Of a stretch of DNA of 64,000 nt, positions 1-64,000 are shown in pieces. This stretch comes from Synechococcus sp. M16CYN (GTDB lineage: Bacteria > Cyanobacteriota > Cyanobacteriia > PCC-6307 > Cyanobiaceae): assembly GCF_040371545.1 (NCBI RefSeq), contig NZ_AP029048.1, positions 1,364,001 through 1,428,000 on the forward strand, read 5' to 3'. How positions within the stretch are numbered: the first letter of the stretch is position 1; every line of letters begins with the position of its first letter. Made by a program: the position numbers and the translations under genes. The notes below the pieces were generated by a model. That model searched no databases. It was not told the origin of the DNA and saw only the letters and a list, made by a program, of their open reading frames with translations.

Positions 1-322
1 TTGGCAACGCAGTGCCTCGCGCATGATCAGGTAGACCACCACCTTCATCTTGGACCTGCCAGACCAGCCAGTTCGGCGTAAGAATCCGCCGAATACGCAG
101 TTGTTTCCGAGGGTTTTCGAAATTACCATGCCGAACCGCGTTGACTAATGCCTCATGAAGACCAAGTTCAATCTTTTGGCCAATCGTCTTACAGCCGACA
201 GGTTCGACCAAAATCTCCAACAGCGGAGCAAGTCGAAGCGTTGACGGCAAAATGAAATCTGCCCAGCGGAACTGGGGAAATGTCACGATCCGCCCTGCGA
301 CAAAAATCTCCCGTGAACTCAC
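1..322 (-). CDS. RsbW-like serine kinase / anti-sigma ATPase, partial
   Basis: The gene runs off the left edge; about 107 N-terminal residues are visible. The piece LGLHEALVNAVRHGN is the N-box of GHKL (HATPase_c) ATPases of the RsbW/SpoIIAB kind, and WQVQDEGGGLP is the following G1-box region. Proteins of this type bind or phosphorylate partners in sigma-factor partner switching. I chose the GTG start at 322 because an in-frame stop lies six codons upstream and a GAGGG ribosome-binding site sits about 10 bases before it. It lies 28 bp downstream of the GUN4-domain gene on the same strand, probably in one transcript. The C-terminal part is outside the window, so a fusion cannot be excluded. 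Confidence 0.75.
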   Translation of the reverse strand, partial: MSSREIFVAGRIVTFPQFRWADFILPSTLRLAPLLEILVEPVGCKTIGQKIELGLHEALVNAVRHGNFENPRKQLRIRRILTPNWLVWQVQDEGGGLPDHARGTALP

Positions 323-350
323 TTGGTTCAGCCCTCGCCGTCACGATATT

Positions 351-1070
351 TCAAAATTGGCGAGCGATTAAAGCTGGATGACGAAGCACGGCGTCCATCA
401 AACGAACACCACGCAACTGATTAATCAAAGGCATATGGCCTTCTGGGGCTTCCATAGACCACGTGAAAGAATCTGGGTACCGTGTCCAGACTCCTCCTCG
501 CTTCCAGCCGATCCGCTGCCAAAGCTGATCATAACGACCCTTCAAAGTCTTTAACAAACGAGCTTGAGCTGTGAATCCGAATCGCCCTTGGGAATAAACG
601 GTCCAGAGTCGATCAACGCTGACAAGGTCAATCCCCTGCATGAATGACACCTCGCTGAAATAGACGTAACCGCGCTGAACTGCTGCCTCACCGGCTAATT
701 GGCGCAATATATCGCTGGTAAGACGATCGGCTGCTTCAAAATCCTGATGTAGAAGATGGCGTTGCAGCGGAGCGAAATCCAAGCCAATAGCCGATTCCAC
801 GGTGAACCAACCTTTCGTTGAATCAGTCAGCAACGCTGTGACAGCGTCGGGTTGATAGCGTTGGAGCACCTGTAGGATCCAACCGGGAGCCCAATCGTCC
901 CCATTGGGATCGAAGGGATCAAGCACCGAGGGACCAAGTTTCGCCAGGTCGTCGACGCGTGCTTGGATCGTCTTAATGAGCGACCGACGCTGTCGTGCAC
1001 TACCTGTGACTAAGAGCTCAAGAAGTAGGTCGATACTGAGGTTTGGAGCGGGTGTGGAACCGGAAAGCAT
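351..1070 (-). CDS. GUN4 domain protein
   Basis: A 239-residue protein. The first 90 or so residues are helical, like the N-terminal helical bundle of cyanobacterial GUN4. From about residue 105 it shows the GUN4 core: DFEAADRLTSDILRQLAG, then GYVYFSEVSFMQGIDL and LWTVYSQGRFGFTAQ. GUN4 proteins bind protoporphyrin IX and Mg-protoporphyrin and stimulate Mg-chelatase, the branch point into chlorophyll synthesis. The length matches cyanobacterial GUN4 (about 230 to 240). Cyanobacteria can hold more than one GUN4-domain protein, so I do not say whether this is the main copy. The downstream neighbour is the RsbW-like kinase. Confidence 0.85.
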   Translation of the reverse strand: MLSGSTPAPNLSIDLLLELLVTGSARQRRSLIKTIQARVDDLAKLGPSVLDPFDPNGDDWAPGWILQVLQRYQPDAVTALLTDSTKGWFTVESAIGLDFAPLQRHLLHQDFEAADRLTSDILRQLAGEAAVQRGYVYFSEVSFMQGIDLVSVDRLWTVYSQGRFGFTAQARLLKTLKGRYDQLWQRIGWKRGGVWTRYPDSFTWSMEAPEGHMPLINQLRGVRLMDAVLRHPALIARQF

Positions 1071-1110
1071 TTTTCACAGCTAGCTCTGTTAGGCACGGTG
1101 CTAGTCCACT

Positions 1111-2154
1111 ATGTCAGGAATGGAAGATGATTGTCCCATTGCAATCGACGAGTTGCGAAATCTACACGGCCCACTGGTAGATGTTAGAAGTCCGGCTGAA
1201 TTTTTGAAAGGCCACTGGCCCGGCGCTACCAACCTTCCTTTATTTAATGACGAAGAGCGAGTTGCAGTTGGCACAAGTTACAAGCAGGACGGGCGGATTC
1301 AGGCAATTCACCTGGGACTTCGTCTCGCCGGCCCCAAAATGAGCGCTTTGGCCAACAAGCTTGAGCAGTTCAGAGGTTTAGACCGGCCAAGAATCTATTG
1401 TTGGAGAGGAGGGATGAGGTCAGTCAGTATGGCTTGGCTAGCCGAGCAGATTGACCTCAAGCCGCTGCTACTTCAAGGCGGATACAAGGCATACCGTCAC
1501 TGGGCCCAATCGCGTTTCGACCAGCCTTGGCCTCTTCGGATTATAGGTGGTCAAACAGGTACAGGGAAAACTGATTTGCTGCTAGCTCTGAACCAGAAAG
1601 GCGTCGCGGTGCTTAATCTTGAGGGCCTTGCCAACCATCGAGGCAGCAGCTTCGGTGGTCTTGGACTTCCGGACCAACCTAGTACGGAACATTACGAGAA
1701 CCTGTTAGCGGAAGTATTGGATGGTTACCGACAAAGCAATGTTCGATCTATTTGGTTAGAGGCGGAAAGCATTCAAGTAGGTCGTTGTCGAATTCCCAAA
1801 AGCCTTTTTAACCAGATGAGATCTGCCCCCGTAATAGAAATCCGTCGCAGTCTCCCTGAACGTGTGAAGCAACTGGTGGAGGTTTACGGGCACCAAAGTG
1901 CTAAAGCTCTAGCAGACGCGACACACAGAATCAGCCGACGGCTTGGACCACAACGAACGGAGCAGGCTCTGGGGGCAATCGCACAACAGGACTGGACTAA
2001 AGCCTGCCGAGTTCTACTCGATTACTACGACCGCTGTTACGATCACGCGCTGTCGCATTTTTCCAAACCGGACAGTGTTGATTTAACCGGGCAGACGGCA
2101 ACGGAGGCAGCTGATTGGCTTATTGGCAACAAAATTGTTGAGATTTCCTCCTAA
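1111..2154 (+). CDS. mnmH: tRNA 2-selenouridine/geranyl-2-thiouridine synthase
   Basis: A 347-residue protein with an N-terminal rhodanese domain (residues about 10-130, active cysteine near 97 in [11 protein letters not shown]) and a P-loop at about 146-154 (GGQTGTGKT). This is the MnmH/SelU (YbbB) arrangement and typical length. The enzyme replaces sulfur by selenium, or geranylates, at the wobble 2-thiouridine of tRNAs. It opens a plus-strand run followed 26 bp later by psb28. I see no selD in the window, so whether selenium is actually used cannot be judged here. The ATG at 1111 is taken as the start; a second ATG lies three codons inside. Confidence 0.9.
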
Positions 2155-2179
2155 AATCCCCTTCAAACAAGGGAGGCCT

Positions 2180-2575
2180 ATGGCCGAGGCAAAAGGAACG
2201 GCATCGATTCAATTTTTTCGGGGCGTCGATGAGCCTGTCGTTGCTGATATTAGTCTCACCAGAAGCCGTGACGGCAGGACTGGACAAGCGAAATTCGTGT
2301 TTGAGCAGCCTCAGGCCCTTGCCCCTGAAACCTTCGGAAACATAGGTGGTATGTGGATGGTTGATGAAGAGGGCGAGATGGTGACTCGCGAAGTGAATGG
2401 CAAGTTCGTCAACGGAGTGCCTAGTGCTCTTGAGGCCACCTACACCTGGAAAACAGAAGAAGATTTTGAACGGTTCATGCGTTTTGCTCAGCGCTACGCT
2501 GACTCCAACGGTCTGGGTTACTCACAGAATCAGAAGTCTGATCAGACTGAAGGCACTTCTGAAGGCCAAGATTGA
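2180..2575 (+). CDS. psb28: Photosystem II assembly protein Psb28
   Basis: A 131-residue protein with the Psb28 signature near the start, [20 protein letters not shown], and later [10 protein letters not shown] and the C-terminal [18 protein letters not shown]. Psb28 is a soluble, cytoplasm-facing factor that binds assembling photosystem II (CP47/RC47) and is released before maturation. The open frame continues upstream into mnmH, but the ATG at 2180 follows a GGGAGG ribosome-binding site at 2171-2176 and gives the family's usual start, so I chose it. The last residues (after about 120) form a variable tail. Confidence 0.92.
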
Positions 2576-3651
2576 GATTGTCTCAATGGCTGTTTCTGAC
2601 GGCCTTAGTTGCAGCAACCACCCTGCTTTGGTCTCTGCGCGAGGTTCTGCTTCTGCTCTTTGCAGGAATTATCCTTGCGATGGCTCTTTGCACATTGGTA
2701 GGCATCCTGCGAGAACTACTTCCAATAAGGCGACCCCTAGCTGTTCTGGTTTGCCTAAGCGGACTTCTCGCTCTGTTCACCACTATGCTAACTGTGGTGA
2801 TCCCGCCTTTTTTGGAGGAGTTTGCCCTACTTCTCCAGCAACTTCCGAAGGCTGCGCGGACTTTACTCGGCTTGGCCTTCGATTGGATCAACGGCATCAG
2901 CCGAACCATCTACGGGAGTAACTTTCCTTCAAGCTTTCAAGAATTTGGCTTCTCTAACCCAGGTAATCTTGTCCCTGACGGTCAATCTCTGGCTGTAGGG
3001 CTGGGCAGTGGCCTCCTTGGTCTTCTTGGCCTGGCCGGCAACCTGAGCAGCGGTCTAGTGCGTTTACTGTTTGTCCTTGCCGTAGCTCTAATGATAAGTG
3101 CCCAGCCTCAGGGGTACCGTTCTGTCAGTCTGCAGCTTATCCCTTCATTTTATCGGCGTCGAGCATCAAAAGTTTTAGATCTATGTGGCGATGCGTTGAG
3201 TAGCTGGATGGTAGGGATTTTGATCAGTTCCCTTGCTGTTTCAGCACTTTGTGGAATGGCTTTATCAATGCTGGGAGTAAAATTAGTTCTTGCCAATGCC
3301 CTCCTCGCTGGCCTGTTGAATGTGATACCCAATGTAGGACCTACGATGAGTACCATGTTCCCGATGGCCGTGGCGTTATTGGATGCACCGTGGAAATCAG
3401 CAGCGGTACTTGGTGTCTATGTGGTTATTCAAAACCTAGAGAGTTATATCATCACCCCTTCGGTTATGCAGTACCAGGTGGAACTACTACCAGGACTGAC
3501 CCTGACGGCCCAGTTTGTATTCACACTGATGTTTGGACCCCTAGGTTTGTTATTAACACTTCCCTTGGCAGTTGTCCTCCAAGTCATAATTCGTGAAGTC
3601 TTAATCCATGACGTTTTGGACCATTGGGAACGTGTCGAAGCCAAATTATAA
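2572..3651 (+). CDS. AI-2E family transporter / PerM-type permease
   Basis: A 359-residue integral membrane protein of the AI-2E/PerM family. Hydrophobic segments lie near residues 5-75, a long middle stretch is at about 80-140, and more helices follow from about 150, including the conserved [19 protein letters not shown] block. The frame starts with TTG overlapping the psb28 stop (TTGA), so the two genes are probably translationally coupled. Substrates of family members differ (autoinducer-2, Na+/H+ exchange) and the substrate here cannot be told from sequence. It ends a three-gene plus-strand run. Confidence 0.8.
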
Positions 3652-3895
3652 ACATAATATACTGTGTATCTCGTTATTCCCAAACCCACATGTGGTATCA
3701 CTACATAGGAAGTAGCATGCCTTGACTGTTTAAGTCAACTTGGGCCGTTATCAGCCATTGTTAGGATTACAATTAATCTGAGTGGATTGCGCTTGGTATT
3801 TATTTACTGACTAGACCAACTAGCTACCGGATGAATTCAACATACTTTCGCTGATTGATTCAGCGATATTAACCTCGCAACTAGCTACCTAGCTA

Positions 3896-4000
3896 CTACA
3901 TTTTCAACCAACAGACAGTGATTTCCTCACCGTTAGGACTTCGCTCGCCCCGTTGAGCAAGCTGGGTCACAGGACTCTCATCTTTTATTGTTTCAGTCAT
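3896..4000 (-). CDS. Tiny hypothetical protein, coupled to upstream small ORF
   Basis: A 34-residue frame beginning MTETIKDESPVTQLAQRG and ending EEITVCWLKM. It starts inside the end of the small ORF 3993-4190: the shared bases ATGACTGA hold its ATG and the neighbour's TGA. The composition (charged, balanced, no low complexity) looks like real protein, unlike the random frames nearby. I do not recognise a family. It could be a separate small gene or the out-of-frame tail of the neighbour after a frameshift. Confidence 0.35.
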   Translation of the reverse strand: MTETIKDESPVTQLAQRGERSPNGEEITVCWLKM

Positions 4001-4190
4001 CAATGCTACCACTTTTCGACCGCGGTCTCAAGCTTTTAACATTAAGACTTTGTCCGGGCGCTTTAGCTAACGCTTCGTAACTTCGATCTACTTCTGCCAA
4101 TAATATTGCTAATTCATAAGGCCATAAGTCTTCGCTAACGCCTATAACATCAGTCTTCAATAATAGCCTCGGGGAGCTTAGTCCAAACAA
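3993..4190 (-). CDS. Small hypothetical protein
   Basis: A 65-residue frame, TTG start at 4190, with protein-like content: EDLWPYELAILLAEVDRSYE followed by ALAKAPGQSLNVKSLRPRSKSG. An in-frame stop lies five codons before the start. It overlaps the next ORF (3896-4000) by eight bases, consistent with coupling or with a frameshift that split one roughly 100-residue gene. No family recognised. It lies in the roughly 800-bp gap between the AI-2E transporter and the secF cluster. Confidence 0.4.
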   Translation of the reverse strand: MFGLSSPRLLLKTDVIGVSEDLWPYELAILLAEVDRSYEALAKAPGQSLNVKSLRPRSKSGSIDD

Positions 4191-4289
4191 GCCTATCAGT
4201 TCTTACTACCGATAGCTGTAATGTGAACTGGTACAGTACAGCACATGGGCCGCAAACTTAATCGATTCTCCAAACGTAGCTTGCCCTGA

Positions 4290-4391
4290 TATCGTCCTGA
4301 TCGTGCACGTCACATCTGTTTGGATTGTGTGGCAGTCATGACTCTAAGGCCTTACCTGAGTAGGAACGGATCCTTGTGTGATGGTTGTTAG
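4290..4391 (+). pseudogene. Possible zinc-ribbon gene fragment
   Basis: Between a TGA at 4287 and a TAG at 4389 the plus strand encodes 33 residues, YRPDRARHICLDCVAVMTLR and on to SLCDGC. The paired CxxC motifs (CLDC, CDGC) resemble a zinc ribbon. The same frame just upstream of the TGA reads KLNRFSKRSLP, a basic stretch, so the open frame seems interrupted by the stop. No start codon lies at the head of the open part. Either a decayed small zinc-ribbon gene or chance. Confidence 0.25.
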
Positions 4392-4470
4392 CAATAGCCT
4401 TGCCGAACGCAATGAGGTTGCTGGAGCAGTCCGTCCCTGTTTCAACCCAATAAAAATCCAAGCTGCTACA

Positions 4471-4692
4471 CTACCCGCCATAACGCCGCCAGAGAGATAC
4501 GGAGCTCAGCAAGACTGCGATCGCAAGCTGATGGTGATAGACCGCGTAAGAGAAACCTGTCACGGTAAAATGATCAATAAGAAGAATAAACTCTGTCCGT
4601 AAATCACCGATTGCTAGAGCGAGCAATAGCAAAGGTATCCACCGCGTGGGCAAGCGCTGCATGGATACAGATAAACGACTGGGATTAATCAT
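4471..4692 (-). CDS. Small membrane protein next to secF
   Basis: A 73-residue frame with a basic N-terminus (MINPSRLSVSMQRLPTRW), one strong hydrophobic segment at about residues 19-31 (IPLLLLALAIGDL) and a second at about 53-66 (HHQLAIAVLLSSVSLW). Its start overlaps the end of secF by 8 bp, which suggests coexpression with secD-secF. The length and two-helix pattern fit a small cyanobacterial membrane protein of unknown function; no assigned family. Confidence 0.55.
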   Translation of the reverse strand: MINPSRLSVSMQRLPTRWIPLLLLALAIGDLRTEFILLIDHFTVTGFSYAVYHHQLAIAVLLSSVSLWRRYGG

Positions 4693-5671
4693 CTAATGGC
4701 TCCCAAAGCATAAGCAGCGAGGGAGCCAGGGCGATACTAGACCAGCTACCAACTATCACGCCAAAGACAAGGGAAATAGCAAACCAATACAAGGTGGCAC
4801 CGCCAAAAAAAACCAAAGTCAACAAAGGCATCAGTGTGGTTCCACTGGTATAAAGTGTGCGCGCTAACGTTTTGGAGACGGCTTGGTCTACGTGCAGCCT
4901 GAGCGGCAGATCAGATTCCTGTTGCGTTTGTTTACGAATACGGTCAAATACAACTACCGTGTCGTTCACTGAATAGCCAGCAATGGTGAGCAGAGCAACT
5001 GCAAAGAGACTATTGACCTCGAGCTGAAATAACAGGCCGCACCAAGCAAAGATCCCGCAAATGATAGTCACATCGTGAGCTAAGGCAACCAGGGCTAAAA
5101 AGGCGTAACGTCGGCTGTAACGAAAGGAGATGTAGAGCGTGATTCCAGCAAAGGCAACTGACAAAGATATAAGGCTGCTCTGCAATAACTGACGGCCAAA
5201 ACTCGGGCCAATGGTGTCGACAGATTGACCACCAGCTTTAAAGGGACCGGCAACTAGCTCAACGGCTTCAATCACCGCTTGTCCTTGAGCAGCAGAAAGT
5301 GTCGGGAGTCGCAGCAATAGCAACTGGCCACTATTAAGCAACTGCACGCGAGGTGAATCCAGCCGAGGTAGAGGAGGGTTGGCCCCGCGAGGCAGTGTGA
5401 TTTTGCGTATGGTTTCAGAAATAGTGACAACTTTGAGGTCACTGCAGGCCACTTCGCAGTTTCGCTCCAACTGGATTTGTGTGCCACCAGTGAAATCAAG
5501 ACCGAGTCGGAGCGGAGCGTGAATCACTGGATCAAGCCAACACAACATTATCCCTAGCGAGCTCACCACAACGGCGGAGGTTGAAATCAACCACACTTGT
5601 CGTCGCACGGAGATCAAAGACCAATGCAACTGATGAACGTCATTTGCCGCAGTAGAAGACGCATCAACCAT
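4685..5671 (-). CDS. secF: Protein translocase subunit SecF
   Basis: A 328-residue inner-membrane protein. The N-terminal helix is followed by LRLGLDFTGGTQIQLE (the SecD/SecF FTGGT motif), a periplasmic/lumenal P1 region, and five more helices, including the YSVNDTVVVFDRIR motif in the C-terminal half. SecF works with SecD to drive proton-powered late steps of Sec export. It starts 3 bp after the secD stop, forming a secD-secF operon that also overlaps pdhB upstream. Confidence 0.95.
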   Translation of the reverse strand: MVDASSTAANDVHQLHWSLISVRRQVWLISTSAVVVSSLGIMLCWLDPVIHAPLRLGLDFTGGTQIQLERNCEVACSDLKVVTISETIRKITLPRGANPPLPRLDSPRVQLLNSGQLLLLRLPTLSAAQGQAVIEAVELVAGPFKAGGQSVDTIGPSFGRQLLQSSLISLSVAFAGITLYISFRYSRRYAFLALVALAHDVTIICGIFAWCGLLFQLEVNSLFAVALLTIAGYSVNDTVVVFDRIRKQTQQESDLPLRLHVDQAVSKTLARTLYTSGTTLMPLLTLVFFGGATLYWFAISLVFGVIVGSWSSIALAPSLLMLWEPLDD

Positions 5672-5674
5672 GAA

Positions 5675-7162
5675 CTAGGCAGACGAAGTAGAGAGTTGTC
5701 TATTAGGTAAAAAGTTGCTAGAAGAGCGAAGGGCTGGATAACTCATAAGGAATCTCAGCAGTGTGCGCGTACAGGTGAGCGCCGTAAACAAACTCAGCAA
5801 AACACCAAGGCCGAGAGTGACAGCAAATCCCTTGACTAGGCCGGTACCAAAAAAAAACAATGCTCCGCAGCTGATTAATGTGGTCAAGTGTCCGTCCATG
5901 ATCGACGAAAATGCCTCAAGAAAGCCTGTATCGATTGATCGAATCAATGTATTTCTACTGCGTAGCTCATCTTTAATACGCTCAAAAATCAGAATGTTCG
6001 CATCCACAGCCATACCTACGCTAAGAATGAACCCAGCAATTCCTGGTAGAGTCAGAGTGACTGGGATCAAGGCATAAACCGCCAGGTTGAACAGGACATA
6101 CAAACTTAGGGCAACAACCGCTACTGCCCCTGGTAGTCTGTAAGCGGAGACCATGAACACAGAAACGAGAGCCAGGCCAGACAGAGCGGCAGCCAGGCTA
6201 CGACGAATGTTTTCCGTACCAAGGGTTGGTCCAACAGTACGAACTGCAACGACCTCAACAGGGAGTGGAAGCGATCCACCCCGCAACTGCACCTCCAACT
6301 CCCGGGCTTCCTCAGCCGTGAAGTTACCACTTATGCTAGCGGAACCACCAGAAATTCCAGCCGCTCGGAATTGTGGTCCAACACTAGCTTCGCTAATGAC
6401 TTGGCCATCTAAAAAGATGCCCAAGAGACGATTGGTACCAGCAACCAATTTGGTTAGTTCAGCAAATGCTCGAGCACCTTCACCATTGAATGAAAGCATT
6501 ACTTCCCAGTTATTTGAGTTGTTTTGCATGGGTTGACGCCCGGCTGAAACCAGATCCTTGCCAGTGAGTGCAGCCGCTTCAAACTGTTGAACAATCTCCT
6601 CGTTCACTTTTTCAAGTAGTTGTTGCATTTGCTCTGTTTCATTCATGGTCTTTTCATCAAGACCAAAACGCTCCTGAGCTTCTTTCAACTTGCCGAGGTT
6701 AAATTTTTCGTCGTTGAGGAGTTCCCCACTATGAATCTGTTCCTTTCGCAAGGAAAGAATGGCTTGCACTTGCGAGCGAAGTTGACGCAGCTTTCTGAGA
6801 TTTTCTTCCACACCAGGCTTTTGAGCACGGAATTCAAGTAACGCCGTGCTACCGAAAATCCTTACGGCGCTCGTGGGATCCTGCTCACCTGGGATCTGCA
6901 GCACCAACTGAGTTTCTCCCACGGTTTGTAGGATCGATTCGGCTACACCAAGACCATTAACACGACGTTCAAGCACTGCTTTCACTGCCTGAATTACTTC
7001 TGAATCAACGCGAGTGATTTCTGCTGTAGGAGCAACCTGCACAGTAATCTGACTACCGCCCCGGAGATCCAAACCAAACTCTAAAGGAGTCCGGAGTAAG
7101 AATATTCCAGCTGCGATTGCTAGAGCAAGAACAAAAGCAAACCAACCCTGATAGCGCACCAT
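5675..7162 (-). CDS. secD: Protein translocase subunit SecD
   Basis: About 495 residues: N-terminal helix, then FGLDLRGGSQITVQV (the conserved D-LRGG motif), a large soluble P1 domain with a charged coiled section, and a C-terminal RND-like membrane part with FILSVGMAVDANILIFERIK. The frame can be read from 7189, but the ATG at 7162, overlapping the pdhB stop as TGATG, begins [10 protein letters not shown], the usual start of cyanobacterial SecD, so I chose it. Works with SecF in export across thylakoid and plasma membranes. Confidence 0.94.
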   Translation of the reverse strand: MVRYQGWFAFVLALAIAAGIFLLRTPLEFGLDLRGGSQITVQVAPTAEITRVDSEVIQAVKAVLERRVNGLGVAESILQTVGETQLVLQIPGEQDPTSAVRIFGSTALLEFRAQKPGVEENLRKLRQLRSQVQAILSLRKEQIHSGELLNDEKFNLGKLKEAQERFGLDEKTMNETEQMQQLLEKVNEEIVQQFEAAALTGKDLVSAGRQPMQNNSNNWEVMLSFNGEGARAFAELTKLVAGTNRLLGIFLDGQVISEASVGPQFRAAGISGGSASISGNFTAEEARELEVQLRGGSLPLPVEVVAVRTVGPTLGTENIRRSLAAALSGLALVSVFMVSAYRLPGAVAVVALSLYVLFNLAVYALIPVTLTLPGIAGFILSVGMAVDANILIFERIKDELRSRNTLIRSIDTGFLEAFSSIMDGHLTTLISCGALFFFGTGLVKGFAVTLGLGVLLSLFTALTCTRTLLRFLMSYPALRSSSNFLPNRQLSTSSA

Positions 7163-8157
7163 CAATACCCTGGCTGGACTGTCCGGCATGTCACTCGCTT
7201 TGCCGCCTCAACGATTTGATGAGGTTGAATAATGGTTAGATTTTCAAGGGAGCCATTGTAAGGTGTTGGAATATCTTGACTCGAAAGGCGGATCGGGCAC
7301 GCGTCAAGATCATCAAAACAGTGCTCCGTAATTAAAGCTATGAGCTCAGCACCAATGCCACCAGTTTTCATACATTCTTCGACCACTATTACGCGATGAG
7401 TTTTATGAATAGAACGACTGATCGTGTTCATATCTAACGGCTTCAAGCTAATCAAATCGATCAGCTCAACACTTACTCCATCAGCATCGAGTTGTTCTAT
7501 CGCCTTGAGACAGTGATATCTCATTCTTGAATATGTGATAATTGTGACGTCATCGCCTTTCCGCACTAGATCCGCTTGATCGAGCGCACAGGTGTAATCG
7601 CCTTTCGGTAGCTCCTCTGTAAGGTTGTAGAGTAAGACATGCTCAAAGAAAAGAACCGGATTGTCATCCCGGATTGCTGCCTTCATTAATCCCTTTGCGT
7701 TCGTGGGCGTACTGCATGCCACAATTTTGATTCCAGGAACAGCGTGGAAATAGGCCTCAAGCCTCTGGCTGTGCTCAGCGCCAAGCTGACGACCCACACC
7801 ACCTGGACCGCGTACCACCGTTGGGATCGTAAAATTACCTCCACTGGTATACCTCAACATTCCCATGTTATTAGAGATTTGATTAAAGGCGAGAAGTAAA
7901 AAGCCCATATTCATACCTTCCACTATCGGCCTCAACCCCGTCATCGCAGCACCGACTGCCATTCCGGTGAAACCATTTTCAGCAATCGGAGTATCAAGCA
8001 CTCTCAATTCACCATATTTCTCATACAGGTCTTTAGTGACCTTGTAACTGCCGCCGTACTGACCAACATCCTCCCCCATCACGCAAACGTGAGGGTCGCG
8101 AGCCATCTCCTCATCGATGGCTTCTCGCAGAGCATTGAAGAGAAGTGTTCCTGACAC
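7162..8157 (-). CDS. pdhB: Pyruvate dehydrogenase E1 component, beta subunit
   Basis: A 331-residue transketolase-like beta subunit. [20 protein letters not shown] near residue 27, [17 protein letters not shown], and [17 protein letters not shown] are landmarks of E1-beta. It forms an alpha2beta2 E1 with PdhA (not in the window) and decarboxylates pyruvate with thiamine diphosphate to feed acetyl-CoA synthesis. Its stop overlaps the likely secD start, so the pdhB-secD-secF order is probably one transcript. With acs broken in this window, pyruvate dehydrogenase may be the main acetyl-CoA source; that is inference. Confidence 0.95.
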
Positions 8158-8204
8158 GGCATTACTGTGATCCCGGCTAAACCGGATTAAGGAACCACGC
8201 TATC

Positions 8205-8300
8205 TCAACCGCCGGCAGCAAAAGTGAAGAGTAGTAAAATAGACAACAGCATGGCTGGTGATAGAAGCAATACCAGCTGACCTAGGTCGTGGGGCGTCAT
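8205..8300 (-). CDS. 31-residue single-helix membrane peptide
   Basis: The frame starts MTPHDLGQLVLLLSPAMLLS and ends LLLFTFAAGG. It is a single predicted membrane helix with a short polar head, like the low-molecular-weight subunits found in cyanobacterial membranes. It sits between DUF3082 and pdhB on the same strand. No clear ribosome-binding site is visible upstream. I do not recognise a named family; a chance hydrophobic frame remains possible. Confidence 0.5.
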   Translation of the reverse strand: MTPHDLGQLVLLLSPAMLLSILLLFTFAAGG

Positions 8301-8326
8301 CAATACAGAAGCAAGTTCTTTGGACG

Positions 8327-8650
8327 TTAGGCAGAGCTCTTATAGCCCTTTGTAAAAAGGCTGCGAAAGAAGACCAACATCAAACCAAGGGCTACAAAAC
8401 TTGTGCTGAAAACGGCTATGAACGATAAGCCGACGAGAAGCGTTTTCAAGGTGACCGCAATATTTTGGGAGATCGGCGACTCATAGTGGGGCGGATGGAT
8501 TGTGAAATAGACAACTATCCGTCGACTCATGTTGATAGCTAGCCAAGCCAAGCAGCCCGCAGTTAAAGCTCCGGATAAGAAGTTAAGAGGACCTTTGATC
8601 GGATCCTTTTGTTTCTTCTCGGTTTCTTTGGATAAAGTGGTATTGATCAT
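8327..8650 (-). CDS. DUF3082 membrane protein
   Basis: A 107-residue protein. A charged head ([14 protein letters not shown]) is followed by two long hydrophobic segments at about 25-50 and 65-95, the pattern of the cyanobacterial DUF3082 family. The function is unknown. Its ATG overlaps the ispE stop (ATGA), so it is translationally coupled to ispE, an arrangement that looks like a conserved rsmA-ispE-DUF3082 cluster. Confidence 0.75.
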
Positions 8651-9570
8651 GGTTCAATGCTCACACCATTGGACCGCAACGAACAAGTCCAAGCCGTGAG
8701 TCCTGCTGCATTCAGTCTCGTAGCCAGCGTCGCCGCCGCTTGCTCGCACTGCCGCTGATCCCGAAATAGGGCGAAACAGCTCGGTCCCGAGCCGCTCATC
8801 GCTACAGCGAGGGAATTTGGAAGGGTGCTAAGGAGTTGAAGCGATGTCTGCACCGCAGTCAATTCGGATTCCACCACGGTTTGTAAATCGTTTCTAAGGG
8901 GAGGTGGGCAGTCGGTGCGTAATGGTCGAAGCCAAACAGCGTTACGCAATTCCGTTCGACGGGATTCGAACGCTTGTTCTCCCTGGAAATATTGATTTGC
9001 ATTCATCTCTTTACAACGTCGATACGCCCAGGAGGTTGATACACTAACTCCAGGGTCTTTCAATAGAAGCACAGCCAAGGAGTCGTTTGCAGTGGGCACT
9101 GGTTCCAACCTCTCGCCACGACCAAAACAGAGTTGGGTACCTCCGGCCACACAAAACGGCATGTCTGATCCGAGTTCAGCGGCCATGGATTCCAGGTCAG
9201 CATTGGTGTAGCCAAGTTTCCACAGCGCATTTAGTCCGACCAGAGCTGCCGCACCATCGCTGGATCCCCCAGCTAGACCGGCCCCGACAGGGATCCGTTT
9301 CTCTAAATAAATCAATACCCCCAGTTCCTCGAAACCCGAACGCTGCCGGAGCAATTCAGCTGCCTTCAATACCAAATTGTCGCTGCCAACGCTTAGGCTG
9401 GGATCGTCGCAGGCGAGCACAATTTGCGCATCAGCCGTGTTCATGAGCCGAAGGCGATCTGCCAGATCAATGCTCTGCATCACCATAGCCAGCTCATGGA
9501 AGCCGTCCGGACGAAGCCCCAACACTTCCAAATGTAAATTCACTTTAGCTGGTGCCGTCACAGTGATCAT
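8647..9570 (-). CDS. ispE: 4-diphosphocytidyl-2-C-methyl-D-erythritol kinase
   Basis: About 307 residues of a GHMP kinase. [16 protein letters not shown] holds the N-terminal substrate motif, [20 protein letters not shown] (near residue 95) is the ATP-binding motif, and [13 protein letters not shown] is motif 3. The enzyme phosphorylates CDP-methylerythritol in the MEP isoprenoid pathway, which supplies phytol, carotenoids and quinones. The frame opens with TTG at 9579, but ATG at 9570 gives the family's MITVTAPAK start. Downstream of rsmA by about 20 bp and coupled to DUF3082. Confidence 0.95.
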
Positions 9571-9589
9571 GGCGATCAAGAGGGTGAGT

Positions 9590-10396
9590 TCAAGTGTTGA
9601 GGTTCAAACCTCTCGCCAGATCGACCCAGGTCTCAGCGGCTACCTCCTGAGGTCGTTGCTGGAGGTTAATTCCAATCGATGCAGCTACTAGTTCCAAACG
9701 CCTAGGATCAATCACAGATGTGAGCGTGTTGCGCAACATCTTGCGCCGGGTTTGAAAAACCCGTTTCAGGAGCCACTCTACCTGACTGGCTAAGCCTGAT
9801 TCTAAGCGCTTCTCTGGCGGGAATGGCTTTAACAGAATGGCCTCCGACTCTACCTTTGGTGGTGGTTGGAAACAACAGGGAGGAACTGAACAAACCCAAG
9901 AGCAATGAGCCAGGAGCTGCATCCGAACACTCAAGGCACTGAAACCACTCTGACCCGGTTTGGCTCGAATTCGTTCGGCCACTTCTTTTTGTATCAGTAA
10001 CACCAAGCACTCATATGTTGGATTAGCTGGTCGGTCGAGACGCCCAATCAAACGCCCTAATAATGGACCTGTGATGTTGTAAGGGATATTGGCAACAACC
10101 TTGTTAGCAAAACTTGCATCAGCCAGACGCAGCGACGCCTGTAAGACATCACCCTGCTGAAGGCTGAATTTGGGGTGGCTTCCAAAGCGATTTTGGAGAA
10201 CTTCCACCAGGTTACGATCCAGTTCTATCGCATGGATTAGTGCTGCCGACGAAGCAAGTAATCGTTTCGTCAGAGCACCATGTCCAGGCCCCACCTCTAA
10301 AATGCGGTCATCCGGTTGGAGATCGGCAGCCTTTACGATCTGAGCAAGTACCTGCTCATCATGCAGCCAATGCTGACCAAAACGCCTACGAATCAC
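9590..10396 (-). CDS. rsmA: 16S rRNA dimethyladenosine methyltransferase
   Basis: A 268-residue KsgA/RsmA enzyme: [14 protein letters not shown] at the N-terminus, the SAM-binding [13 protein letters not shown] near residue 34, and the catalytic [14 protein letters not shown] near 103. It dimethylates two adjacent adenines at the 3' end of 16S rRNA, a late step in small-subunit assembly. GTG start at 10396. It is the first gene of the minus-strand group rsmA-ispE-DUF3082. Confidence 0.95.
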
Positions 10397-10976
10397 ATTG
10401 GTTCAAGTACCTAAGGATATATAGTGACTCTAAAATCTCTTCGTACGACCGAGTCTAGGTTGAGTTAAGTTGAGTATTTCGCATTGTGTAAAATCACTCG
10501 GTCAGGGCATGAGGGATAATCTCCATAGGTAGCTCTGTCGCAAAATACATCACTCCTTTCGTATCAAACTCCAGCATGAGTTAGTCTTGAATTACTAGAC
10601 TTCGCCGATTATAAGCTTTAATGTGATTGTTTTTTCGTGAGAGTAAGCTCAGGGATAGGTGTATTTCCGAAATGCCCATTTGAACGAAAACGAAATACAA
10701 ACAGTATGGGAGTATGGATTAATAACTCTCAAAATAATGAATCTTGAATAACAACAAGATCAACAAAGCCCTATCAAGTCACGCCGCCTTAGTCGATTTA
10801 TTATTTCGAAATCTCATAGACATATATCCTACAACATTTGGATTCTAAAATTCGAAGAAAATCAGAGGAAGCAACAACTCTAAGAACATTTCCAGTGCGT
10901 ATTATGCTCTCAACGCAATTAATTTATGACCAACTACAACACACAGATAAAGAAATACAAAACAAGTTTGCGAGAG
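10397..10976. other. Intergenic region upstream of rsmA
   Basis: About 580 bp with no frame that looks coding. The rsmA promoter should lie at the left end of this stretch, but I could not fix a convincing box. Base composition falls toward AT in the middle (about 10600-10950). Confidence 0.5.
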
Positions 10977-11005
10977 TTGACGTAGCGTGAAGGTGCTGGT
11001 ATTAG
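10977..11005 (+). promoter_or_regulatory. Sigma-70-type promoter of small RNA
   Basis: TTGACG at 10977-10982 and TATTAG at 11000-11005 with exactly 17 bases between them. This close match to -35/-10 consensus lies just before a short segment that ends in a strong terminator. The transcript start is expected near 11011-11013. Confidence 0.6.
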
Positions 11006-11010
11006 GTGTG

Positions 11011-11080
11011 CCAGAACGTGGACCGTCGGTTGCTAGGTTGCACCCCTCACCTAAGCCTTAACTGCCGGGTTTAGGTTTTT
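11011..11080 (+). ncRNA. Candidate ~70-nt small RNA, Yfr1-like layout
   Basis: Between the promoter and the terminator lies a roughly 70-base segment with no open reading frame. It can form a small 5' stem (ACC with GGT, GTG with CAC alternatives), then holds an exposed pyrimidine-rich stretch GCACCCCTCACC, then the terminator stem. Cyanobacterial Yfr1 has the same size and order (stem, unpaired CUCCUCAC-type motif, terminator), but the bases here differ from the canonical Yfr1 core, so I call it Yfr1-like only by layout. It could be another small RNA class. Confidence 0.5.
11049..11080 (+). terminator. Rho-independent terminator of small RNA
   Basis: ACCTAAGCC (11049-11057) pairs with the following GGTTTAGGT-type arm (about 11068-11076) in a 9-bp stem with one G-T pair, a loop of about 10 bases, and a run of five T at 11076-11080. 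Confidence 0.75.
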
Positions 11081-11291
11081 GTTATTACTCAGTAAGTTCG
11101 ATCAATTTTAGTGACATGCCGGCGTGGTAAGGCTAGGGTCCAGCTCTTGTCCTTAGGTCGATGAGCCTTGGAAGCCGTTTTAACATCCAATCTTCTGTTC
11201 AGTACAGCTGCTGCAAGTACGTTTTCACGCTATGTGATCCCATCGATTTCTAGTCTGTCACAATGAGTCATAGTAGAACTCATTTAAGTTT

Positions 11292-11804
11292 ATGACACCA
11301 TTAAGGATGGAACAGATGTATAGCGGACAACTAGCTTTTTTAGTCGCATTCTTTTTCATGCTGACCCCGTTTGTTTGTTTTACTGCGTCAACCATGGCAG
11401 CCATGGATGTGGCCAAGCAGGTGCTCATTGGCGCTGATTATTCCCATAAAGATCTAGCTGGGGCTACCTTCAACCTCAGCAATCTTCGAGAAGCTAACCT
11501 CTCTGGCTCTGATCTTCACGGAGCCAGTTTGTATGGAGCAAAGCTCCAGGACGCCGACCTCAGTAATACAGACCTGAGGGAAGCTACTTTGGATTCGGCT
11601 GTACTGATCGGCACCAACTTGCGCAACGCGGTATTGGAAGGCGCTTTTGCGTTCAACACCCGTTTCACTAATGTTGTGATCACCGGTGCCGATTTCACAG
11701 ACGTACCCATGAGAGCTGATCAGATCAAAAGTCTCTGTGGTGTTGCGGACGGCACTAACCCCGTCACGGGCCGCGATACTCGTGAAAGTCTCGGCTGCAA
11801 CTAA
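11292..11804 (+). CDS. Exported pentapeptide-repeat protein
   Basis: 170 residues. A hydrophobic signal segment (about 13-37, LAFLVAFFFMLTPFVCF, ending near TMAAMD) precedes roughly 14 pentapeptide repeats of the A(D/N)Lxx type: FNLSNLREANLSGSDL, then GASLYGAKLQDADLSNTDL. The repeats fold as a right-handed beta helix. The C-terminus has two cysteines (SLCGV and SLGCN), a layout seen in thylakoid-lumen pentapeptide proteins. Its job is unknown. An ATG at 11307 or 11316 could also be the start. It is followed by a small hypothetical gene and rlmH on the same strand. Confidence 0.8.
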   Translation: MTPLRMEQMYSGQLAFLVAFFFMLTPFVCFTASTMAAMDVAKQVLIGADYSHKDLAGATFNLSNLREANLSGSDLHGASLYGAKLQDADLSNTDLREATLDSAVLIGTNLRNAVLEGAFAFNTRFTNVVITGADFTDVPMRADQIKSLCGVADGTNPVTGRDTRESLGCN

Positions 11805-11808
11805 AAAT

Positions 11809-12234
11809 ATGAGTTTTAACTCCCACAGTTTAAATCGCCTGCGTGAATTGAGCAGGAGCTTACCGCAACGTCTTCCTGAACCAAAAATGCCGACAAGGCC
11901 AAAGGCTAGTCAAATCCGCCACAAGGTGGAAACAGAAGAAGATACTGAGAATTTATTTCGGGAACTGATGCAAGTAAGCAGTGATGGAAAGGTGCCTAAG
12001 CACTTAATGACTCGCTTAAAACAACTTGAACAACGCCAAGCGTTCTCATCAAGAACTATTAACTTATCATCCGAGGCTAAGCCCAATCTACCTCTCTTAA
12101 ACAAGGCTCCCGCTGGTCGAAGCAAAGCCGTCGATCCTCAGCGATCAAAAGTAACCGCTAGCAATGAATTAGATAGCCTCTATGTGGCTTTTCACCAAAT
12201 GCTGCTCGAAGACGAAGAGCATCCCAGTAATTGA
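11809..12234 (+). CDS. Conserved-looking hypothetical protein
   Basis: About 141 residues, hydrophilic and rich in Arg, Lys, Gln and Glu, beginning [21 protein letters not shown] central helical part reads [19 protein letters not shown], and the acidic C-terminus is [14 protein letters not shown]. The frame is open further upstream, but the ATG at 11809, five bases after the pentapeptide gene, is the natural start. Its stop overlaps the rlmH start (TTGA). It looks like a cyanobacterial protein of unknown function that travels with rlmH; no domain recognised. Confidence 0.65.
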
Positions 12235-12665
12235 ACCCCTCTCGTTGTCGGATTTTGGCAGTGGGAAAGGTGCGCCGCGGTTGGATTCAGGAAGGAATAG
12301 ATCTTTACTTGAAACGATTACCTGGTCTCAATGTTATCGAGTTGCGCGATAGTACACCTGAAAAAGAAGCTGAAGCAGTCCAGGCTGCGATACATCCAAA
12401 GGAAAACCTCATAATTCTTATGGAACAAGGAGAATATTTGGGTTCCGTTCTTTTCGCGAAGCGCTTGGAACACTTAGGGAACGAGCGACTTGTTTTCGTG
12501 ATCGGTGGTGCTGATGGAATGACTGCAAAGCTCAAATCACGAGCGAATTGGCAGCTCAGTCTTTCACCGATGACCTTCCCACACGAACTCGCGCGGCTGA
12601 TTTTAGTCGAGCAATTATTCCGAGCCCAAACAATCCTTCAAGGTGGCCCTTACCATCGGGCCTAG
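12231..12665 (+). CDS. rlmH: 23S rRNA (pseudouridine1915-N3)-methyltransferase
   Basis: A 144-residue SPOUT methyltransferase. Landmarks are [20 protein letters not shown] at the start, [20 protein letters not shown] in the middle, and the SAM-binding knot [17 protein letters not shown] with [20 protein letters not shown] near the end, closing with GGPYHR as in the family. It methylates pseudouridine 1915 of helix 69. The TTG start overlaps the stop of the preceding gene. It is the last gene before the AT-rich desert. Confidence 0.93.
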
Positions 12666-13107
12666 GGATAGACGATTCTGAACTAATGATTATCGGACTT
12701 AGGATTGACCTGATGCTCTATACTTTCACCCTGTTGTTTTCTGTACATGAGAAATCAGTAAATTAATTTATTCGACACCCTAATAATATCAAATATTTCT
12801 ATATTTATGTTAAAAACAATCTAAATCTAAAAAATTAATTATTAAGTTTTGCTAAACAGCATGAGTATATTATTTATGTGTGAAAATTTATTTTTAGCGT
12901 GACATTCTTGAAAAATAATCTCTGGAAACAGTTAAGATAGGCGTCAGAATAGTATTAAATATGACAAGATACTAATTTATGCAGATAATCTGTTATTTTT
13001 AAATACTATTAAATTTTATCTATAGTGCCATTAATCAGCTAAAATATTAATCCCACTTCTAGAGAAAAAAGACATAAAATTATAATATAAATACTAGAGA
13101 AAATCTC

Positions 13108-13139
13108 TCCATCTAATATTTAAGAAAAGATTAGATGGA
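13108..13139. repeat. 10-bp inverted repeat in AT-rich stretch
   Basis: TCCATCTAAT (13108-13117) and ATTAGATGGA (13130-13139) are perfect inverted copies around a 12-base loop. No T-run follows. Confidence 0.6.
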
Positions 13140-13618
13140 AGCACTATTACATTGTCTGCTGGCTACATCTGTGGCGACTTTACATTCTAAAATCTATTTA
13201 TTTAGATTCTTTATAGTGATATATAAGTCATCTTAATAATTATTTTTTTGAATAATATTCAAGATTTTAAATTTATCAAAAATAATAATTACAATAATTT
13301 TTTACTTAATCAGAAAATTAATCTTTAACCTTCCTTGATACAGATTCTATCTGCTAAATAAATAAGTTGCAATATTATTGATCAAAGTCAACGGCTTCAT
13401 AAATATTTTGGATTAACAAATTCGCCAAACCAGCAACGAAGTATTTAATTGCTTGATACACGCATAAGCTTAGATAGCAAAAGTTAGACTAATTGTGTTG
13501 TTCATCTTCACTAAGTTGCGATTGGCATAATTTTTATCAATTCGTTATCTTTACGACAACACTTACGAGATTCTCAATAACATGTTCCATCAGAATACTT
13601 ATACTTTTTGGCTCAGCT

Positions 13619-13686
13619 AGTGATCTGATTATCGTGGAGCAAAATCTGGACATAAGGATGACTAACTAACCTCAAGACAGATCACT
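13619..13686. repeat. 9-bp long-range stem
   Basis: AGTGATCTG at 13619-13627 is matched by CAGATCACT at 13678-13686, enclosing 50 bases that are richer in G and C than their surroundings. It could be the closing stem of a structured RNA or chance. Confidence 0.3.
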
Positions 13687-13800
13687 ATCTCAATGAATGC
13701 TTATGCCCTCTTACAAAGCTTTCTTGCTTTGCTTAATCTTTTAGAGCTATAATAATGAGTATAACTTTAATAATGACTTTAATTAATACATTAATAAAAA

Positions 13801-14001
13801 GTGAAATTAAATATATCTTCACTGATTACTATGCTTTACTTTTTTCCTATGCTGTATCTATTTAGCATGAATTATGCACATAAAATTATTAATAGTCATT
13901 CTGTCATACAAAAAATTATATACCCATTTTTAAGATTCATTTCTATAATTTTAATTTTTACTGTGATAGAATTGGTTAGTAATTTTTCCGAGAATTTGTA
14001 G
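13801..14001 (+). CDS. Doubtful small hydrophobic ORF
   Basis: A 66-residue frame with GTG start and very AT-rich codons: FFPMLYLFSMNYAHKII and FLRFISIILIFTVIELV could be two membrane helices. In sequence this AT-rich, hydrophobic frames arise by chance, and there is no ribosome-binding site or neighbour to support it. It is the only frame of this length in the desert. Confidence 0.2.
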   Translation: MKLNISSLITMLYFFPMLYLFSMNYAHKIINSHSVIQKIIYPFLRFISIILIFTVIELVSNFSENL

Positions 14002-15565
14002 AAAAACTTATTTAAAAATAAGGATTATTTAGTAGATAAAAACATCTAAATCAACAAGAGTCTAAGTATATAAGAGTAAACAATGCCACTAATTAAAACC
14101 TTTTCGCGGAGCGCAACTTAACCTCACAGATATATGAACGAGCTGCTCGAATAAGTATAAAATACAGTTGTATAGTCATTCTTTGACCAATTCATTTTAG
14201 ATCATATATTAGCATTTCAGTATTAACTAAGTTGATAGTTTTATAAGTAGAGATTTGCCTCAACTAGTAGTTGATTAATACACGCTCTTATATCTAACTT
14301 AGTGTACTCGGAAGCAGCAACTTGAAAATCAGAGTTTGAACGATATTAGAAGAAGTTTAGTATAATAGTACTATTTCTCCTATTCTCCTGATATTGAGTT
14401 GTTAAGAATGATATATACTTGTTCTTACTAATCAATATAAAGCTAAAAATTACGATGAATAAATAAAAATAACTATTCCAAATAACTTAGGATTTTGAAC
14501 AGCAAAAGTGATTACCTTAGAAAATAAAATGACACTGTAAATAGTGATAGATTTACCAACCTAGTAAGGCTTAACAATTTTAGGTAAATCAAGGTTAAGG
14601 TTTTAACTAAGTAGCTCAATATTAATAATATTTATCTGATACAAATTAGTTAACTGATAAAAAATAATAGAAATGATAAAATAACGACTAAGTTTTAATC
14701 ATTTATAACATGATAATCATAATTATAGAAACAGCTACTATTATTATCAATGTTGATATGAGCAAACTTGAAAAAAGCTTTTTTTAATGTGAGTCTGATT
14801 ACAATCAGTAGCAGCGGTGGATGGAGTTAGTAGCCACTGGATTGGTCATATTGAAAAAGAGCACGAATAATATAGTTGAGTTTTTATCGTTATTATTGAT
14901 GGTTAAGTAGGCTAAGAAAAAGTCGACAATAAAGAAATAAAAATTGTTTGGTTATCATTATACATGATAGAGTTATGATTTTTGACTAGTTCTTTAATTA
15001 AATCTTTATTATAGTATAGATAGCAAAAATATTTCTAGAATCGGTAGTAAATTTGTCAAAATGAAAACCATTAAGATAATAAACAATTAGTTAAAATAAT
15101 CAATAATCTTATACTTAAGCAAGAGACGTCAGCAGATACTTAATAGACTTTTAAAGTAAATAAATATGCCATCCTAGCAATTTTGTTTTGTTTACCTAGC
15201 CATTCAAGTACTATAGTTTAATCAAGCGTCACACCACTGTTATTGGATTTTAAATGCAATTAAAAGCAACAAAAATTAATCAAATTTAGATTAAAACTTT
15301 TTAAAATATGAAAGATTTACTTTTTAGCGACACACCATTTTATTGAACTGATTATAATAAATAGTAAAACTATGCTATTGTATTTACTGAATATTAAAAA
15401 TCAAAATTAATTTTATTGGGTTTACGCATTTATGAGAAGAATAGTTACATAAAATTTATTAATTTGATCACTATTCATTTATCTATACATAGCCAAAATA
15501 TTCGCATTGCGAATTGTTTATGCTACTAGTTCTATAATGTATAAACCAGAAAAACATAAGTGCTT

Positions 15566-15600
15566 TTGCTCTGTAGATAGTTACGGAGCAATTTTTATTT
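15566..15600 (+). terminator. Rho-independent terminator within the AT-rich stretch
   Basis: TTGCTCTGTAG (15566-15576) and TTACGGAGCAA (15581-15591) form an 11-bp stem (two G-T pairs) with a 4-base loop, followed by TTTTTATTTT. It implies a plus-strand transcript ending here, although no gene is visible upstream. Confidence 0.65.
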
Positions 15601-15880
15601 TGTTTATATTAATTAGATCATCACAGATTTAACATTTGGCTCAATGAGTAGCTGGATGGAAAGATTAACAAGTTGCTTTTCACAACTACAATTTTTAGCT
15701 AAAGATCATGATAAGTAGCTTAAGAAGCTTGACGGATTAGAATTATATTGAGATAAAAATATATTTTAAATAGATAAACCTGCCAATGATTAGATGTCAT
15801 AAAATAACGGCGCGCTTTACCATTATGTTGAGTTACAGGGGCTGCCAATTTGAAGAACGATGGCTTAGGCAAAAACACAG

Positions 15881-18010
15881 TTAACCAGATTCGGAATCCT
15901 GAGTTTGAAGGTATCGACTTCCATCAACTCGTACTGTAGGCAGTATCATCTCAGCCGCGTTTTTAGCCAGCGCTGCGTAGCTTCCGCAGCGCTGCCGGTC
16001 GAAATGCAAAAGACATCTGCGCTCAGCATAGTACAACTCCTGGTAATGCAATGCATCGCGATTCAAATCATTAAACAACGACTGGATAAGCTCTTCCATA
16101 TTGACATTGTCCTGCTGATCTGTAGTCTGATTCGATTGGTCGATGATCATTGCGATACATGACTCCAACGTTTGTAGTTGTTGGCTGCCCCATGTTTCTA
16201 GTAAATGGCGACAACGTTTCAAACTTTTTTGACGTTCGAGCAGCGCAGCTGTACCGCGTAAATATTTAAGCGGATCGGAAAGGGCAACTTGTTGGAGTTC
16301 GTCTAATTTGAGCAACGGAGTGAGATATGATATCAAAGCATTGTTTTCTAATAACAGCTGATCGGTAAGCAACTGGGGCAAATCTAGGACATCTAAGCCT
16401 TCTCCAGCATCTTCACGGCAGTTGATTGCTTTAAGACGACCAGCCCCCAGATTTGTTTCCTCAATTTCAGTAATTGCAGCCCAAATATGATTATAGTGCT
16501 GAATGGCGAAATCCTCGAGTTCTCGTTCATGTAATTCTTGGCGAATCATTACCCGATTATGAGGGCAATGGAGATACAACCGAAGTAAGTCGGCTTCTGA
16601 ACGCTCCTGCTGGCTCAACTTATCGGTTTGTTCATGGTGTTTTAAGCGACCATGCCAACGCTGTCCTCTCACTTGCTGACGTAAGTCTTCCTCAAGTTGC
16701 AGGGCAAGACGTCCCCGCCCACCGCTCAGTCGTTCTGCTACTCTCTGCAGGTAGTGGGTTCTTACAGCAGATCTGGGTAGCTTTCCAAACAAAGCAGCTA
16801 GAGAGCTAACTGCTTGCTGGAATTGATCAGCGGACTCCAGATCACGGTCAGCCAAGACTTGTTCGACCTGCCAGTCTAGCCATAGCGGGGCTTGATTTAA
16901 TAACGCCCGGTAATCATCTGCGTTGTGATCTTTGAGGAACTCATCTGGATCTTTCCCCATAGGCAAATTAAGGACCCGCAGCTCCAGTTGGCCTTGAAGC
17001 GCCAGTTGCGCCACTTCATCGATCGCTCGATTAACAGCACGAATCCCAGCACCATCGGCGTCAAAATTAAGCACAACACGTTTGTTTTCGTTGACGCGGC
17101 AAAGCTGTGTGATTTGCCAATTGCTGAGAGCGGTACCAAGGGCAGCTACCGCATTAGTAATGCCCGCAGCGTGCAACGCGATTACATCGAAATAGCCTTC
17201 TACGACCACGGCACAGCCGTTTTTTCGAATTGCATTAGACGCCTTATCAAGTCCGAATAGATGCTTTCCCTTTTCAAAAATCTCTGTTGCCGGAGAGTTA
17301 AGATACTTTGGCTCACTGTTATCTAGGCTACGGCCACCAAAGCCAACGACGCGCCCTTGGCGATCATGAATCGGAATAATCACACGATGACGAAAGCGAT
17401 CGTAAAACCGATTGCTGTGTTTCAAGGGAACTACTAAACCAGCCGCTTCGAGGAGTTCCGAAGGCATCCTCTCTACCTGGTGCATGTGCTTTAGAAGTCC
17501 ATCCCATTGGTCTGGGGCATATCCCAGTTCAAACACCTCTGAAATGGCAGGGCTGAAACCGCGTTTATCTACAAGGTATTCGACAGCCTCTTTGCCAGCA
17601 GGGCTCTGTAGCTGGCTACGGAACCAGCCGGAAGCAAGGGCTAGTACGCGCTGTAATGCGCTGCGCCGGGATAGGTACTGGCTTAATCGTTTCTGCTGCG
17701 AACCATCAACAGTCTCAATTGGGAGGTGGTATCGACGTGCCAGTTCCAGCACCACATCGCTGAAGTTTTGATGCTGAAATTCCATCAAAAACTTGATAGA
17801 ATTTCCCCCAGCCCCACAAGAAAAGCAATAGTAAAACTGCTTGGTTGGAGAAACCGTCATCGACGGCTTGCTATCGTCATGAAAGGGACAAATGCCGACG
17901 AACTCGCGTCCCTTTTTCTTTAAAACAACGTGTTCACCGACAATATCAACTATATCGGCTCGTTCCTTGACGGCCTCAATCGTTCGTGGATGTAGGCGGG
18001 CGTTGACCAT
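15881..18010 (-). CDS. dnaG: DNA primase
   Basis: 709 residues. The N-terminal CHC2 zinc finger (ICPFHDDSKPSM then YYCFSCGAGG, about 40-70) is followed by the catalytic core with the TOPRIM pieces CAVVVEGYFDVIALHAAGI (about 265-285) and LNFDADGAG (about 313). The long C-terminal helical part fits the helicase-binding domain. The enzyme makes RNA primers for replication. The start codon at 18010 gives the usual MVNARLHPRTIEAVKERADI beginning. The gene is monocistronic here: upstream lies a divergent transporter, and downstream the AT-rich stretch. Confidence 0.96.
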   Translation of the reverse strand: MVNARLHPRTIEAVKERADIVDIVGEHVVLKKKGREFVGICPFHDDSKPSMTVSPTKQFYYCFSCGAGGNSIKFLMEFQHQNFSDVVLELARRYHLPIETVDGSQQKRLSQYLSRRSALQRVLALASGWFRSQLQSPAGKEAVEYLVDKRGFSPAISEVFELGYAPDQWDGLLKHMHQVERMPSELLEAAGLVVPLKHSNRFYDRFRHRVIIPIHDRQGRVVGFGGRSLDNSEPKYLNSPATEIFEKGKHLFGLDKASNAIRKNGCAVVVEGYFDVIALHAAGITNAVAALGTALSNWQITQLCRVNENKRVVLNFDADGAGIRAVNRAIDEVAQLALQGQLELRVLNLPMGKDPDEFLKDHNADDYRALLNQAPLWLDWQVEQVLADRDLESADQFQQAVSSLAALFGKLPRSAVRTHYLQRVAERLSGGRGRLALQLEEDLRQQVRGQRWHGRLKHHEQTDKLSQQERSEADLLRLYLHCPHNRVMIRQELHERELEDFAIQHYNHIWAAITEIEETNLGAGRLKAINCREDAGEGLDVLDLPQLLTDQLLLENNALISYLTPLLKLDELQQVALSDPLKYLRGTAALLERQKSLKRCRHLLETWGSQQLQTLESCIAMIIDQSNQTTDQQDNVNMEELIQSLFNDLNRDALHYQELYYAERRCLLHFDRQRCGSYAALAKNAAEMILPTVRVDGSRYLQTQDSESG

Positions 18011-18049
18011 TACACCATTCTGCGAAGTCGCAGGACACTATCCGCTCCC

Positions 18050-18955
18050 ATGCATCCGCAACCGATGTCTGACCGTGAACCAGCTCCATCGTGGCGGACT
18101 AGCGGCCAGGTTAAGGGCAGCTGCTCACTCATATCTAGCTCACTGGCTTTTAGCTTGATGACTGTCTGCGTCAAGCAGCTGGATGGTCGAATTCCCGTTG
18201 CGGAGATTGTGTTTGTCCGAGCCGTGATCAGCCTAGTACTGACGAGCGTTGGATTGAAGCTGGCAGGAGTCGAACCATGGGGAATTGACCGTAGGCTGCT
18301 ATTAACAAGGGGAATAACAGGCAGTATTGCGCTTCTCTGCTTTTTCCACGCCATTGAGACACTGCCATTGGCAGCAGCAACAGTCCTGCAATACACCTAT
18401 CCTACGTTTACGGCGTTAGCAGCACTGGTGCTGCTCGGAGAATCCTTGCGCAAGCGGATCATCCTCGCTGTCTTGCTGGGGTGGATTGGTGTCGTCTTAG
18501 TGGTTCAGCCAAAATGGTTAACAGATGAAGTAAGCAATTTGCCTCTTATACCTGTACTGATTGGCATTTGCGGAGCGCTCTTTACAGCGTTGGCTTACAT
18601 AAGTGTGAGACGGCTATCGGCAATTGAGCATCCCCTGGTAATCGTTCTGTACTTCCCGTTAATTTCTATTCCGATTACCCTTCCGTGGGTAATCCAAAAT
18701 GGAGTATTGCCCATAGGAGCTGAGTGGATGTGGCTCCTGGGGGTTGGCCTATTCACTCAGCTTGGTCAGGTTTGGGTTACAGACGGACTTCGCCGTTTGC
18801 CGGCAGCCCGAGCTACATCAATCAACTATGTGCAAGTTGCGTTTGCTGCTGGTTGGGGCTTTATCTGGTTTGCAGAATCGATCAGCATTTGGCAGGTTTG
18901 CGGTGGCGGGTTAATTCTGCTCGCGGCCATGGTTAGCCTATCTGCACGCCAATAA
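18050..18955 (+). CDS. EamA/DMT family transporter
   Basis: A 301-residue protein with about ten membrane helices in two EamA halves (about 25-160 and 170-300). Landmarks: VCVKQLDGRIPVAEIVFVRA at the first half and ALAYISVRRLSAIEHPLVIV at the second. The drug/metabolite transporter superfamily exports metabolites or drugs; the substrate cannot be told. It is divergent from dnaG with only about 40 bp between. An ATG at 18065 is an alternative start. Confidence 0.8.
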   Translation: MHPQPMSDREPAPSWRTSGQVKGSCSLISSSLAFSLMTVCVKQLDGRIPVAEIVFVRAVISLVLTSVGLKLAGVEPWGIDRRLLLTRGITGSIALLCFFHAIETLPLAAATVLQYTYPTFTALAALVLLGESLRKRIILAVLLGWIGVVLVVQPKWLTDEVSNLPLIPVLIGICGALFTALAYISVRRLSAIEHPLVIVLYFPLISIPITLPWVIQNGVLPIGAEWMWLLGVGLFTQLGQVWVTDGLRRLPAARATSINYVQVAFAAGWGFIWFAESISIWQVCGGGLILLAAMVSLSARQ

Positions 18956-18965
18956 GTATCTGGAT

Positions 18966-19436
18966 CTAGCCCAATCCAAGCGGGTAGATTTGCCAGGTTT
19001 GACGGTTATCAGCGTCACCGCCACTAGGCCGAGCCAACCTCCAGCTTTGATATCGTTCCCCCTGTTGGAGATATACCTCAAATAGGCTATCGACTTGTAC
19101 CCGATCACCGGGAAGCTGCCAATCAAACCGCCCAGACACGCGCAGCCCCCGCAGCTCTCCAAGCCAAACTGGCTCTTGCTCCTCAACACGAATACGGCTG
19201 ATGCTGGGCATAACTGTCATTGGCGCGAGATCAAGAGAAGTGGAAATAGTTGTTTGAGTTAACTGAATTTGCAAGGATAATGCTTCATTTAACAATACCC
19301 GAGGAGGCTGAGATTCACTGCAAGCAGCCAAAAGAAACAACACTGCAGCTATACATAGCCCATTTACGATTCGGCGCAGAAGACGATTAGAAACCTGAGA
19401 TTGATCGAGGATAGACCCGTGCAGTTGCGGCAACAT
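18966..19436 (-). CDS. Putative lipoprotein
   Basis: 156 residues with a lipoprotein signal: basic head (NRLLRRIVNG), hydrophobic core and lipobox LLAAC at about residue 39, so the mature protein would be lipid-anchored at the cysteine. The mature part is about 118 residues with beta-rich content and ends YQSWRLARPSGGDADN followed by a short tail. No named domain. It faces the EamA gene tail-to-tail and is divergent from ruvA. Confidence 0.65.
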   Translation of the reverse strand: MLPQLHGSILDQSQVSNRLLRRIVNGLCIAAVLFLLAACSESQPPRVLLNEALSLQIQLTQTTISTSLDLAPMTVMPSISRIRVEEQEPVWLGELRGLRVSGRFDWQLPGDRVQVDSLFEVYLQQGERYQSWRLARPSGGDADNRQTWQIYPLGLG

Positions 19437-19459
19437 GATGCAGTTGATTCCCTCTCTTC

Positions 19460-20089
19460 ATGATCGGCTGGCTGCAAGGACGGCACGTGAAGTGCTGGAC
19501 TCAAGGAAATCGCAGTGGAGTGCTACTTGTCTGCTCAGGGGTCGGCTACGAGGTACAAGTGACTTCACGCTATCTACAGCATCTTCAGCTTGGCAACGAA
19601 CTAACCCTCTGGATCCACCAAGTGCAGCGAGAAGGCGTCAGTAGCCTTTTCGGATTTCCATATAGCCAAGAACGAGATCTGTTCCGTTTACTGATCGGCG
19701 TCAGCGGCGTGGGCCCACAAGCTGGTTTAGCGCTACTCCATGAATGCAAGCCGCAGGAACTGATCGAAGCCATCAGCAGTGGTGACCTTAAACGGCTTTG
19801 TCAGGCGCAAGGAATCGGCAAGCGTACAGCTGAACGGCTGGCCGTCGACCTGCGCGCACCTATCGAAGCTTTCGGTGGAATCGAATCAGATCAGTCAATT
19901 ATGGAGCGCTTACCCGAAGTCAAGGGCGATCTAAAGCTGATTCTAGTCGGTCTAGGCTACAACGAGCCCGAAATCTATCGGGCCGTGCAAGCCGTTGCCG
20001 ACGGAGCCAGCGGTTCTCCGCCTTCTGGTGATGATCAAGATGGATGGTTGCGAGGTTGCCTTCAGTGGCTAAGTAGTGAATCCATTTGA
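19460..20089 (+). CDS. ruvA: Holliday junction branch migration protein RuvA
   Basis: 209 residues: the N-terminal OB domain ([24 protein letters not shown]), paired helix-hairpin-helix motifs ([16 protein letters not shown] at about 77 and [19 protein letters not shown] at about 113), and the C-terminal RuvB-binding domain ([17 protein letters not shown]). It tetramerises on Holliday junctions and loads RuvB. It leads a short plus-strand run with rpsO and PAM68. Confidence 0.95.
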
Positions 20090-20167
20090 TTTAGTTGAGA
20101 CTATTCAACAAAGGAGCAACGTATCGGTAAGATGATTACCTGCGCTGGCAGGACCGCCCCCTCACGC

Positions 20168-20437
20168 ATGTCGCTTGATACAACCCAAAAACAACAGCTG
20201 ATTAATAACCACCAGACCCACGGCACCGATACCGGATCCGCAGAGGTTCAAGTGGCCATGTTAAGCGAGCGCATTAATCGCCTCAGCAGCCATCTCCAGA
20301 GCAACATCCATGACTTCTCATCCCGACAAGGACTGCTAAAGATGATTGGACGTCGTAAGCGGCTGTTAAGCTACATGCGCAGTAAAAGCAAGCAACGCTA
20401 CAACGAAACCATCTCCAAGTTGGGCATCCGTGGTTGA
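20168..20437 (+). CDS. rpsO: 30S ribosomal protein S15
   Basis: 89 residues, the standard S15 length, with [20 protein letters not shown], the LSSHLQ motif and [17 protein letters not shown]15 binds the central domain of 16S rRNA early in assembly. The frame extends 12 codons upstream, but the ATG at 20168 gives the family's [12 protein letters not shown] start. It is followed directly by the PAM68 gene. Confidence 0.96.
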
Positions 20438-20448
20438 TTAGGTCTATT

Positions 20449-20850
20449 ATGACTGAGCAGCGCAGCCCACTGCCTTTCGAGCCCAAGGGCTCAGGGAAAT
20501 CGGCAGGGATTCCTGTTGGTGCCCGGCAAGAAGCTATACCTCGTTATGTGGCTAATCGGATGGCCCGCCGTATAGCCGTGTTCACTGGACTCCCCTCCGT
20601 TGCGGGCATGGGGGTTTTCATAGCTAGTTATTTCATGGTCACAAAAAATATTGCCAACATCCCACCTAGCGCAACCTTGGTCAGTTCTGGGTTCTTTTTC
20701 ATTCTTGGCCTTGTCGGTTTAAGTGTAGGTTTGCTGACAGCCAGCTGGGAAAAAGAACCTGGGTCTTTGTTAGGATTTGAGAATTTCAAACCAAATTTAC
20801 AACGGATACGTCAATCAGTTCGTGCACAGAAGCAGCTAGATCAAAAGTAA
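20449..20850 (+). CDS. PAM68-like photosystem II assembly protein
   Basis: About 133 residues of the PAM68/DUF3464 family: a soluble head (LPFEPKGSGKSAG, IPRYVANRMARRIA), two membrane helices (about 45-67 and 80-103) and the C-terminal TASWEKEPGSLLGFENF motif typical of the family. PAM68 proteins help early photosystem II assembly. The frame could begin at a TTG inside the rpsO stop, but ATG at 20449 is more likely. The terminator at 20885 probably ends this transcript. Confidence 0.85.
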   Translation: MTEQRSPLPFEPKGSGKSAGIPVGARQEAIPRYVANRMARRIAVFTGLPSVAGMGVFIASYFMVTKNIANIPPSATLVSSGFFFILGLVGLSVGLLTASWEKEPGSLLGFENFKPNLQRIRQSVRAQKQLDQK

Positions 20851-20884
20851 ATTTAAGTTCAATTAAATAACTGTTCTAGGCGAG

Positions 20885-20924
20885 GTTTACTGTATGCTTA
20901 ACAGCAAACGGTAAACAGTTTTTA
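20885..20924 (+). terminator. Terminator after PAM68
   Basis: GTTTACTGT (20885-20893) pairs with ACGGTAAAC (20908-20916) in a 9-bp stem with one G-T pair and a 14-base loop, followed by AGTTTTTAT. It lies between the convergent PAM68 and dnaE genes. Confidence 0.6.
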
Positions 20925-20951
20925 TAAGTTATATTTTAATTTGTTTCCTTA

Positions 20952-23900
20952 TTATCCCAGCACTAAACGCTCGCTACACCGTGCTGAGAAAGATTGATCA
21001 TTTAACGCTTGAATAGCCTCAATTGGATCCCGAACACAAAATTGGGCGCCAAAGCGAACGTAGCGCACCATATCGCCGAGACGAATCTCTGCAATGACAG
21101 GGACCTTGACACCGAGTTCATCTTGCCTAGGGCGATACTGAGCTAGGCATTGGCGCAATTTGTGTTGCACAACAATATCATTGGCCTGACCGAAAGGAAG
21201 TTGCACAAGGAGCAATGTTAAATTATCGATAGCACGGCAATCGTCAACAATTAGTTGAACCCGTTCGTCGCGTCGATCAACGCCTGCCCAAACCAATAAG
21301 CGTGTCTCCTCTATGAGATGGTCTGTTAATCGTGCGTAAGTTTTCGGGAAGACTACCGCTTCGCAGCTGCCGGTGAGGTCTTCAAGCCGAATAACTGCCA
21401 TCCGATCGCCTTTTCGTGTAGTTACCTGACGCAATTCAGTAACCAACACAATCGCACTGACCTTACTTTTATCTGGTTGTTCTTCCAAGGAGCCTAAGTC
21501 GATTGGAGCTAACAGGCGAGAGGAGGAAGTCAGTTGCTTGAGTGGGTGATCTGACAGATAAAAGCCAACAAAATCTTTCTCCAGCTGCAGTTTTTCCGAG
21601 GGTGAGTAGTCTGAAACTGGCGCTGCTTTTGGAGCTACGCTGGGGCTGCTAGGACAATCAGCCCCGCCAAGGGTCGTTGACACCAAATCGAAGAGATTGC
21701 CCTGACCGCTACCGCGGTCCCTTGCTCGCGAGGAAGCCCAATCCAAAATTGGATCGAGATCAGCTATCAACTGTGCTCTGTTGAGATTACCGTCTATAGC
21801 ATCCATTGCGCCACAGTGTATTAGAGACTCTAAACCGCGACGGTTCAGCACCGTTGATGGAATACGATCACACAAATCTGCCAGTGACTGAAACGGTCCA
21901 TCACTCTCGCGAGAAGCGATTAACTGACAAATGGCTCCATCGCCCAGATTTCGAACGGCAGACAAACCAAACAGGATGCGATCACCATTGGGGGTGAAGT
22001 CAGTAAGAGAAGTATTTAATTCTGGGGGCATCACCTCAATCCCCATGGCGTTACAGTTAGAGATGTAGCGTTGTACTTTGTCGGTCGCGCCAGCGTTAAC
22101 TGTAAGAAGAGCCGCCATGTAGGCCACCGGGTGGTGAGCTTTGAGATAGGCGGTCTGATAAGTTACCGTGCCGTATGCAGTAGAGTGGCTTTTGTTGAAA
22201 CAGTATTCGGCAAATAACACCATTTGATCAAATAGTTCGTTAGCAACTTTTTCATTGACGCCCCGCGCACTAGCACCCTCGACAAAAACATCATGATGCT
22301 TTTGCATCTCCGACACTTTCTTCTTGCCCATGGCTCGTCGTAGTAGGTCGGCCTGTCCGAGAGAATAACCAGCCAGATCTTGCGCGATTCGCATAATCTG
22401 CTCTTGGTAAACCATAATCCCATGGGTCTCACTTAAGATCGGCTCAAGGATCGCATGAGTGAAATCGACTGCCTCGCGTCCGTGCTTGCGGTTGATGAAC
22501 TTCGGAACTAGTCCGGCGTCCAGTGGACCTGGCCGATAAAGAGCCAAAATCGATGAGATGTCTTCTAGAGAGGAGGGCTTAAGGTCTCTTACAATCTGGC
22601 GCATACCGCTCGATTCGAGCTGGAAAATTCCTTCTAGGTCGCCGCGAGTCAATAAAGCGAAGGTATCAACATCTTTGGATGGCAACTTGTCAAGATTAAT
22701 GCGAATACCGCTGCTCACCTCGACAAGTTCAAGAGCTTTATCAATCATGGTTAAATTCTTAAGACCGAGGAAATCCATCTTCAGCAGGCCCATTGACTCA
22801 ACATCTTCCATGAAGTATTGAGTAATAATCTGGCCGTCATTGTTGCGCTGAAGAGGTACAAGTTCACCTAGTGGATCTGCGGCAATCACAACACCAGCAG
22901 GATGTACACCGAAGGTCTTGTTGGTGCCTTCAATCCGCATAGCCATGTTAACCCAGCGCTTCGTTACAGGATCACCCCGATACTTTTCTCGAAACCTGGG
23001 GTTGGGTGAGTTATCGCCAATCATGGCCTCTAGCTTGGCCGGTTTGCCGCGCACCACCGGTATTAACTTAGCAAGTCGGTCGGCATCTCCGTAGGGGATG
23101 TCAAGAACGCGAGCTACATCTTTGAGAACTGCTTTCGATGTCATTCGGTTAAAAGTAATAATTTGGGCAACTTTGTCTTCGCCATAGCGCTCGGTAACGT
23201 AATCGATCACCTCACTACGGCGCTCGATACAAAAGTCGGTGTCGATGTCAGGCATCGATTTCCGTTCTGGATTCAGGAACCGTTCAAAAAGTAAGCCGTT
23301 GCTCACTGGGTCGATATTAGTGATACCAAGGGTGTAAGCCACCAAAGAGCCGGCGGCAGAGCCTCGACCAGGACCAACTGGAATGCTCTGTTCTCGAGCA
23401 AAGCGGATGTAATCCCACACCACAAGAAAATAGGCGGAGAAGCCCATCTGCTCTATGATCTCGAGTTCATGGGCTATACGCTCTGCATATTTCCTGGCAA
23501 TTGGATCGTTATTCTTAATTTTTAGACGGTCACGCAATCCCTGTTGGGTGACCTCGCGAAGATAGGTGATGGCCGTATGACCCTCCGGAATAGGAAATTG
23601 AGGCATTTGACACCTACCCAAGATGTCGTAGTCCTCCACCTTTTCAGCGACCTTTGCAGTATTGGTAATGGCTTGCTGAACAACAGCAGGATCGAGGTGA
23701 TCCGCAAATAGACGGCCCATCTCTTCTTCGGTCTTAATGTATTCCGTGCCGGTGTAGCGAAGCCGTTTCTCGTCGCCAATTAATTTCCCTGTGAGTACGC
23801 AGAGAAGAGCGTCATGTGATTCTACGTCATGTTTACTCAGATAATGAGCATCATTAGTGGCTATCAGATTGATACCTAGTTCGTGGGCGATCTTGACGAT

Positions 23901-24473
23901 TTCTATGTTGATGATTCGATCTTCAGAGGAACCATGATCCATAATCTCTAAGTAGAAGTCTTCGCCAAATAAATTCTGGTACCACCGGGCCACGTCTCTG
24001 GCCACCCCAGGGAAACCTCGCAGAATCGCCTGAGGGATCTCCCCACCAAGACAGGCTGTAGCGACGATGAGGCCTTCGCTGTGTTGCTCCAATAAGTCTT
24101 TATCAATGCACGCTCGTGAAAAAATGCCACGACCCCGCATGCCACGCAGATGAGCAATACTGGTGAGTTTCACCAGATTGCGATAGCCCACAGTATTTTT
24201 TGCCAACACAACGAGATGATACCGTTTCTCTTTTTTAGGTTGAGGGTCATCGATTGACCCGTTGATGATATACATCTCATTGCCAATAATTGGTTTGAGA
24301 TTGTTTCTTCTGCAGAGTTTGAGCAGCTCAATTGCGCCATACATGACACCGTGATCGGTGAGAGCAATCGCTGGCATCCCCAGCTCTTTCGCTCGCTCCA
24401 CCATTGCGGGCAGTTGCGACGCCCCGTCAAGAAGACTATAGTCGCTGTGGTTATGAAGTGGGACGAATACCAT
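20952..24473 (-). CDS. dnaE: DNA polymerase III alpha subunit
   Basis: 1173 residues, normal for bacterial DnaE. The PHP domain opens with FVPLHNHSDYSLLDGASQLP. The catalytic palm carries PDIDTDFC (about residue 405) and SVPVGPGRGSAAGSLVAY-type motifs. Helix-hairpin-helix and the C-terminal OB fold (AIVLVTELRQVTTRKGDRM) follow. It is the replicative polymerase. No intein or split is visible. It is the last gene of the minus-strand run beginning near trpD. Confidence 0.97.
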   Translation of the reverse strand: MVFVPLHNHSDYSLLDGASQLPAMVERAKELGMPAIALTDHGVMYGAIELLKLCRRNNLKPIIGNEMYIINGSIDDPQPKKEKRYHLVVLAKNTVGYRNLVKLTSIAHLRGMRGRGIFSRACIDKDLLEQHSEGLIVATACLGGEIPQAILRGFPGVARDVARWYQNLFGEDFYLEIMDHGSSEDRIINIEIVKIAHELGINLIATNDAHYLSKHDVESHDALLCVLTGKLIGDEKRLRYTGTEYIKTEEEMGRLFADHLDPAVVQQAITNTAKVAEKVEDYDILGRCQMPQFPIPEGHTAITYLREVTQQGLRDRLKIKNNDPIARKYAERIAHELEIIEQMGFSAYFLVVWDYIRFAREQSIPVGPGRGSAAGSLVAYTLGITNIDPVSNGLLFERFLNPERKSMPDIDTDFCIERRSEVIDYVTERYGEDKVAQIITFNRMTSKAVLKDVARVLDIPYGDADRLAKLIPVVRGKPAKLEAMIGDNSPNPRFREKYRGDPVTKRWVNMAMRIEGTNKTFGVHPAGVVIAADPLGELVPLQRNNDGQIITQYFMEDVESMGLLKMDFLGLKNLTMIDKALELVEVSSGIRINLDKLPSKDVDTFALLTRGDLEGIFQLESSGMRQIVRDLKPSSLEDISSILALYRPGPLDAGLVPKFINRKHGREAVDFTHAILEPILSETHGIMVYQEQIMRIAQDLAGYSLGQADLLRRAMGKKKVSEMQKHHDVFVEGASARGVNEKVANELFDQMVLFAEYCFNKSHSTAYGTVTYQTAYLKAHHPVAYMAALLTVNAGATDKVQRYISNCNAMGIEVMPPELNTSLTDFTPNGDRILFGLSAVRNLGDGAICQLIASRESDGPFQSLADLCDRIPSTVLNRRGLESLIHCGAMDAIDGNLNRAQLIADLDPILDWASSRARDRGSGQGNLFDLVSTTLGGADCPSSPSVAPKAAPVSDYSPSEKLQLEKDFVGFYLSDHPLKQLTSSSRLLAPIDLGSLEEQPDKSKVSAIVLVTELRQVTTRKGDRMAVIRLEDLTGSCEAVVFPKTYARLTDHLIEETRLLVWAGVDRRDERVQLIVDDCRAIDNLTLLLVQLPFGQANDIVVQHKLRQCLAQYRPRQDELGVKVPVIAEIRLGDMVRYVRFGAQFCVRDPIEAIQALNDQSFSARCSERLVLG

Positions 24474-24545
24474 GCCCTCACCTTAGGGCTTTACCTGAAA
24501 ATAAAAGGCATCTTCAAGATGTCAATATCTAACACATAACGGAGA

Positions 24546-26021
24546 TTAGGGTACCAGAGGTGAGAAAGGACGCTTGGAAAAGACGTCAGCAGCCTGCTCG
24601 TATTGGTAGGCCACTTGCAGCAAACGAGCTTCTTTCAGCACATCGCCAATCAGCTGTAAACCGATTGGAAGACCTGTCTGACTAAATCCGCAGGGGACAC
24701 TAATCGCTGGTAGGCCAGCGAGGCTAACTGGAATCGTTAACAAATCAGCTAAATACATTGCTAAGGGATTGTCTTTGCAGGCTCCAGCTTTGAAGGCAGT
24801 GGAGGGTGCTGTAGGTGTGAGCAATACGTCCGCTGATTTAAACGCATTGTAGAAATCACGACGGATTAGGGTGCGCACTTGCTGAGCCTTCTTGTAGTAA
24901 GCGTCGACATATCCGGCAGAGAGAGCATATGTTCCGATCAGAATGCGCCGCTGCACCTCTTCACCAAAGCCCTCCGCCCGACTACTAGCCGTCATGGTAA
25001 CCAAACTCTCAACATTCTTGGCACGAAATCCATACTTGACCCCGTCGTAACGAGCTAAATTGGCAGATGCCTCAGAAGGGGCGATCACGTAGTAAGTAGC
25101 GATACCGTCGTTGAAGTGCGGACAGCTCACCTCAACCAACTCAGCTCCAAGAACCCCAAGCTGGGCTACGGCTGCCTGTACAGAGACCCTGACTTCGCTT
25201 TCTAGTCCCTCGGCGTCAAAACACTCCTTAATTATGCCCACCTTCAATCCTTTTATTGGTCGATCAAGACCGGCGGTGAAATCAGGAACATCAACGTTAA
25301 GACAAGTGGAATCATGTGGATCTGGCCCAGCGATTACCTGCAAAAGCTCGGCTACGTCGGCTACGTTGGCTGCAAATGGACCCACTTGATCAAGCGAGCT
25401 GGCAAATGCCACCAACCCCCAACGACTCACACGCCCATAGGTAGGTTTCAAACCAACAACACCACAGAAAGACGCTGGCTGACGGATTGATCCACCTGTA
25501 TCGGATCCCAGAGAAGCGATGCAGCTGCCCGAGGATACCGCCGCCGCGCTCCCACCAGAACTACCACCGGGGACGTAGTCAGTATTCCAGGGATTGCGCG
25601 TGGCCCCAAACGCTGAGGTTTCGGTAGAGCTGCCCATAGCAAATTCGTCTAGGTTGGTTTTACCAACCAAAACGCCCCCGGCTTTCCAAAGCCGTTTTGT
25701 GGCAGTGGACTCATAAGGAGGAACAAAATGCTCGAGCATGCGGCTGGAGCATGTAGTTCGAATCCCACGGGTACAGAGGTTATCTTTAACGGCCAACGGT
25801 AGACCAGCTAGAGGTCCAAGAGGCTCGCCGTTAACCCGAGCCGTGTCGACGCGATCAGCATCTGCACGGGCTCGATCAATAGTTACCTCATTATAAACAT
25901 TGAGCAAAGGTTCAGCTACTTCGAGCCTGTCTATGTGCTGATCAACAAGTTCACGGGAAGAAACTTCGCCTTTCTGTAGTTGTTGACGCCACTCACTGAT
26001 TGTCATGGGTTTGCGAGCCAT
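24546..26021 (-). CDS. gatA: Glutamyl-tRNA(Gln) amidotransferase subunit A
   Basis: 491 residues of the amidase-signature family. The catalytic Lys-Ser-Ser triad is visible: Lys in [10 protein letters not shown] (about 80), the glycine/serine-rich [15 protein letters not shown] (about 152-166) and [14 protein letters not shown] (about 172). GatCAB converts Glu-tRNA(Gln) to Gln-tRNA(Gln), needed in cyanobacteria. Located about 70 bp upstream of dnaE on the same strand. Confidence 0.96.
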
Positions 26022-26057
26022 TGCAGGAGCTGCATAAGCAAAGCTATCAGTGGTCTG

Positions 26058-26357
26058 TCACGCCTCAGTTGAGATGGTCAGCGGTTCTCCACGTCGGGTG
26101 CGAAGCAACGAATGACTAATGGATTGAGGATGCTCGGAGTTGATATCTTCAAGGAAAGTCGACAGTTGTGACTCGAGGCCGTTTTTTGTGATGAACGGAC
26201 CGAACCAGTAGGTAACGTCTGGACCGGAGGTCTGGATACGCGCCCACCAGGCAACACCGAGGCCGTTAGCTAGGCTTCGCAGTGGCCGGATCAGTGGGCT
26301 CATTGGGAAAATGATTAGTACACGCATTTTGGCCTGTGGAGAGACCAAATTGTTCAT
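26058..26357 (-). CDS. DUF1816 protein
   Basis: A 99-residue frame; the conserved part begins near residue 20: SPLIRPLRSLANGLGVAWWA, then DVTYWFGPFITKNGLESQL. The aromatic AWWARI...YWFGPF pattern is that of the cyanobacterial DUF1816 family, which resembles the CpcD phycobilisome linker domain. The true start may be the internal ATG (MSPLIRP) rather than 26357. The function is unproven. It lies between trmH and gatA. Confidence 0.7.
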   Translation of the reverse strand: MNNLVSPQAKMRVLIIFPMSPLIRPLRSLANGLGVAWWARIQTSGPDVTYWFGPFITKNGLESQLSTFLEDINSEHPQSISHSLLRTRRGEPLTISTEA

Positions 26358-26416
26358 CTCTCACCAGGGAGCCGCTTGACACTTCGGCCGAACCGGAAAT
26401 CAGTTTCAAGGTTTGC

Positions 26417-28249
26417 TTATGACAAATCAACAGCAACCCTGGATGTTGGACAGGTAGATTCCGCTTGTGGAGACCCTGTTTCAATCAGACCTGAAAATTC
26501 GGCTGATGGATTTGACACTATTGGTTCATTAATCCTTTGTGGTTCAGGATCCGAAAGCTCAGAGGTTATGTGATCGGAAACGAGCGGTTTTATGGACACG
26601 GTTTTTTGGGTCTTTATACGGGGTCGAACAATTGGAGGCGGGGGCGCTTGGCCGTGAACGTCTTTCATCCAATTACGACGAGCTACTTCGTATACACACA
26701 GAGCGGTGGCAACAGAAGCATTCAGGCTGGGAGTGATGCCACGCAGAGGAATCCTCACCAATTGATCACAATGGCGGCGTGTGAGCAGTGACAAACCCTG
26801 ATTCTCTGACCCAGTGACCAATACGAGAGGACCTTCCAAATTTACATCCATAAGAGTGATGTCTCCTTCAGCAACCAAGCCAATCACCCGATACCCTGAA
26901 CTCTTCAGCTTCTCCAGGGAGCGGTTGAGATTGACGACACGCGCCACGGGCAGATGCTCCATGGCTCCCGCCGCCACCTTGGCCGCTGAACCAGTGAGAC
27001 CAGCACTGCGACGCTGAGGTAGTACAAGACCATGGGCACCCATCGCCTCCGCGGAACGTACAACAGCACCAAGGTTATGGGGATCCGTTATGCCATCGAG
27101 AGCAAGTAACAAAGGGGGTTCACCGAGATCAGAGCAACTGTCGATAAGGATGTCGAGATTAAAAGTATCTGCAGCAGCAGTCTGCAAAGCAATGCCCTGG
27201 TGTACAGAGCCACTTGTGATTTGAGCGAGACGAGCCCAGGTAACCTCTTCGACCAGAACACCGGAAGCCTTGGCCTCACGCAACAGCTGTAGGAATTTCG
27301 AAGAACTTCGCATCTCCGGTGTACACCAGATCCTATGAATTGGTCTTCTTGACTCGAGAACAGCCTGTGATGCATGGCGACCCCAGATCAGGTCATCAGC
27401 AGGTGAAATAAATGCTTCAGCCTCAGGAGCTACTTCGGGACGCCGAAAACTAGGCTCCGTAAAGCCAAAAGGTTGGTGCTGAGAGGAGCGTTGCCGTTCA
27501 TCACCGAAGCGGCGCCGATCGGGATCGTATCTAGAGCGATCACGAAAATATTCCTGAGGCGGTAAATCAGGGCGGAGTCTATTTCGAAAGGAGGAACGCT
27601 CAAACTGTTCACCCCGGCGTTTATAAGACCGCCCCTCATCTTCTTCATTCCGCCCGTAAGACCGGAGGCTCTTGTTATCGCGCCGTCTCTGGGGGCGAGA
27701 TCCCTGATCTTCTCGCTGCCCATAGGACCAGGAGTCTCTGTTATTTCGGCGTTTATAAGACCGCCCCTCATCTTCTTCATTCCGCCCGTAAGACCGGAGG
27801 CTCTTGTTATCGCGCCGTCTCTGGGGGCGAGATCCCTGATCTTCTCGCTGCCCATAGGACCAGGAGTCTCTGTTATTTCGGCGTTTATAAGACCGCCCCT
27901 CATCTTCTTCATTCCGCCCGTAAGACCGGAGGCTCTTGTTATCGCGCCGTCTCTGGGGGCGATCACTTGGGGGGCCATTACTTGAGGAGCGATCGCCAAA
28001 ATAATGATCCTTCAAAAAGCGTCCACTCGATGAGCGGTTGCTGGAGGTGCCATGTTCTACCTGGTTCCTTCGAGGCCGCCTGTTATCGGAGTTCCTATCG
28101 GAAGACAGAGATTTCTTTTTATCAGAACTTCGGTTCAATGAGAGGCTACTGAATGATGAAGATCTGCCCGAAGGACGATCACTGCTGACACCTCCCTGAC
28201 GGCTATTGAGGGAGGCTTTATCAAAGCGACGTTCAGAATAAGAGCTCAT
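26417..28249 (-). CDS. TrmH/SpoU-family rRNA 2'-O-methyltransferase with repeat-rich N-terminus
   Basis: 610 residues. The SpoU domain occupies about 288-540: LIWGRHASQAVLESRRP (substrate-binding part), then LLALDGITDPHNLGAVVRSA, VTGSENQGLSLL and LRGITPSLNASVATALCVYE. This is the RlmB-like layout, methylating a ribose in 23S rRNA. Before it lies a roughly 280-residue extension very rich in Arg, Ser, Asp and Asn, with three tandem copies of a 44-residue unit (RPQRRRDNKSLRSYG, then GRSYKRR). A roughly 70-residue tail also follows. The extension is probably disordered and RNA-binding. The start overlaps the mini-RNase III stop (ATGA). Confidence 0.88.
   Translation of the reverse strand: MSSYSERRFDKASLNSRQGGVSSDRPSGRSSSFSSLSLNRSSDKKKSLSSDRNSDNRRPRRNQVEHGTSSNRSSSGRFLKDHYFGDRSSSNGPPSDRPQRRRDNKSLRSYGRNEEDEGRSYKRRNNRDSWSYGQREDQGSRPQRRRDNKSLRSYGRNEEDEGRSYKRRNNRDSWSYGQREDQGSRPQRRRDNKSLRSYGRNEEDEGRSYKRRGEQFERSSFRNRLRPDLPPQEYFRDRSRYDPDRRRFGDERQRSSQHQPFGFTEPSFRRPEVAPEAEAFISPADDLIWGRHASQAVLESRRPIHRIWCTPEMRSSSKFLQLLREAKASGVLVEEVTWARLAQITSGSVHQGIALQTAAADTFNLDILIDSCSDLGEPPLLLALDGITDPHNLGAVVRSAEAMGAHGLVLPQRRSAGLTGSAAKVAAGAMEHLPVARVVNLNRSLEKLKSSGYRVIGLVAEGDITLMDVNLEGPLVLVTGSENQGLSLLTRRHCDQLVRIPLRGITPSLNASVATALCVYEVARRNWMKDVHGQAPPPPIVRPRIKTQKTVSIKPLVSDHITSELSDPEPQRINEPIVSNPSAEFSGLIETGSPQAESTCPTSRVAVDLS
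27616..27962. repeat. 132-bp direct tandem repeat, 2.6 copies
   Basis: Copies begin at 27616, 27748 and 27880, each exactly 132 bp apart, the third ending about 27962. The copies look base-for-base identical where compared. The unit is a multiple of 3, so it adds 44 residues per copy to the TrmH extension without shifting frame. Recent duplication or active slippage is likely. Confidence 0.9.
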
Positions 28250-28677
28250 GGAGTTTGAGGCGGGGTTATAGAAATGGATTCGACCATCTCCAGTTGATCG
28301 AAGAGCTCAGCTAGTCGGACTGGATTGTTCAGAAACAGCCAGCCGACCATCGTTTCAAAGCCAGTGGCCCGCGCATAAACAGAGGCTTCAACCCGACGGG
28401 GACTCCGCCCAACGCTGTTCCGGCCCCGACGAACCAGATCCAACTCATTATCGTACAGCAAACCTTCCTTTTCCAGCCAAGCGAGGACAGCTGACTGGGC
28501 ATCTGCTCTGACATAGGCGACGACAGCTTTGTGCAGGGCATCTGCGCGGCCTGGACGAGATCCATGACGCAAACGTTGATGAAGCTCCCAAACCGCATCT
28601 CCAATCCAAGCAAGCTGTAGCGGACCAAGCTGATCAGCTCCCCCTCGAGGCGTCTGAGCACAAATCCAGTCACTCAA
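28246..28677 (-). CDS. mrnC: Mini-ribonuclease III
   Basis: 143 residues forming a stand-alone RNase III catalytic domain without a dsRNA-binding domain. LQLAWIGDAVWELHQRLRH holds the conserved acidic signature, and the second acidic cluster is NELDLVRRGRNS then ASVYARATGFETMVGWLFL. Mini-III matures 23S rRNA in Gram-positives, and cyanobacteria have homologues. It overlaps the STAS gene (TTGA) at its start and trmH (ATGA) at its end, forming a tight RNA-processing group with the rRNA methyltransferase. Confidence 0.88.
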   Translation of the reverse strand: MSDWICAQTPRGGADQLGPLQLAWIGDAVWELHQRLRHGSRPGRADALHKAVVAYVRADAQSAVLAWLEKEGLLYDNELDLVRRGRNSVGRSPRRVEASVYARATGFETMVGWLFLNNPVRLAELFDQLEMVESISITPPQTP

Positions 28678-29060
28678 GCCGCAAGCTTATTGAGAGCGGT
28701 CGGTAAATCATTAACCAGATGAAGAAAGTCCTCTAGGCGCACCAGCTTCACGGTTTGGGATACGCGCGTGTTGCCGACAAGATGAAAAGCACGTTTAACG
28801 TCGGTGCATTGCTTAGCAAGATGTACCAAGGCGCCCAGTCCGGAGGAATCTACAAAATCAATTTTGCTAAGATCCAGTACAGCAGGTAATTTGCTGGCCT
28901 TGAGTATACCGGTGACGTATTTCGAAAATTGCTTCTCGGAATAAGCATCCAACTGTCCTGTGAAATTGAGCACCAAGCATTGATCCTTTTGCTCGAACCC
29001 GCCTCGAAGTGAAACGGTTAATCGTTGAAGCTCGCTGATGGGATCAGGCCCCCCAGGCAT
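28674..29060 (-). CDS. STAS-domain anti-sigma factor antagonist
   Basis: 128 residues of the SpoIIAA/RsbV STAS fold: LVLNFTGQLDAYSEKQFSKY then LPAVLDLSKIDFVDSSGLGA. The serine pair in DSSGLG is the site phosphorylated by RsbW-like kinases in partner switching. It is the natural partner type for the RsbW-like ATPase at the left edge of the window, though the two genes are 28 kb apart. It overlaps mrnC by four bases. Confidence 0.85.
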   Translation of the reverse strand: MPGGPDPISELQRLTVSLRGGFEQKDQCLVLNFTGQLDAYSEKQFSKYVTGILKASKLPAVLDLSKIDFVDSSGLGALVHLAKQCTDVKRAFHLVGNTRVSQTVKLVRLEDFLHLVNDLPTALNKLAA

Positions 29061-29091
29061 TCGGTACGAAGTGTAGAGATGGTTTTAGCGG

Positions 29092-30243
29092 TTAACCACC
29101 ACCACGACGGCAATCCGACATCAACGCAACGAAACGAGAGAAATGATGATCTGCATCATGAGGGCCAGGACTGGCTTCTGGGTGGTACTGAACACTGAAA
29201 ACAGGCTTAGACCGATGAGCGATTGCCGCAACTGTTTGATCGTTAAGATTGAAATGAGTAATATCAATCTGATCAGACATAAGAGAGTGGGAGTCCAAAG
29301 CAAAACCGTGATTCTGGCTCGTAATTTCTACTTGACCAGTGATACCGCAAGGATGATTTAAGCCACGATGACCATAGGCAAGTTTGAAGGTAGAACCACC
29401 CAACGCTAGACCAAGGATCTGATGCCCCAAGCAAATGCCAAACATGGGAAGATCCTTTTCCTCGAGCAGGGCCTTGGCTAAAGCGATTCCTTTAGTCACA
29501 GCTGCGGGATCGCCCGGTCCATTTGAGAGAAAAACGCCATCAGGTTTATGAGAGCGAACCGTTGCAATGTCACTGTTCATCGGTAGGACAGTCACCTCGC
29601 AACCATGGGCGACAAGGCGATCCAAAATGGCGCGCTTAATCCCGAAATCAATTGCTACGACCTGGAAAGGACGACTAGGTTTGGCTTGTAGCCGCCGGTC
29701 AAAATCGACACGGCAAGTATCAGTCCAACGATACGATTTAGTTGTAGAGACACAACTAGCCAGGTCATAACCCTCCATCGAAGGAGCGGCTCGTAGCTCA
29801 TCGAGAAGGGTAATCGGGCGGCTCCCTTTAGTACAAATCACACCGTTCATTGCACCGCGGTCACGGAGATGGCGGATGAGCGCACGCGTATCAACCCCCA
29901 AAATACCTACGATCTGATGGTCGCGCATCCAACTTTCAAGGGAGCCTTGACTACGCCAATTGCTGGGACAAGGTGCCAACTGTCGCGCAATTACTCCACG
30001 AGCATGGGGCATGCTGGCCTCCTGATCATCGGCGTTTACACCCGTGTTTCCCAGTTCAGGATACGCAAACGCCACCAGCTGCCCCTCATAAGAAGGATCG
30101 GTAAGCACCTCCTGATATCCAGTCATTGCTGTATTGAAAACAACCTCTCCCATAGCTGCCCCTCGGTGACCAAAACCAGCACCGCTTAGGACTGTGCCAT
30201 CAGCGAGAACGAGGTGAGCTTCGCTGGATGGGAAATCGGGCAT
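29092..30243 (-). CDS. carA: Carbamoyl-phosphate synthase small subunit
   Basis: 383 residues. The N-terminal half starts [20 protein letters not shown] and contains the family's [19 protein letters not shown]. The C-terminal class I glutaminase has the nucleophile cysteine in [17 protein letters not shown] (about 270) and the histidine/glutamate in [15 protein letters not shown]. It supplies ammonia to CarB for arginine and pyrimidine synthesis. About 30 bp upstream of the STAS gene. Confidence 0.96.
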
Positions 30244-30268
30244 CTAAACCGCGGGGTATTTTAGACAT

Positions 30269-31318
30269 TCATTGTCCATTCCCATGAGATAGCGCTTGCC
30301 GAAGATCCTGAAGTTTTTGCCATGGCAGACCTTGGCGGAGCGTTTGCAGTGCACGCCGAGACGCTATCTTTAGATCAGATTCCGAACCAGCAACCCAAAG
30401 GGCCAAAGCGGTATTGAAGGCTACAACATCCATTTGTGCTGGTGTGGCCTGACCTTTTAAGACATTCTCAAGTATGCGCTGGTTCTCTGCCAGATTACCG
30501 CCTCGTAGCGCCTCAAGTGGTACCTGTTCAAATCCGAGATCATTAGGTGAAATAAAACGGGACGCGATCGATCGACCTGCCTCGATCAAGCGCAGCTCGT
30601 TGACTCCTGACAAGGAGGCTTCATCTAAGCCCCCGCTACCATGCACCACGATCGCACGTTTTAGATGCAATTGGCTTAGAGCGCTGGCCATGGGATTCAG
30701 TAGGTCTGCTTGAGCTACACCAAGTACCTGTGCTTGAGGTTGAAGGGGATTCACCAAGGGGCCTAATAGATTGAATACCGTGCGTACCCCAAGACTGTGG
30801 CGCAATGGAGCCAGGTTCACTAATGCCGAATGCCACGCCGGAGCAAACAGAAAGGTGATTCCCGTTTTAGAAATTGCATCGACGACGGAGGCGAGCGGAG
30901 CCCCGAGGTTCACACCAAGACCTTCCAGCACATCAGCAGAGCCCACATTTCCGCTAGCGCTGCGATTGCCGTGTTTAGCTACATTCACGCCGCAGGAGGC
31001 GGTCGTGAAGGCTACCGCCGTTGAGACATTAAAGGTGTCAGCGCCATCTCCACCAGTACCGCAGGTGTCCACCATAGTCAAATCGGGACGATCGCAAGGA
31101 AGAGGACATGCCTTACGAAGGACGATGGCCATGGCTACCAATTCATCCGCTACAATGCCTTTAGCTCTCAGACCGGCGAGAAAGGCTCCCGTCTGAGCTG
31201 GAGACAAGTCTCCAGCTAGCCAAGCCCGCATCAGTGATGATGCGTCGTTGGCAGTGAGGTCGTGTCCCTGGAGTAGGGACTCAAGACGCCGGGGCCAAGG
31301 ACGGAGTTCAGAGGACAT
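30269..31318 (-). CDS. trpD: Anthranilate phosphoribosyltransferase
   Basis: 349 residues when started at 31318 (MSSELRPWPRRLESLL); the frame is open another 114 codons upstream but that part shows no TrpD homology pattern. Landmarks: the glycine-rich PRPP motif DTCGTGGDGADTFNVSTAVA (about 87-106), KHGNRSASGNVGSADVLE, and FNLLGPLVNPLQPQ. It catalyses the second step of tryptophan synthesis. It ends 25 bp before carA begins on the same strand. Confidence 0.95.
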   Translation of the reverse strand: MSSELRPWPRRLESLLQGHDLTANDASSLMRAWLAGDLSPAQTGAFLAGLRAKGIVADELVAMAIVLRKACPLPCDRPDLTMVDTCGTGGDGADTFNVSTAVAFTTASCGVNVAKHGNRSASGNVGSADVLEGLGVNLGAPLASVVDAISKTGITFLFAPAWHSALVNLAPLRHSLGVRTVFNLLGPLVNPLQPQAQVLGVAQADLLNPMASALSQLHLKRAIVVHGSGGLDEASLSGVNELRLIEAGRSIASRFISPNDLGFEQVPLEALRGGNLAENQRILENVLKGQATPAQMDVVAFNTALALWVAGSESDLKIASRRALQTLRQGLPWQKLQDLRQALSHGNGQ

Positions 31319-31480
31319 TGCAACGATGAGCAGCACAAAAAACCCCTGGGCGCGAGGAAGCATCCCAGGTCCGGGTGTTAGAAATTTAAATTCACTATTA
31401 CGTAACCACCTAGAAACCGAAACTGGCCGAAGCTGTGAGCGGTTACTGCTTAGGTTGACCGTAATCAAACGGAAATCAGC

Positions 31481-33244
31481 ATGGCCGCCCTCCGTCTCGA
31501 TCTGATCGGCCGTTACCTGCGGCCTCATCGTAAAACGGTGGCAATCGGAGCCGTTGCACTTGTGCTCGTCAATTTCCTCAGAGTGACAATCCCACTTGAG
31601 GTGCGCAGCGTCGTAAATGAGCTGCAGCACGGGCCCTCGTACGTAAGCATCCTGCAGCAAGCGAGCTGGATCATCGTTCTCACCACTACGATGGCTGTGA
31701 TCCGACTCATCTCTCGTCAGCTGGTTTTTGGTGTTGGCAGACAGGTGGAAGTCGACCTACGCCAGCGCCTATTCGAACACATGCTGCGGCAGGAACCAAC
31801 ATGGGTTCAAACTACAGGCAGCGGTGAAGTGATCAGCCGTGCCACTAGTGATGTAGAAAACATTCGCCGTCTACTGGGATTTGCCATTCTCAGTCTCACC
31901 AACACACTCCTTGCCTATGCCATGACTCTGCCAGCAATGCTGGCAATTGATCCTGGTCTGACATTGGCAGCTGTCGGTCTTTATCCACTCATGTTTGGAA
32001 CTGTGCGACTGTTCGGCGGCCGGATGATGCGTCAGCAATGTGCGCAACAAAAAGAACTCTCGAGTCTGAGCAACCTGATTCAGGAAGACCTTTCGGGTAT
32101 CGGTGCCATCAAAATCTATGGGCAAGAGGATTCAGAACAAGATGCGTTTTCGGGTCGCAATCGACGCTACCGAGATAGCGCCATTCGCCTAGCTCGTACC
32201 CGTAGCACGCTGTTTCCTCTTTTGGAAGGAATTTCTTCGATTTCGCTATTGTTGCTTCTTGCCATTGGAAGCGGCCAACTCGGGTCACAAACCTTGACCA
32301 TAGGGAGTCTAGTAGCCCTGATTATCTATGTAGAGCAACTGATTTTTCCAACCGCACTACTGGGATTCACAATGAATACCTTTCAAACAGGACAAGTGAG
32401 CCTGGAAAGAGTTGAAGAATTGCTCCAGCGTGAACCCTCCATTCAAGACAAGGTAATTACTACACCCATCACCGTAAATAACAGTCGGCCACGCGGCAAA
32501 CTTGAGGCCCGCGGCCTTGAAGTTCGCTACAACGGCGCGGAGCGTAATGCTTTAAACGGGTTGAATTTCAGCATCGAAGCCGGCGAGTTGGTAGCCGTAG
32601 TGGGTGCTGTAGGGTGTGGGAAGACAACGCTGGCCCGGGCTTTTGGCCGCATGGTCCCCGTGGGCCAAGGTCAGCTCTTCCTTGATGGCACTGACATCAC
32701 TAATTTAGCTCTGCAGGACTTGCGGCATGAGGTTGCGATCGTTCCTCAAGAAGGCTTTCTGTTCACTAACACCCTTGCGGACAATATACGTTATGGGGAA
32801 CCGGGAGCTGACAGGAGCCAGGTGGAAACTGCCGCTGAGCAAGCTCACTTGGCTAACGATGTTAAAGGCTTTTCCAATGGCTATGATACGGTCGTGGGGG
32901 AGCGTGGCATCACGCTAAGTGGTGGGCAACGCCAGCGTGCAGCTCTGGGACGTGCTCTTTTGGTTACCGCTCCGGTGTTAGTGCTGGACGATGCTTTGGC
33001 CAGCGTTGACAATAAGACCGCTGCAGCCATCCTCGGTTCCATCCGCACTCAGGATAGACGAACAATCGTGATGATCAGCCATCAACTGTCGGCAGCAGCT
33101 GCCTGCGATCGGATTTTCGTCATGGAGAACGGTCAAATCGTTCAAAAAGGCCACCATGACCAGCTGATTCAGACACCCGGAGCCTATCGCCGTCTATGGG
33201 AACGGCAACAGGCCGCTCAAGAAATCGATGCAATGGCCATCTGA
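31481..33244 (+). CDS. ABC transporter, fused membrane and ATPase domains (MdlB-like)
   Basis: 587 residues: a six-helix exporter membrane domain (about 1-300) and a nucleotide-binding domain with Walker A GAVGCGKTTL (about 375), signature LSGGQRQRAALGRAL (about 480) and Walker B VLVLDDALASVD. The residue after the Walker B aspartate is Asp, not the usual catalytic Glu, as in the weaker half of some heterodimeric exporters. It probably exports a hydrophobic or lipid substrate; identity unknown. It overlaps the next gene by 17 bp. Confidence 0.88.
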   Translation: MAALRLDLIGRYLRPHRKTVAIGAVALVLVNFLRVTIPLEVRSVVNELQHGPSYVSILQQASWIIVLTTTMAVIRLISRQLVFGVGRQVEVDLRQRLFEHMLRQEPTWVQTTGSGEVISRATSDVENIRRLLGFAILSLTNTLLAYAMTLPAMLAIDPGLTLAAVGLYPLMFGTVRLFGGRMMRQQCAQQKELSSLSNLIQEDLSGIGAIKIYGQEDSEQDAFSGRNRRYRDSAIRLARTRSTLFPLLEGISSISLLLLLAIGSGQLGSQTLTIGSLVALIIYVEQLIFPTALLGFTMNTFQTGQVSLERVEELLQREPSIQDKVITTPITVNNSRPRGKLEARGLEVRYNGAERNALNGLNFSIEAGELVAVVGAVGCGKTTLARAFGRMVPVGQGQLFLDGTDITNLALQDLRHEVAIVPQEGFLFTNTLADNIRYGEPGADRSQVETAAEQAHLANDVKGFSNGYDTVVGERGITLSGGQRQRAALGRALLVTAPVLVLDDALASVDNKTAAAILGSIRTQDRRTIVMISHQLSAAAACDRIFVMENGQIVQKGHHDQLIQTPGAYRRLWERQQAAQEIDAMAI

Positions 33245-33581
33245 ACCTGAAGAGTTAGAGCGCCCTGCGGAAAGATACGTTGTTTCTGGCTTAGCTGAAA
33301 TAGCGAAACCCGATGTTATGACCAGTGAATCCCCTCTTGTAATGCGCTGCACGCTTTCATTTGGAGATGTCTATGGCCAGGTACTGGCGTGGATGGTAGT
33401 GATTTTTGTCAGCCTCGCTGCAGGATTGGCGTTGATGGGATCGTCACGCCCACTTTTTGCTTTAGTTGGTGTCGGCTTAATCCTCGTGCTCAGCCTTCCT
33501 TTCCTCCTATTCGCTTTTGTCACCACCCTGTTAAACCACATTCAGTTAGAGCCAGTCACTAAGAATGATTCAGCTATTTAG
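33228..33581 (+). CDS. Conserved membrane protein of unknown function
   Basis: 117 residues from 33228; an ATG at 33318 (MTSESPLVMR) would give an 87-residue protein and may be the real start. The conserved-looking part is CTLSFGDVYGQVLAWMVVIF, a second helix at about 77-103, and FAFVTTLLNHIQLEPV at the end. Two membrane helices. It overlaps the ABC exporter, so it may be coexpressed with it. No family name recognised. Confidence 0.65.
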   Translation: MQWPSEPEELERPAERYVVSGLAEIAKPDVMTSESPLVMRCTLSFGDVYGQVLAWMVVIFVSLAAGLALMGSSRPLFALVGVGLILVLSLPFLLFAFVTTLLNHIQLEPVTKNDSAI

Positions 33582-33605
33582 GCTCAACTACACGATCTGC
33601 TCATC

Positions 33606-34319
33606 ATGTTTCCTTCTTGGATGTCACCTCGCAACAGTGTTAAACATCCCATCGCTGCAAATCATGCAGTACTGGGGACGCCCCTGCAGGCACTCTTGAT
33701 AGATGACCAAGAGGAGGCAGTTTTTGCCTGCGGCTGTTTTTGGGGAGCTGAAAAAGGTTTTTGGCGGTTACCCGGTGTCGTCACCACAGCAGTGGGTTAT
33801 GCCGGAGGAGATGTTGACAATCCTTCATATAACCAAGTGTGTTCCGGGCGCACTGGACACACTGAAGTCGTCCGTGTGGTCTGGGACTCTTCCATAATCG
33901 ATTTCAGTGATCTGCTAAAGCTATTTTGGGAATGTCATGATCCAACCCAGGGCAACCGCCAAGGCAACGACACCGGTAGCCAATATCGTTCTGCTATCTA
34001 CACCTCAAGTGAGCGCCAATTTCTTCTGGCCAATGCCAGCCGAGATGCTTACCAGAACGAACTCGAGCTTCAGGGGTTTGGCCTAATCACCACCGAGATC
34101 CGTATGAGTCAGCTATTCTTCCTCGCGGAGGACTACCACCAGCAATATCTCGCCAAACCTAATAGTCGCCCTTACTGCTCGGCCATGCCAACACGAGTAT
34201 TGCTCGAAGACTTTCCTGGTGCAGACTATAAGATGCCGAAAAAGGTTTGGAGACACTACGATTGGAACGTTAAGCACTGCGTCCTCCGTGGCGACAATAG
34301 CCCGATTCGCCTGAATTAA
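33606..34319 (+). CDS. msrA: Peptide-methionine (S)-S-oxide reductase
   Basis: 237 residues. The active site is ACGCFWGAEKGFWRLPGVV (catalytic Cys about 45, Glu in the motif), with GYAGGDVDNPSYNQVCSGRT and NRQGNDTGSQYRSAIY, all MsrA landmarks. It repairs oxidised methionine. An N-terminal extension of about 35 residues precedes the core and is longer than in minimal MsrA. About 25 bp after the membrane protein gene, same strand. Confidence 0.94.
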   Translation: MFPSWMSPRNSVKHPIAANHAVLGTPLQALLIDDQEEAVFACGCFWGAEKGFWRLPGVVTTAVGYAGGDVDNPSYNQVCSGRTGHTEVVRVVWDSSIIDFSDLLKLFWECHDPTQGNRQGNDTGSQYRSAIYTSSERQFLLANASRDAYQNELELQGFGLITTEIRMSQLFFLAEDYHQQYLAKPNSRPYCSAMPTRVLLEDFPGADYKMPKKVWRHYDWNVKHCVLRGDNSPIRLN

Positions 34320-34324
34320 AGGCC

Positions 34325-34489
34325 ATGTCTAATAGCCTGTCTGACCGTCAGGTACTTATGGCCATTGTTCTCACAATTTTTTTAATCATTTCTTTGGTGA
34401 TTTTTAATCTACGATCTGGACAAGATCGTGAGCCTGGTCTACTTTGGCGGGATAAATCCGATCAGCCACTTGCCTTCCTAGCAGCTTAA
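34325..34489 (+). CDS. 54-residue single-helix membrane protein
   Basis: Begins MSNSLSDRQVLMAIVLTIFL, with one membrane helix at about 11-28, followed by a charged tail (RSGQDREPGLLWRDKSDQPL). It starts five bases after the msrA stop. The polar/nonpolar layout looks like a real small protein. No family recognised. Confidence 0.5.
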   Translation: MSNSLSDRQVLMAIVLTIFLIISLVIFNLRSGQDREPGLLWRDKSDQPLAFLAA

Positions 34490-34558
34490 ACGTGATCGTA
34501 AGGCAGATCTGAAACCTCAATGCCACAGTAGAATGGTTAGAGCGCCTCGAAGATTCCC

Positions 34559-34903
34559 GTGAGTGCGCGGCAGCAGCAACCTAAGCCCTCTAAACAACGC
34601 CGCCTTCATCCTCTGCCGCGTGGTCTAGTGGAGCTTTATGGTCTAATTGCTGTTCTTATCGTATTAATTCCAGAGTGGCTGGCTGACGGAACTCTTAATT
34701 TTGGACAAATCAAGGGAATTGACACCCTGCCGATGCATGCACGTGCATGGCAAGCCTTACCCGAACTTCGTTTGGCTTCCATGAGCTTATTTGAAATGCG
34801 CATATTGGCTCAGGAGTTGCGTTTTCTCCACTATGCTATGGACACGCGTGCGCGTCTCACTGCTCGGCTGTTAAGACGACTCAGCCGCTGTAGTGCACTA
34901 TAG
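34559..34903 (+). CDS. Conserved-looking hypothetical protein
   Basis: 114 residues with GTG start: a basic, proline-rich head (SARQQQPKPSKQRRLHPLPR), one hydrophobic segment at about 24-41 (VELYGLIAVLIVLIPEWL), and a helical C-terminus with LASMSLFEMRILAQELR and RLTARLLRRLSR. The family is not recognised, but the helical tail looks maintained. It ends 14 bp before tRNA-Pro. Confidence 0.6.
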   Translation: MSARQQQPKPSKQRRLHPLPRGLVELYGLIAVLIVLIPEWLADGTLNFGQIKGIDTLPMHARAWQALPELRLASMSLFEMRILAQELRFLHYAMDTRARLTARLLRRLSRCSAL

Positions 34904-34917
34904 TAGCTTGGATCGGA

Positions 34918-34991
34918 CGGGGCGTGGCGCAGCTTGGTAGCGCACTACTTTGGGGTAGTAGGGGTCGCGGGTTCAAATCCCGCCGCTCCGA
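34918..34991 (+). tRNA. tRNA-Pro (GGG)
   Basis: 74 bases that fold fully: acceptor CGGGGCG with CGCTCCG, D arm GCGC...GCGC, anticodon stem CTACT/AGTAG with loop TTGGGGT (anticodon GGG), a five-base variable loop, T arm GCGGG TTCAAAT CCCGC, discriminator A. CCA is not encoded. A run of seven T just after the gene may serve as terminator. Confidence 0.93.
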
Positions 34992-35125
34992 TTTTTTTGT
35001 TGATTGACACTTGAATATCGAGCTTATTCGCTCTTGCGGACGAGCTTTCCTGGTTTCTCATGACTGTAAATAAGCAAATAACCCCGCCTTTCTAGAAAAC
35101 ACATCGATCTGTCTAACTATCATGG

Positions 35126-36112
35126 CTAGCTGACAATCTTTCTCACGGCAGCTTGGGATTTTTTGAGAATTTCTCCTTTTAAGGGGACAAAGCCGAGGGA
35201 AGCAGCTTTCTTTTGAGAACTTTTAGACAACATATAAGTCAAAAGATCCTGAATCTCCGCTTTTTTATCTCCGTTACCCGTTTGGTAAGCCAATACCCAG
35301 GTTAAGGTGGCGATGGGATACGCTCCCTTTGCCACTGGATTGGGATTTTTGCCAGCCAGATTCTGATCGAGCTGAATAGTATTCAGTGTGATTGATCCAG
35401 ACTCCGTAGACGGCTTAACAAACTCACCTGATTTGTTCTGCACTGCAGCAGCTACCAGGCGTCCTTTAATGAAAGACTGATTTACGTAACCAATAGCGCC
35501 CTCAAGGTTTTCGATCACCCCGGCTACGCCAGCATTTCCTTTTGCGCCCACGCCCGTAGACCATTTAACAGATTTTCCACTACCCAGGGTCCATTCTGCG
35601 GAAAAAACTTGCATTGAGTCGGTAAAAGCTTTGGTAGTACCAGACCCATCGGAACGGTGCACCCAGGTCAGGATTCCAGGATTACAGCCTAAGTTTTGCC
35701 AATTCTTAATTCTGCCCATTGCTATTTGTACAACCTGCTTTTGAGTGAGTTTGAGATTACAATCCGGTTTGTTATAGGCGATCGCGATTGTTCCCCCCAC
35801 CATTGGAATCTGAACAACCCCACGGTCTACACTGTCTCGATCAATCGCTTTCATCGGATCATCCGAGGCAGCGAAATCAACGGTTTGATCTATAAATGCC
35901 CTGCGTCCTGATCCAGAACCCACCGCTTGGTAGTTAACCTGCAAGCCTCCGGATTGGACTAAGTCAGCAAACAAACTTTGATAAAACTTTGCTGGAAACG
36001 TTGCACCAGCTCCATTCAATCGTCGTGATGCTTGCTCATTGCTGCAAGCTAAAGGACCTAAACAACAGGCAACCAGTGATGCGTGAATAAGAACCCTATG
36101 GGCAACAACCAT
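35126..36112 (-). CDS. pstS: Phosphate ABC transporter substrate-binding protein
   Basis: About 328 residues from the ATG at 36112 (MVVAHRVLIH); the frame is open 13 codons more upstream. A lipoprotein signal ends LACS. Mature part: RLNGAGATFPAKFYQSLFAD, the phosphate-binding GSGSGRRAFIDQTVDFAASD and HRSDGSGTTKAFTDSM, all PstS landmarks. It captures phosphate for PstCAB, not in the window. No Pho box was visible upstream by eye. Confidence 0.93.
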   Translation of the reverse strand: MVVAHRVLIHASLVACCLGPLACSNEQASRRLNGAGATFPAKFYQSLFADLVQSGGLQVNYQAVGSGSGRRAFIDQTVDFAASDDPMKAIDRDSVDRGVVQIPMVGGTIAIAYNKPDCNLKLTQKQVVQIAMGRIKNWQNLGCNPGILTWVHRSDGSGTTKAFTDSMQVFSAEWTLGSGKSVKWSTGVGAKGNAGVAGVIENLEGAIGYVNQSFIKGRLVAAAVQNKSGEFVKPSTESGSITLNTIQLDQNLAGKNPNPVAKGAYPIATLTWVLAYQTGNGDKKAEIQDLLTYMLSKSSQKKAASLGFVPLKGEILKKSQAAVRKIVS

Positions 36113-36205
36113 GGCATCTAGGATAGTGAATAGAGTTACACCTGTAATCAAACACAGTGAAGAACACTGTCCTTGACGGTTTGAGAGTTGGTTGCGACTG
36201 ACTGA

Positions 36206-36481
36206 TTAGGAGTCAGGTGGTTTTTCCGTAGGAACAGGTGTGAACCGCGTGGATGCGCAATAGCAATGCAACCAGCGGTTCACACGCTGACGATGTATTG
36301 GTGGAACCTCCTCAAGTAGCTGCGACAGCTCTATGGCTCCAATACGTCGCAATGCACGAACATCCACGTGCCAAAGCGCTTCTGCTTCACGAATTAGTCG
36401 TGCCCACGTCCGCACCTGTTGCCAGTGGCGTAGTCGTGAACGAAGCGGTCGTTGCTGGTGGTGCAAAAAGCAGGTCATCAA
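36206..36481 (-). CDS. Small hypothetical helical protein
   Basis: 91 residues, rich in Arg, Leu, Gln and Trp: RSRLRHWQQVRTWARLIREA, then VRALRRIGAIELSQLLEEV and HRQRVNRWLHCYC. It looks like a maintained helical, basic protein. It lies 76 bp after the exonuclease gene on the same strand. No family recognised. Confidence 0.5.
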   Translation of the reverse strand: MMTCFLHHQQRPLRSRLRHWQQVRTWARLIREAEALWHVDVRALRRIGAIELSQLLEEVPPIHRQRVNRWLHCYCASTRFTPVPTEKPPDS

Positions 36482-36557
36482 TTCAGACTGCTCGCGCTGG
36501 ATTCACTCGCTGCAAAACAACCCAGTCACTTCAGAGTGATGAAGCAAATGCGCAGTA

Positions 36558-37367
36558 TCAGATTTTGCTTTCTCCGTTCTCCATCTCGACAGGAACAACA
36601 GCAAAAGAGAGGTTCTGTCTTTCCCGATTACTGAGACGGCGAGTCCAAGCCCCCTTAATGGGATCGTTCCAGCGAAAGCCTGCTTCACGGGCGAGGTGGC
36701 GTTGGCCATATGGCACATGAGCCCGCATTAACTGACGCGGCTCAAGTCCTTGCAATAATGCTTGTTCTAGATCATCACAACGAGCAAATACTTCCGCCAG
36801 GTAAATACAGTCGGTTAAAGCTCGATGAGTGGCCCAAACCGGCACGCCATAGGCCAACGCGAGATCACGTACCGAAGGCCGAGGGCGAAGCTGCCGGTCG
36901 GCCGGCCAGCTTATGTCTTCCATTGAACACAACCAGGGTTGTGTCGTCAGCGGTAACCTCCCTCTACCAAACCATTGACGGTCGAAAGCGGCGTTATGCG
37001 CCACTAAGACATCAGCGGCATCCAAGAGGCTTTGAAACCAAGTGAGTGCCTTCTTCCAAGGTTGAGGTCGCCGGGTCACCGCAGCTGGAATGCGATTGAT
37101 CTGTTCTGCTGCGTTGGTCTGAACCGGCAGTAAAAACGATTGTTGGGCCAGAACAACTCGGGAACCAACATCAAATAAAATTGCACCCACCTCCAGACAA
37201 GCATGGCTTTCGGGATCTAAACCAGTGGTTTCCGTATCTATGATTAGCAGCGTGGAAGGTGCTTCTGCCCGCGAGGAGGGAGGTTGCTGCCAAGTCTCAA
37301 CATGACACTGTTCTAGTAACGTTGTCGTACCGTGTAATCCACCTAGTAGGTCGAGCTGATCAGCCAT
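36558..37367 (-). CDS. DnaQ-like 3'-5' exonuclease
   Basis: About 269 residues from the ATG at 37367 (MADQLDLLGG); 24 more codons are open upstream. The exonuclease core has LLIDTETTGLDPESHACLEV (Exo I, DxE), VLVAHNAAFDRQWFG (Exo II) and a THRALTDCIYLAEVF motif (Exo III, HxxxxD). The C-terminal 60 or so residues (MRAHVPYGQRHLAREAGFRW) resemble an extra small domain seen on cyanobacterial homologues. It could be a repair or RNA-trimming nuclease, or a proofreading-like subunit. Confidence 0.8.
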   Translation of the reverse strand: MADQLDLLGGLHGTTTLLEQCHVETWQQPPSSRAEAPSTLLIIDTETTGLDPESHACLEVGAILFDVGSRVVLAQQSFLLPVQTNAAEQINRIPAAVTRRPQPWKKALTWFQSLLDAADVLVAHNAAFDRQWFGRGRLPLTTQPWLCSMEDISWPADRQLRPRPSVRDLALAYGVPVWATHRALTDCIYLAEVFARCDDLEQALLQGLEPRQLMRAHVPYGQRHLAREAGFRWNDPIKGAWTRRLSNRERQNLSFAVVPVEMENGESKI

Positions 37368-37452
37368 CACAAAAAGGCAGTCCAGACGTTGATTTTCACG
37401 CCCAGTACAAGACGAAAGCCATCTATGGTCAGTTTTCAATGCATAAATAACA

Positions 37453-37911
37453 ATGAGGTTTGGAATCGGCGATCATCTACCAAACTTCAGTCTTGGAGAC
37501 CAAAACGGAAACCAACAGTCAACGTCTTCATTACAAGGTCATTGGCTTGTGCTGTTCTTTTATCCCAAAGACGAAACTCCAGGCTGCACCGCCGAAGTCT
37601 GTAGCTTCAGGGACAATAAAGACGTGTTTAAAGGGCTTAATGCTAAGATTTGGGGGGTGAGTGGCGACGACGCGATTAGTCATCGTCGCTTTGCTGATCG
37701 CCATAAGGTGCCGTTTCCACTGCTTTGCGATCGCAACAACAGTTTGCGTCGGCAAATGGGGGTAGCCAAGGGACTTGGTTTTTTGCTGCCAGGGCGTGTT
37801 ACGTACGTAGTTGATCCAACATTAGTGATTCGCCACATTTTCAGTAACTTATTAGATGGTCCTGCCCACGTTCGCGAGGCCGAGCGTGTTCTCAAGGCCC
37901 TACAGCTCTGA
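37453..37911 (+). CDS. bcp: Peroxiredoxin Q / bacterioferritin comigratory protein
   Basis: 152 residues. The peroxidatic cysteine lies in VLFFYPKDETPGCTAEVCSF (about 45-50) with a second cysteine five residues on, the PrxQ pattern. Core landmarks are DHLPNFSLGDQNG, KVPFPLLCDRN and GRVTYVVDPTLVIRHIF. It reduces peroxides using thioredoxin. Divergent from the exonuclease gene and followed three bases later by DUF1350. Confidence 0.93.
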   Translation: MRFGIGDHLPNFSLGDQNGNQQSTSSLQGHWLVLFFYPKDETPGCTAEVCSFRDNKDVFKGLNAKIWGVSGDDAISHRRFADRHKVPFPLLCDRNNSLRRQMGVAKGLGFLLPGRVTYVVDPTLVIRHIFSNLLDGPAHVREAERVLKALQL

Positions 37912-37914
37912 ACA

Positions 37915-38640
37915 ATGCAAGGTTGGCGTCAGCGTGGCAGTATTTGGCAACTTAGACCAAGTTGGCCTAAGGGTTTAGTGGAGTTTATTGGCGGCACTTA
38001 TCTCGCGGCCACTCCGCAGGTAAGCTACAAGAGGCTACTAGAGAACCTTTGTGAGGCGGACCTTGCTATTCACGCTTGGACTTATATTCCTGGCTTAGAC
38101 CATCAAGGTCAGGCCCGTGATGCTTGGATGGCCTTCCGCCAGTCTCGACGTCAGTTGGAGGACCGCAGTGGAACACTTCTCTCTCCGCTGCGATTAGGTC
38201 ATAGCCTGGGGTGTAAGCTTCACCTCCTCGCCCCGGACGGGGGCCGTGGCGATCACGGGCTGGTGGCCCTCAGCTTCAACAACTTCCAAGCAGATCAGTC
38301 GATCCCCCTCCTGAAAGAAATTGCTCCGAGATTGGGGATCAAAACCGAATTCAGTCCTGGCCCACAAGAGACACTGCGACTCATCGCTCGCTCCTATGTA
38401 CAGGAGCGAAATCTTGTAGTGAGTTTTGGTCGCGATGAGCTTGATCAGAGCGATGACCTACTCCAAGCACTGAGGCAACGCGCCAGGGATAGTACCGAAT
38501 TCCTGCGGTTACCGGGTGATCACCTCACTCCAGCAAGCGCTGGATTACGACGGAATTTGTTGGGAGCCTGGGCGGACGACCCAAAGCGTGTTTCGATCAT
38601 AAATCGACTCACCCAAATTATTTGCCAGTGGGCTAGTTGA
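37915..38640 (+). CDS. DUF1350 protein
   Basis: 241 residues. LVEFIGGTYLAATPQVSYKR and LGHSLGCKLHLLAPDGGRGD resemble an alpha/beta-hydrolase core, and LVALSFNNFQADQSIP is typical of the cyanobacterial and plastid DUF1350 family. GHSLG has the nucleophile-elbow look (GxSxG). The enzyme activity has not been shown for the family that I know of. It follows bcp at three bases, suggesting coexpression. Confidence 0.82.
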   Translation: MQGWRQRGSIWQLRPSWPKGLVEFIGGTYLAATPQVSYKRLLENLCEADLAIHAWTYIPGLDHQGQARDAWMAFRQSRRQLEDRSGTLLSPLRLGHSLGCKLHLLAPDGGRGDHGLVALSFNNFQADQSIPLLKEIAPRLGIKTEFSPGPQETLRLIARSYVQERNLVVSFGRDELDQSDDLLQALRQRARDSTEFLRLPGDHLTPASAGLRRNLLGAWADDPKRVSIINRLTQIICQWAS

Positions 38641-38651
38641 ACAGGATTGCT

Positions 38652-39060
38652 TTAGACCCGAAGACGATCAATAACAGATTGATCCTCGAGTGTGCTGATA
38701 TCTCCCGTCATTTCTGCACCGGCCGCCGTAGCACGAAGAACCCACCGCATGATTTTTCCACTGTGAGTCTTAGGTAACGCATCACTAAAGCGGATCTCAT
38801 CAGGGCAAGCAATCGGGCCGACCAGCGTACAAGTGGAGCGTCACTCCAATCGAGAACACTATGGAATGGCTCAAACCAGTGCAGTTCATTACGCGCCACC
38901 TCTCCCCAAAAGCTATCAGGATCTGATTTAGCCGCTTCAGCCATACTCAGATAGGCTTCGAGGCTACCGATGCGTGCATTGGCGGAGAAACTGGCCGATG
39001 GTTCGAACAAACGCTGCTTCTGAAGCGTGCTCTCAATAGATATGCTGGTGTCTATCGCTG
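38652..39060 (-). pseudogene. acsA: Acetyl-CoA synthetase, large internal deletion
   Basis: The minus strand reads an Acs N-terminus ([49 protein letters not shown]), then after about 38825 the homology jumps in another frame to the Acs C-terminus: [35 protein letters not shown], ending at a TAA at 38652. The THSGKIMR lysine region is the acetylation site of Acs. A full Acs has about 650 residues; some 500 are missing between the two ends and the frame is shifted. The N-terminal start also lacks a good ATG. Clearly dead. Confidence 0.9.
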
Positions 39061-39184
39061 GAGGCTAAACGAAGCGCTCATGACTTCAGAGTAAGCAGCA
39101 AGTCCAGTCTTCTCCTAGTTGCTTATCAATCTACCGAACGCAGATGAAACGCTTGACTAGAAAATCTGCACTACCCATGTAGGG

Positions 39185-39850
39185 ATGACGCAACTCCCGA
39201 CTGCTTGCCTGTTTGATTTAGATGGGCTTCTGCTCGATACCGAGTCTATTCACAGCACTGGCTGGAGTAAGGCTGCCGCTCATTTCGGAACAGAGCTGAA
39301 TGAAGCGCAACTATTAAAGCTCAAGGGCCGACGTCGCATCGATTGTGCTGGTCAGGTGGACTCTTGGCTTCCCACCCCTGTAGGAATCGATGCTCTTCTG
39401 GCGGTGCAACAACCGATTGTTCGGGTTCTGCTACCCGAGGCTTCGGCCATGCCCATGGCCGAAGATTTAGTTAGACACTGCTGTGATCACAACATCAAGA
39501 CTGCTCTGGTTACTAGCAGTAGCCGTGAGGCAGTGAATTTCAAAACGGCCCATCACCCATGGATTGAATTCATTCAGGAGCGGATCTACGGTGATGATCC
39601 GAACCTAATGGCGGGTAAACCCGATCCATCGCCCTACTTGCTTGCAGCGCAGCGATTGAAAGTTGAGCCATCCAATTGTTGGGCTCTCGAAGATTCGGCA
39701 GCTGGAACGGCTTCGGCCCTTGCAGCAGGATGCCGGGTGTGGGTGTTATCGCCGGAGAGAAACAAAAATCGCCTACCCTTATCTAATAATCCTTGCCGCG
39801 TTCAAAGTTTAAAAATCGTTCTCAACCAGCTCCTCAGTATAAGCGGCTGA
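39185..39850 (+). CDS. HAD-superfamily phosphatase
   Basis: 221 residues. Motif I is CLFDLDGLLLDTES (nucleophile Asp about 12), motif II is ALVTSSS, and motif III/IV is MAGKPDPSPYLLAAQRL then CWALEDSAAGTASALAAGC. This is the beta-phosphoglucomutase/phosphoglycolate-phosphatase branch. The substrate cannot be fixed. Convergent with and overlapping the prenyl synthase gene by 17 bp. Confidence 0.85.
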   Translation: MTQLPTACLFDLDGLLLDTESIHSTGWSKAAAHFGTELNEAQLLKLKGRRRIDCAGQVDSWLPTPVGIDALLAVQQPIVRVLLPEASAMPMAEDLVRHCCDHNIKTALVTSSSREAVNFKTAHHPWIEFIQERIYGDDPNLMAGKPDPSPYLLAAQRLKVEPSNCWALEDSAAGTASALAAGCRVWVLSPERNKNRLPLSNNPCRVQSLKIVLNQLLSISG

Positions 39851-40805
39851 GTACAAAATCTGGAAGTTCTAACAGAGCCCTTTTGCAAAGAGAATCTTCC
39901 ATCCACTCGATCGATTTGCGTGACTCGTCGGCAAATTGTTCTGCCAAATCTCGGGTCCGAGGGATGGCTTGAGATGAGCGCACTATGTCTAGTGCACACT
40001 CCAAATCTCCACTTTCACTGAACTCACGATCAATTAAACAACTCAGAGAAGGGTTTTCCTCCAAAGCGTAGAACGTAGGCGCCGTTAGGTAACCAGTAGC
40101 TAGATCACTAGCGGCAGGTTTGCCGAGTTGCTGATCGTTGCCGGTAAAATCCAGAATGTCGTCTACTACTTGAAACGCTAAACCAAGTTGACGACCAAAT
40201 CGGTAGAGCAAACCAAGCTTTTGTGGACTACATCCACTTAGAACGCCTACTGCCCTCGAACTGTTAGCGATCAATGAAGCTGTTTTGCAATAACTTTTTT
40301 CTAAGTAGGTATCAAAGCTTTGTGATGTATCGAAGCGATAGAGGCCCTGCTTCACTTCGCCATCAGCAAGATCCATGATTACGCGACTAAGTAATTTGAC
40401 AACATCGAGGTCGTCAAGGTTGGCTAAATGCCAGCTGGCCTGCGCAAAGAGGAAATCCCCAGCGAGAACGGCTACTCTCGCATCGAAGCGACTGTGAACG
40501 GTATCCACTCCACGTCGGGTAGAGGCTTCATCCACGACATCGTCGTGAACCAAGGAAGCTGTATGAATCATCTCTGTGATCTCTGCTAAGCGTCGATGAC
40601 GAGGAGTGAGTTCTCCGTCGCTAGCTAGTGCCTTGGAGATCAGCAAAACAATGCCGGGACGCAAACGTTTGCCACCCGCGCTGAATAAGTGCTCTGCAGC
40701 AGCCTGAAGAATTGGGTGACCTGCACCAATCAGTTTGCGCAGATCGCTGAGCAAAGTCTCGAGATCGGTCTCAACCGGTTGCAGCAGCTCGGTGACGGTG
40801 GTCAT
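39834..40805 (-). CDS. sds: Long-chain polyprenyl diphosphate synthase (solanesyl type)
   Basis: About 323 residues from the ATG at 40805 (MTTVTELLQPVETDL). The first aspartate motif is in MIHTASLVHDDVVDEASTRRG (about 85-100) and the second in VVDDILDFTGND, with GGKRLRPGIVLLI before them. It elongates prenyl chains for plastoquinone tails. Small residues upstream of the first DDxxD fit a long-chain product; the exact chain length is inference. Downstream of murI on the same strand. Confidence 0.85.
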   Translation of the reverse strand: MTTVTELLQPVETDLETLLSDLRKLIGAGHPILQAAAEHLFSAGGKRLRPGIVLLISKALASDGELTPRHRRLAEITEMIHTASLVHDDVVDEASTRRGVDTVHSRFDARVAVLAGDFLFAQASWHLANLDDLDVVKLLSRVIMDLADGEVKQGLYRFDTSQSFDTYLEKSYCKTASLIANSSRAVGVLSGCSPQKLGLLYRFGRQLGLAFQVVDDILDFTGNDQQLGKPAASDLATGYLTAPTFYALEENPSLSCLIDREFSESGDLECALDIVRSSQAIPRTRDLAEQFADESRKSIEWMEDSLCKRALLELPDFVLSRLY

Positions 40806-40827
40806 GAAACCCTTCGGCGCCGCGATC

Positions 40828-41631
40828 CTAGTGGCCATAACCGCAGGATTGCAGCACCTCCAGCTTTACGAAAGGACGTTCCCCAAGCCAACGGGTTGCT
40901 CGCGTTGCAAAACCTTCGGGATCAGCCGTGACGCAGAAACAGCAATCCTCCAGATGAAGTTGCTCCCCGTGCGAAACCTTTGGAGTTCCAAGAACAGCAT
41001 CCAGCTGACGCGCAACACCGACTGCAGGGTCAATTAGCTGGACTGAGGTAGGCAACAATTGGCGTAACAAGGGAATCAAAAGCGGGTAATGGGTACAGCC
41101 CAACACGATTGACTCGACAGAGGCTCGCAAGAGAGGCTCTAAATATTTTTGTGCTACCCGGCGTAGATAGTCGCTGTCAAGATCACCCGACTCAATCAGT
41201 GGCACGAAGTCGGGGCACGCTTGTTCAATAACGATAGTTCCAGGGTGCAAAGCTTCAATGCTGGAGCGATAGGCTTCAGACGCGACGGTAGCGCTAGTAG
41301 ACAGAACGCCAACACGATTGGTTTTAACCATGGCAGCAGCAGCAGCAATCAACCCAATGACCGGACCCCCTGCTTGACCTTCCGCCACATCACGTGCCAA
41401 AGCGTTTGTGGTGTTGCAAGCCATTACCATCGTGGAAACTTGCTGATTCCGCAACCAGGACACCACCTCTGCAGCGATCAGCCGGATCTCGGAGGGAGCT
41501 TTATTACCGTACGGAACCCGGGCCGTATCCCCCAAATAGATACAACGCACCGCACCATGACGCTCTAATACTTGGCGAAGCACAGTAAGTCCACCGATAC
41601 CACTATCGAACAAACCCAGCAGCGGTGTCAT
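40828..41631 (-). CDS. murI: Glutamate racemase
   Basis: 267 residues. FDSGIGGLTVLRQV, YLGDTARVPYGNK, VMACNTTNALARDVA (catalytic Cys) and VLGCTHYPLLIPLLRQ (second Cys) are the family motifs. It makes D-glutamate for peptidoglycan. The ATG overlaps the amidase stop (ATGA), so the cell-wall genes amidase-murI are coupled. Confidence 0.96.
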   Translation of the reverse strand: MTPLLGLFDSGIGGLTVLRQVLERHGAVRCIYLGDTARVPYGNKAPSEIRLIAAEVVSWLRNQQVSTMVMACNTTNALARDVAEGQAGGPVIGLIAAAAAMVKTNRVGVLSTSATVASEAYRSSIEALHPGTIVIEQACPDFVPLIESGDLDSDYLRRVAQKYLEPLLRASVESIVLGCTHYPLLIPLLRQLLPTSVQLIDPAVGVARQLDAVLGTPKVSHGEQLHLEDCCFCVTADPEGFATRATRWLGERPFVKLEVLQSCGYGH

Positions 41632-42725
41632 TGCACCTCCCGCTTGAGGTAATTGAGGATGCCAGCCGCCAAAGCTAATGCAAGACGGCGACGGTGACCA
41701 ACCTGCGCAAGACGCGGCGCGTCGATCGCACCAGTTACGAAACCTATTTCAACTAACACTGAAGGCATAGTCGTTCGCCGAATCACAAAGAACCGGCCAC
41801 GGCGTACGCCGCGGTTCGGAGTGCCAGGTGATACATTCAATATTTGTTGTTGTATGTAAGACGCCAAACGCTCGGATCGAGAATCAGAGTAGAAGAAAGT
41901 CTCAATTCCATTCACGTCTGGTCTGTGCATACTTAAAGCATTGGCATGTATACTGACAAATGCAGTTGCTCCTGATCGGTTGGCGAAGGAGACTCGGGGT
42001 GGCAAATCCACATCGATCTCACTAGTTCGTGTTAGCCTCACATCAACACCGCGAGCACGCAGCAGAGCCGCGACCTGTAAAGACACATCGAGCACAACAT
42101 CAGTTTCACGCAATCCTCCGATGCCAACGGCCCCAGGATCAGGGCCACCGTGGCCTGGATCTATCACTACGCGGTACCGATTGTTGGGAATCGTCGGAAG
42201 ACCAGAGGGGTCAGCAGGCGTTGAGGATGGCTTAAATCTATTGGGAGCCTGCCAAGCAATTGCGCCACCCGTCAGATCTCCTTCGCCTACCTCATTGAGA
42301 CCACGAGTTGGCAGTCCGATGAACGCCATTTCCCACCGATCTGGCGCAGTGCCTCGTAACCGCAAATTCTCGGGATTTAATTCTACGTCAGATCGGAACT
42401 CAACCACTAGCCGAGTGATGCCGGCACGAGGCTGCCCGATTCGAATCTCCTTGACAGCGCCTCGACCGACTAGACGACGGGGAAATTTCAATTCGCCAGG
42501 AAAGTCGATCCATACTCGAATTCCGCGGTTTGCATCAGCAACCTGAAAAAATGCTTGAAGCTGGGCATTGCGACTGGTACGAAGTTGCAGCACGCCTTGG
42601 TCGGTCAGAACCCAAGCAGATAATGCACTCTCTATTTGGGCTGGTATGGCAGGCAAAAGACCCAGAACCTGCAGCGTGGCAATCAGAAGCCAGGAGATCC
42701 GGTAAGAGGACGCTGCAAGTATCAC
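41628..42725 (-). CDS. N-acetylmuramoyl-L-alanine amidase with AMIN domain
   Basis: 365 residues: signal peptide (about 1-30), AMIN domain (about 40-140, LSAWVLTDQGVLQLRTSR), and an Amidase_3 domain from about 183 (YRVVIDPGHGGPDPGAVG, zinc His; RETDVVLDVSLQVAALL, zinc Glu; FVSIHANALSM; SVLVEIGFVTGAID, catalytic Glu). AmiC type, cleaving septal peptidoglycan and needed for cell separation and channels. Followed by murI. Confidence 0.92.
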   Translation of the reverse strand: MILAASSYRISWLLIATLQVLGLLPAIPAQIESALSAWVLTDQGVLQLRTSRNAQLQAFFQVADANRGIRVWIDFPGELKFPRRLVGRGAVKEIRIGQPRAGITRLVVEFRSDVELNPENLRLRGTAPDRWEMAFIGLPTRGLNEVGEGDLTGGAIAWQAPNRFKPSSTPADPSGLPTIPNNRYRVVIDPGHGGPDPGAVGIGGLRETDVVLDVSLQVAALLRARGVDVRLTRTSEIDVDLPPRVSFANRSGATAFVSIHANALSMHRPDVNGIETFFYSDSRSERLASYIQQQILNVSPGTPNRGVRRGRFFVIRRTTMPSVLVEIGFVTGAIDAPRLAQVGHRRRLALALAAGILNYLKREVQ

Positions 42726-42727
42726 GC

Positions 42728-43549
42728 TCAGAAAAGAGCGGGCTTGCGGTGAAGTAGGCTTGGCATTTGGTTTCGCACGCGGCCAAGATGGTCTGTATTA
42801 ACCGGGGCAATAGCAGCGCCGGCCTGAACGCCCGCATCTGCCAAAACTATTCCCCAAGGATCGATGACCATTGCGTGGCCGTGGGTCTGTCGACGTCCGT
42901 AATGAACCCCAGTTTGAGCTGGAGCAAGCACATAAGCCGTGTTTTCAATCGCTCGAGCCTTGAGTAATACATCCCAATGGTCTTTACCCGTAAATGCTGT
43001 GAATGCGGCGGGAATCATTAATAGGTCAGCCCCAGATGCAACGAGGTGGCGATATAGCTCGGGAAAGCGCACGTCGTAGCAGATAGATAGTCCCACCCGA
43101 CACAATCCAGGGATCTCTACCACCGGTGGCAAATTTTGACCAGGCCGAATCGTTGCCGATTCCCGGTAGGTGTTGCCGTCGGGAAGATCAACGTCAAAAA
43201 GATGGATCTTGTCATACTGAGCTAGTAACTGACCGTCACGATCCACTAACTCAGAGCGGTTAAGTGCTTGAGTGCCTCCTTCAATGGAGGCGGGGAATCC
43301 ACCACCCAGCAGAGCTACTTGATAACGCCTAGCCATCGTCACCAAAAAACGACTGCACTGTTGAGACAGTGTTGGAGCAAGCTTCAGGCGACCGGAGTCG
43401 TCACCCATGAAGGCGAAGTTCTCTGGTAAACCGATTAATTCAGCGCCGCGCCGCGCCGCCAAATCAATCTGTTCTTCAGCAGCGTTGAAATTTAACTCCG
43501 GTTCCTGGCCACTCGTGAGCTGGATAGCGGCGGCCAGAAAGTCCTTCAC
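42728..43549 (-). CDS. Carbon-nitrogen hydrolase (nitrilase family)
   Basis: 273 residues. The catalytic triad is seen as Glu in GAELIGLPENFAF (about 42), Lys in LLAQYDKIHLFDVDLPDG (about 112) and Cys in VGLSICYDVRFPELYRHL (about 150). This is the Nit1/Nit2-like group, which repairs or deaminates small amides such as deaminated glutathione. The exact substrate is uncertain. Its stop lies two bases before the amidase start codon. Confidence 0.85.
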   Translation of the reverse strand: MKDFLAAAIQLTSGQEPELNFNAAEEQIDLAARRGAELIGLPENFAFMGDDSGRLKLAPTLSQQCSRFLVTMARRYQVALLGGGFPASIEGGTQALNRSELVDRDGQLLAQYDKIHLFDVDLPDGNTYRESATIRPGQNLPPVVEIPGLCRVGLSICYDVRFPELYRHLVASGADLLMIPAAFTAFTGKDHWDVLLKARAIENTAYVLAPAQTGVHYGRRQTHGHAMVIDPWGIVLADAGVQAGAAIAPVNTDHLGRVRNQMPSLLHRKPALF

Positions 43550-43589
43550 GTGATTTAGGCAGCGGTTGTTTTCGGGACTTTACGAGCGG

Positions 43590-44321
43590 CTATGCAGACT
43601 TGAGCACACCAGGTTCACCCTGTGTAGGAACCGTGCTCAACCGGTCAATATTGGCGCAGCAGCGAAAGTCGGCATCGTGATTTCCGAGGCGAATAAGGCG
43701 TTGCCCATGTGTAGCAGCGCGAAGACAAGATTCAGGATCATGCATCCATTGCTGCCAAAGAGCTAAAGCAGCCTTGGCCTCATCGTTTGTTAAGACGTTT
43801 AAAGTTGAGTCGAGCTCTACAAGTCGGTAAACCAAAGCTCCCGCCGCCAATGAATCTTCAAGGGAATAAGAACCTTCCCAGCCGCTGCCAACAATAGCGA
43901 GGGTTTCTGGTTTGTGCTGGTGCAAACGCTGGACTACTGCCTCACGGTTTGGCAATGATGACGTGAGCAGTAACGGTACGTCGCGAACGCGATTCAATGC
44001 ACGAGTCCCGTTTGTGGTACTCATGAACAACCTTTTCCCAGCGACGATCTGAGGAACAACAGCCACTGGCGAATTACCCAGATCAAACCCCTCTAATTTT
44101 TCACCACCCCTCTCTCCAATGAGTAAACGCGAGGATTTGGGCCAGGCAGCAGCAGCAGTATGGAGATCGTTCAAGTCGGCAAATGCCTGCACGGCCTCAG
44201 CACCGTTGTGCAGGGCCCAGGCAATGGTGGTAGTAGCGCGCAGAACATCGATCACCGCAGCTGCGCTGGGGTGTAGACTCTGCGGCATCTCAGCAGGCGT
44301 GTGGAAATAAAAGATCTGCAT
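43590..44321 (-). CDS. comB: 2-phosphosulfolactate phosphatase family protein
   Basis: About 243 residues from ATG at 44321 ([13 protein letters not shown]). ComB landmarks: [40 protein letters not shown] and [16 protein letters not shown]. The family dephosphorylates 2-phosphosulfolactate in archaeal coenzyme M synthesis; cyanobacteria lack that coenzyme, so its role here is probably sulfolactate or another phosphatase activity. Confidence 0.85.
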
Positions 44322-44384
44322 GGTGACGTTGTTGGTCAACGTGCGACACAGTATCGAGATCGACTGCGCCGCATCTAATTTTCC

Positions 44385-45953
44385 ATGGTCCTATTCCAGT
44401 CCAATCCAGCGACGCGTGATTTAAGGGCATTTCTTAAGTTGTTGTCGGAGCGTGGCCAGCTGAAACGAATTACGGCACCAGTTGATCCTGACTTAGAACT
44501 GGCAGCAATCGCTGATAGGGTTTTAGCCCAAGGGGGACCAGCGCTACTTTGTGAAAATGTTATCGGTTCTTCAATGCCGGTAGCTGTAAACACGCTCGGT
44601 ACTGTTGAACGGGTGGTGTGGAGCATGGGCCTAGAGCACGCGGAACAACTCGAACAATTAGGCTCACGTCTTGCTCTGCTGCAACAGCCACGGCCACCAA
44701 AAGATCTGAGCGAGACCAAGCAACTTGCCCGAGTTTTCTGGGATTTAATCAAAGCCAAACCCGATAGAGATCTCGTACCACCCTGTCGTCAGCAAATATT
44801 TTATGATGATCAGGTCAATCTTGATTTAATTCCGTTAATTCGCCCTTGGCCCAGCGATGCCGGTGGAATAATCACACTGGGCTTGGTCATTACCAAGGAT
44901 CCCGAAACCAGCGTTCCCAACGTTGGCGTCTATCGCTTGCAGAAGCAGTCGTCTAACACGATGACTGTGCACTGGCTAAGCGTGCGAGGAGGAGCGCGTC
45001 ATCTCCGCAAAGCCGCAGCATTAGGAAAAAATTTAGAGGTTGCCGTCGCAATCGGGGTTCACCCTCTGCTGGTAATGGCCGCTGCCACTCCAATTCCTGT
45101 GCAACTGAGCGAGTGGCTCTTCGCTGGAATCTATGCAGGTGAGGGGGTGCGATTAACTCCTTGCAAAACCATCAATTTGCAAGTCCCCAGTCATAGCGAG
45201 GTTGTGCTTGAAGGGACTATTACCCCAGGAGAAGTTTTGCCGGATGGTCCTTTCGGAGATCATATGGGCTTTTACGGCGGCATAGAAAACTCGCCTCTAA
45301 TAAGGTTCCACTGTATGACACAGCGTCGCAAACCTATTTTCCTTACCACTTTCAGTGGCCGACCACCCAAAGAAGAAGCGATGCTTGCCATAGCACTGAA
45401 CAGGATCTACACACCGATTTTGCGGCAGCAGATTCCTGAAATCACCGATTTTTTTCTACCGATGGAGGCACTCAGTTATAAGCTGGCAGTGATTTCTATC
45501 GATAAAGCATACCCAGGTCAGGCCAGGCGTGCAGCGATGGCCTTTTGGAGTGCTTTACCCCAGTTTACATATACAAAGTTTGTGGTAGTGGTAGACAGAC
45601 AGATCAATGTGCGTGATCCTCGCCAGGTGGTGTGGGCTCTTGCGGCCCAGGTGGATCCCCAGCGAGATCTATTTATACTTGAGAATACCCCGCTAGATAG
45701 CCTCGATTTCGCAAGCGAGCAACTTGGCCTTGGCGGTCGGCTTGCCATTGATGCCACTACGAAAATAGGACCTGAAAGAAACCATAAATGGGGTGAACCT
45801 CTTAGTCGTCCTGCAGAGCTAGAACAAAATGTTATTGATCGCTGGTCTGAGTTGGGATTAGATGATCTCGACAATAGAAAACCGGACCCCAGTTTATTCG
45901 GCTATGCCCTGGATCGGCTTATGCAAGGCATGAAGAGTGAACAACTAAATTAA
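44385..45953 (+). CDS. ubiD: UbiD family decarboxylase
   Basis: 522 residues, the full UbiD length. Landmarks include [54 protein letters not shown] and [20 protein letters not shown] with the conserved acidic residues at the active site. It uses prenylated FMN (made by UbiX) to decarboxylate 4-hydroxy-3-polyprenylbenzoate; in cyanobacteria it belongs to plastoquinone synthesis, matching the nearby prenyl synthase. It starts divergent from comB. Confidence 0.93.
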
Positions 45954-45979
45954 AATTTTGGAAAACCGATATTCAAGTC

Positions 45980-47311
45980 TTGAGTGCGACCGGCAACTCG
46001 ATCCCGTCCCGAAATCTCAAAGCTGGAGGCTCATTCCAAGGACACATCAAAGTTCCTGGTGACAAGTCGATTTCACACCGATCTCTTATGTTCGGTGCCA
46101 TCTCTGAAGGAACAACCACGATTGAAGGACTGTTACCGGCGGCGGACCCTATCAGTACTGCTGTCTCCCTGAGAGCGATGGGGGTCAAGGTTAGTCCAAT
46201 TGAAACCGGGCAAATCGTCACAGTTGAAGGAGTGGGTCTCGATGGGCTGCAAGAACCGAAGCAAATTCTTGATTGTGGTAACTCTGGCACTACGATGAGA
46301 CTAATGCTGGGGTTACTGGCAGGTCGCGAGAGGCGGCATTTTGTTTTGGATGGTGATACCTCCCTTCGCCATCGTCCGATGCGTAGGGTTGGTCAGCCTT
46401 TGTCATTAATGGGGGCCGATGTTCGAGGTCGCGACCATGGCAATATGGCCCCCCTCGCTGTGCAGGGAAGAACACTACACGGAACTGTTGTCAGGACGCC
46501 TGTCGCAAGCGCACAGGTAAAATCAGCAATCTTGCTCGCAGCGCTTACAGCTAATGACGTAACCACCGTTATTGAACCATCACAGTCCCGTGACCACAGC
46601 GAGCGCATGTTAAGGGCTTTCGGCGCCGATCTACATCTACAGGTGGGCGAAGAAATGAGTCGTCATATCAGCGTGCATCCAGGGACGATATTGCGTGGCC
46701 AGAATGTAGTGGTGCCAGGAGACATTAGTTCTGCAGCCTTCTGGCTGGTGGCCGGAGCTCTCGCACCCGGATCAGATCTCACCATTGAGAACGTTGGCCT
46801 AAACCCTACCAGAACTGGAATTCTCGACATCTTGGATCAAATGGGCGCCAAGATCGACGTGCTAAATCTCCGTAATGTGACTGGAGAACCCATGGGCGAT
46901 CTGCACGTGCAGGCGGGATCACTCCAACCTTTCGATTTTGGCGGAGAGATTATGCCTCGCCTTGTAGACGAAGTGCCAATCTTAAGCGTCGCAGCTTGTT
47001 TTTGTGATGGAGAGAGCCATATACGTGGAGCCGCTGAGCTGCGGGTTAAAGAAACCGACCGATTGGCCGTGATGACCCGCCAACTGAGAGCAATGGGGGC
47101 TAACATCGAAGAGAGAGAAGATGGTATGACCATCTACGGAGGGCGACCGTTGAGCGGAGCCTTGCTTGATAGTGAAAGCGATCACCGCGTAGCGATGAGC
47201 CTAGCTGTAGCCGCTGCCTTGGCCAATGGTGAGTCAACACTTAACCGAAGCGGGATCACCGCTATATCCTATCCTACCTTTTGGGACGACTTCGATCGAT
47301 TACACTGCTGA
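45980..47311 (+). CDS. aroA: 3-phosphoshikimate 1-carboxyvinyltransferase (EPSP synthase)
   Basis: 443 residues. [20 protein letters not shown] (about 24-43), [20 protein letters not shown] and [14 protein letters not shown] are the family motifs, with [13 protein letters not shown] near the end. It makes EPSP in the shikimate pathway. The start is probably TTG at 45980, since no good ATG precedes the conserved region. It is the last full gene before the pcb island. Confidence 0.95.
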
Positions 47312-47409
47312 ATGATAAAGGGTAAAGTAAGAGCAATCTACGTTATACCCTACCTTTGTAACTTTAAAACAAAGAATAGAAGCTTCGCTCTGCTGTCTAA
47401 AAGCATCTT

Positions 47410-47529
47410 TTACGAAAGCCGGTGGATCACTGCTATTGGCTTACTGGGTTGGCCTTGGGCACAGCGGAATGCCACCAAAGGGATTTCTCGGTCAATCTGA
47501 ACACCTGGCTTGACTAAGAGAAATTGGAA
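47410..47529 (-). pseudogene. Remnant of a gene's C-terminus
   Basis: On the minus strand a frame of 39 codons without a start codon reads FQFLLVKPGVQIDREIPLVA, then FRCAQGQPSKPIAVIHRLS, and ends at a TAA at 47410. The content looks like conserved protein rather than noise, but an in-frame TGA closes it at the left and nothing recognisable lies upstream. It may be the last part of a gene that formerly lay between aroA and glmU. The plus-strand frame over the same bases (47312-47500) looks like its shadow. Confidence 0.35.
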
Positions 47530-48676
47530 TCAGTACAGTTATTCTCTGGTAATTGCTTCTCGACAATTCGACTTTAAAAAAATCATCTGATTTCGCACTT
47601 ATGATGCAAACTAATATAATCCAAAGACCATGAAGGCTATAGCTAGCACCAAGGAGTCAAAGCTTTCGAATTTGAAGCAAGGTCCGCTAAAGCCAAAGAA
47701 TAATCCTTAGTGTTATGTGGTTTATATGTATGAAATTTTTCTTCCCATACGGTCTCTTCAAATTCTGGCTTGAAGAATTTTAGCCACCTTAGCTCAACCG
47801 ATGATAGAGGATTGACTATTTACAGTTTATCTAGACGCAGTGCAAGGTAATTTAAATGAAGTAAGGGCCATGCCAAACGCCATTACTCTATAGGATGGAG
47901 AGATCTAAACGGCGATAACTACCGACAATCAAGCAAAGGATTTGCTTGCCCTAGAAATAACTTCATTTATGCATAACAGTGAAATCACGATATCATAAGA
48001 GACATCAATCAAGAATAAATATTTAAAGTATGCGTTATAAAAGTAAATTAGCTATGATCAGTGAGTGAATTTTATAAATAATTTACCATTAAAAAGTTAG
48101 AGGTTTACAATTAATGGATCTGAATATAAAAATTTTTTAGAGTTATTTAAAATCGTCACAAAACAACTTATGCTTTATAATGTTAAAGTAAAAACAAATT
48201 TTACGTAAATTTGAATAAGCTATTAAAAATTAAGACAGATTAATAGCTAAATAACTCTAAAAAATTTTTAGCCAAAAATAAAAAATAGTAGTTAATACTT
48301 AGAATAACTAATATCACAAAAATCTCAGATATCTTAAAGATAAGATGAAAATAACCAATAATTCCTATCAAATAAAAATTAGAAGATATATGTATAATAG
48401 AAATATAGAGTTGATTTCAACGGTAAGTAAGTAACTAAAAAAGAATAAAGTCAACAAATAATCCAAGTAAAATATGTACTACTTAGTTGTAACTAAAGCT
48501 GCAAATAAGTAAATGGATAAACGTTAATCAGGAGATTAGTACAACGAGACACCAGAAAATGTATCAATTGAGATGAAATGTAGAACTGATGATTCATGTA
48601 GGAAAAGTAGTGTTAACAGCTTTGATGCGATTGACCAACTAATTCGTAGCCTCAGTAGGCACAACAATTTGTTTGT
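47530..48676. other. AT-rich region upstream of the antenna gene
   Basis: About 1.15 kb, strongly AT-rich, without a convincing gene. A 26-residue basic frame at 47630-47710 (MKAIASTKESKLSNLKQGPL) is the only hint of coding. It holds the 23-bp inverted repeat at 48127-48270 and must contain the antenna promoter, which I could not fix. Confidence 0.5.
48127..48270. repeat. 23-bp perfect inverted repeat, 98-bp spacer
   Basis: The arm at 48127-48149 (core TTTTTTAGAGTTATTTA) is an exact reverse complement of 48248-48270. The 144-bp unit has the look of a miniature inverted-repeat element or a large hairpin. I see no obvious target duplication beside it. Confidence 0.75.
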
Positions 48677-49711
48677 ATGCAATCTTACGGAAACCCATCA
48701 GTCAGCTATGACTGGTGGGCAGGAAATTCAGGAGTTGCTAAACGGTCTGGGTTATTTATTGCTGCCCATACAGCTCACGCAGGTCTCATAATGTTTTGGG
48801 CCGGTGCATTTACCTTATTTGAGTTAGCTCGCTACGATAGTGTTCTGCCAATGGGTGAACAAGGATTAATTCTTCTACCTCACTTGGCTTCACTAGGTTT
48901 AGGTCTAGATTCGAATGCAACAATTGTAAATACAGAACCATACATTGCTATTGCAGCATTTCATTTAGTCTCTTCAGCTGTTTTAGGAGCTGCTGGAATT
49001 TGGCATACATTAAGAGCACCCAAAGATTTGTCTAAAGCCGAAGGTCGAGCAGTAAAATTTCATTTTGAGTGGGATGATCCTAAAAAACTCACATTCATCC
49101 TTGGTCATCATCTTATCTTCCTTGGGTTAGGCGTTATTGCGTTTGTTGAATGGGCACTTCATCATGGAATCTATGATACTGCAATTGGAGCCGTTCGCAT
49201 AGTTGAACCCAATATTAATTTAGGAATGGTTTGGAGCTACCAAACTAATTTTCTTTCAATTAATAGCCTAGAAGATATAATGGGAGGACATGCGGTACTA
49301 GCATTCATTCTCACCATTGGAGGTGTTTGGCATATTATCTCAAGTCCATTTGGAGTATTCAAGAAAATCTTGATTTATTCCGGCGAAGCTATTCTTTCGT
49401 ATTCATTGGCAGGGATTGCTTTAATGGGGTTTGTTACAAGTATTTGGTGTGCACAAAATACTACAATTTATCCTGTAGAATTTTACGGTGAAGTTCTAAA
49501 ACTGAATTTTGCATTTTCTCCCTATTTTAGTGATACTGTCTCTGTTCTAAATAGTAATTACACAGCTAGAGCCTGGCTAGCTAATACACATTTTTATCTA
49601 GCATTTTTCTTTTTACAGGGTCATTTTTGGCATGCATTACGTAGCATGGGATTTAATTTCAACACTGTTTCACAAGCTTTTGAGTCAATGGATAGTACTA
49701 AGGTAACTTAA
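48677..49711 (+). CDS. Pcb/IsiA-type chlorophyll-binding antenna protein
   Basis: 344 residues with six predicted membrane helices of the CP43 family but without CP43's large lumenal loop. The start MQSYGNPSVSYDWWAGNSGV is the Pcb/IsiA N-terminus. Chlorophyll-ligand histidines lie in SGLFIAAHTAHAGL, TFILGHHLIFLGLG, GGHAVLAFILTIGGVWHI and the C-terminal FFLQGHFWHALRSMGF. It mixes Pcb-like (FWAGAFTLFELARYD) and IsiA-like (MGEQGLILLPHLASLG) wording. It should bind chlorophyll around photosystem I or II, IsiA-like under iron stress or Pcb as main antenna. Codon use is far more AT-rich than in neighbouring genes. Confidence 0.93.
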   Translation: MQSYGNPSVSYDWWAGNSGVAKRSGLFIAAHTAHAGLIMFWAGAFTLFELARYDSVLPMGEQGLILLPHLASLGLGLDSNATIVNTEPYIAIAAFHLVSSAVLGAAGIWHTLRAPKDLSKAEGRAVKFHFEWDDPKKLTFILGHHLIFLGLGVIAFVEWALHHGIYDTAIGAVRIVEPNINLGMVWSYQTNFLSINSLEDIMGGHAVLAFILTIGGVWHIISSPFGVFKKILIYSGEAILSYSLAGIALMGFVTSIWCAQNTTIYPVEFYGEVLKLNFAFSPYFSDTVSVLNSNYTARAWLANTHFYLAFFFLQGHFWHALRSMGFNFNTVSQAFESMDSTKVT

Positions 49712-49816
49712 AAGATTTATTAAAGCATTTAAGTTTTACTATAATGTAAACTATTAAGAATGCTAAGCACTTATTGCTAAAGATTTAAATTTTCATTACA
49801 GTTAAACGATTTCGTA

Positions 49817-49896
49817 CATACTAATTCTCTAATAGTAAGAACTGTAACACAAGATTATTCCTGTGTTACAGTTCTTACTATTAGAGAATTAGTATG
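49817..49896. repeat. 35-bp perfect inverted repeat with 10-bp loop
   Basis: Bases 49817-49851 (beginning CATACTAATTCTC, ending AACACA) are exactly reverse-complementary to 49862-49896, around a 10-base loop. A stem this long and flawless, about 105 bp after the antenna stop, is exceptional. No T-run follows, so it is not a classical terminator, though it could still end or protect the antenna mRNA. Confidence 0.95.
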
Positions 49897-50045
49897 GATA
49901 CAAGAATTTTAAAGTTTTTAGATAAGTAATACATTTGCTCTCGATTATTTGTTAAAAACAATAATTGTAGTTAAATATTTTATATCTATTTTTATTTACA
50001 GTCAAAAGTTGATAATCATATCCCTTGTATTACTTAAGAATAATT

Positions 50046-50144
50046 ATGAAATCTGAATTTACAGCAATAAATTTTGTACTCTGTTTTGCAGTAGCTTCAA
50101 TCTTTATACAAGAATTTTCAATTAACTTGTTTTTCTTTAATTAA
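50046..50144 (+). CDS. Tiny hydrophobic ORF
   Basis: 32 residues starting MKSEFTAINFVLCFAVASIF, one predicted helix then aromatic tail. It lies between the 35-bp hairpin and the next small gene. AT-rich DNA makes such frames easily, so evidence is weak; its place beside another small membrane gene is the only support. Confidence 0.25.
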   Translation: MKSEFTAINFVLCFAVASIFIQEFSINLFFFN

Positions 50145-50239
50145 GATTAATGCATTTTAATAAATACAGTGTTTATCTTATACATAAAAATATACATAGA
50201 GTTTTCTATGTTAGATTCTAATATCTTGCACCAGATACT

Positions 50240-50398
50240 ATGGCTCTGACTAGCTTCGAAATTGCAGTAGGTGGTGTCACGGCAATACCTGTGATTAGTG
50301 GTCTCGTTTTTTTGACTTATAAGGGTTTTTTAGAGAAAAACCTAGATATATCTAGACCAGAAACTAGAGAACCTATAGTCAATAAAAAGAAACAATAA
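50240..50398 (+). CDS. 52-residue membrane protein in the antenna island
   Basis: Begins MALTSFEIAVGGVTAIPVIS, one membrane helix at about 8-28 (VISGLVFLTYKG), then a charged tail (EKNLDISRPETREPI, NKKKQ). The composition is richer in G and C than the surrounding DNA and the helix-plus-charged-tail layout matches low-molecular-weight photosystem or NDH proteins, though I cannot assign it to any of them. It is probably real. Confidence 0.55.
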   Translation: MALTSFEIAVGGVTAIPVISGLVFLTYKGFLEKNLDISRPETREPIVNKKKQ

Positions 50399-51792
50399 AA
50401 TTATCTATGTAAAAAAATAAACAATATTAAACAAAGATAATCAAGAATTTTATTAAAAATTTTTATAATAAAAAATCTTCAAAATTCTAAAGCTTTTTCT
50501 AACGATAAAGATAGAAAAGTAAATTTAAAATGTAAAGGTGATGAATAATTAAATAAAAGTTATAAAATAAATGACAATAATATGCATTTCTTTTAGGCAT
50601 AGATAATAAATTAACAGAAACTTTAAATGATTAGTACTTTTGCAACATTTTTGTCAACTTAAGCATAATTAGTATCTATAATAATAAAAATATTTAATTT
50701 AATGAATCTTTTAAATACTGGTCTTGGATTTTTCCCATCGCTATTTGGATTTTAATCGGCATTAAAACTTATTTAAGTTGGTTAATAAATATTTTTGTCA
50801 AGAATTAAACAAAATTAATCTCCAATAAAAAATGATTGAAAAATGTGGATATGATATAGTTCCTTACTTAAAACTTGAGACCTCAAAAAGTATTTGTTTA
50901 TGGATACTACAAAATACTAATAACGATGTTATGATACTACAAGTAATAATAAAGATTTTAATTATTTTTTAATCTTATTAGTGCAAGTCTTGTTTTTTAC
51001 ATCTGTCGCTATTTTAACTACTATAAGTAGAGCGTTATTTAGTTGTATTAGTACACTCTGAGTAATGATTTTTAACCCTTTAATATATTTTATGCAAAAA
51101 TAATACACAAAATACATTACTCAAACTTTCTTTGAACAAAATGATGTATAAAATATTCTATAAAATTTTTAAATTGGTCTGCATTATAGACAACAATTAT
51201 CAAGAAATTTACAGGCCCATCCACCCCTGTATTCACTAGTAGGGGTGGATGTATATGACCTGTCGATCCCATCCCAGGATGACCTTTTAATTATGCATGC
51301 AAGTTGATTCATTGAGAGTGATAAACGTTTTTAATAGAAGTAATATATGTGACAAATATTAGAATAATCTGTTTCTTGAATCTTAGTAAATAATATTGAG
51401 ATAACTAGTTAAAAATATAAGAGGCTAATATCTTATTAAGACTCTATTAATAATCATATTAGAAGATTAAAATAAATGGTTTAAAACTAAAAAATATATC
51501 TCTAAAAGTAATTTATTTAACTTTTGAAATGATACGCTAGTCACTTTTTAGTTAAAAATAAGTTATCAAAGTATAAACTATACCACAATGTTAATGTGTT
51601 AACAATTGATTATCGCTTATCAAGATAGTTAACCGTTCGCTTTTAATTTAACGAGTTAACCTAATATTTAAAAGATAAATTGAAGCAAATCTAATTGAGT
51701 CTTTTGTTTAACTTTCAGCTGTTACGATGTGAAGTTAATGTCCAATACAAAGACCAAGCCCAGTAGATTCTACCCGTCACGCTGTTGTCTGT
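50399..51792. other. AT-rich region between antenna island and glmU
   Basis: About 1.4 kb without a convincing gene. It contains a GC-rich hairpin at 51218-51251 and otherwise only short random-looking frames. The glmU promoter should lie at its right end. Confidence 0.5.
51218..51251. repeat. GC-rich hairpin in AT-rich DNA
   Basis: CATCCACCCCT (51218-51228) and AGGGGTGGATG (51241-51251) form a perfect 11-bp stem with a 12-base loop; outer CAGG and CCTG can extend it with a gap. It stands out from the AT-rich flanks. No T-run follows on either strand close by. Confidence 0.7.
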
Positions 51793-53145
51793 ATGCTCGC
51801 TGTTGCCGTTCTGGCCGCTGGAAAAGGTACCCGAATGAAAAGCGCTTTTCCTAAGGTCTTGCAATCTTTGGCGGGGGCAACCCTCGTCGAGCGGGTTTTG
51901 AACAGTGTCAGGAATCTTCAGCCTGAGCGCTCCTTCCTCATTGTTGGATATCAGGCGCAACAAGTAAAAAAACAACTTAACCATTTTAAAGGATTAGAGT
52001 TTATTTTGCAGGAACCACAAAACGGCACAGGACATGCGGTGCAACAGCTCTTACCAACAATGGAGGGATTTGACGGGGAGCTACTGGTATTGAATGGTGA
52101 TGTGCCTCTTCTTCGCGCAGCAACAATCGATGCGCTTGTACAAGTGCATCGCAAAAGTGAGGCTGACGTCACTCTATTAACGGCACGGCTGCAGGACCCA
52201 ACCGGTTACGGACGCGTGTTCGCTGATGCATCAGGGCACGTAAATGGTGTCGTAGAGCACAAGGACTGTAACGCAGAACAGCTCAGCAACAATCTTACAA
52301 ATGCGGGGATTTACTGTTTTAATTGGCAAGCTCTATCGGCGATACTACCGCAGCTCAGTGTCGACAATAATCAAAGGGAGTCTTATCTGACAGACAGCGT
52401 GGCTATGTTTGCCCGAGCCATGCATCTGGAGGCAGATGATCCTAATGAAGTGAGTGGGGTTAACAATCGTCGGCAGCTTGCTCAGTGTGAGCATATACTC
52501 CAACAGCGATTGCGAAACCATTGGATGAATGAAGGTGTTACTTTCGTAGATCCAACCAGTTGCACGTTAAGCGAAGCCTGCAGCTTCGGTTGTGATGTTG
52601 TGATCGAGCCTCAAACACATATCCGAGGTAGTTGCATAGTGGGAGATAACTGTCGGCTGGGGCCTGGGACCATGGTAGAGAATGTGACGTTGGGTAAACG
52701 CGTTTACGTGGTGCAATCGGTCGTAAGGGAAGCCAAAGTCGGCGATGACGTTAGCGTGGGTCCTTTTGCCCATCTTCGTCCCGCCGCCGTGGTGGGCGAC
52801 AGATGCCGCATCGGCAACTTTGTGGAAGTAAAAAAAAGCAGCTTGGGAACTGGTAGTAAGGTAAACCACCTCAGCTACATTGGCGATACCACGCTAGGGA
52901 GTGATGTGAACATAGGTGCGGGTACAGTGACCGCTAATTATGATGGCGTCGATAAGCATCGAACCGTGATCGGAAACGGTAGCAAAACCGGTGCCAACAG
53001 TGTTTTAGTGGCACCGCTCAGTATCGGCGATAACGTTACGGTTGGTGCCGGATCGACCATAACTAATGATGTCCCGAGCAAAGCGCTTGCTGTCGGTCGG
53101 GCGCGACAAATGACCAAAAACAACTGGGCTAATCGGTCGATCTAG
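51793..53145 (+). CDS. glmU: Bifunctional UDP-GlcNAc pyrophosphorylase / GlcN-1-P acetyltransferase
   Basis: 450 residues. The N-terminal uridyltransferase begins [20 protein letters not shown]; the C-terminal left-handed beta helix has hexapeptide repeats ([40 protein letters not shown]) and acetyltransferase residues. It makes UDP-GlcNAc for peptidoglycan and lipopolysaccharide. It converges with murF by 4 bp. Confidence 0.96.
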
Positions 53146-54491
53146 ACTAATGGCAACAGGGGTATAAGACGATCGAGAGCTACAGCTCGGCTAGCCTTGA
53201 GCAGTACAACGTCTCCTGGTTCGAGCCAGGCTTTTAGGGGTTGTGCGGCTCTTTCTGGTGTCATCACGATAGCGACTAGGGGGATCGTTCCCGCTGCCTG
53301 AGCCATTACTCTCCCCTCATTTCCGGCATCAACTATCACCAAACCGTCGAGACTAAATGCAGCGGCTTGGGCAGCTACCATTCGATGGAGTTCCAGGCTT
53401 TGCTCTCCGAGCTCCAGCATCGTACCGAGAACAGCAAAATGACGTCCAGGCTGAGCTGCCAGTAAAGCGAGAGCCGCCACGACGGCTTCAGGAGATGCAT
53501 TGTAGGTCTCGTCGAGGATAGTAAGTCCTCCTTGATAAAAGCGACGGCTGCGTCCATTAGGTACAGATACTGGCAGTGACGGTAAGCATTGACTGCCAGC
53601 GCCGAGGTATTCAGCCACAGTCGTGGCCAACAAAAAGTTGCGGGCATTATGACGGCCCTCCAACGGCAGAGGTGAGTGATAGTCACCGACTACTAAGTAT
53701 CCTGATTCCACAGCACCGATTCGATCAGCTGTCGCCGGCGGATCATCTTTAAGCCGAACTCTTAGTACATGTCCACTCCAAGCCTTTGCCAGTGTGGCAT
53801 CCAACAGGGGATCACCGGCGAGAATCACCACCACACCACCGGGCTTGAGGGAAGTGGTGATCTCACATTTCGCAGCGGCAATCGCCTCACGACTGCCAAG
53901 ACGTCCGATATGAGCCGTGCCAACGTTTGTGATTACAGCTACATCCGGTTCAGTACAACGCGACAGTCGTTCAATCTCTCCAGGGCCACGCATGCCCATT
54001 TCGATCACCAAGACACGATGCTCAGGCTTTGCAGCGAGCACTGTGAATGGCACACCAACGTCGTTATTATTGTTATTAGCACTGCAGTGCACTGCTCCAA
54101 GTGGCGTAAGGGCTGCGCGAATTAGTTCTCGAGTAGTAGTCTTCCCTACTGAACCGGTAACCGCTACTAACAGTTGATTCAAATCCCGGCGGTGCAGCAA
54201 GGCCAGTTGCTGATAAGCTGCCATGGTGTCGTCGACGCGCCAATGCAACAGACCTGAGGGTATAGGACCGGACCAGGTACGCTCCACCATTGTCCCCTGG
54301 GCCCCCAGCTTTAATAATTGGCTAAGAAAATGATGACCGTCAAATCGGTTGCCAAGAAGGGGAACAAAGAAATCGCCTACCTGCAGAGAGCGACTATCAG
54401 TCCAAATTCGACCCAAAGCAGTGTTGGGATCAGGACACCCCCCCTCTGGAAGCCCCCAGCACTCGATCAGTTGACCAACGGTGAGGGGCAT
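53142..54491 (-). CDS. murF: UDP-N-acetylmuramoyl-tripeptide--D-Ala-D-Ala ligase
   Basis: About 449 residues. The Mur-ligase P-loop is [16 protein letters not shown] (about 110), with [16 protein letters not shown], the EMGM active-site strip, and [15 protein letters not shown]. It adds D-Ala-D-Ala to the muramyl peptide. The frame is open upstream to 54512, but ATG at 54491 ([14 protein letters not shown]) is the likely start. Its 5' end overlaps the preceding gene by about 60 bp. Confidence 0.94.
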
Positions 54492-55206
54492 CTTGTTTTG
54501 GGTCGATTTCAAATAGAACCATGCCGCTTCCTACTCGCGCGGAGCGTGCTAGGAGATGATTCTCTGCATCCACAAGTCGTAAATCGTCATAGCCCAAATC
54601 CCAAGCACGAAGCTGCCAATCATTGCTCAACGACTCATGACGTGACGACGCCAGGTTGAACCACATGTCCGTGACTTGCAGTACCAGACAATTCTCTGCC
54701 AGTCTGGGCGTTACGACGGCTAGGAGATCCTCTAGACCAGGACTATCCAGGAAGAAATTCAAAAGCGGGTCAAATTCGAACAACGGGGGCGCTACCGGGT
54801 CGTCTAGCGTGACCACCGCTGCCGCTGGTTCTGGATCAACCATCGATTCCGCTGGAGGAATGTTAGAGGATTCTGGGAGTGAGCGAATAGTCAAAAGAGG
54901 TTCTGGGACCGACGTAGGGGGATGGGCGCTCTGCCACCAATGAATACCAACGAACGGGATGGCAATTGAGAACAACAGAGCAAGAGGCCAAAATGTTGGC
55001 GCTAAACCTCGTGGCCAAAAATCGGGTACCGAGAAATCCCCTTCGTAATTGCGTCGCCATAGTTCCTGAAACCGCAGCTTAAGATCAACCCAAATAGCCT
55101 GAAAATCGCGGCCAAATTCCAGCCAAGGGCTGGTATAAGGAGCCGGCAGATTCCCCGGTTCATTGTTCTTGTTTGGCTTAGCGTCAGCTCGCACGCCCAA
55201 GGTCAA
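54430..55206 (-). CDS. Hypothetical membrane-anchored protein
   Basis: 258 residues: basic soluble head, one membrane helix at about 75-93 ([20 protein letters not shown]), a proline/acidic linker, and a C-terminal globular part with [18 protein letters not shown] and [20 protein letters not shown]. It overlaps the glgA stop at its start and the murF start at its end. The arrangement looks like a picocyanobacterial protein of unknown function; no domain recognised. Confidence 0.65.
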
Positions 55207-56732
55207 CCGAGATGACGACCAAATAGTCGGTCGAATGGCTTATGACCGGGGCGTATTGGTGGCAGCGACGGCAGATTATCAACCCAATTGCCATGGGAAG
55301 GATCAACCGCCTGACCCAAAGCAAACTGCTCAGTTAAAGCAGCACCAGGAGCCGGCTCTTTCACGCCACATACGTCTCTGTACATGGCATCATATTCTGC
55401 CGCAGAACGATCCCAGCTAAAGTCCTTCATCATGCTGCGTTTTTGTAAATATCGCCAACTACGACGGTGGCGGTAAGCCTCCCAAGCACGGACCAGAGCT
55501 GTGTAGAAATCTATCGGTTCAAAACGATCAAAGCAGAATCCCGTGCCGCAATCTGTAGCGGGGTCATAGGGAGAAACCGTATCTACCAAACCACCGACTT
55601 TGCGCACTACTGGGATTGAGCCATACCGCATGGCATAAAGTTGACTGATGCCACAAGGTTCGAATCGACTGGGCATCAGAAAGGCATCACTACCTGCATA
55701 GATCAGACGAGAGAGATCATCGTCGTAGGTGAGGAATACAGAACACTTGCCGGGATGCCGGGAGGCCAGTCGCCAGAGACCGGACTCAAGGTCTCGGTCC
55801 CCCTTCCCTAACACTACTATTTGGGTGTCGGTGTATAGAAGACAGCGATCAGCCACTTGCAACAGTAAATCAACACCCTTTTGATCCACAAGTCGACTCA
55901 CCATTCCCAATAGGAAAGCGTCATCGCGTACCTCCAAACCCATTCGCTCCTGGAGTACCTGCTTGCAAATTGCCTTGCCAGATAGGTCGTTTGCGCTGTA
56001 GTTGGCCGGCAACGCTTTGTCGGTGATCGGATTCCAGGCGTCGGGATTAATGCCGTTGAGGATGCCGCATAGCTTGTTCGACACACAATTCAGTAGCCCA
56101 TCAAGCTTTTCACCGTATTCGGCGGTGCAGATTTCCTGAGCATAGGTTGGAGAAACGGCATTTATCCGATCGGCATTAATCAACGCCGCAGCCATAGTGT
56201 GATCTCCTCGCATATACCAAGGACACCAGGTAATTCGATCCAACTTCCAGCGCCAGGGTCCCTGGTACTTGAGATTATGGATAGTGAAGACCGTGCTGAT
56301 CTCTGGGTCTTGATGCATCCACACAGGAATCATTCCTGTGTGCCAGTCGTGGCAATGAAGCACCTGAGGCTTCCACACATTCCATGAAAACTCTGCTGCG
56401 GCACTTGCAAAAAAGGTGAATCGCCAATCCTCGTCTTCGCCTCCATAGATACGCTCATAGTCGAAGACAGGATGACCAACTAAGTAGATTGTTATCCCGT
56501 TGGTTGGATGCTCGGCTTCATAGACGGCGAACTCGGCTCCCATCGTCTGAGCACGCCAGATTGGTTCATCCGGTATTTGGAGTTTATTCCAAAGCTGGCT
56601 ATAACCCGGCATGATCAACCGCGCGTCGTGGCCGAGTTTGGCCAAGGCCGGTAGCAAGGAACCCACTACGTCGCCCATGCCTCCTACCTTGATCATTGGG
56701 GCGCATTCCGCGGCAGCGAACAGGATGCGCAT
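55203..56732 (-). CDS. glgA: Glycogen synthase
   Basis: 509 residues of GT5. The N-terminal ADP-glucose-binding motif is [20 protein letters not shown] (KVGG type), with [14 protein letters not shown], and the C-terminal GT-B half has [20 protein letters not shown]. It extends glycogen from ADP-glucose. An approximately 360-bp gap follows upstream before menB. Confidence 0.96.
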
Positions 56733-56829
56733 GGATGAAAATTAGCGTTAGCGTCGCGACTTTAAGGGGAATTGTGCGATCTCCTTTTGTCTCAAGGCAG
56801 CATGTTATTTAGTCACCGGCACCGCAACG

Positions 56830-56940
56830 CTAGTTTGACCAACTACAGTGCGCACCGTCTTTTTGAGCCTGAGGGCAGCCATGAAACACGATGCAATCCA
56901 GCTCTATAAGCCCGGTACTTTTGCATTTTTCAATCACCAT
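56830..56940 (-). CDS. 36-residue cysteine-rich ORF
   Basis: Begins MVIEKCKSTGLIELDCIVFH and continues GCPQAQKDGAHCSWSN. Four cysteines and two histidines are spread along it, and the composition looks like a small metal-binding or redox peptide. It is between menB and glgA on the same strand, in a gap of about 360 bp that otherwise holds no gene. No family recognised. Confidence 0.4.
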   Translation of the reverse strand: MVIEKCKSTGLIELDCIVFHGCPQAQKDGAHCSWSN

Positions 56941-57099
56941 CTTAGTCGATGGCCGCTATGGATAGCGTAATTCAAGCAATAGTCGCTTCTGCTGTATTTC
57001 TCCTGACAGCGCGAACAAAGCAACTATCGCACCATGTGCTTATGGGAAATGGCTAGGGTGTAGCGTGAGTCCAGACAGGAAAGCAGTAAAATCACCAGA

Positions 57100-57975
57100 T
57101 CAGGGTAACCAACCAAGCTCACCAAAGTCTGGCACACGTTTTTCAAGAAAGGCATCGCGACCCTCCATCGATTCGTTCGTTCGGTAGAAGAGATGGGTAG
57201 CATTACCTGCCAATTCCTGAAGACCAGCGAGTCCGTCGGTTTCAGCGTTAAAAGCAGCCTTGAGACAGCGAATGGCCGTTGGACTGTGTTGCATCACCTC
57301 ACGGGCCCAGCGCACCCCTTCTGCCTCTAGCTGATCCAGGGGGACAATGGCATTAATTAAACCCATATGTAGTGCTTCGTTCGCGCCATAGCGCCGACAG
57401 AGAAACCAAATTTCTCGCGCTTTACGCTGCCCCACAACACGAGCTAAATAACCCGCTCCAAAGCCTCCATCAAAGCTTCCTACCTTCGGACCGCTTTGGC
57501 CAAACACGGCGTTTTCAGCCGCTAGGCTGAGGTCGCATAGCAAATGTAGGACTTGACCACCGCCTATGGCGTATCCAGCCACTAGGGCGATTACTACTTT
57601 AGGAAGACTGCGAATTATCCTCTGCAAGTCCAGCACATTTAGCCGAGCTAGACCATCATCGTCGATATAACCACCGTCTCCACGAACACTCTGATCACCG
57701 CCAGCACAGAAGGCATGCACTCCATCGGCAGCCGGACCGGCTCCGGTAAACAAAACCACACCGATGGTACGATCATCGCGGATGCGGGTGAAAGCATCAC
57801 AGAGTTCGTGTACCGTTTGGGGGAGAAAAGCGTTTCGCTTGGCCGGCCGATTAATGGTAATCCGAGCGATACCCTCCTGGGAGATATCTACAAGGATATC
57901 TCGATAGCTGCCCCAGGGCTGCCACTGCGTCAGGGATGATCCAGGCAAAACCTGTCGCGATTCGTCCATGATCAC
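57100..57975 (-). CDS. menB: 1,4-dihydroxy-2-naphthoyl-CoA synthase
   Basis: 291 residues of the crotonase fold: [40 protein letters not shown] (oxyanion hole), [20 protein letters not shown] and [20 protein letters not shown], the MenB landmarks. It closes the second ring of phylloquinone. The GTG at 57975 overlaps the menD stop (GTGA); the ATG at 57969 is an alternative. It acts after menD, whose gene precedes it in the operon. Confidence 0.95.
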
Positions 57976-59660
57976 CTGCTTACCGACCCTTCATTTTGGG
58001 CGGCCAGACGCAACCTAAGGCGCAGTTCAGCATCGGCACGGCGATCAGTGCAAACCCGTAACAAAACTGGACGTTTTTGGGCCAAGCCCCAGGAAAGAGC
58101 CTCGGGCAAATCATCGAGTACAGCGACCGATCGCCCTGGGACGCCATGGGCAGCTGCGAGAACAATTGGGTTCACCGACTGCGGCATGGCAAATAGATCA
58201 TCAAAACGCTGGGGTGAGCACTGCTCAATCGATAATTGTTGAAAAATACCACCACCATCGTTATCGATTAGCATCACTATCAGGGCCGGACCACTTGGTC
58301 GTCCATGCAGCCAACCATTACTGTCATGAAGCAAAGCCAAATCGCCGGTAATCAGGACCAGCGGGCCACTTTCCAAAGCAAGTCCCATAGCCAGTGATAA
58401 GGTGCCGTCGATACCAGACGCGCCCCGGAAGCTGAAGCAACGACGATCACTGCCGGCTTGGCCGCTCCAGGTGAGCCAGTCCCGCACCGGAGAACTGGCA
58501 GCGAGCATCACCGGCAGACCAGCAGGCAGTAGTTGAGGCAACTGATAGGCCAGGGCAGGTTCGCTGATGGGTCCCTTGGAGGGGAGCTGATCAGCTAGCC
58601 ATGACCCTAATTTTTGCTCTTGTAAGAACCACGGAGACACTGGTTTAGCAGCGAGTGCCGATTGTTGTGACCACCAAGCTGCCATTCCACCGCTCCACTG
58701 TTCGGCTAAGCCAAGGGGATCCAGAGAGCGCGGCTCCCCTTCTGTAATTAGCACTTGAGGACCTAAACCGCACTGTAGCCATGCCTCTAAACGTCGGCTC
58801 GCGGCCAACGGCCCAAGCCGCAGCACCTGTAACGGCTTGATACTGGTCAACTTATCTAGCTGCAACTCCCAATGGTGCAGACGTCCCGGTAGATCAACCG
58901 GCAAAGCAGCTAAGGGATCTGCCAGGAGGGGCCAGCCGCTGCAGGCTAACCAATCGCTAACTGCCTGCTGAAAAGCAGGTAGATTTGGGGTCAAACCGCG
59001 CCATGGCCCGGCGATGACAACCCCTGGGCGCAAATGATCTAGAACCGGAGCATGAGATGTGGGTAGAAGCGGGCTGTTGAGTTGGAGTAGATCATCACCC
59101 TGCTTCAATACGATATCCAACAAACTCTGATGCTCCAAATTTGGAGTGTGGATTGGCTCCTCTATGGGTAAGTTGATGTGCACTGGCCCCGGAGCTGTGT
59201 AATCGGTTCCATGGCTATGACGCCAAGCCAAATCGACACAGACCTCTAAGTCGTTTGGCGACATGACATGAAAACCTTGACCTGAACCGCTACCGCACCA
59301 ACGACAAGCAGGCCGTAGAAATTGCTCTTGATTCACGGTTTGATTGGCGCCGCACTCTTTAAGGCGAACCGGACGATCGGCGGTGATTAAAAGAAGCGGC
59401 TGGCATGAAAGATCGGCTTCAACGACTGCCGGCAGCAAGTTAGCCACCGCTGTGCCTGAGGTGGTTACAACTGCCACACCCAACCCACTAGCTGTCCCCA
59501 TTCCCAGTGCTAAAAAGGCAGCCGAACGCTCATCAACGACGGTTGTAAGTTGGAGATGCCCTACGGATGCCAATAAGCCAGCTGCCGTTGCTAGTGGTCC
59601 GGAACGGCTGCCGGGACATAGCACCAGCCGTCGCAGCCCACGAAGTTGCAGTCTATGCAA
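57972..59660 (-). CDS. menD: SEPHCHC synthase, uncertain start
   Basis: 562 residues as read from a TTG at 59660, thiamine-diphosphate-dependent: [59 protein letters not shown]-like wording, and the C-terminal [20 protein letters not shown]. It adds succinyl semialdehyde to isochorismate in phylloquinone synthesis. Conserved-looking residues ([12 protein letters not shown]) lie upstream of the TTG without an ATG, so the real start may be a rare codon such as ATT at 59696. It overlaps menB by four bases. Confidence 0.92.
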
Positions 59661-59738
59661 CAGAGTTAAAGCAGCCTGCAGATTGGCGCGCGCAATAGAC
59701 AGGAGATCAGGTCAGGCTAGTGCAATTCTCGGTCAACA

Positions 59739-60329
59739 ATGACCAACCCCATCACCCCCTCCGATAAAGAAAAAAACAAAGGCTTCTGGCGCAGCCTAAT
59801 CACTTGGGCTCTGCTCGCCCTTTTGCTGCGTTGGTTTGTTGTCGAACCACGTTGGATTCCTTCCGGTTCAATGCTGCCGACTCTGCAATTGCAAGATCGG
59901 ATTTTGATCGAGAAAATTAGACCCCGCGTCACGCGCAGCCGCCACAGCCATCTGCGCCGTAATGATGTTGTGGTGTTTTCACCGCCCGAACAACTAATTG
60001 CACTAGGGTATGACCCCAATGCTGCCTTGATCAAACGTTTGGTTGGGTTACCCGGGGATGTACTCACTGTCCAACAGGGCAGACTGCTTCGTAACGGAGA
60101 ATCGGCAGATGAACCCTGGCTGTTAGAAGCGATGAATTACGCTATGCCACCTACTACCGTTCCAAAAGACCAAGTGTGGGTAATGGGAGATAACCGTAAC
60201 GCCAGCCTTGACTCGCATCTCTGGGGACCCCTTCCGGAAAAAAACGTGATTGGTACAGCAATCTGGCTCTACTGGCCCATCAACCGGTTCGGTCCGATAC
60301 GGATTCCCGAGGAAGCGGGTAACGGTTAA
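59739..60329 (+). CDS. lepB: Signal peptidase I
   Basis: 196 residues: N-terminal membrane helix (about 17-32), nucleophile Ser in WIPSGSMLPTLQLQDRILIE (about 42), catalytic Lys in AALIKRLVGLPGDVL (about 94), and box E VWVMGDNRNASLDSHLWGP. It removes Sec and Tat signal peptides. Divergent from menD. Confidence 0.95.
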   Translation: MTNPITPSDKEKNKGFWRSLITWALLALLLRWFVVEPRWIPSGSMLPTLQLQDRILIEKIRPRVTRSRHSHLRRNDVVVFSPPEQLIALGYDPNAALIKRLVGLPGDVLTVQQGRLLRNGESADEPWLLEAMNYAMPPTTVPKDQVWVMGDNRNASLDSHLWGPLPEKNVIGTAIWLYWPINRFGPIRIPEEAGNG

Positions 60330-60376
60330 GTAAAAGGGTTTGCGTTATGTTTTAGTTCGGATGGAGAGTATACGGG

Positions 60377-60730
60377 ATGTTTAACCCCGAGTTCCTGACC
60401 ACAGACAACAGTGACGGACAAGCGGGAAACAGCCTGATTCAGTATTTGCAGGATCAGTCGCCCGACACGCTCCAGCGAGTCGCAAAGTCAGCGAGCAGCG
60501 ATATTCAGGACATTATTCGACACAATGTCCAAGGGCTGCTAGGCGTATTGCCGGGTGAACACTTTGAAGTAAAGGTGACAGCCAATCGTGACAACCTGGC
60601 AAACATGCTTGCCTCAGCGATGATGACAGGTTACTTTCTGCGGCAGATGGAGCAGCGCAAGGAATTAGAAGAAACCCTCTTCGCCGATGACCAAATGGCC
60701 ATGGAAGCCGACGATGAATTAAATCTCTAA
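60377..60730 (+). CDS. DUF760 protein
   Basis: 117 residues. A core LIQYLQDQSPDTLQRVAKSA, DIIRHNVQGLLGVLPGEHFE and LANMLASAMMTGYFLRQMEQ matches DUF760 of cyanobacteria and plastids, whose helical pattern is conserved; the acidic tail is typical. The function is not well established. About 47 bp after lepB on the same strand. Confidence 0.85.
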   Translation: MFNPEFLTTDNSDGQAGNSLIQYLQDQSPDTLQRVAKSASSDIQDIIRHNVQGLLGVLPGEHFEVKVTANRDNLANMLASAMMTGYFLRQMEQRKELEETLFADDQMAMEADDELNL

Positions 60731-61157
60731 GCGAACTGAATATCAGTCGGGTTCACCCTGATTGCGCACTGAGGTAAATGCAAGCCAAGAATTAGGTCAG
60801 ACTGGATTCACTGGGTACAGCACCGCGGCAGTATCGCAAGAGTATTCCGTGCCAGCTGGAATCAATTGTTAATGCTTATATTAAATTTATATCAAATAAA
60901 GATCTTAAAGGCTGGGTTTAGCTAAAAAATACGAAGAAATACGGCGCAACATTTTTGATTAAAATAGGAACAATAAAGTATTGAAATAATAGTAAAGCGC
61001 AAGGAGATTCTTAAGGTTAAGGCGCGAGTCCCCCGTATGTTCTAATTAGCGTTAAAACTCACTCTTCAAAAGTTCTTCTCCAATAGAAGAACAATGTTTA
61101 TGAGTTTATTTAATAAGGTTTGAACCAGGATCTTATGTTCAAAAGTCTAAAGAAACT
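60731..61157. other. Intergenic region
   Basis: About 430 bp between the convergent DUF760 and DUF4336 genes. It becomes AT-rich after about 60870. I see no gene and no clear terminator. Confidence 0.5.
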
Positions 61158-62330
61158 TCAGATAGGTTGTTCTGGTTGTGTTGGCACAATACCGAAATCG
61201 AGCAACCGTTGATCGATGGAAGCTAAGAATTTCCAACTATGATCACTGGGCGCCCAGTCTCGAACTATCAGTTGCTCTCGCAATCTTTGAATACGCTCAG
61301 ACGTAAATGCCAGAGGTGCACTGTAGTGGGCGGGGATAAGCCACCGCACCCGCGTGTACTGTGATAGCCTCTCCAACCAAGTCAAAAAGGTAGTCTGGGC
61401 CCTCGGCAAGACCAACCGTTCAAGAACTGGCGCAACCTGCAGGAGTGGCTCATGATCACCCATTAGATTGTTGGCAGCCGCCCTCCAATCGTCTTTCCAC
61501 CGGAAGGGATAGAGGCCGAAATGGGATCGGGCCGAACGCAGCCCAGGCCTCATCGCGTAGTGTGCTACCTCGCCGAGAGTAGGAACCAAAAGGGGTTCTG
61601 GGCGTAAATAAGATGCGAATAACACTAAACGGGCCCAGCCGCGGCTACGTGCATCTGGACTGTCGATCAATAGCTCGTCGCCCCGTTCGCGAGCATGGAA
61701 TAATAACGGCGTTGGATCACGATCAAAGATTGCAGGAGGTTGGGCGTTGATACCGACCAAGGCATCGGTAACGAGGAGGGCGCCGGACGGCTGATGCAAA
61801 CAACTGATCTCTTGAAACAAGCCAAGCCCCAGATCGAGGGGACCAAGTGAGATCCAGTCACACACTTCAGGATGGGGAACACCGTCGTTGAGAAGCACAT
61901 GCGTTCGGCTAGCGGGGATGCCAAGCCAACTGAGCGGGAGCTGTATGGGGAAACTCCATTGCCCTGGGCAGACCCAGAGTTCGGCTTTGGGAAATGCCCG
62001 CGCTAAGGCAGGCAACGGTAACTTGTGCTCTAAACCTGAAGCAGTAGGAAGCACTATCGTGCAAACGGGTCCATGCTCAACTTCCAGCTGAGCTATGGCA
62101 GAACACAACTCAGCCGTGGGAGGCAACGGATTCACCACCATCAAGCCGCCAGGCACCTTCACAACCGTAAGTCGAATCGGCACCGCCACGTAATAAATTC
62201 CCTGAAGTTGCTCAAAACCCCAGACCTGATCAGGGATCAGTTCTTTGATGTGGGTAGGACGCCGACCGTAAGGGTATAGCGGCAGCAACGGCCACCAAGG
62301 CCAATGTTGATCTTGAGCGGAGACTGTCAC
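61158..62330 (-). CDS. DUF4336 protein
   Basis: 390 residues. WWPLLPLYPYGRRPTHIKEL and DQVWGFEQLQGIYYVAVPIR match the opening of the cyanobacterial DUF4336 family, which resembles the metallo-beta-lactamase fold; later VWICPGQWSFP-like and RVRWLIPAHYSAPLAF parts fit it. The metal-binding HxHxDH set is not obvious, so activity is doubtful. Stand-alone gene; the third AT-rich desert begins after it. Confidence 0.82.
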   Translation of the reverse strand: MTVSAQDQHWPWWPLLPLYPYGRRPTHIKELIPDQVWGFEQLQGIYYVAVPIRLTVVKVPGGLMVVNPLPPTAELCSAIAQLEVEHGPVCTIVLPTASGLEHKLPLPALARAFPKAELWVCPGQWSFPIQLPLSWLGIPASRTHVLLNDGVPHPEVCDWISLGPLDLGLGLFQEISCLHQPSGALLVTDALVGINAQPPAIFDRDPTPLLFHARERGDELLIDSPDARSRGWARLVLFASYLRPEPLLVPTLGEVAHYAMRPGLRSARSHFGLYPFRWKDDWRAAANNLMGDHEPLLQVAPVLERLVLPRAQTTFLTWLERLSQYTRVRWLIPAHYSAPLAFTSERIQRLREQLIVRDWAPSDHSWKFLASIDQRLLDFGIVPTQPEQPI

Positions 62331-63522
62331 TAACTAGGTTCAATGTACAAGTGCAGGACTACTGCTACATGCCAGCAAGCTCCATAAGGGTCTTACTTCT
62401 TTAAGATTAGGTTAAAACTTTGAACAGATCAGTGCCCAGACTTGGGCTATGATTTGGGTTACGTTAAAAAATAATATGGGAGGCAGCAATTTAGCATTAA
62501 AATTCTACTCCATATTAGAAAAGTATATTGATTTATAGTACAGCAGTACTACCATAAAGACGTACCCATATTCTAATCAGAGACAATCTGATCTTTGAAA
62601 AGAATTAATTGAACGTCAATGAGTAAACTACATAAAAGTTATAGAAAAATTAAGCGCCAAATCATTGTATCTGCATACAATCACAACCACTTATGTTGTA
62701 AATAAGTAAAATAATGATTTGTTTAAACTTCAATTGTTGTAATTAAGAATAGAGTTTCTTATCCTAAGTCTATTTGAGGGATTGCATCAATAAAAGTCAG
62801 ACTAGTGCTGATATTTATTAGGTAAATATTATTTAGTTCAGTTGAAGCAGCTAAAAGTTATTTTAGTAAACTATTTCAGGTTAAGAAATAGAGTACAAAC
62901 TGTAGTTTTGTAGTGATTTCTAGTATCTTAATGTTAAGTCTCTTATTTAAGATTCTACCATATAATATAGCTCAGCTTATACTTAACGTTTAACAAGTTA
63001 GCTTTATAAGTGGATAATCACTATTTTAGAATATTACTTATAGGGTTTATTAATTTTTAAAGATGTATTTCTTTAATATATAGCTTAATACTTAATCATA
63101 AGCTAATTAATAAAAGATGTATCTTGATTTAAGTTACTAACATTAGATTTAATTCTAGTTAAGTAAATAACTTTACTTATAAAATTTTAGCATACAACTA
63201 TTCTCTTAAGCTGTTTACAATGGTATTTCAGCGAGACTAATTATATGTAATATTTAGAATATAATATTTATACTTTTTATTATAAAAAAATTAGATTTAA
63301 AATTAAAATCTACACTATATTTTTAATTTTTGTTTCCGTATTTTATTTATGCTAATTAATAAATTCCTAAATATTTAGATACAAAAAGTAAGATGGTTAG
63401 TATTTATTATTCTTATAGAAGTAAGTTTTAAAGATAATTTTTATATTAAAACAGATTAAAGTTTAAAATGTCAAATAATTGAAGAAGAAAGTTAAAATCC
63501 AATAAAATAACACATATATTTG
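62331..63522. other. 1.2-kb AT-rich gene-free stretch
   Basis: Composition becomes strongly AT-rich again, with short random frames only. No tRNA, repeat family or terminator recognised. It ends near 63530, where normal composition and coding signal return. Confidence 0.6.
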
Positions 63523-63621
63523 TTATGCTGCTAGAGCCGTACACGGAAGCATAACCCAGTTCGCAGCAATGGTGCCCACTATGCTCGCTCCTAATCCCAG
63601 AAGGATTGTGTCTTTGGCCAC
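63523..63621 (-). CDS. 32-residue membrane ORF
   Basis: GTG start, reading MAKDTILLGLGASIVGTIAA then NWVMLPCTALAA: one clear membrane helix. The frame is open for about 14 codons upstream (YVGLTAFDGLV) to a TGA, and another frame just upstream begins MANSSPPLSAKTD, so this could also be the end of a frameshifted gene of about 55 residues. Divergent from the permease at the right edge. No family recognised. Confidence 0.4.
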   Translation of the reverse strand: MAKDTILLGLGASIVGTIAANWVMLPCTALAA

Positions 63622-63761
63622 TAATCCATCAAAAGCAGTGAGCCCAACGTATCAGTTTTTGCAGATAAAGGTGGCGATGAGTTAGCCATTCACGATGAAT
63701 TTCTATCCAACTCCCATTTCTTAAAGAACCTGAGATTGTTGTCCAATGCAGCCATAAGTCT

Positions 63762-64000
63762 TTGGACAATCTTGCTACGACATGGGCGATTTTTCAGGGC
63801 CTACTCCTTGAAGCAATACCTTTCCTTCTAATAGGGGTCAGCATCGCTGGCGTGACCCGATGGTTATTGCCATCCGGAGCATGGGTTAATCGGCTTCCTA
63901 AAAACCCGCTATTGGCGCCAATCATTGGCGCATTAATGGGTTTTGCTCTCCCTGCCTGCGAATGCGGCAACGTGCCGGTAGCGCGACGCCTTCTTGCCAG
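63762..64000 (+). CDS. YraQ/ArsP-type permease, partial
   Basis: The gene runs off the right edge; about 79 residues are visible. WAIFQGLLLEAIPFLLIGVS and the conserved FALPACECGNVPVARRLLA (with the ECGN motif) are those of permeases of the YraQ/ArsP family (DUF318). Members have been tied to metal and arsenical efflux; the substrate here is unknown. The start is probably TTG at 63762; no ATG lies in frame before the conserved part and a stop precedes at 63696. Confidence 0.8.
   Translation, partial: MDNLATTWAIFQGLLLEAIPFLLIGVSIAGVTRWLLPSGAWVNRLPKNPLLAPIIGALMGFALPACECGNVPVARRLLA

Follow-up and report, generated by a model that had tools for sequence, protein, structure and literature searches.

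A perfect 35-bp hairpin behind isiA in a reduced cyanobacterial symbiont is probably a product of replication template switching

Introduction

How does a long, perfect hairpin come to lie just behind a photosynthetic antenna gene, and does it have a role there? The window, meaning the whole 64-kb stretch of DNA that was analysed, carries a perfect inverted repeat with 35-bp arms and a 10-nt loop at 49817-49896. The genome consists of contigs of 1,940,073 and 17,326 bp and matches, in size and phylogenetic setting, CregCyn, the reduced symbiont of the dinoflagellate Citharistes regius, whose reported genome comprises 1.94 Mbp of chromosome and a ~17-kbp plasmid and was sequenced from phi29-amplified single host cells (PMC11150560). 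The features of the locus are as follows.

47312-51740, no strand assigned: AT-rich (about 21-45% GC), mostly non-coding stretch from aroA to glmU, holding isiA and the hairpin
48677-49711, + strand: antenna gene of 344 aa, isiA/pcb type, ahead of the hairpin (TIGR03041, 505 bits)
49712-49816, + strand: spacer of 105 nt, without the T-tailed terminator that free-living sisters have here (terminator scans)
49817-49851, no strand assigned: left 35-base arm of the perfect inverted repeat (repeat search and exact hairpin scan)
49852-49861, no strand assigned: loop of 10 nt, AGATTATTCC (exact hairpin scan)
49862-49896, no strand assigned: right 35-base arm of the perfect inverted repeat (repeat search and exact hairpin scan)

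The names aroA and glmU were taken from the ORF sequences. The gene upstream of the hairpin was called isiA-type because of its TIGR03041 family membership, its identity (up to 91%) to proteins of marine Synechococcus genomes, and a match to an IsrR-like antisense RNA. The latter match, to the Rfam model of IsrR (the antisense regulator of isiA), lay at 49070-49241 on the - strand and scored 70.6 bits, above the cut-off, although this score could be inflated by overlap with the coding sequence.

Other elements were observed in the same stretch. Upstream of isiA, the decayed DNA also holds a perfect 23-bp inverted repeat at 48127-48270, with arms 98 nt apart. On the + strand at 50240-50398 is an ORF of 52 aa with one likely membrane segment and 53-56% identity to ORFs that sister genomes carry close to isiA; it had no Pfam or NCBIfam matches, and is likely a real small protein. 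Farther downstream, at 51213-51289, a structured element (TACAGGCCCATCCACCCC...GGGGTGGATG...GACCTGTCGATCCC) is conserved amid decayed DNA. Two copies of it were found in each of the sisters G014, G006, and G027, pairing was kept in 92% of cells, and two pairs were changed on both sides. This element had no credible Rfam match and is possibly an undescribed small RNA.

Results

The two arms were exact reverse complements at 35 of 35 bases, which confirmed the perfect stem and 10-base loop given in the preliminary description, and 105 nt separate the end of the antenna stop at 49711 from the hairpin, in agreement with the distance given there. The repeat search returned the same hairpin as 38 nt at 97% if two inner loop pairs were included. 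The GC content of the hairpin was 29%, and it was the only perfect hairpin in the window with a stem of at least 14 bp (loop up to 60). Its fold was -54.7 kcal/mol as RNA (z -15.9) and -35 kcal/mol as single-stranded DNA, and each value lay over 15 standard deviations outside the range of shuffled sequences. A third-order Markov model trained on the surrounding AT-rich 4.4 kb was used to generate 2 Mb of sequence, in which there were no perfect stems longer than 14 bp. The length of the 35-bp stem is far beyond chance. No T-run followed either arm, as had been described; the right flank is GATACAAGAA, with T at 1 of 10 bases, and the left flank is CGATTTCGTA.

A search for the arm in the genome and its relatives had been proposed as a check. 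When it was run, one copy was found in the genome itself and none in 98 relatives. Nor did the arm or the region have any match in the GTDB contig collection or in viral contigs; phages and plasmids yielded short chance matches only, and Rfam had no match at the hairpin. No duplication flanked the hairpin, and its ends were not common to other hairpins of the genome. None of the 98 relatives could be aligned across the site, and the spacer was likewise not alignable to the regions downstream of isiA in sisters. Because close relatives do not show the ancestral state, the origin of this hairpin was inferred from the class to which it belongs.

That class was defined in an 844-kb sample of CregCyn, the window included, with ORFs of at least 80 aa rather than annotation serving as the coding mask. 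The sample contained 15 perfect hairpins with stems of at least 17 bp; 10 had stems of at least 20 bp, with two of 35-36 bp. None of the 15 lay within ORFs of at least 80 aa, even though these cover 75% of the sample. The hairpins were mutually unrelated in sequence and ends, and direct repeats beside them were absent or were just 2-5 bases of simple sequence. Five of the 15 were no more than 125 nt past the 3' end of a gene, compared to 32.4% expected from non-coding bases; the class is thus no nearer to gene 3' ends than chance. Stems were perfect up to their edges and partly decayed stems were few, which fits recent birth or re-perfection. The second giant (L217:14254-14330) has a 36-bp stem, a 5-nt loop, and 17% GC, and there is no ORF of at least 100 aa within 1.5 kb on its left.

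Comparison genomes held fewer such structures. In 1.2 Mb of stretches from three free-living sisters there was one non-coding hairpin of at least 17 bp, so that the density per 100 kb of non-coding DNA was 7.1 for CregCyn compared to 1.2 for the free-living sisters (P=0.04). The AT-rich, Prochlorococcus-type genome G059 had 4.0 per 100 kb, from which CregCyn did not differ significantly (P=0.35). Much of the CregCyn excess is due to its far larger amount of non-coding DNA, and the rate per non-coding base is raised modestly at most. The longest CregCyn stems do stand out by their length. Long non-coding hairpins of the other genomes were few, and all lay just behind genes, where terminators are placed.

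Two CregCyn hairpins, L212:14633-14685 and L138:18258-18305, were alignable through the stem, at identities of about 70-78%, and at both sites the free-living sisters lack the hairpin. The L212 site carries an 18-nt insertion compared to G016, which aligns straight through. The first 11 nt of the insertion, when reverse-complemented, are identical to the 11 nt beside them, which themselves match G016 at 8 of 11 positions, and the outer right arm has been altered such that it now pairs with the outer left arm. At the L138 site, those sisters that can be aligned through it share the outer left arm CGCCTGC but not the right arm that pairs with it. For three more hairpins examined in this way, no relative could be aligned over the stem. 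These footprints appear as template switching would leave them; since the identities are only about 70-78%, they are supporting but not conclusive.

At sister isiA loci, a GC-rich stem with a T-run follows about 30-60 nt after the stop. The terminator scan found no T-tailed terminator in CregCyn after isiA or further downstream in the stretch; CregCyn has lost the one that sisters carry, and any RNA running past isiA would therefore include the 35-bp stem. The sister terminators resemble the CregCyn hairpin in lying just downstream of the same gene, but they are GC-rich, about 10-14 bp long, and end in a T-run, whereas the CregCyn hairpin is 35 bp long, AT-rich, without a T-run, and 105 nt from the stop. 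RNase III is encoded in the genome.

Discussion

Taken together, these data suggest that the hairpin is probably a young, lineage-specific product of replication template switching in weakly constrained DNA. During replication, a polymerase strand would switch template over a short distance, synthesise one arm by copying the other in reverse complement, and then switch back. The outcome would be a perfect stem in a single step or, alternatively, the perfection of a shorter quasi-palindrome. Such a stem could persist because selection would be weak on DNA that is non-coding and decaying, in a symbiont with a reduced genome. If transcribed, the stem of -55 kcal/mol is predicted to be cuttable by RNase III, and any effect on the 3' end of isiA mRNA would be a by-product. 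We favour this origin because the hairpins of the class are unrelated to each other, non-coding, not tied to gene 3' ends, and absent in the sisters that can be aligned. The focal hairpin itself has both a stem far beyond chance and no repeat family, as a template-switch product should; we infer that it arose in this manner and serves no essential function. Recent origin, one of the options raised in the preliminary description, is accordingly the best supported of them, in that the stem has no mismatch, none of the relatives searched carries it, and it belongs to a lineage-specific class. Against template switching, the excess of hairpins per non-coding base is modest, and footprints were alignable at two sites only. 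SbcD was not found in this genome. Loss of SbcCD was considered as a cause of hairpin survival and rejected as not specific, as most sampled members of the genus were also below the cut-off or undetected.

There is precedent for both routes. Template switching makes perfect stems in one event, as Monttinen and Loytynoja described for RNA hairpins (PMC8794818). Those hairpins share with ours a single event of origin, a long perfect stem, a short loop, and the lack of a repeat family; they differ in being mainly from eukaryotic microRNA loci and rRNA, and the focal CregCyn site has no readable ancestral state. In Escherichia coli, template switching perfects quasi-palindromes (PMC7202029), which is similar in that imperfect inverted repeats are made perfect at stalled forks. 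However, the E. coli reporters registered correction of a 4-bp frameshift within a short palindrome, compared to the 35-bp stem of CregCyn.

The manner in which the genome was sequenced offers another explanation. The amplicons were obtained by REPLI-g amplification (PMC11150560), and phi29 amplification yields inverted chimeras, with inversions making up more than 85% of the chimeras formed (PMC1855051). An amplification or assembly artefact is nevertheless unlikely, and we give it little weight. Chimeras of this kind have a single junction that joins segments with the intervening sequence deleted (PMC1855051), whereas here both flanks run on as unique sequence, and the amplicons had been treated with S1 (PMC11150560). 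Chimeras should also strike coding DNA at random, yet placement was not random with respect to genes, with 0 of 15 hairpins of at least 17 bp in ORFs (0.25^15, or ~1e-9). Furthermore, two additional cells were reported to contain the cyanobacterial sequences (PMC11150560), a finding that does not concern this site specifically. A mobile element had also been proposed, and a palindromic one of the MITE or REP type, present as a copy or a remnant, would account for a long, perfect, intergenic inverted repeat. Elements of these types would be expected in several copies or with a target-site duplication, and the hairpin showed neither. It is single-copy, it has no relatives in the genome collection or viral contigs and no meaningful match in phages or plasmids, and the other hairpins have different ends; therefore, it is not a mobile repeat as far as these searches extend, and this explanation is highly improbable.

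Function at the 3' end of isiA could take either of two forms. One is a factor-independent terminator lacking a T-run, perhaps acting in both directions as the preliminary description had suggested. Its position behind a gene and the lack of any other terminator nearby are compatible with this, but the GC-rich stem and T-run of an intrinsic terminator are missing on either strand, the terminator scan did not report the hairpin, and hairpins of the class do not cluster at the 3' ends of genes. The next ORF (50240) and gene (51793) downstream are both codirectional with isiA, so no convergent gene calls for a bidirectional terminator. We regard this form as very improbable. The main rival to a template-switch product is the other form, a selected 3' element: read-through isiA RNA would end in the stem, which would either keep out 3' exonucleases or undergo trimming by RNase III and so set the 3' end of the mRNA. 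Evidence in its favour is the location on the sense side 105 nt past isiA, the very stable stem, the presence of RNase III, and the lack in CregCyn of the canonical stem and T-run that sisters have after the stop. Inverted repeats at the 3' ends of chloroplast mRNAs are also known to stabilise the mRNA (PMC5897788); as in CregCyn, these stems follow photosynthesis genes and can protect mRNA ends, a role that is putative for the CregCyn hairpin. By analogy with chloroplasts, setting or protecting the 3' end is plausible. In contrast, the other hairpins of the class are not tied to gene 3' ends, relatives give no evidence of constraint, and protection needs less than 35 bp. Selection for such a role is unlikely on balance, though with a better chance than the other alternatives. 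A product of template switching may still incidentally protect or define the 3' end of isiA mRNA.

If the hairpin did arise by template switching, the stem would record an error of replication and should not be annotated as a regulatory element, and genomes such as that of CregCyn would be well suited to counting the long hairpins that template switching makes in bacteria. Long perfect stems near genes should also not be read as terminators or mobile elements without comparison to relatives. If the hairpin instead acts at the 3' end, a chance hairpin would have replaced a lost terminator. A broader possibility, which we consider improbable, is that the symbiont gathers unrelated, perfect, newborn hairpins in its decaying DNA, some of which, like that at 49817-49896, take over 3'-end formation for genes that have lost their usual terminators; if true, CregCyn would show RNA elements at an observable stage of being born by mutation alone.
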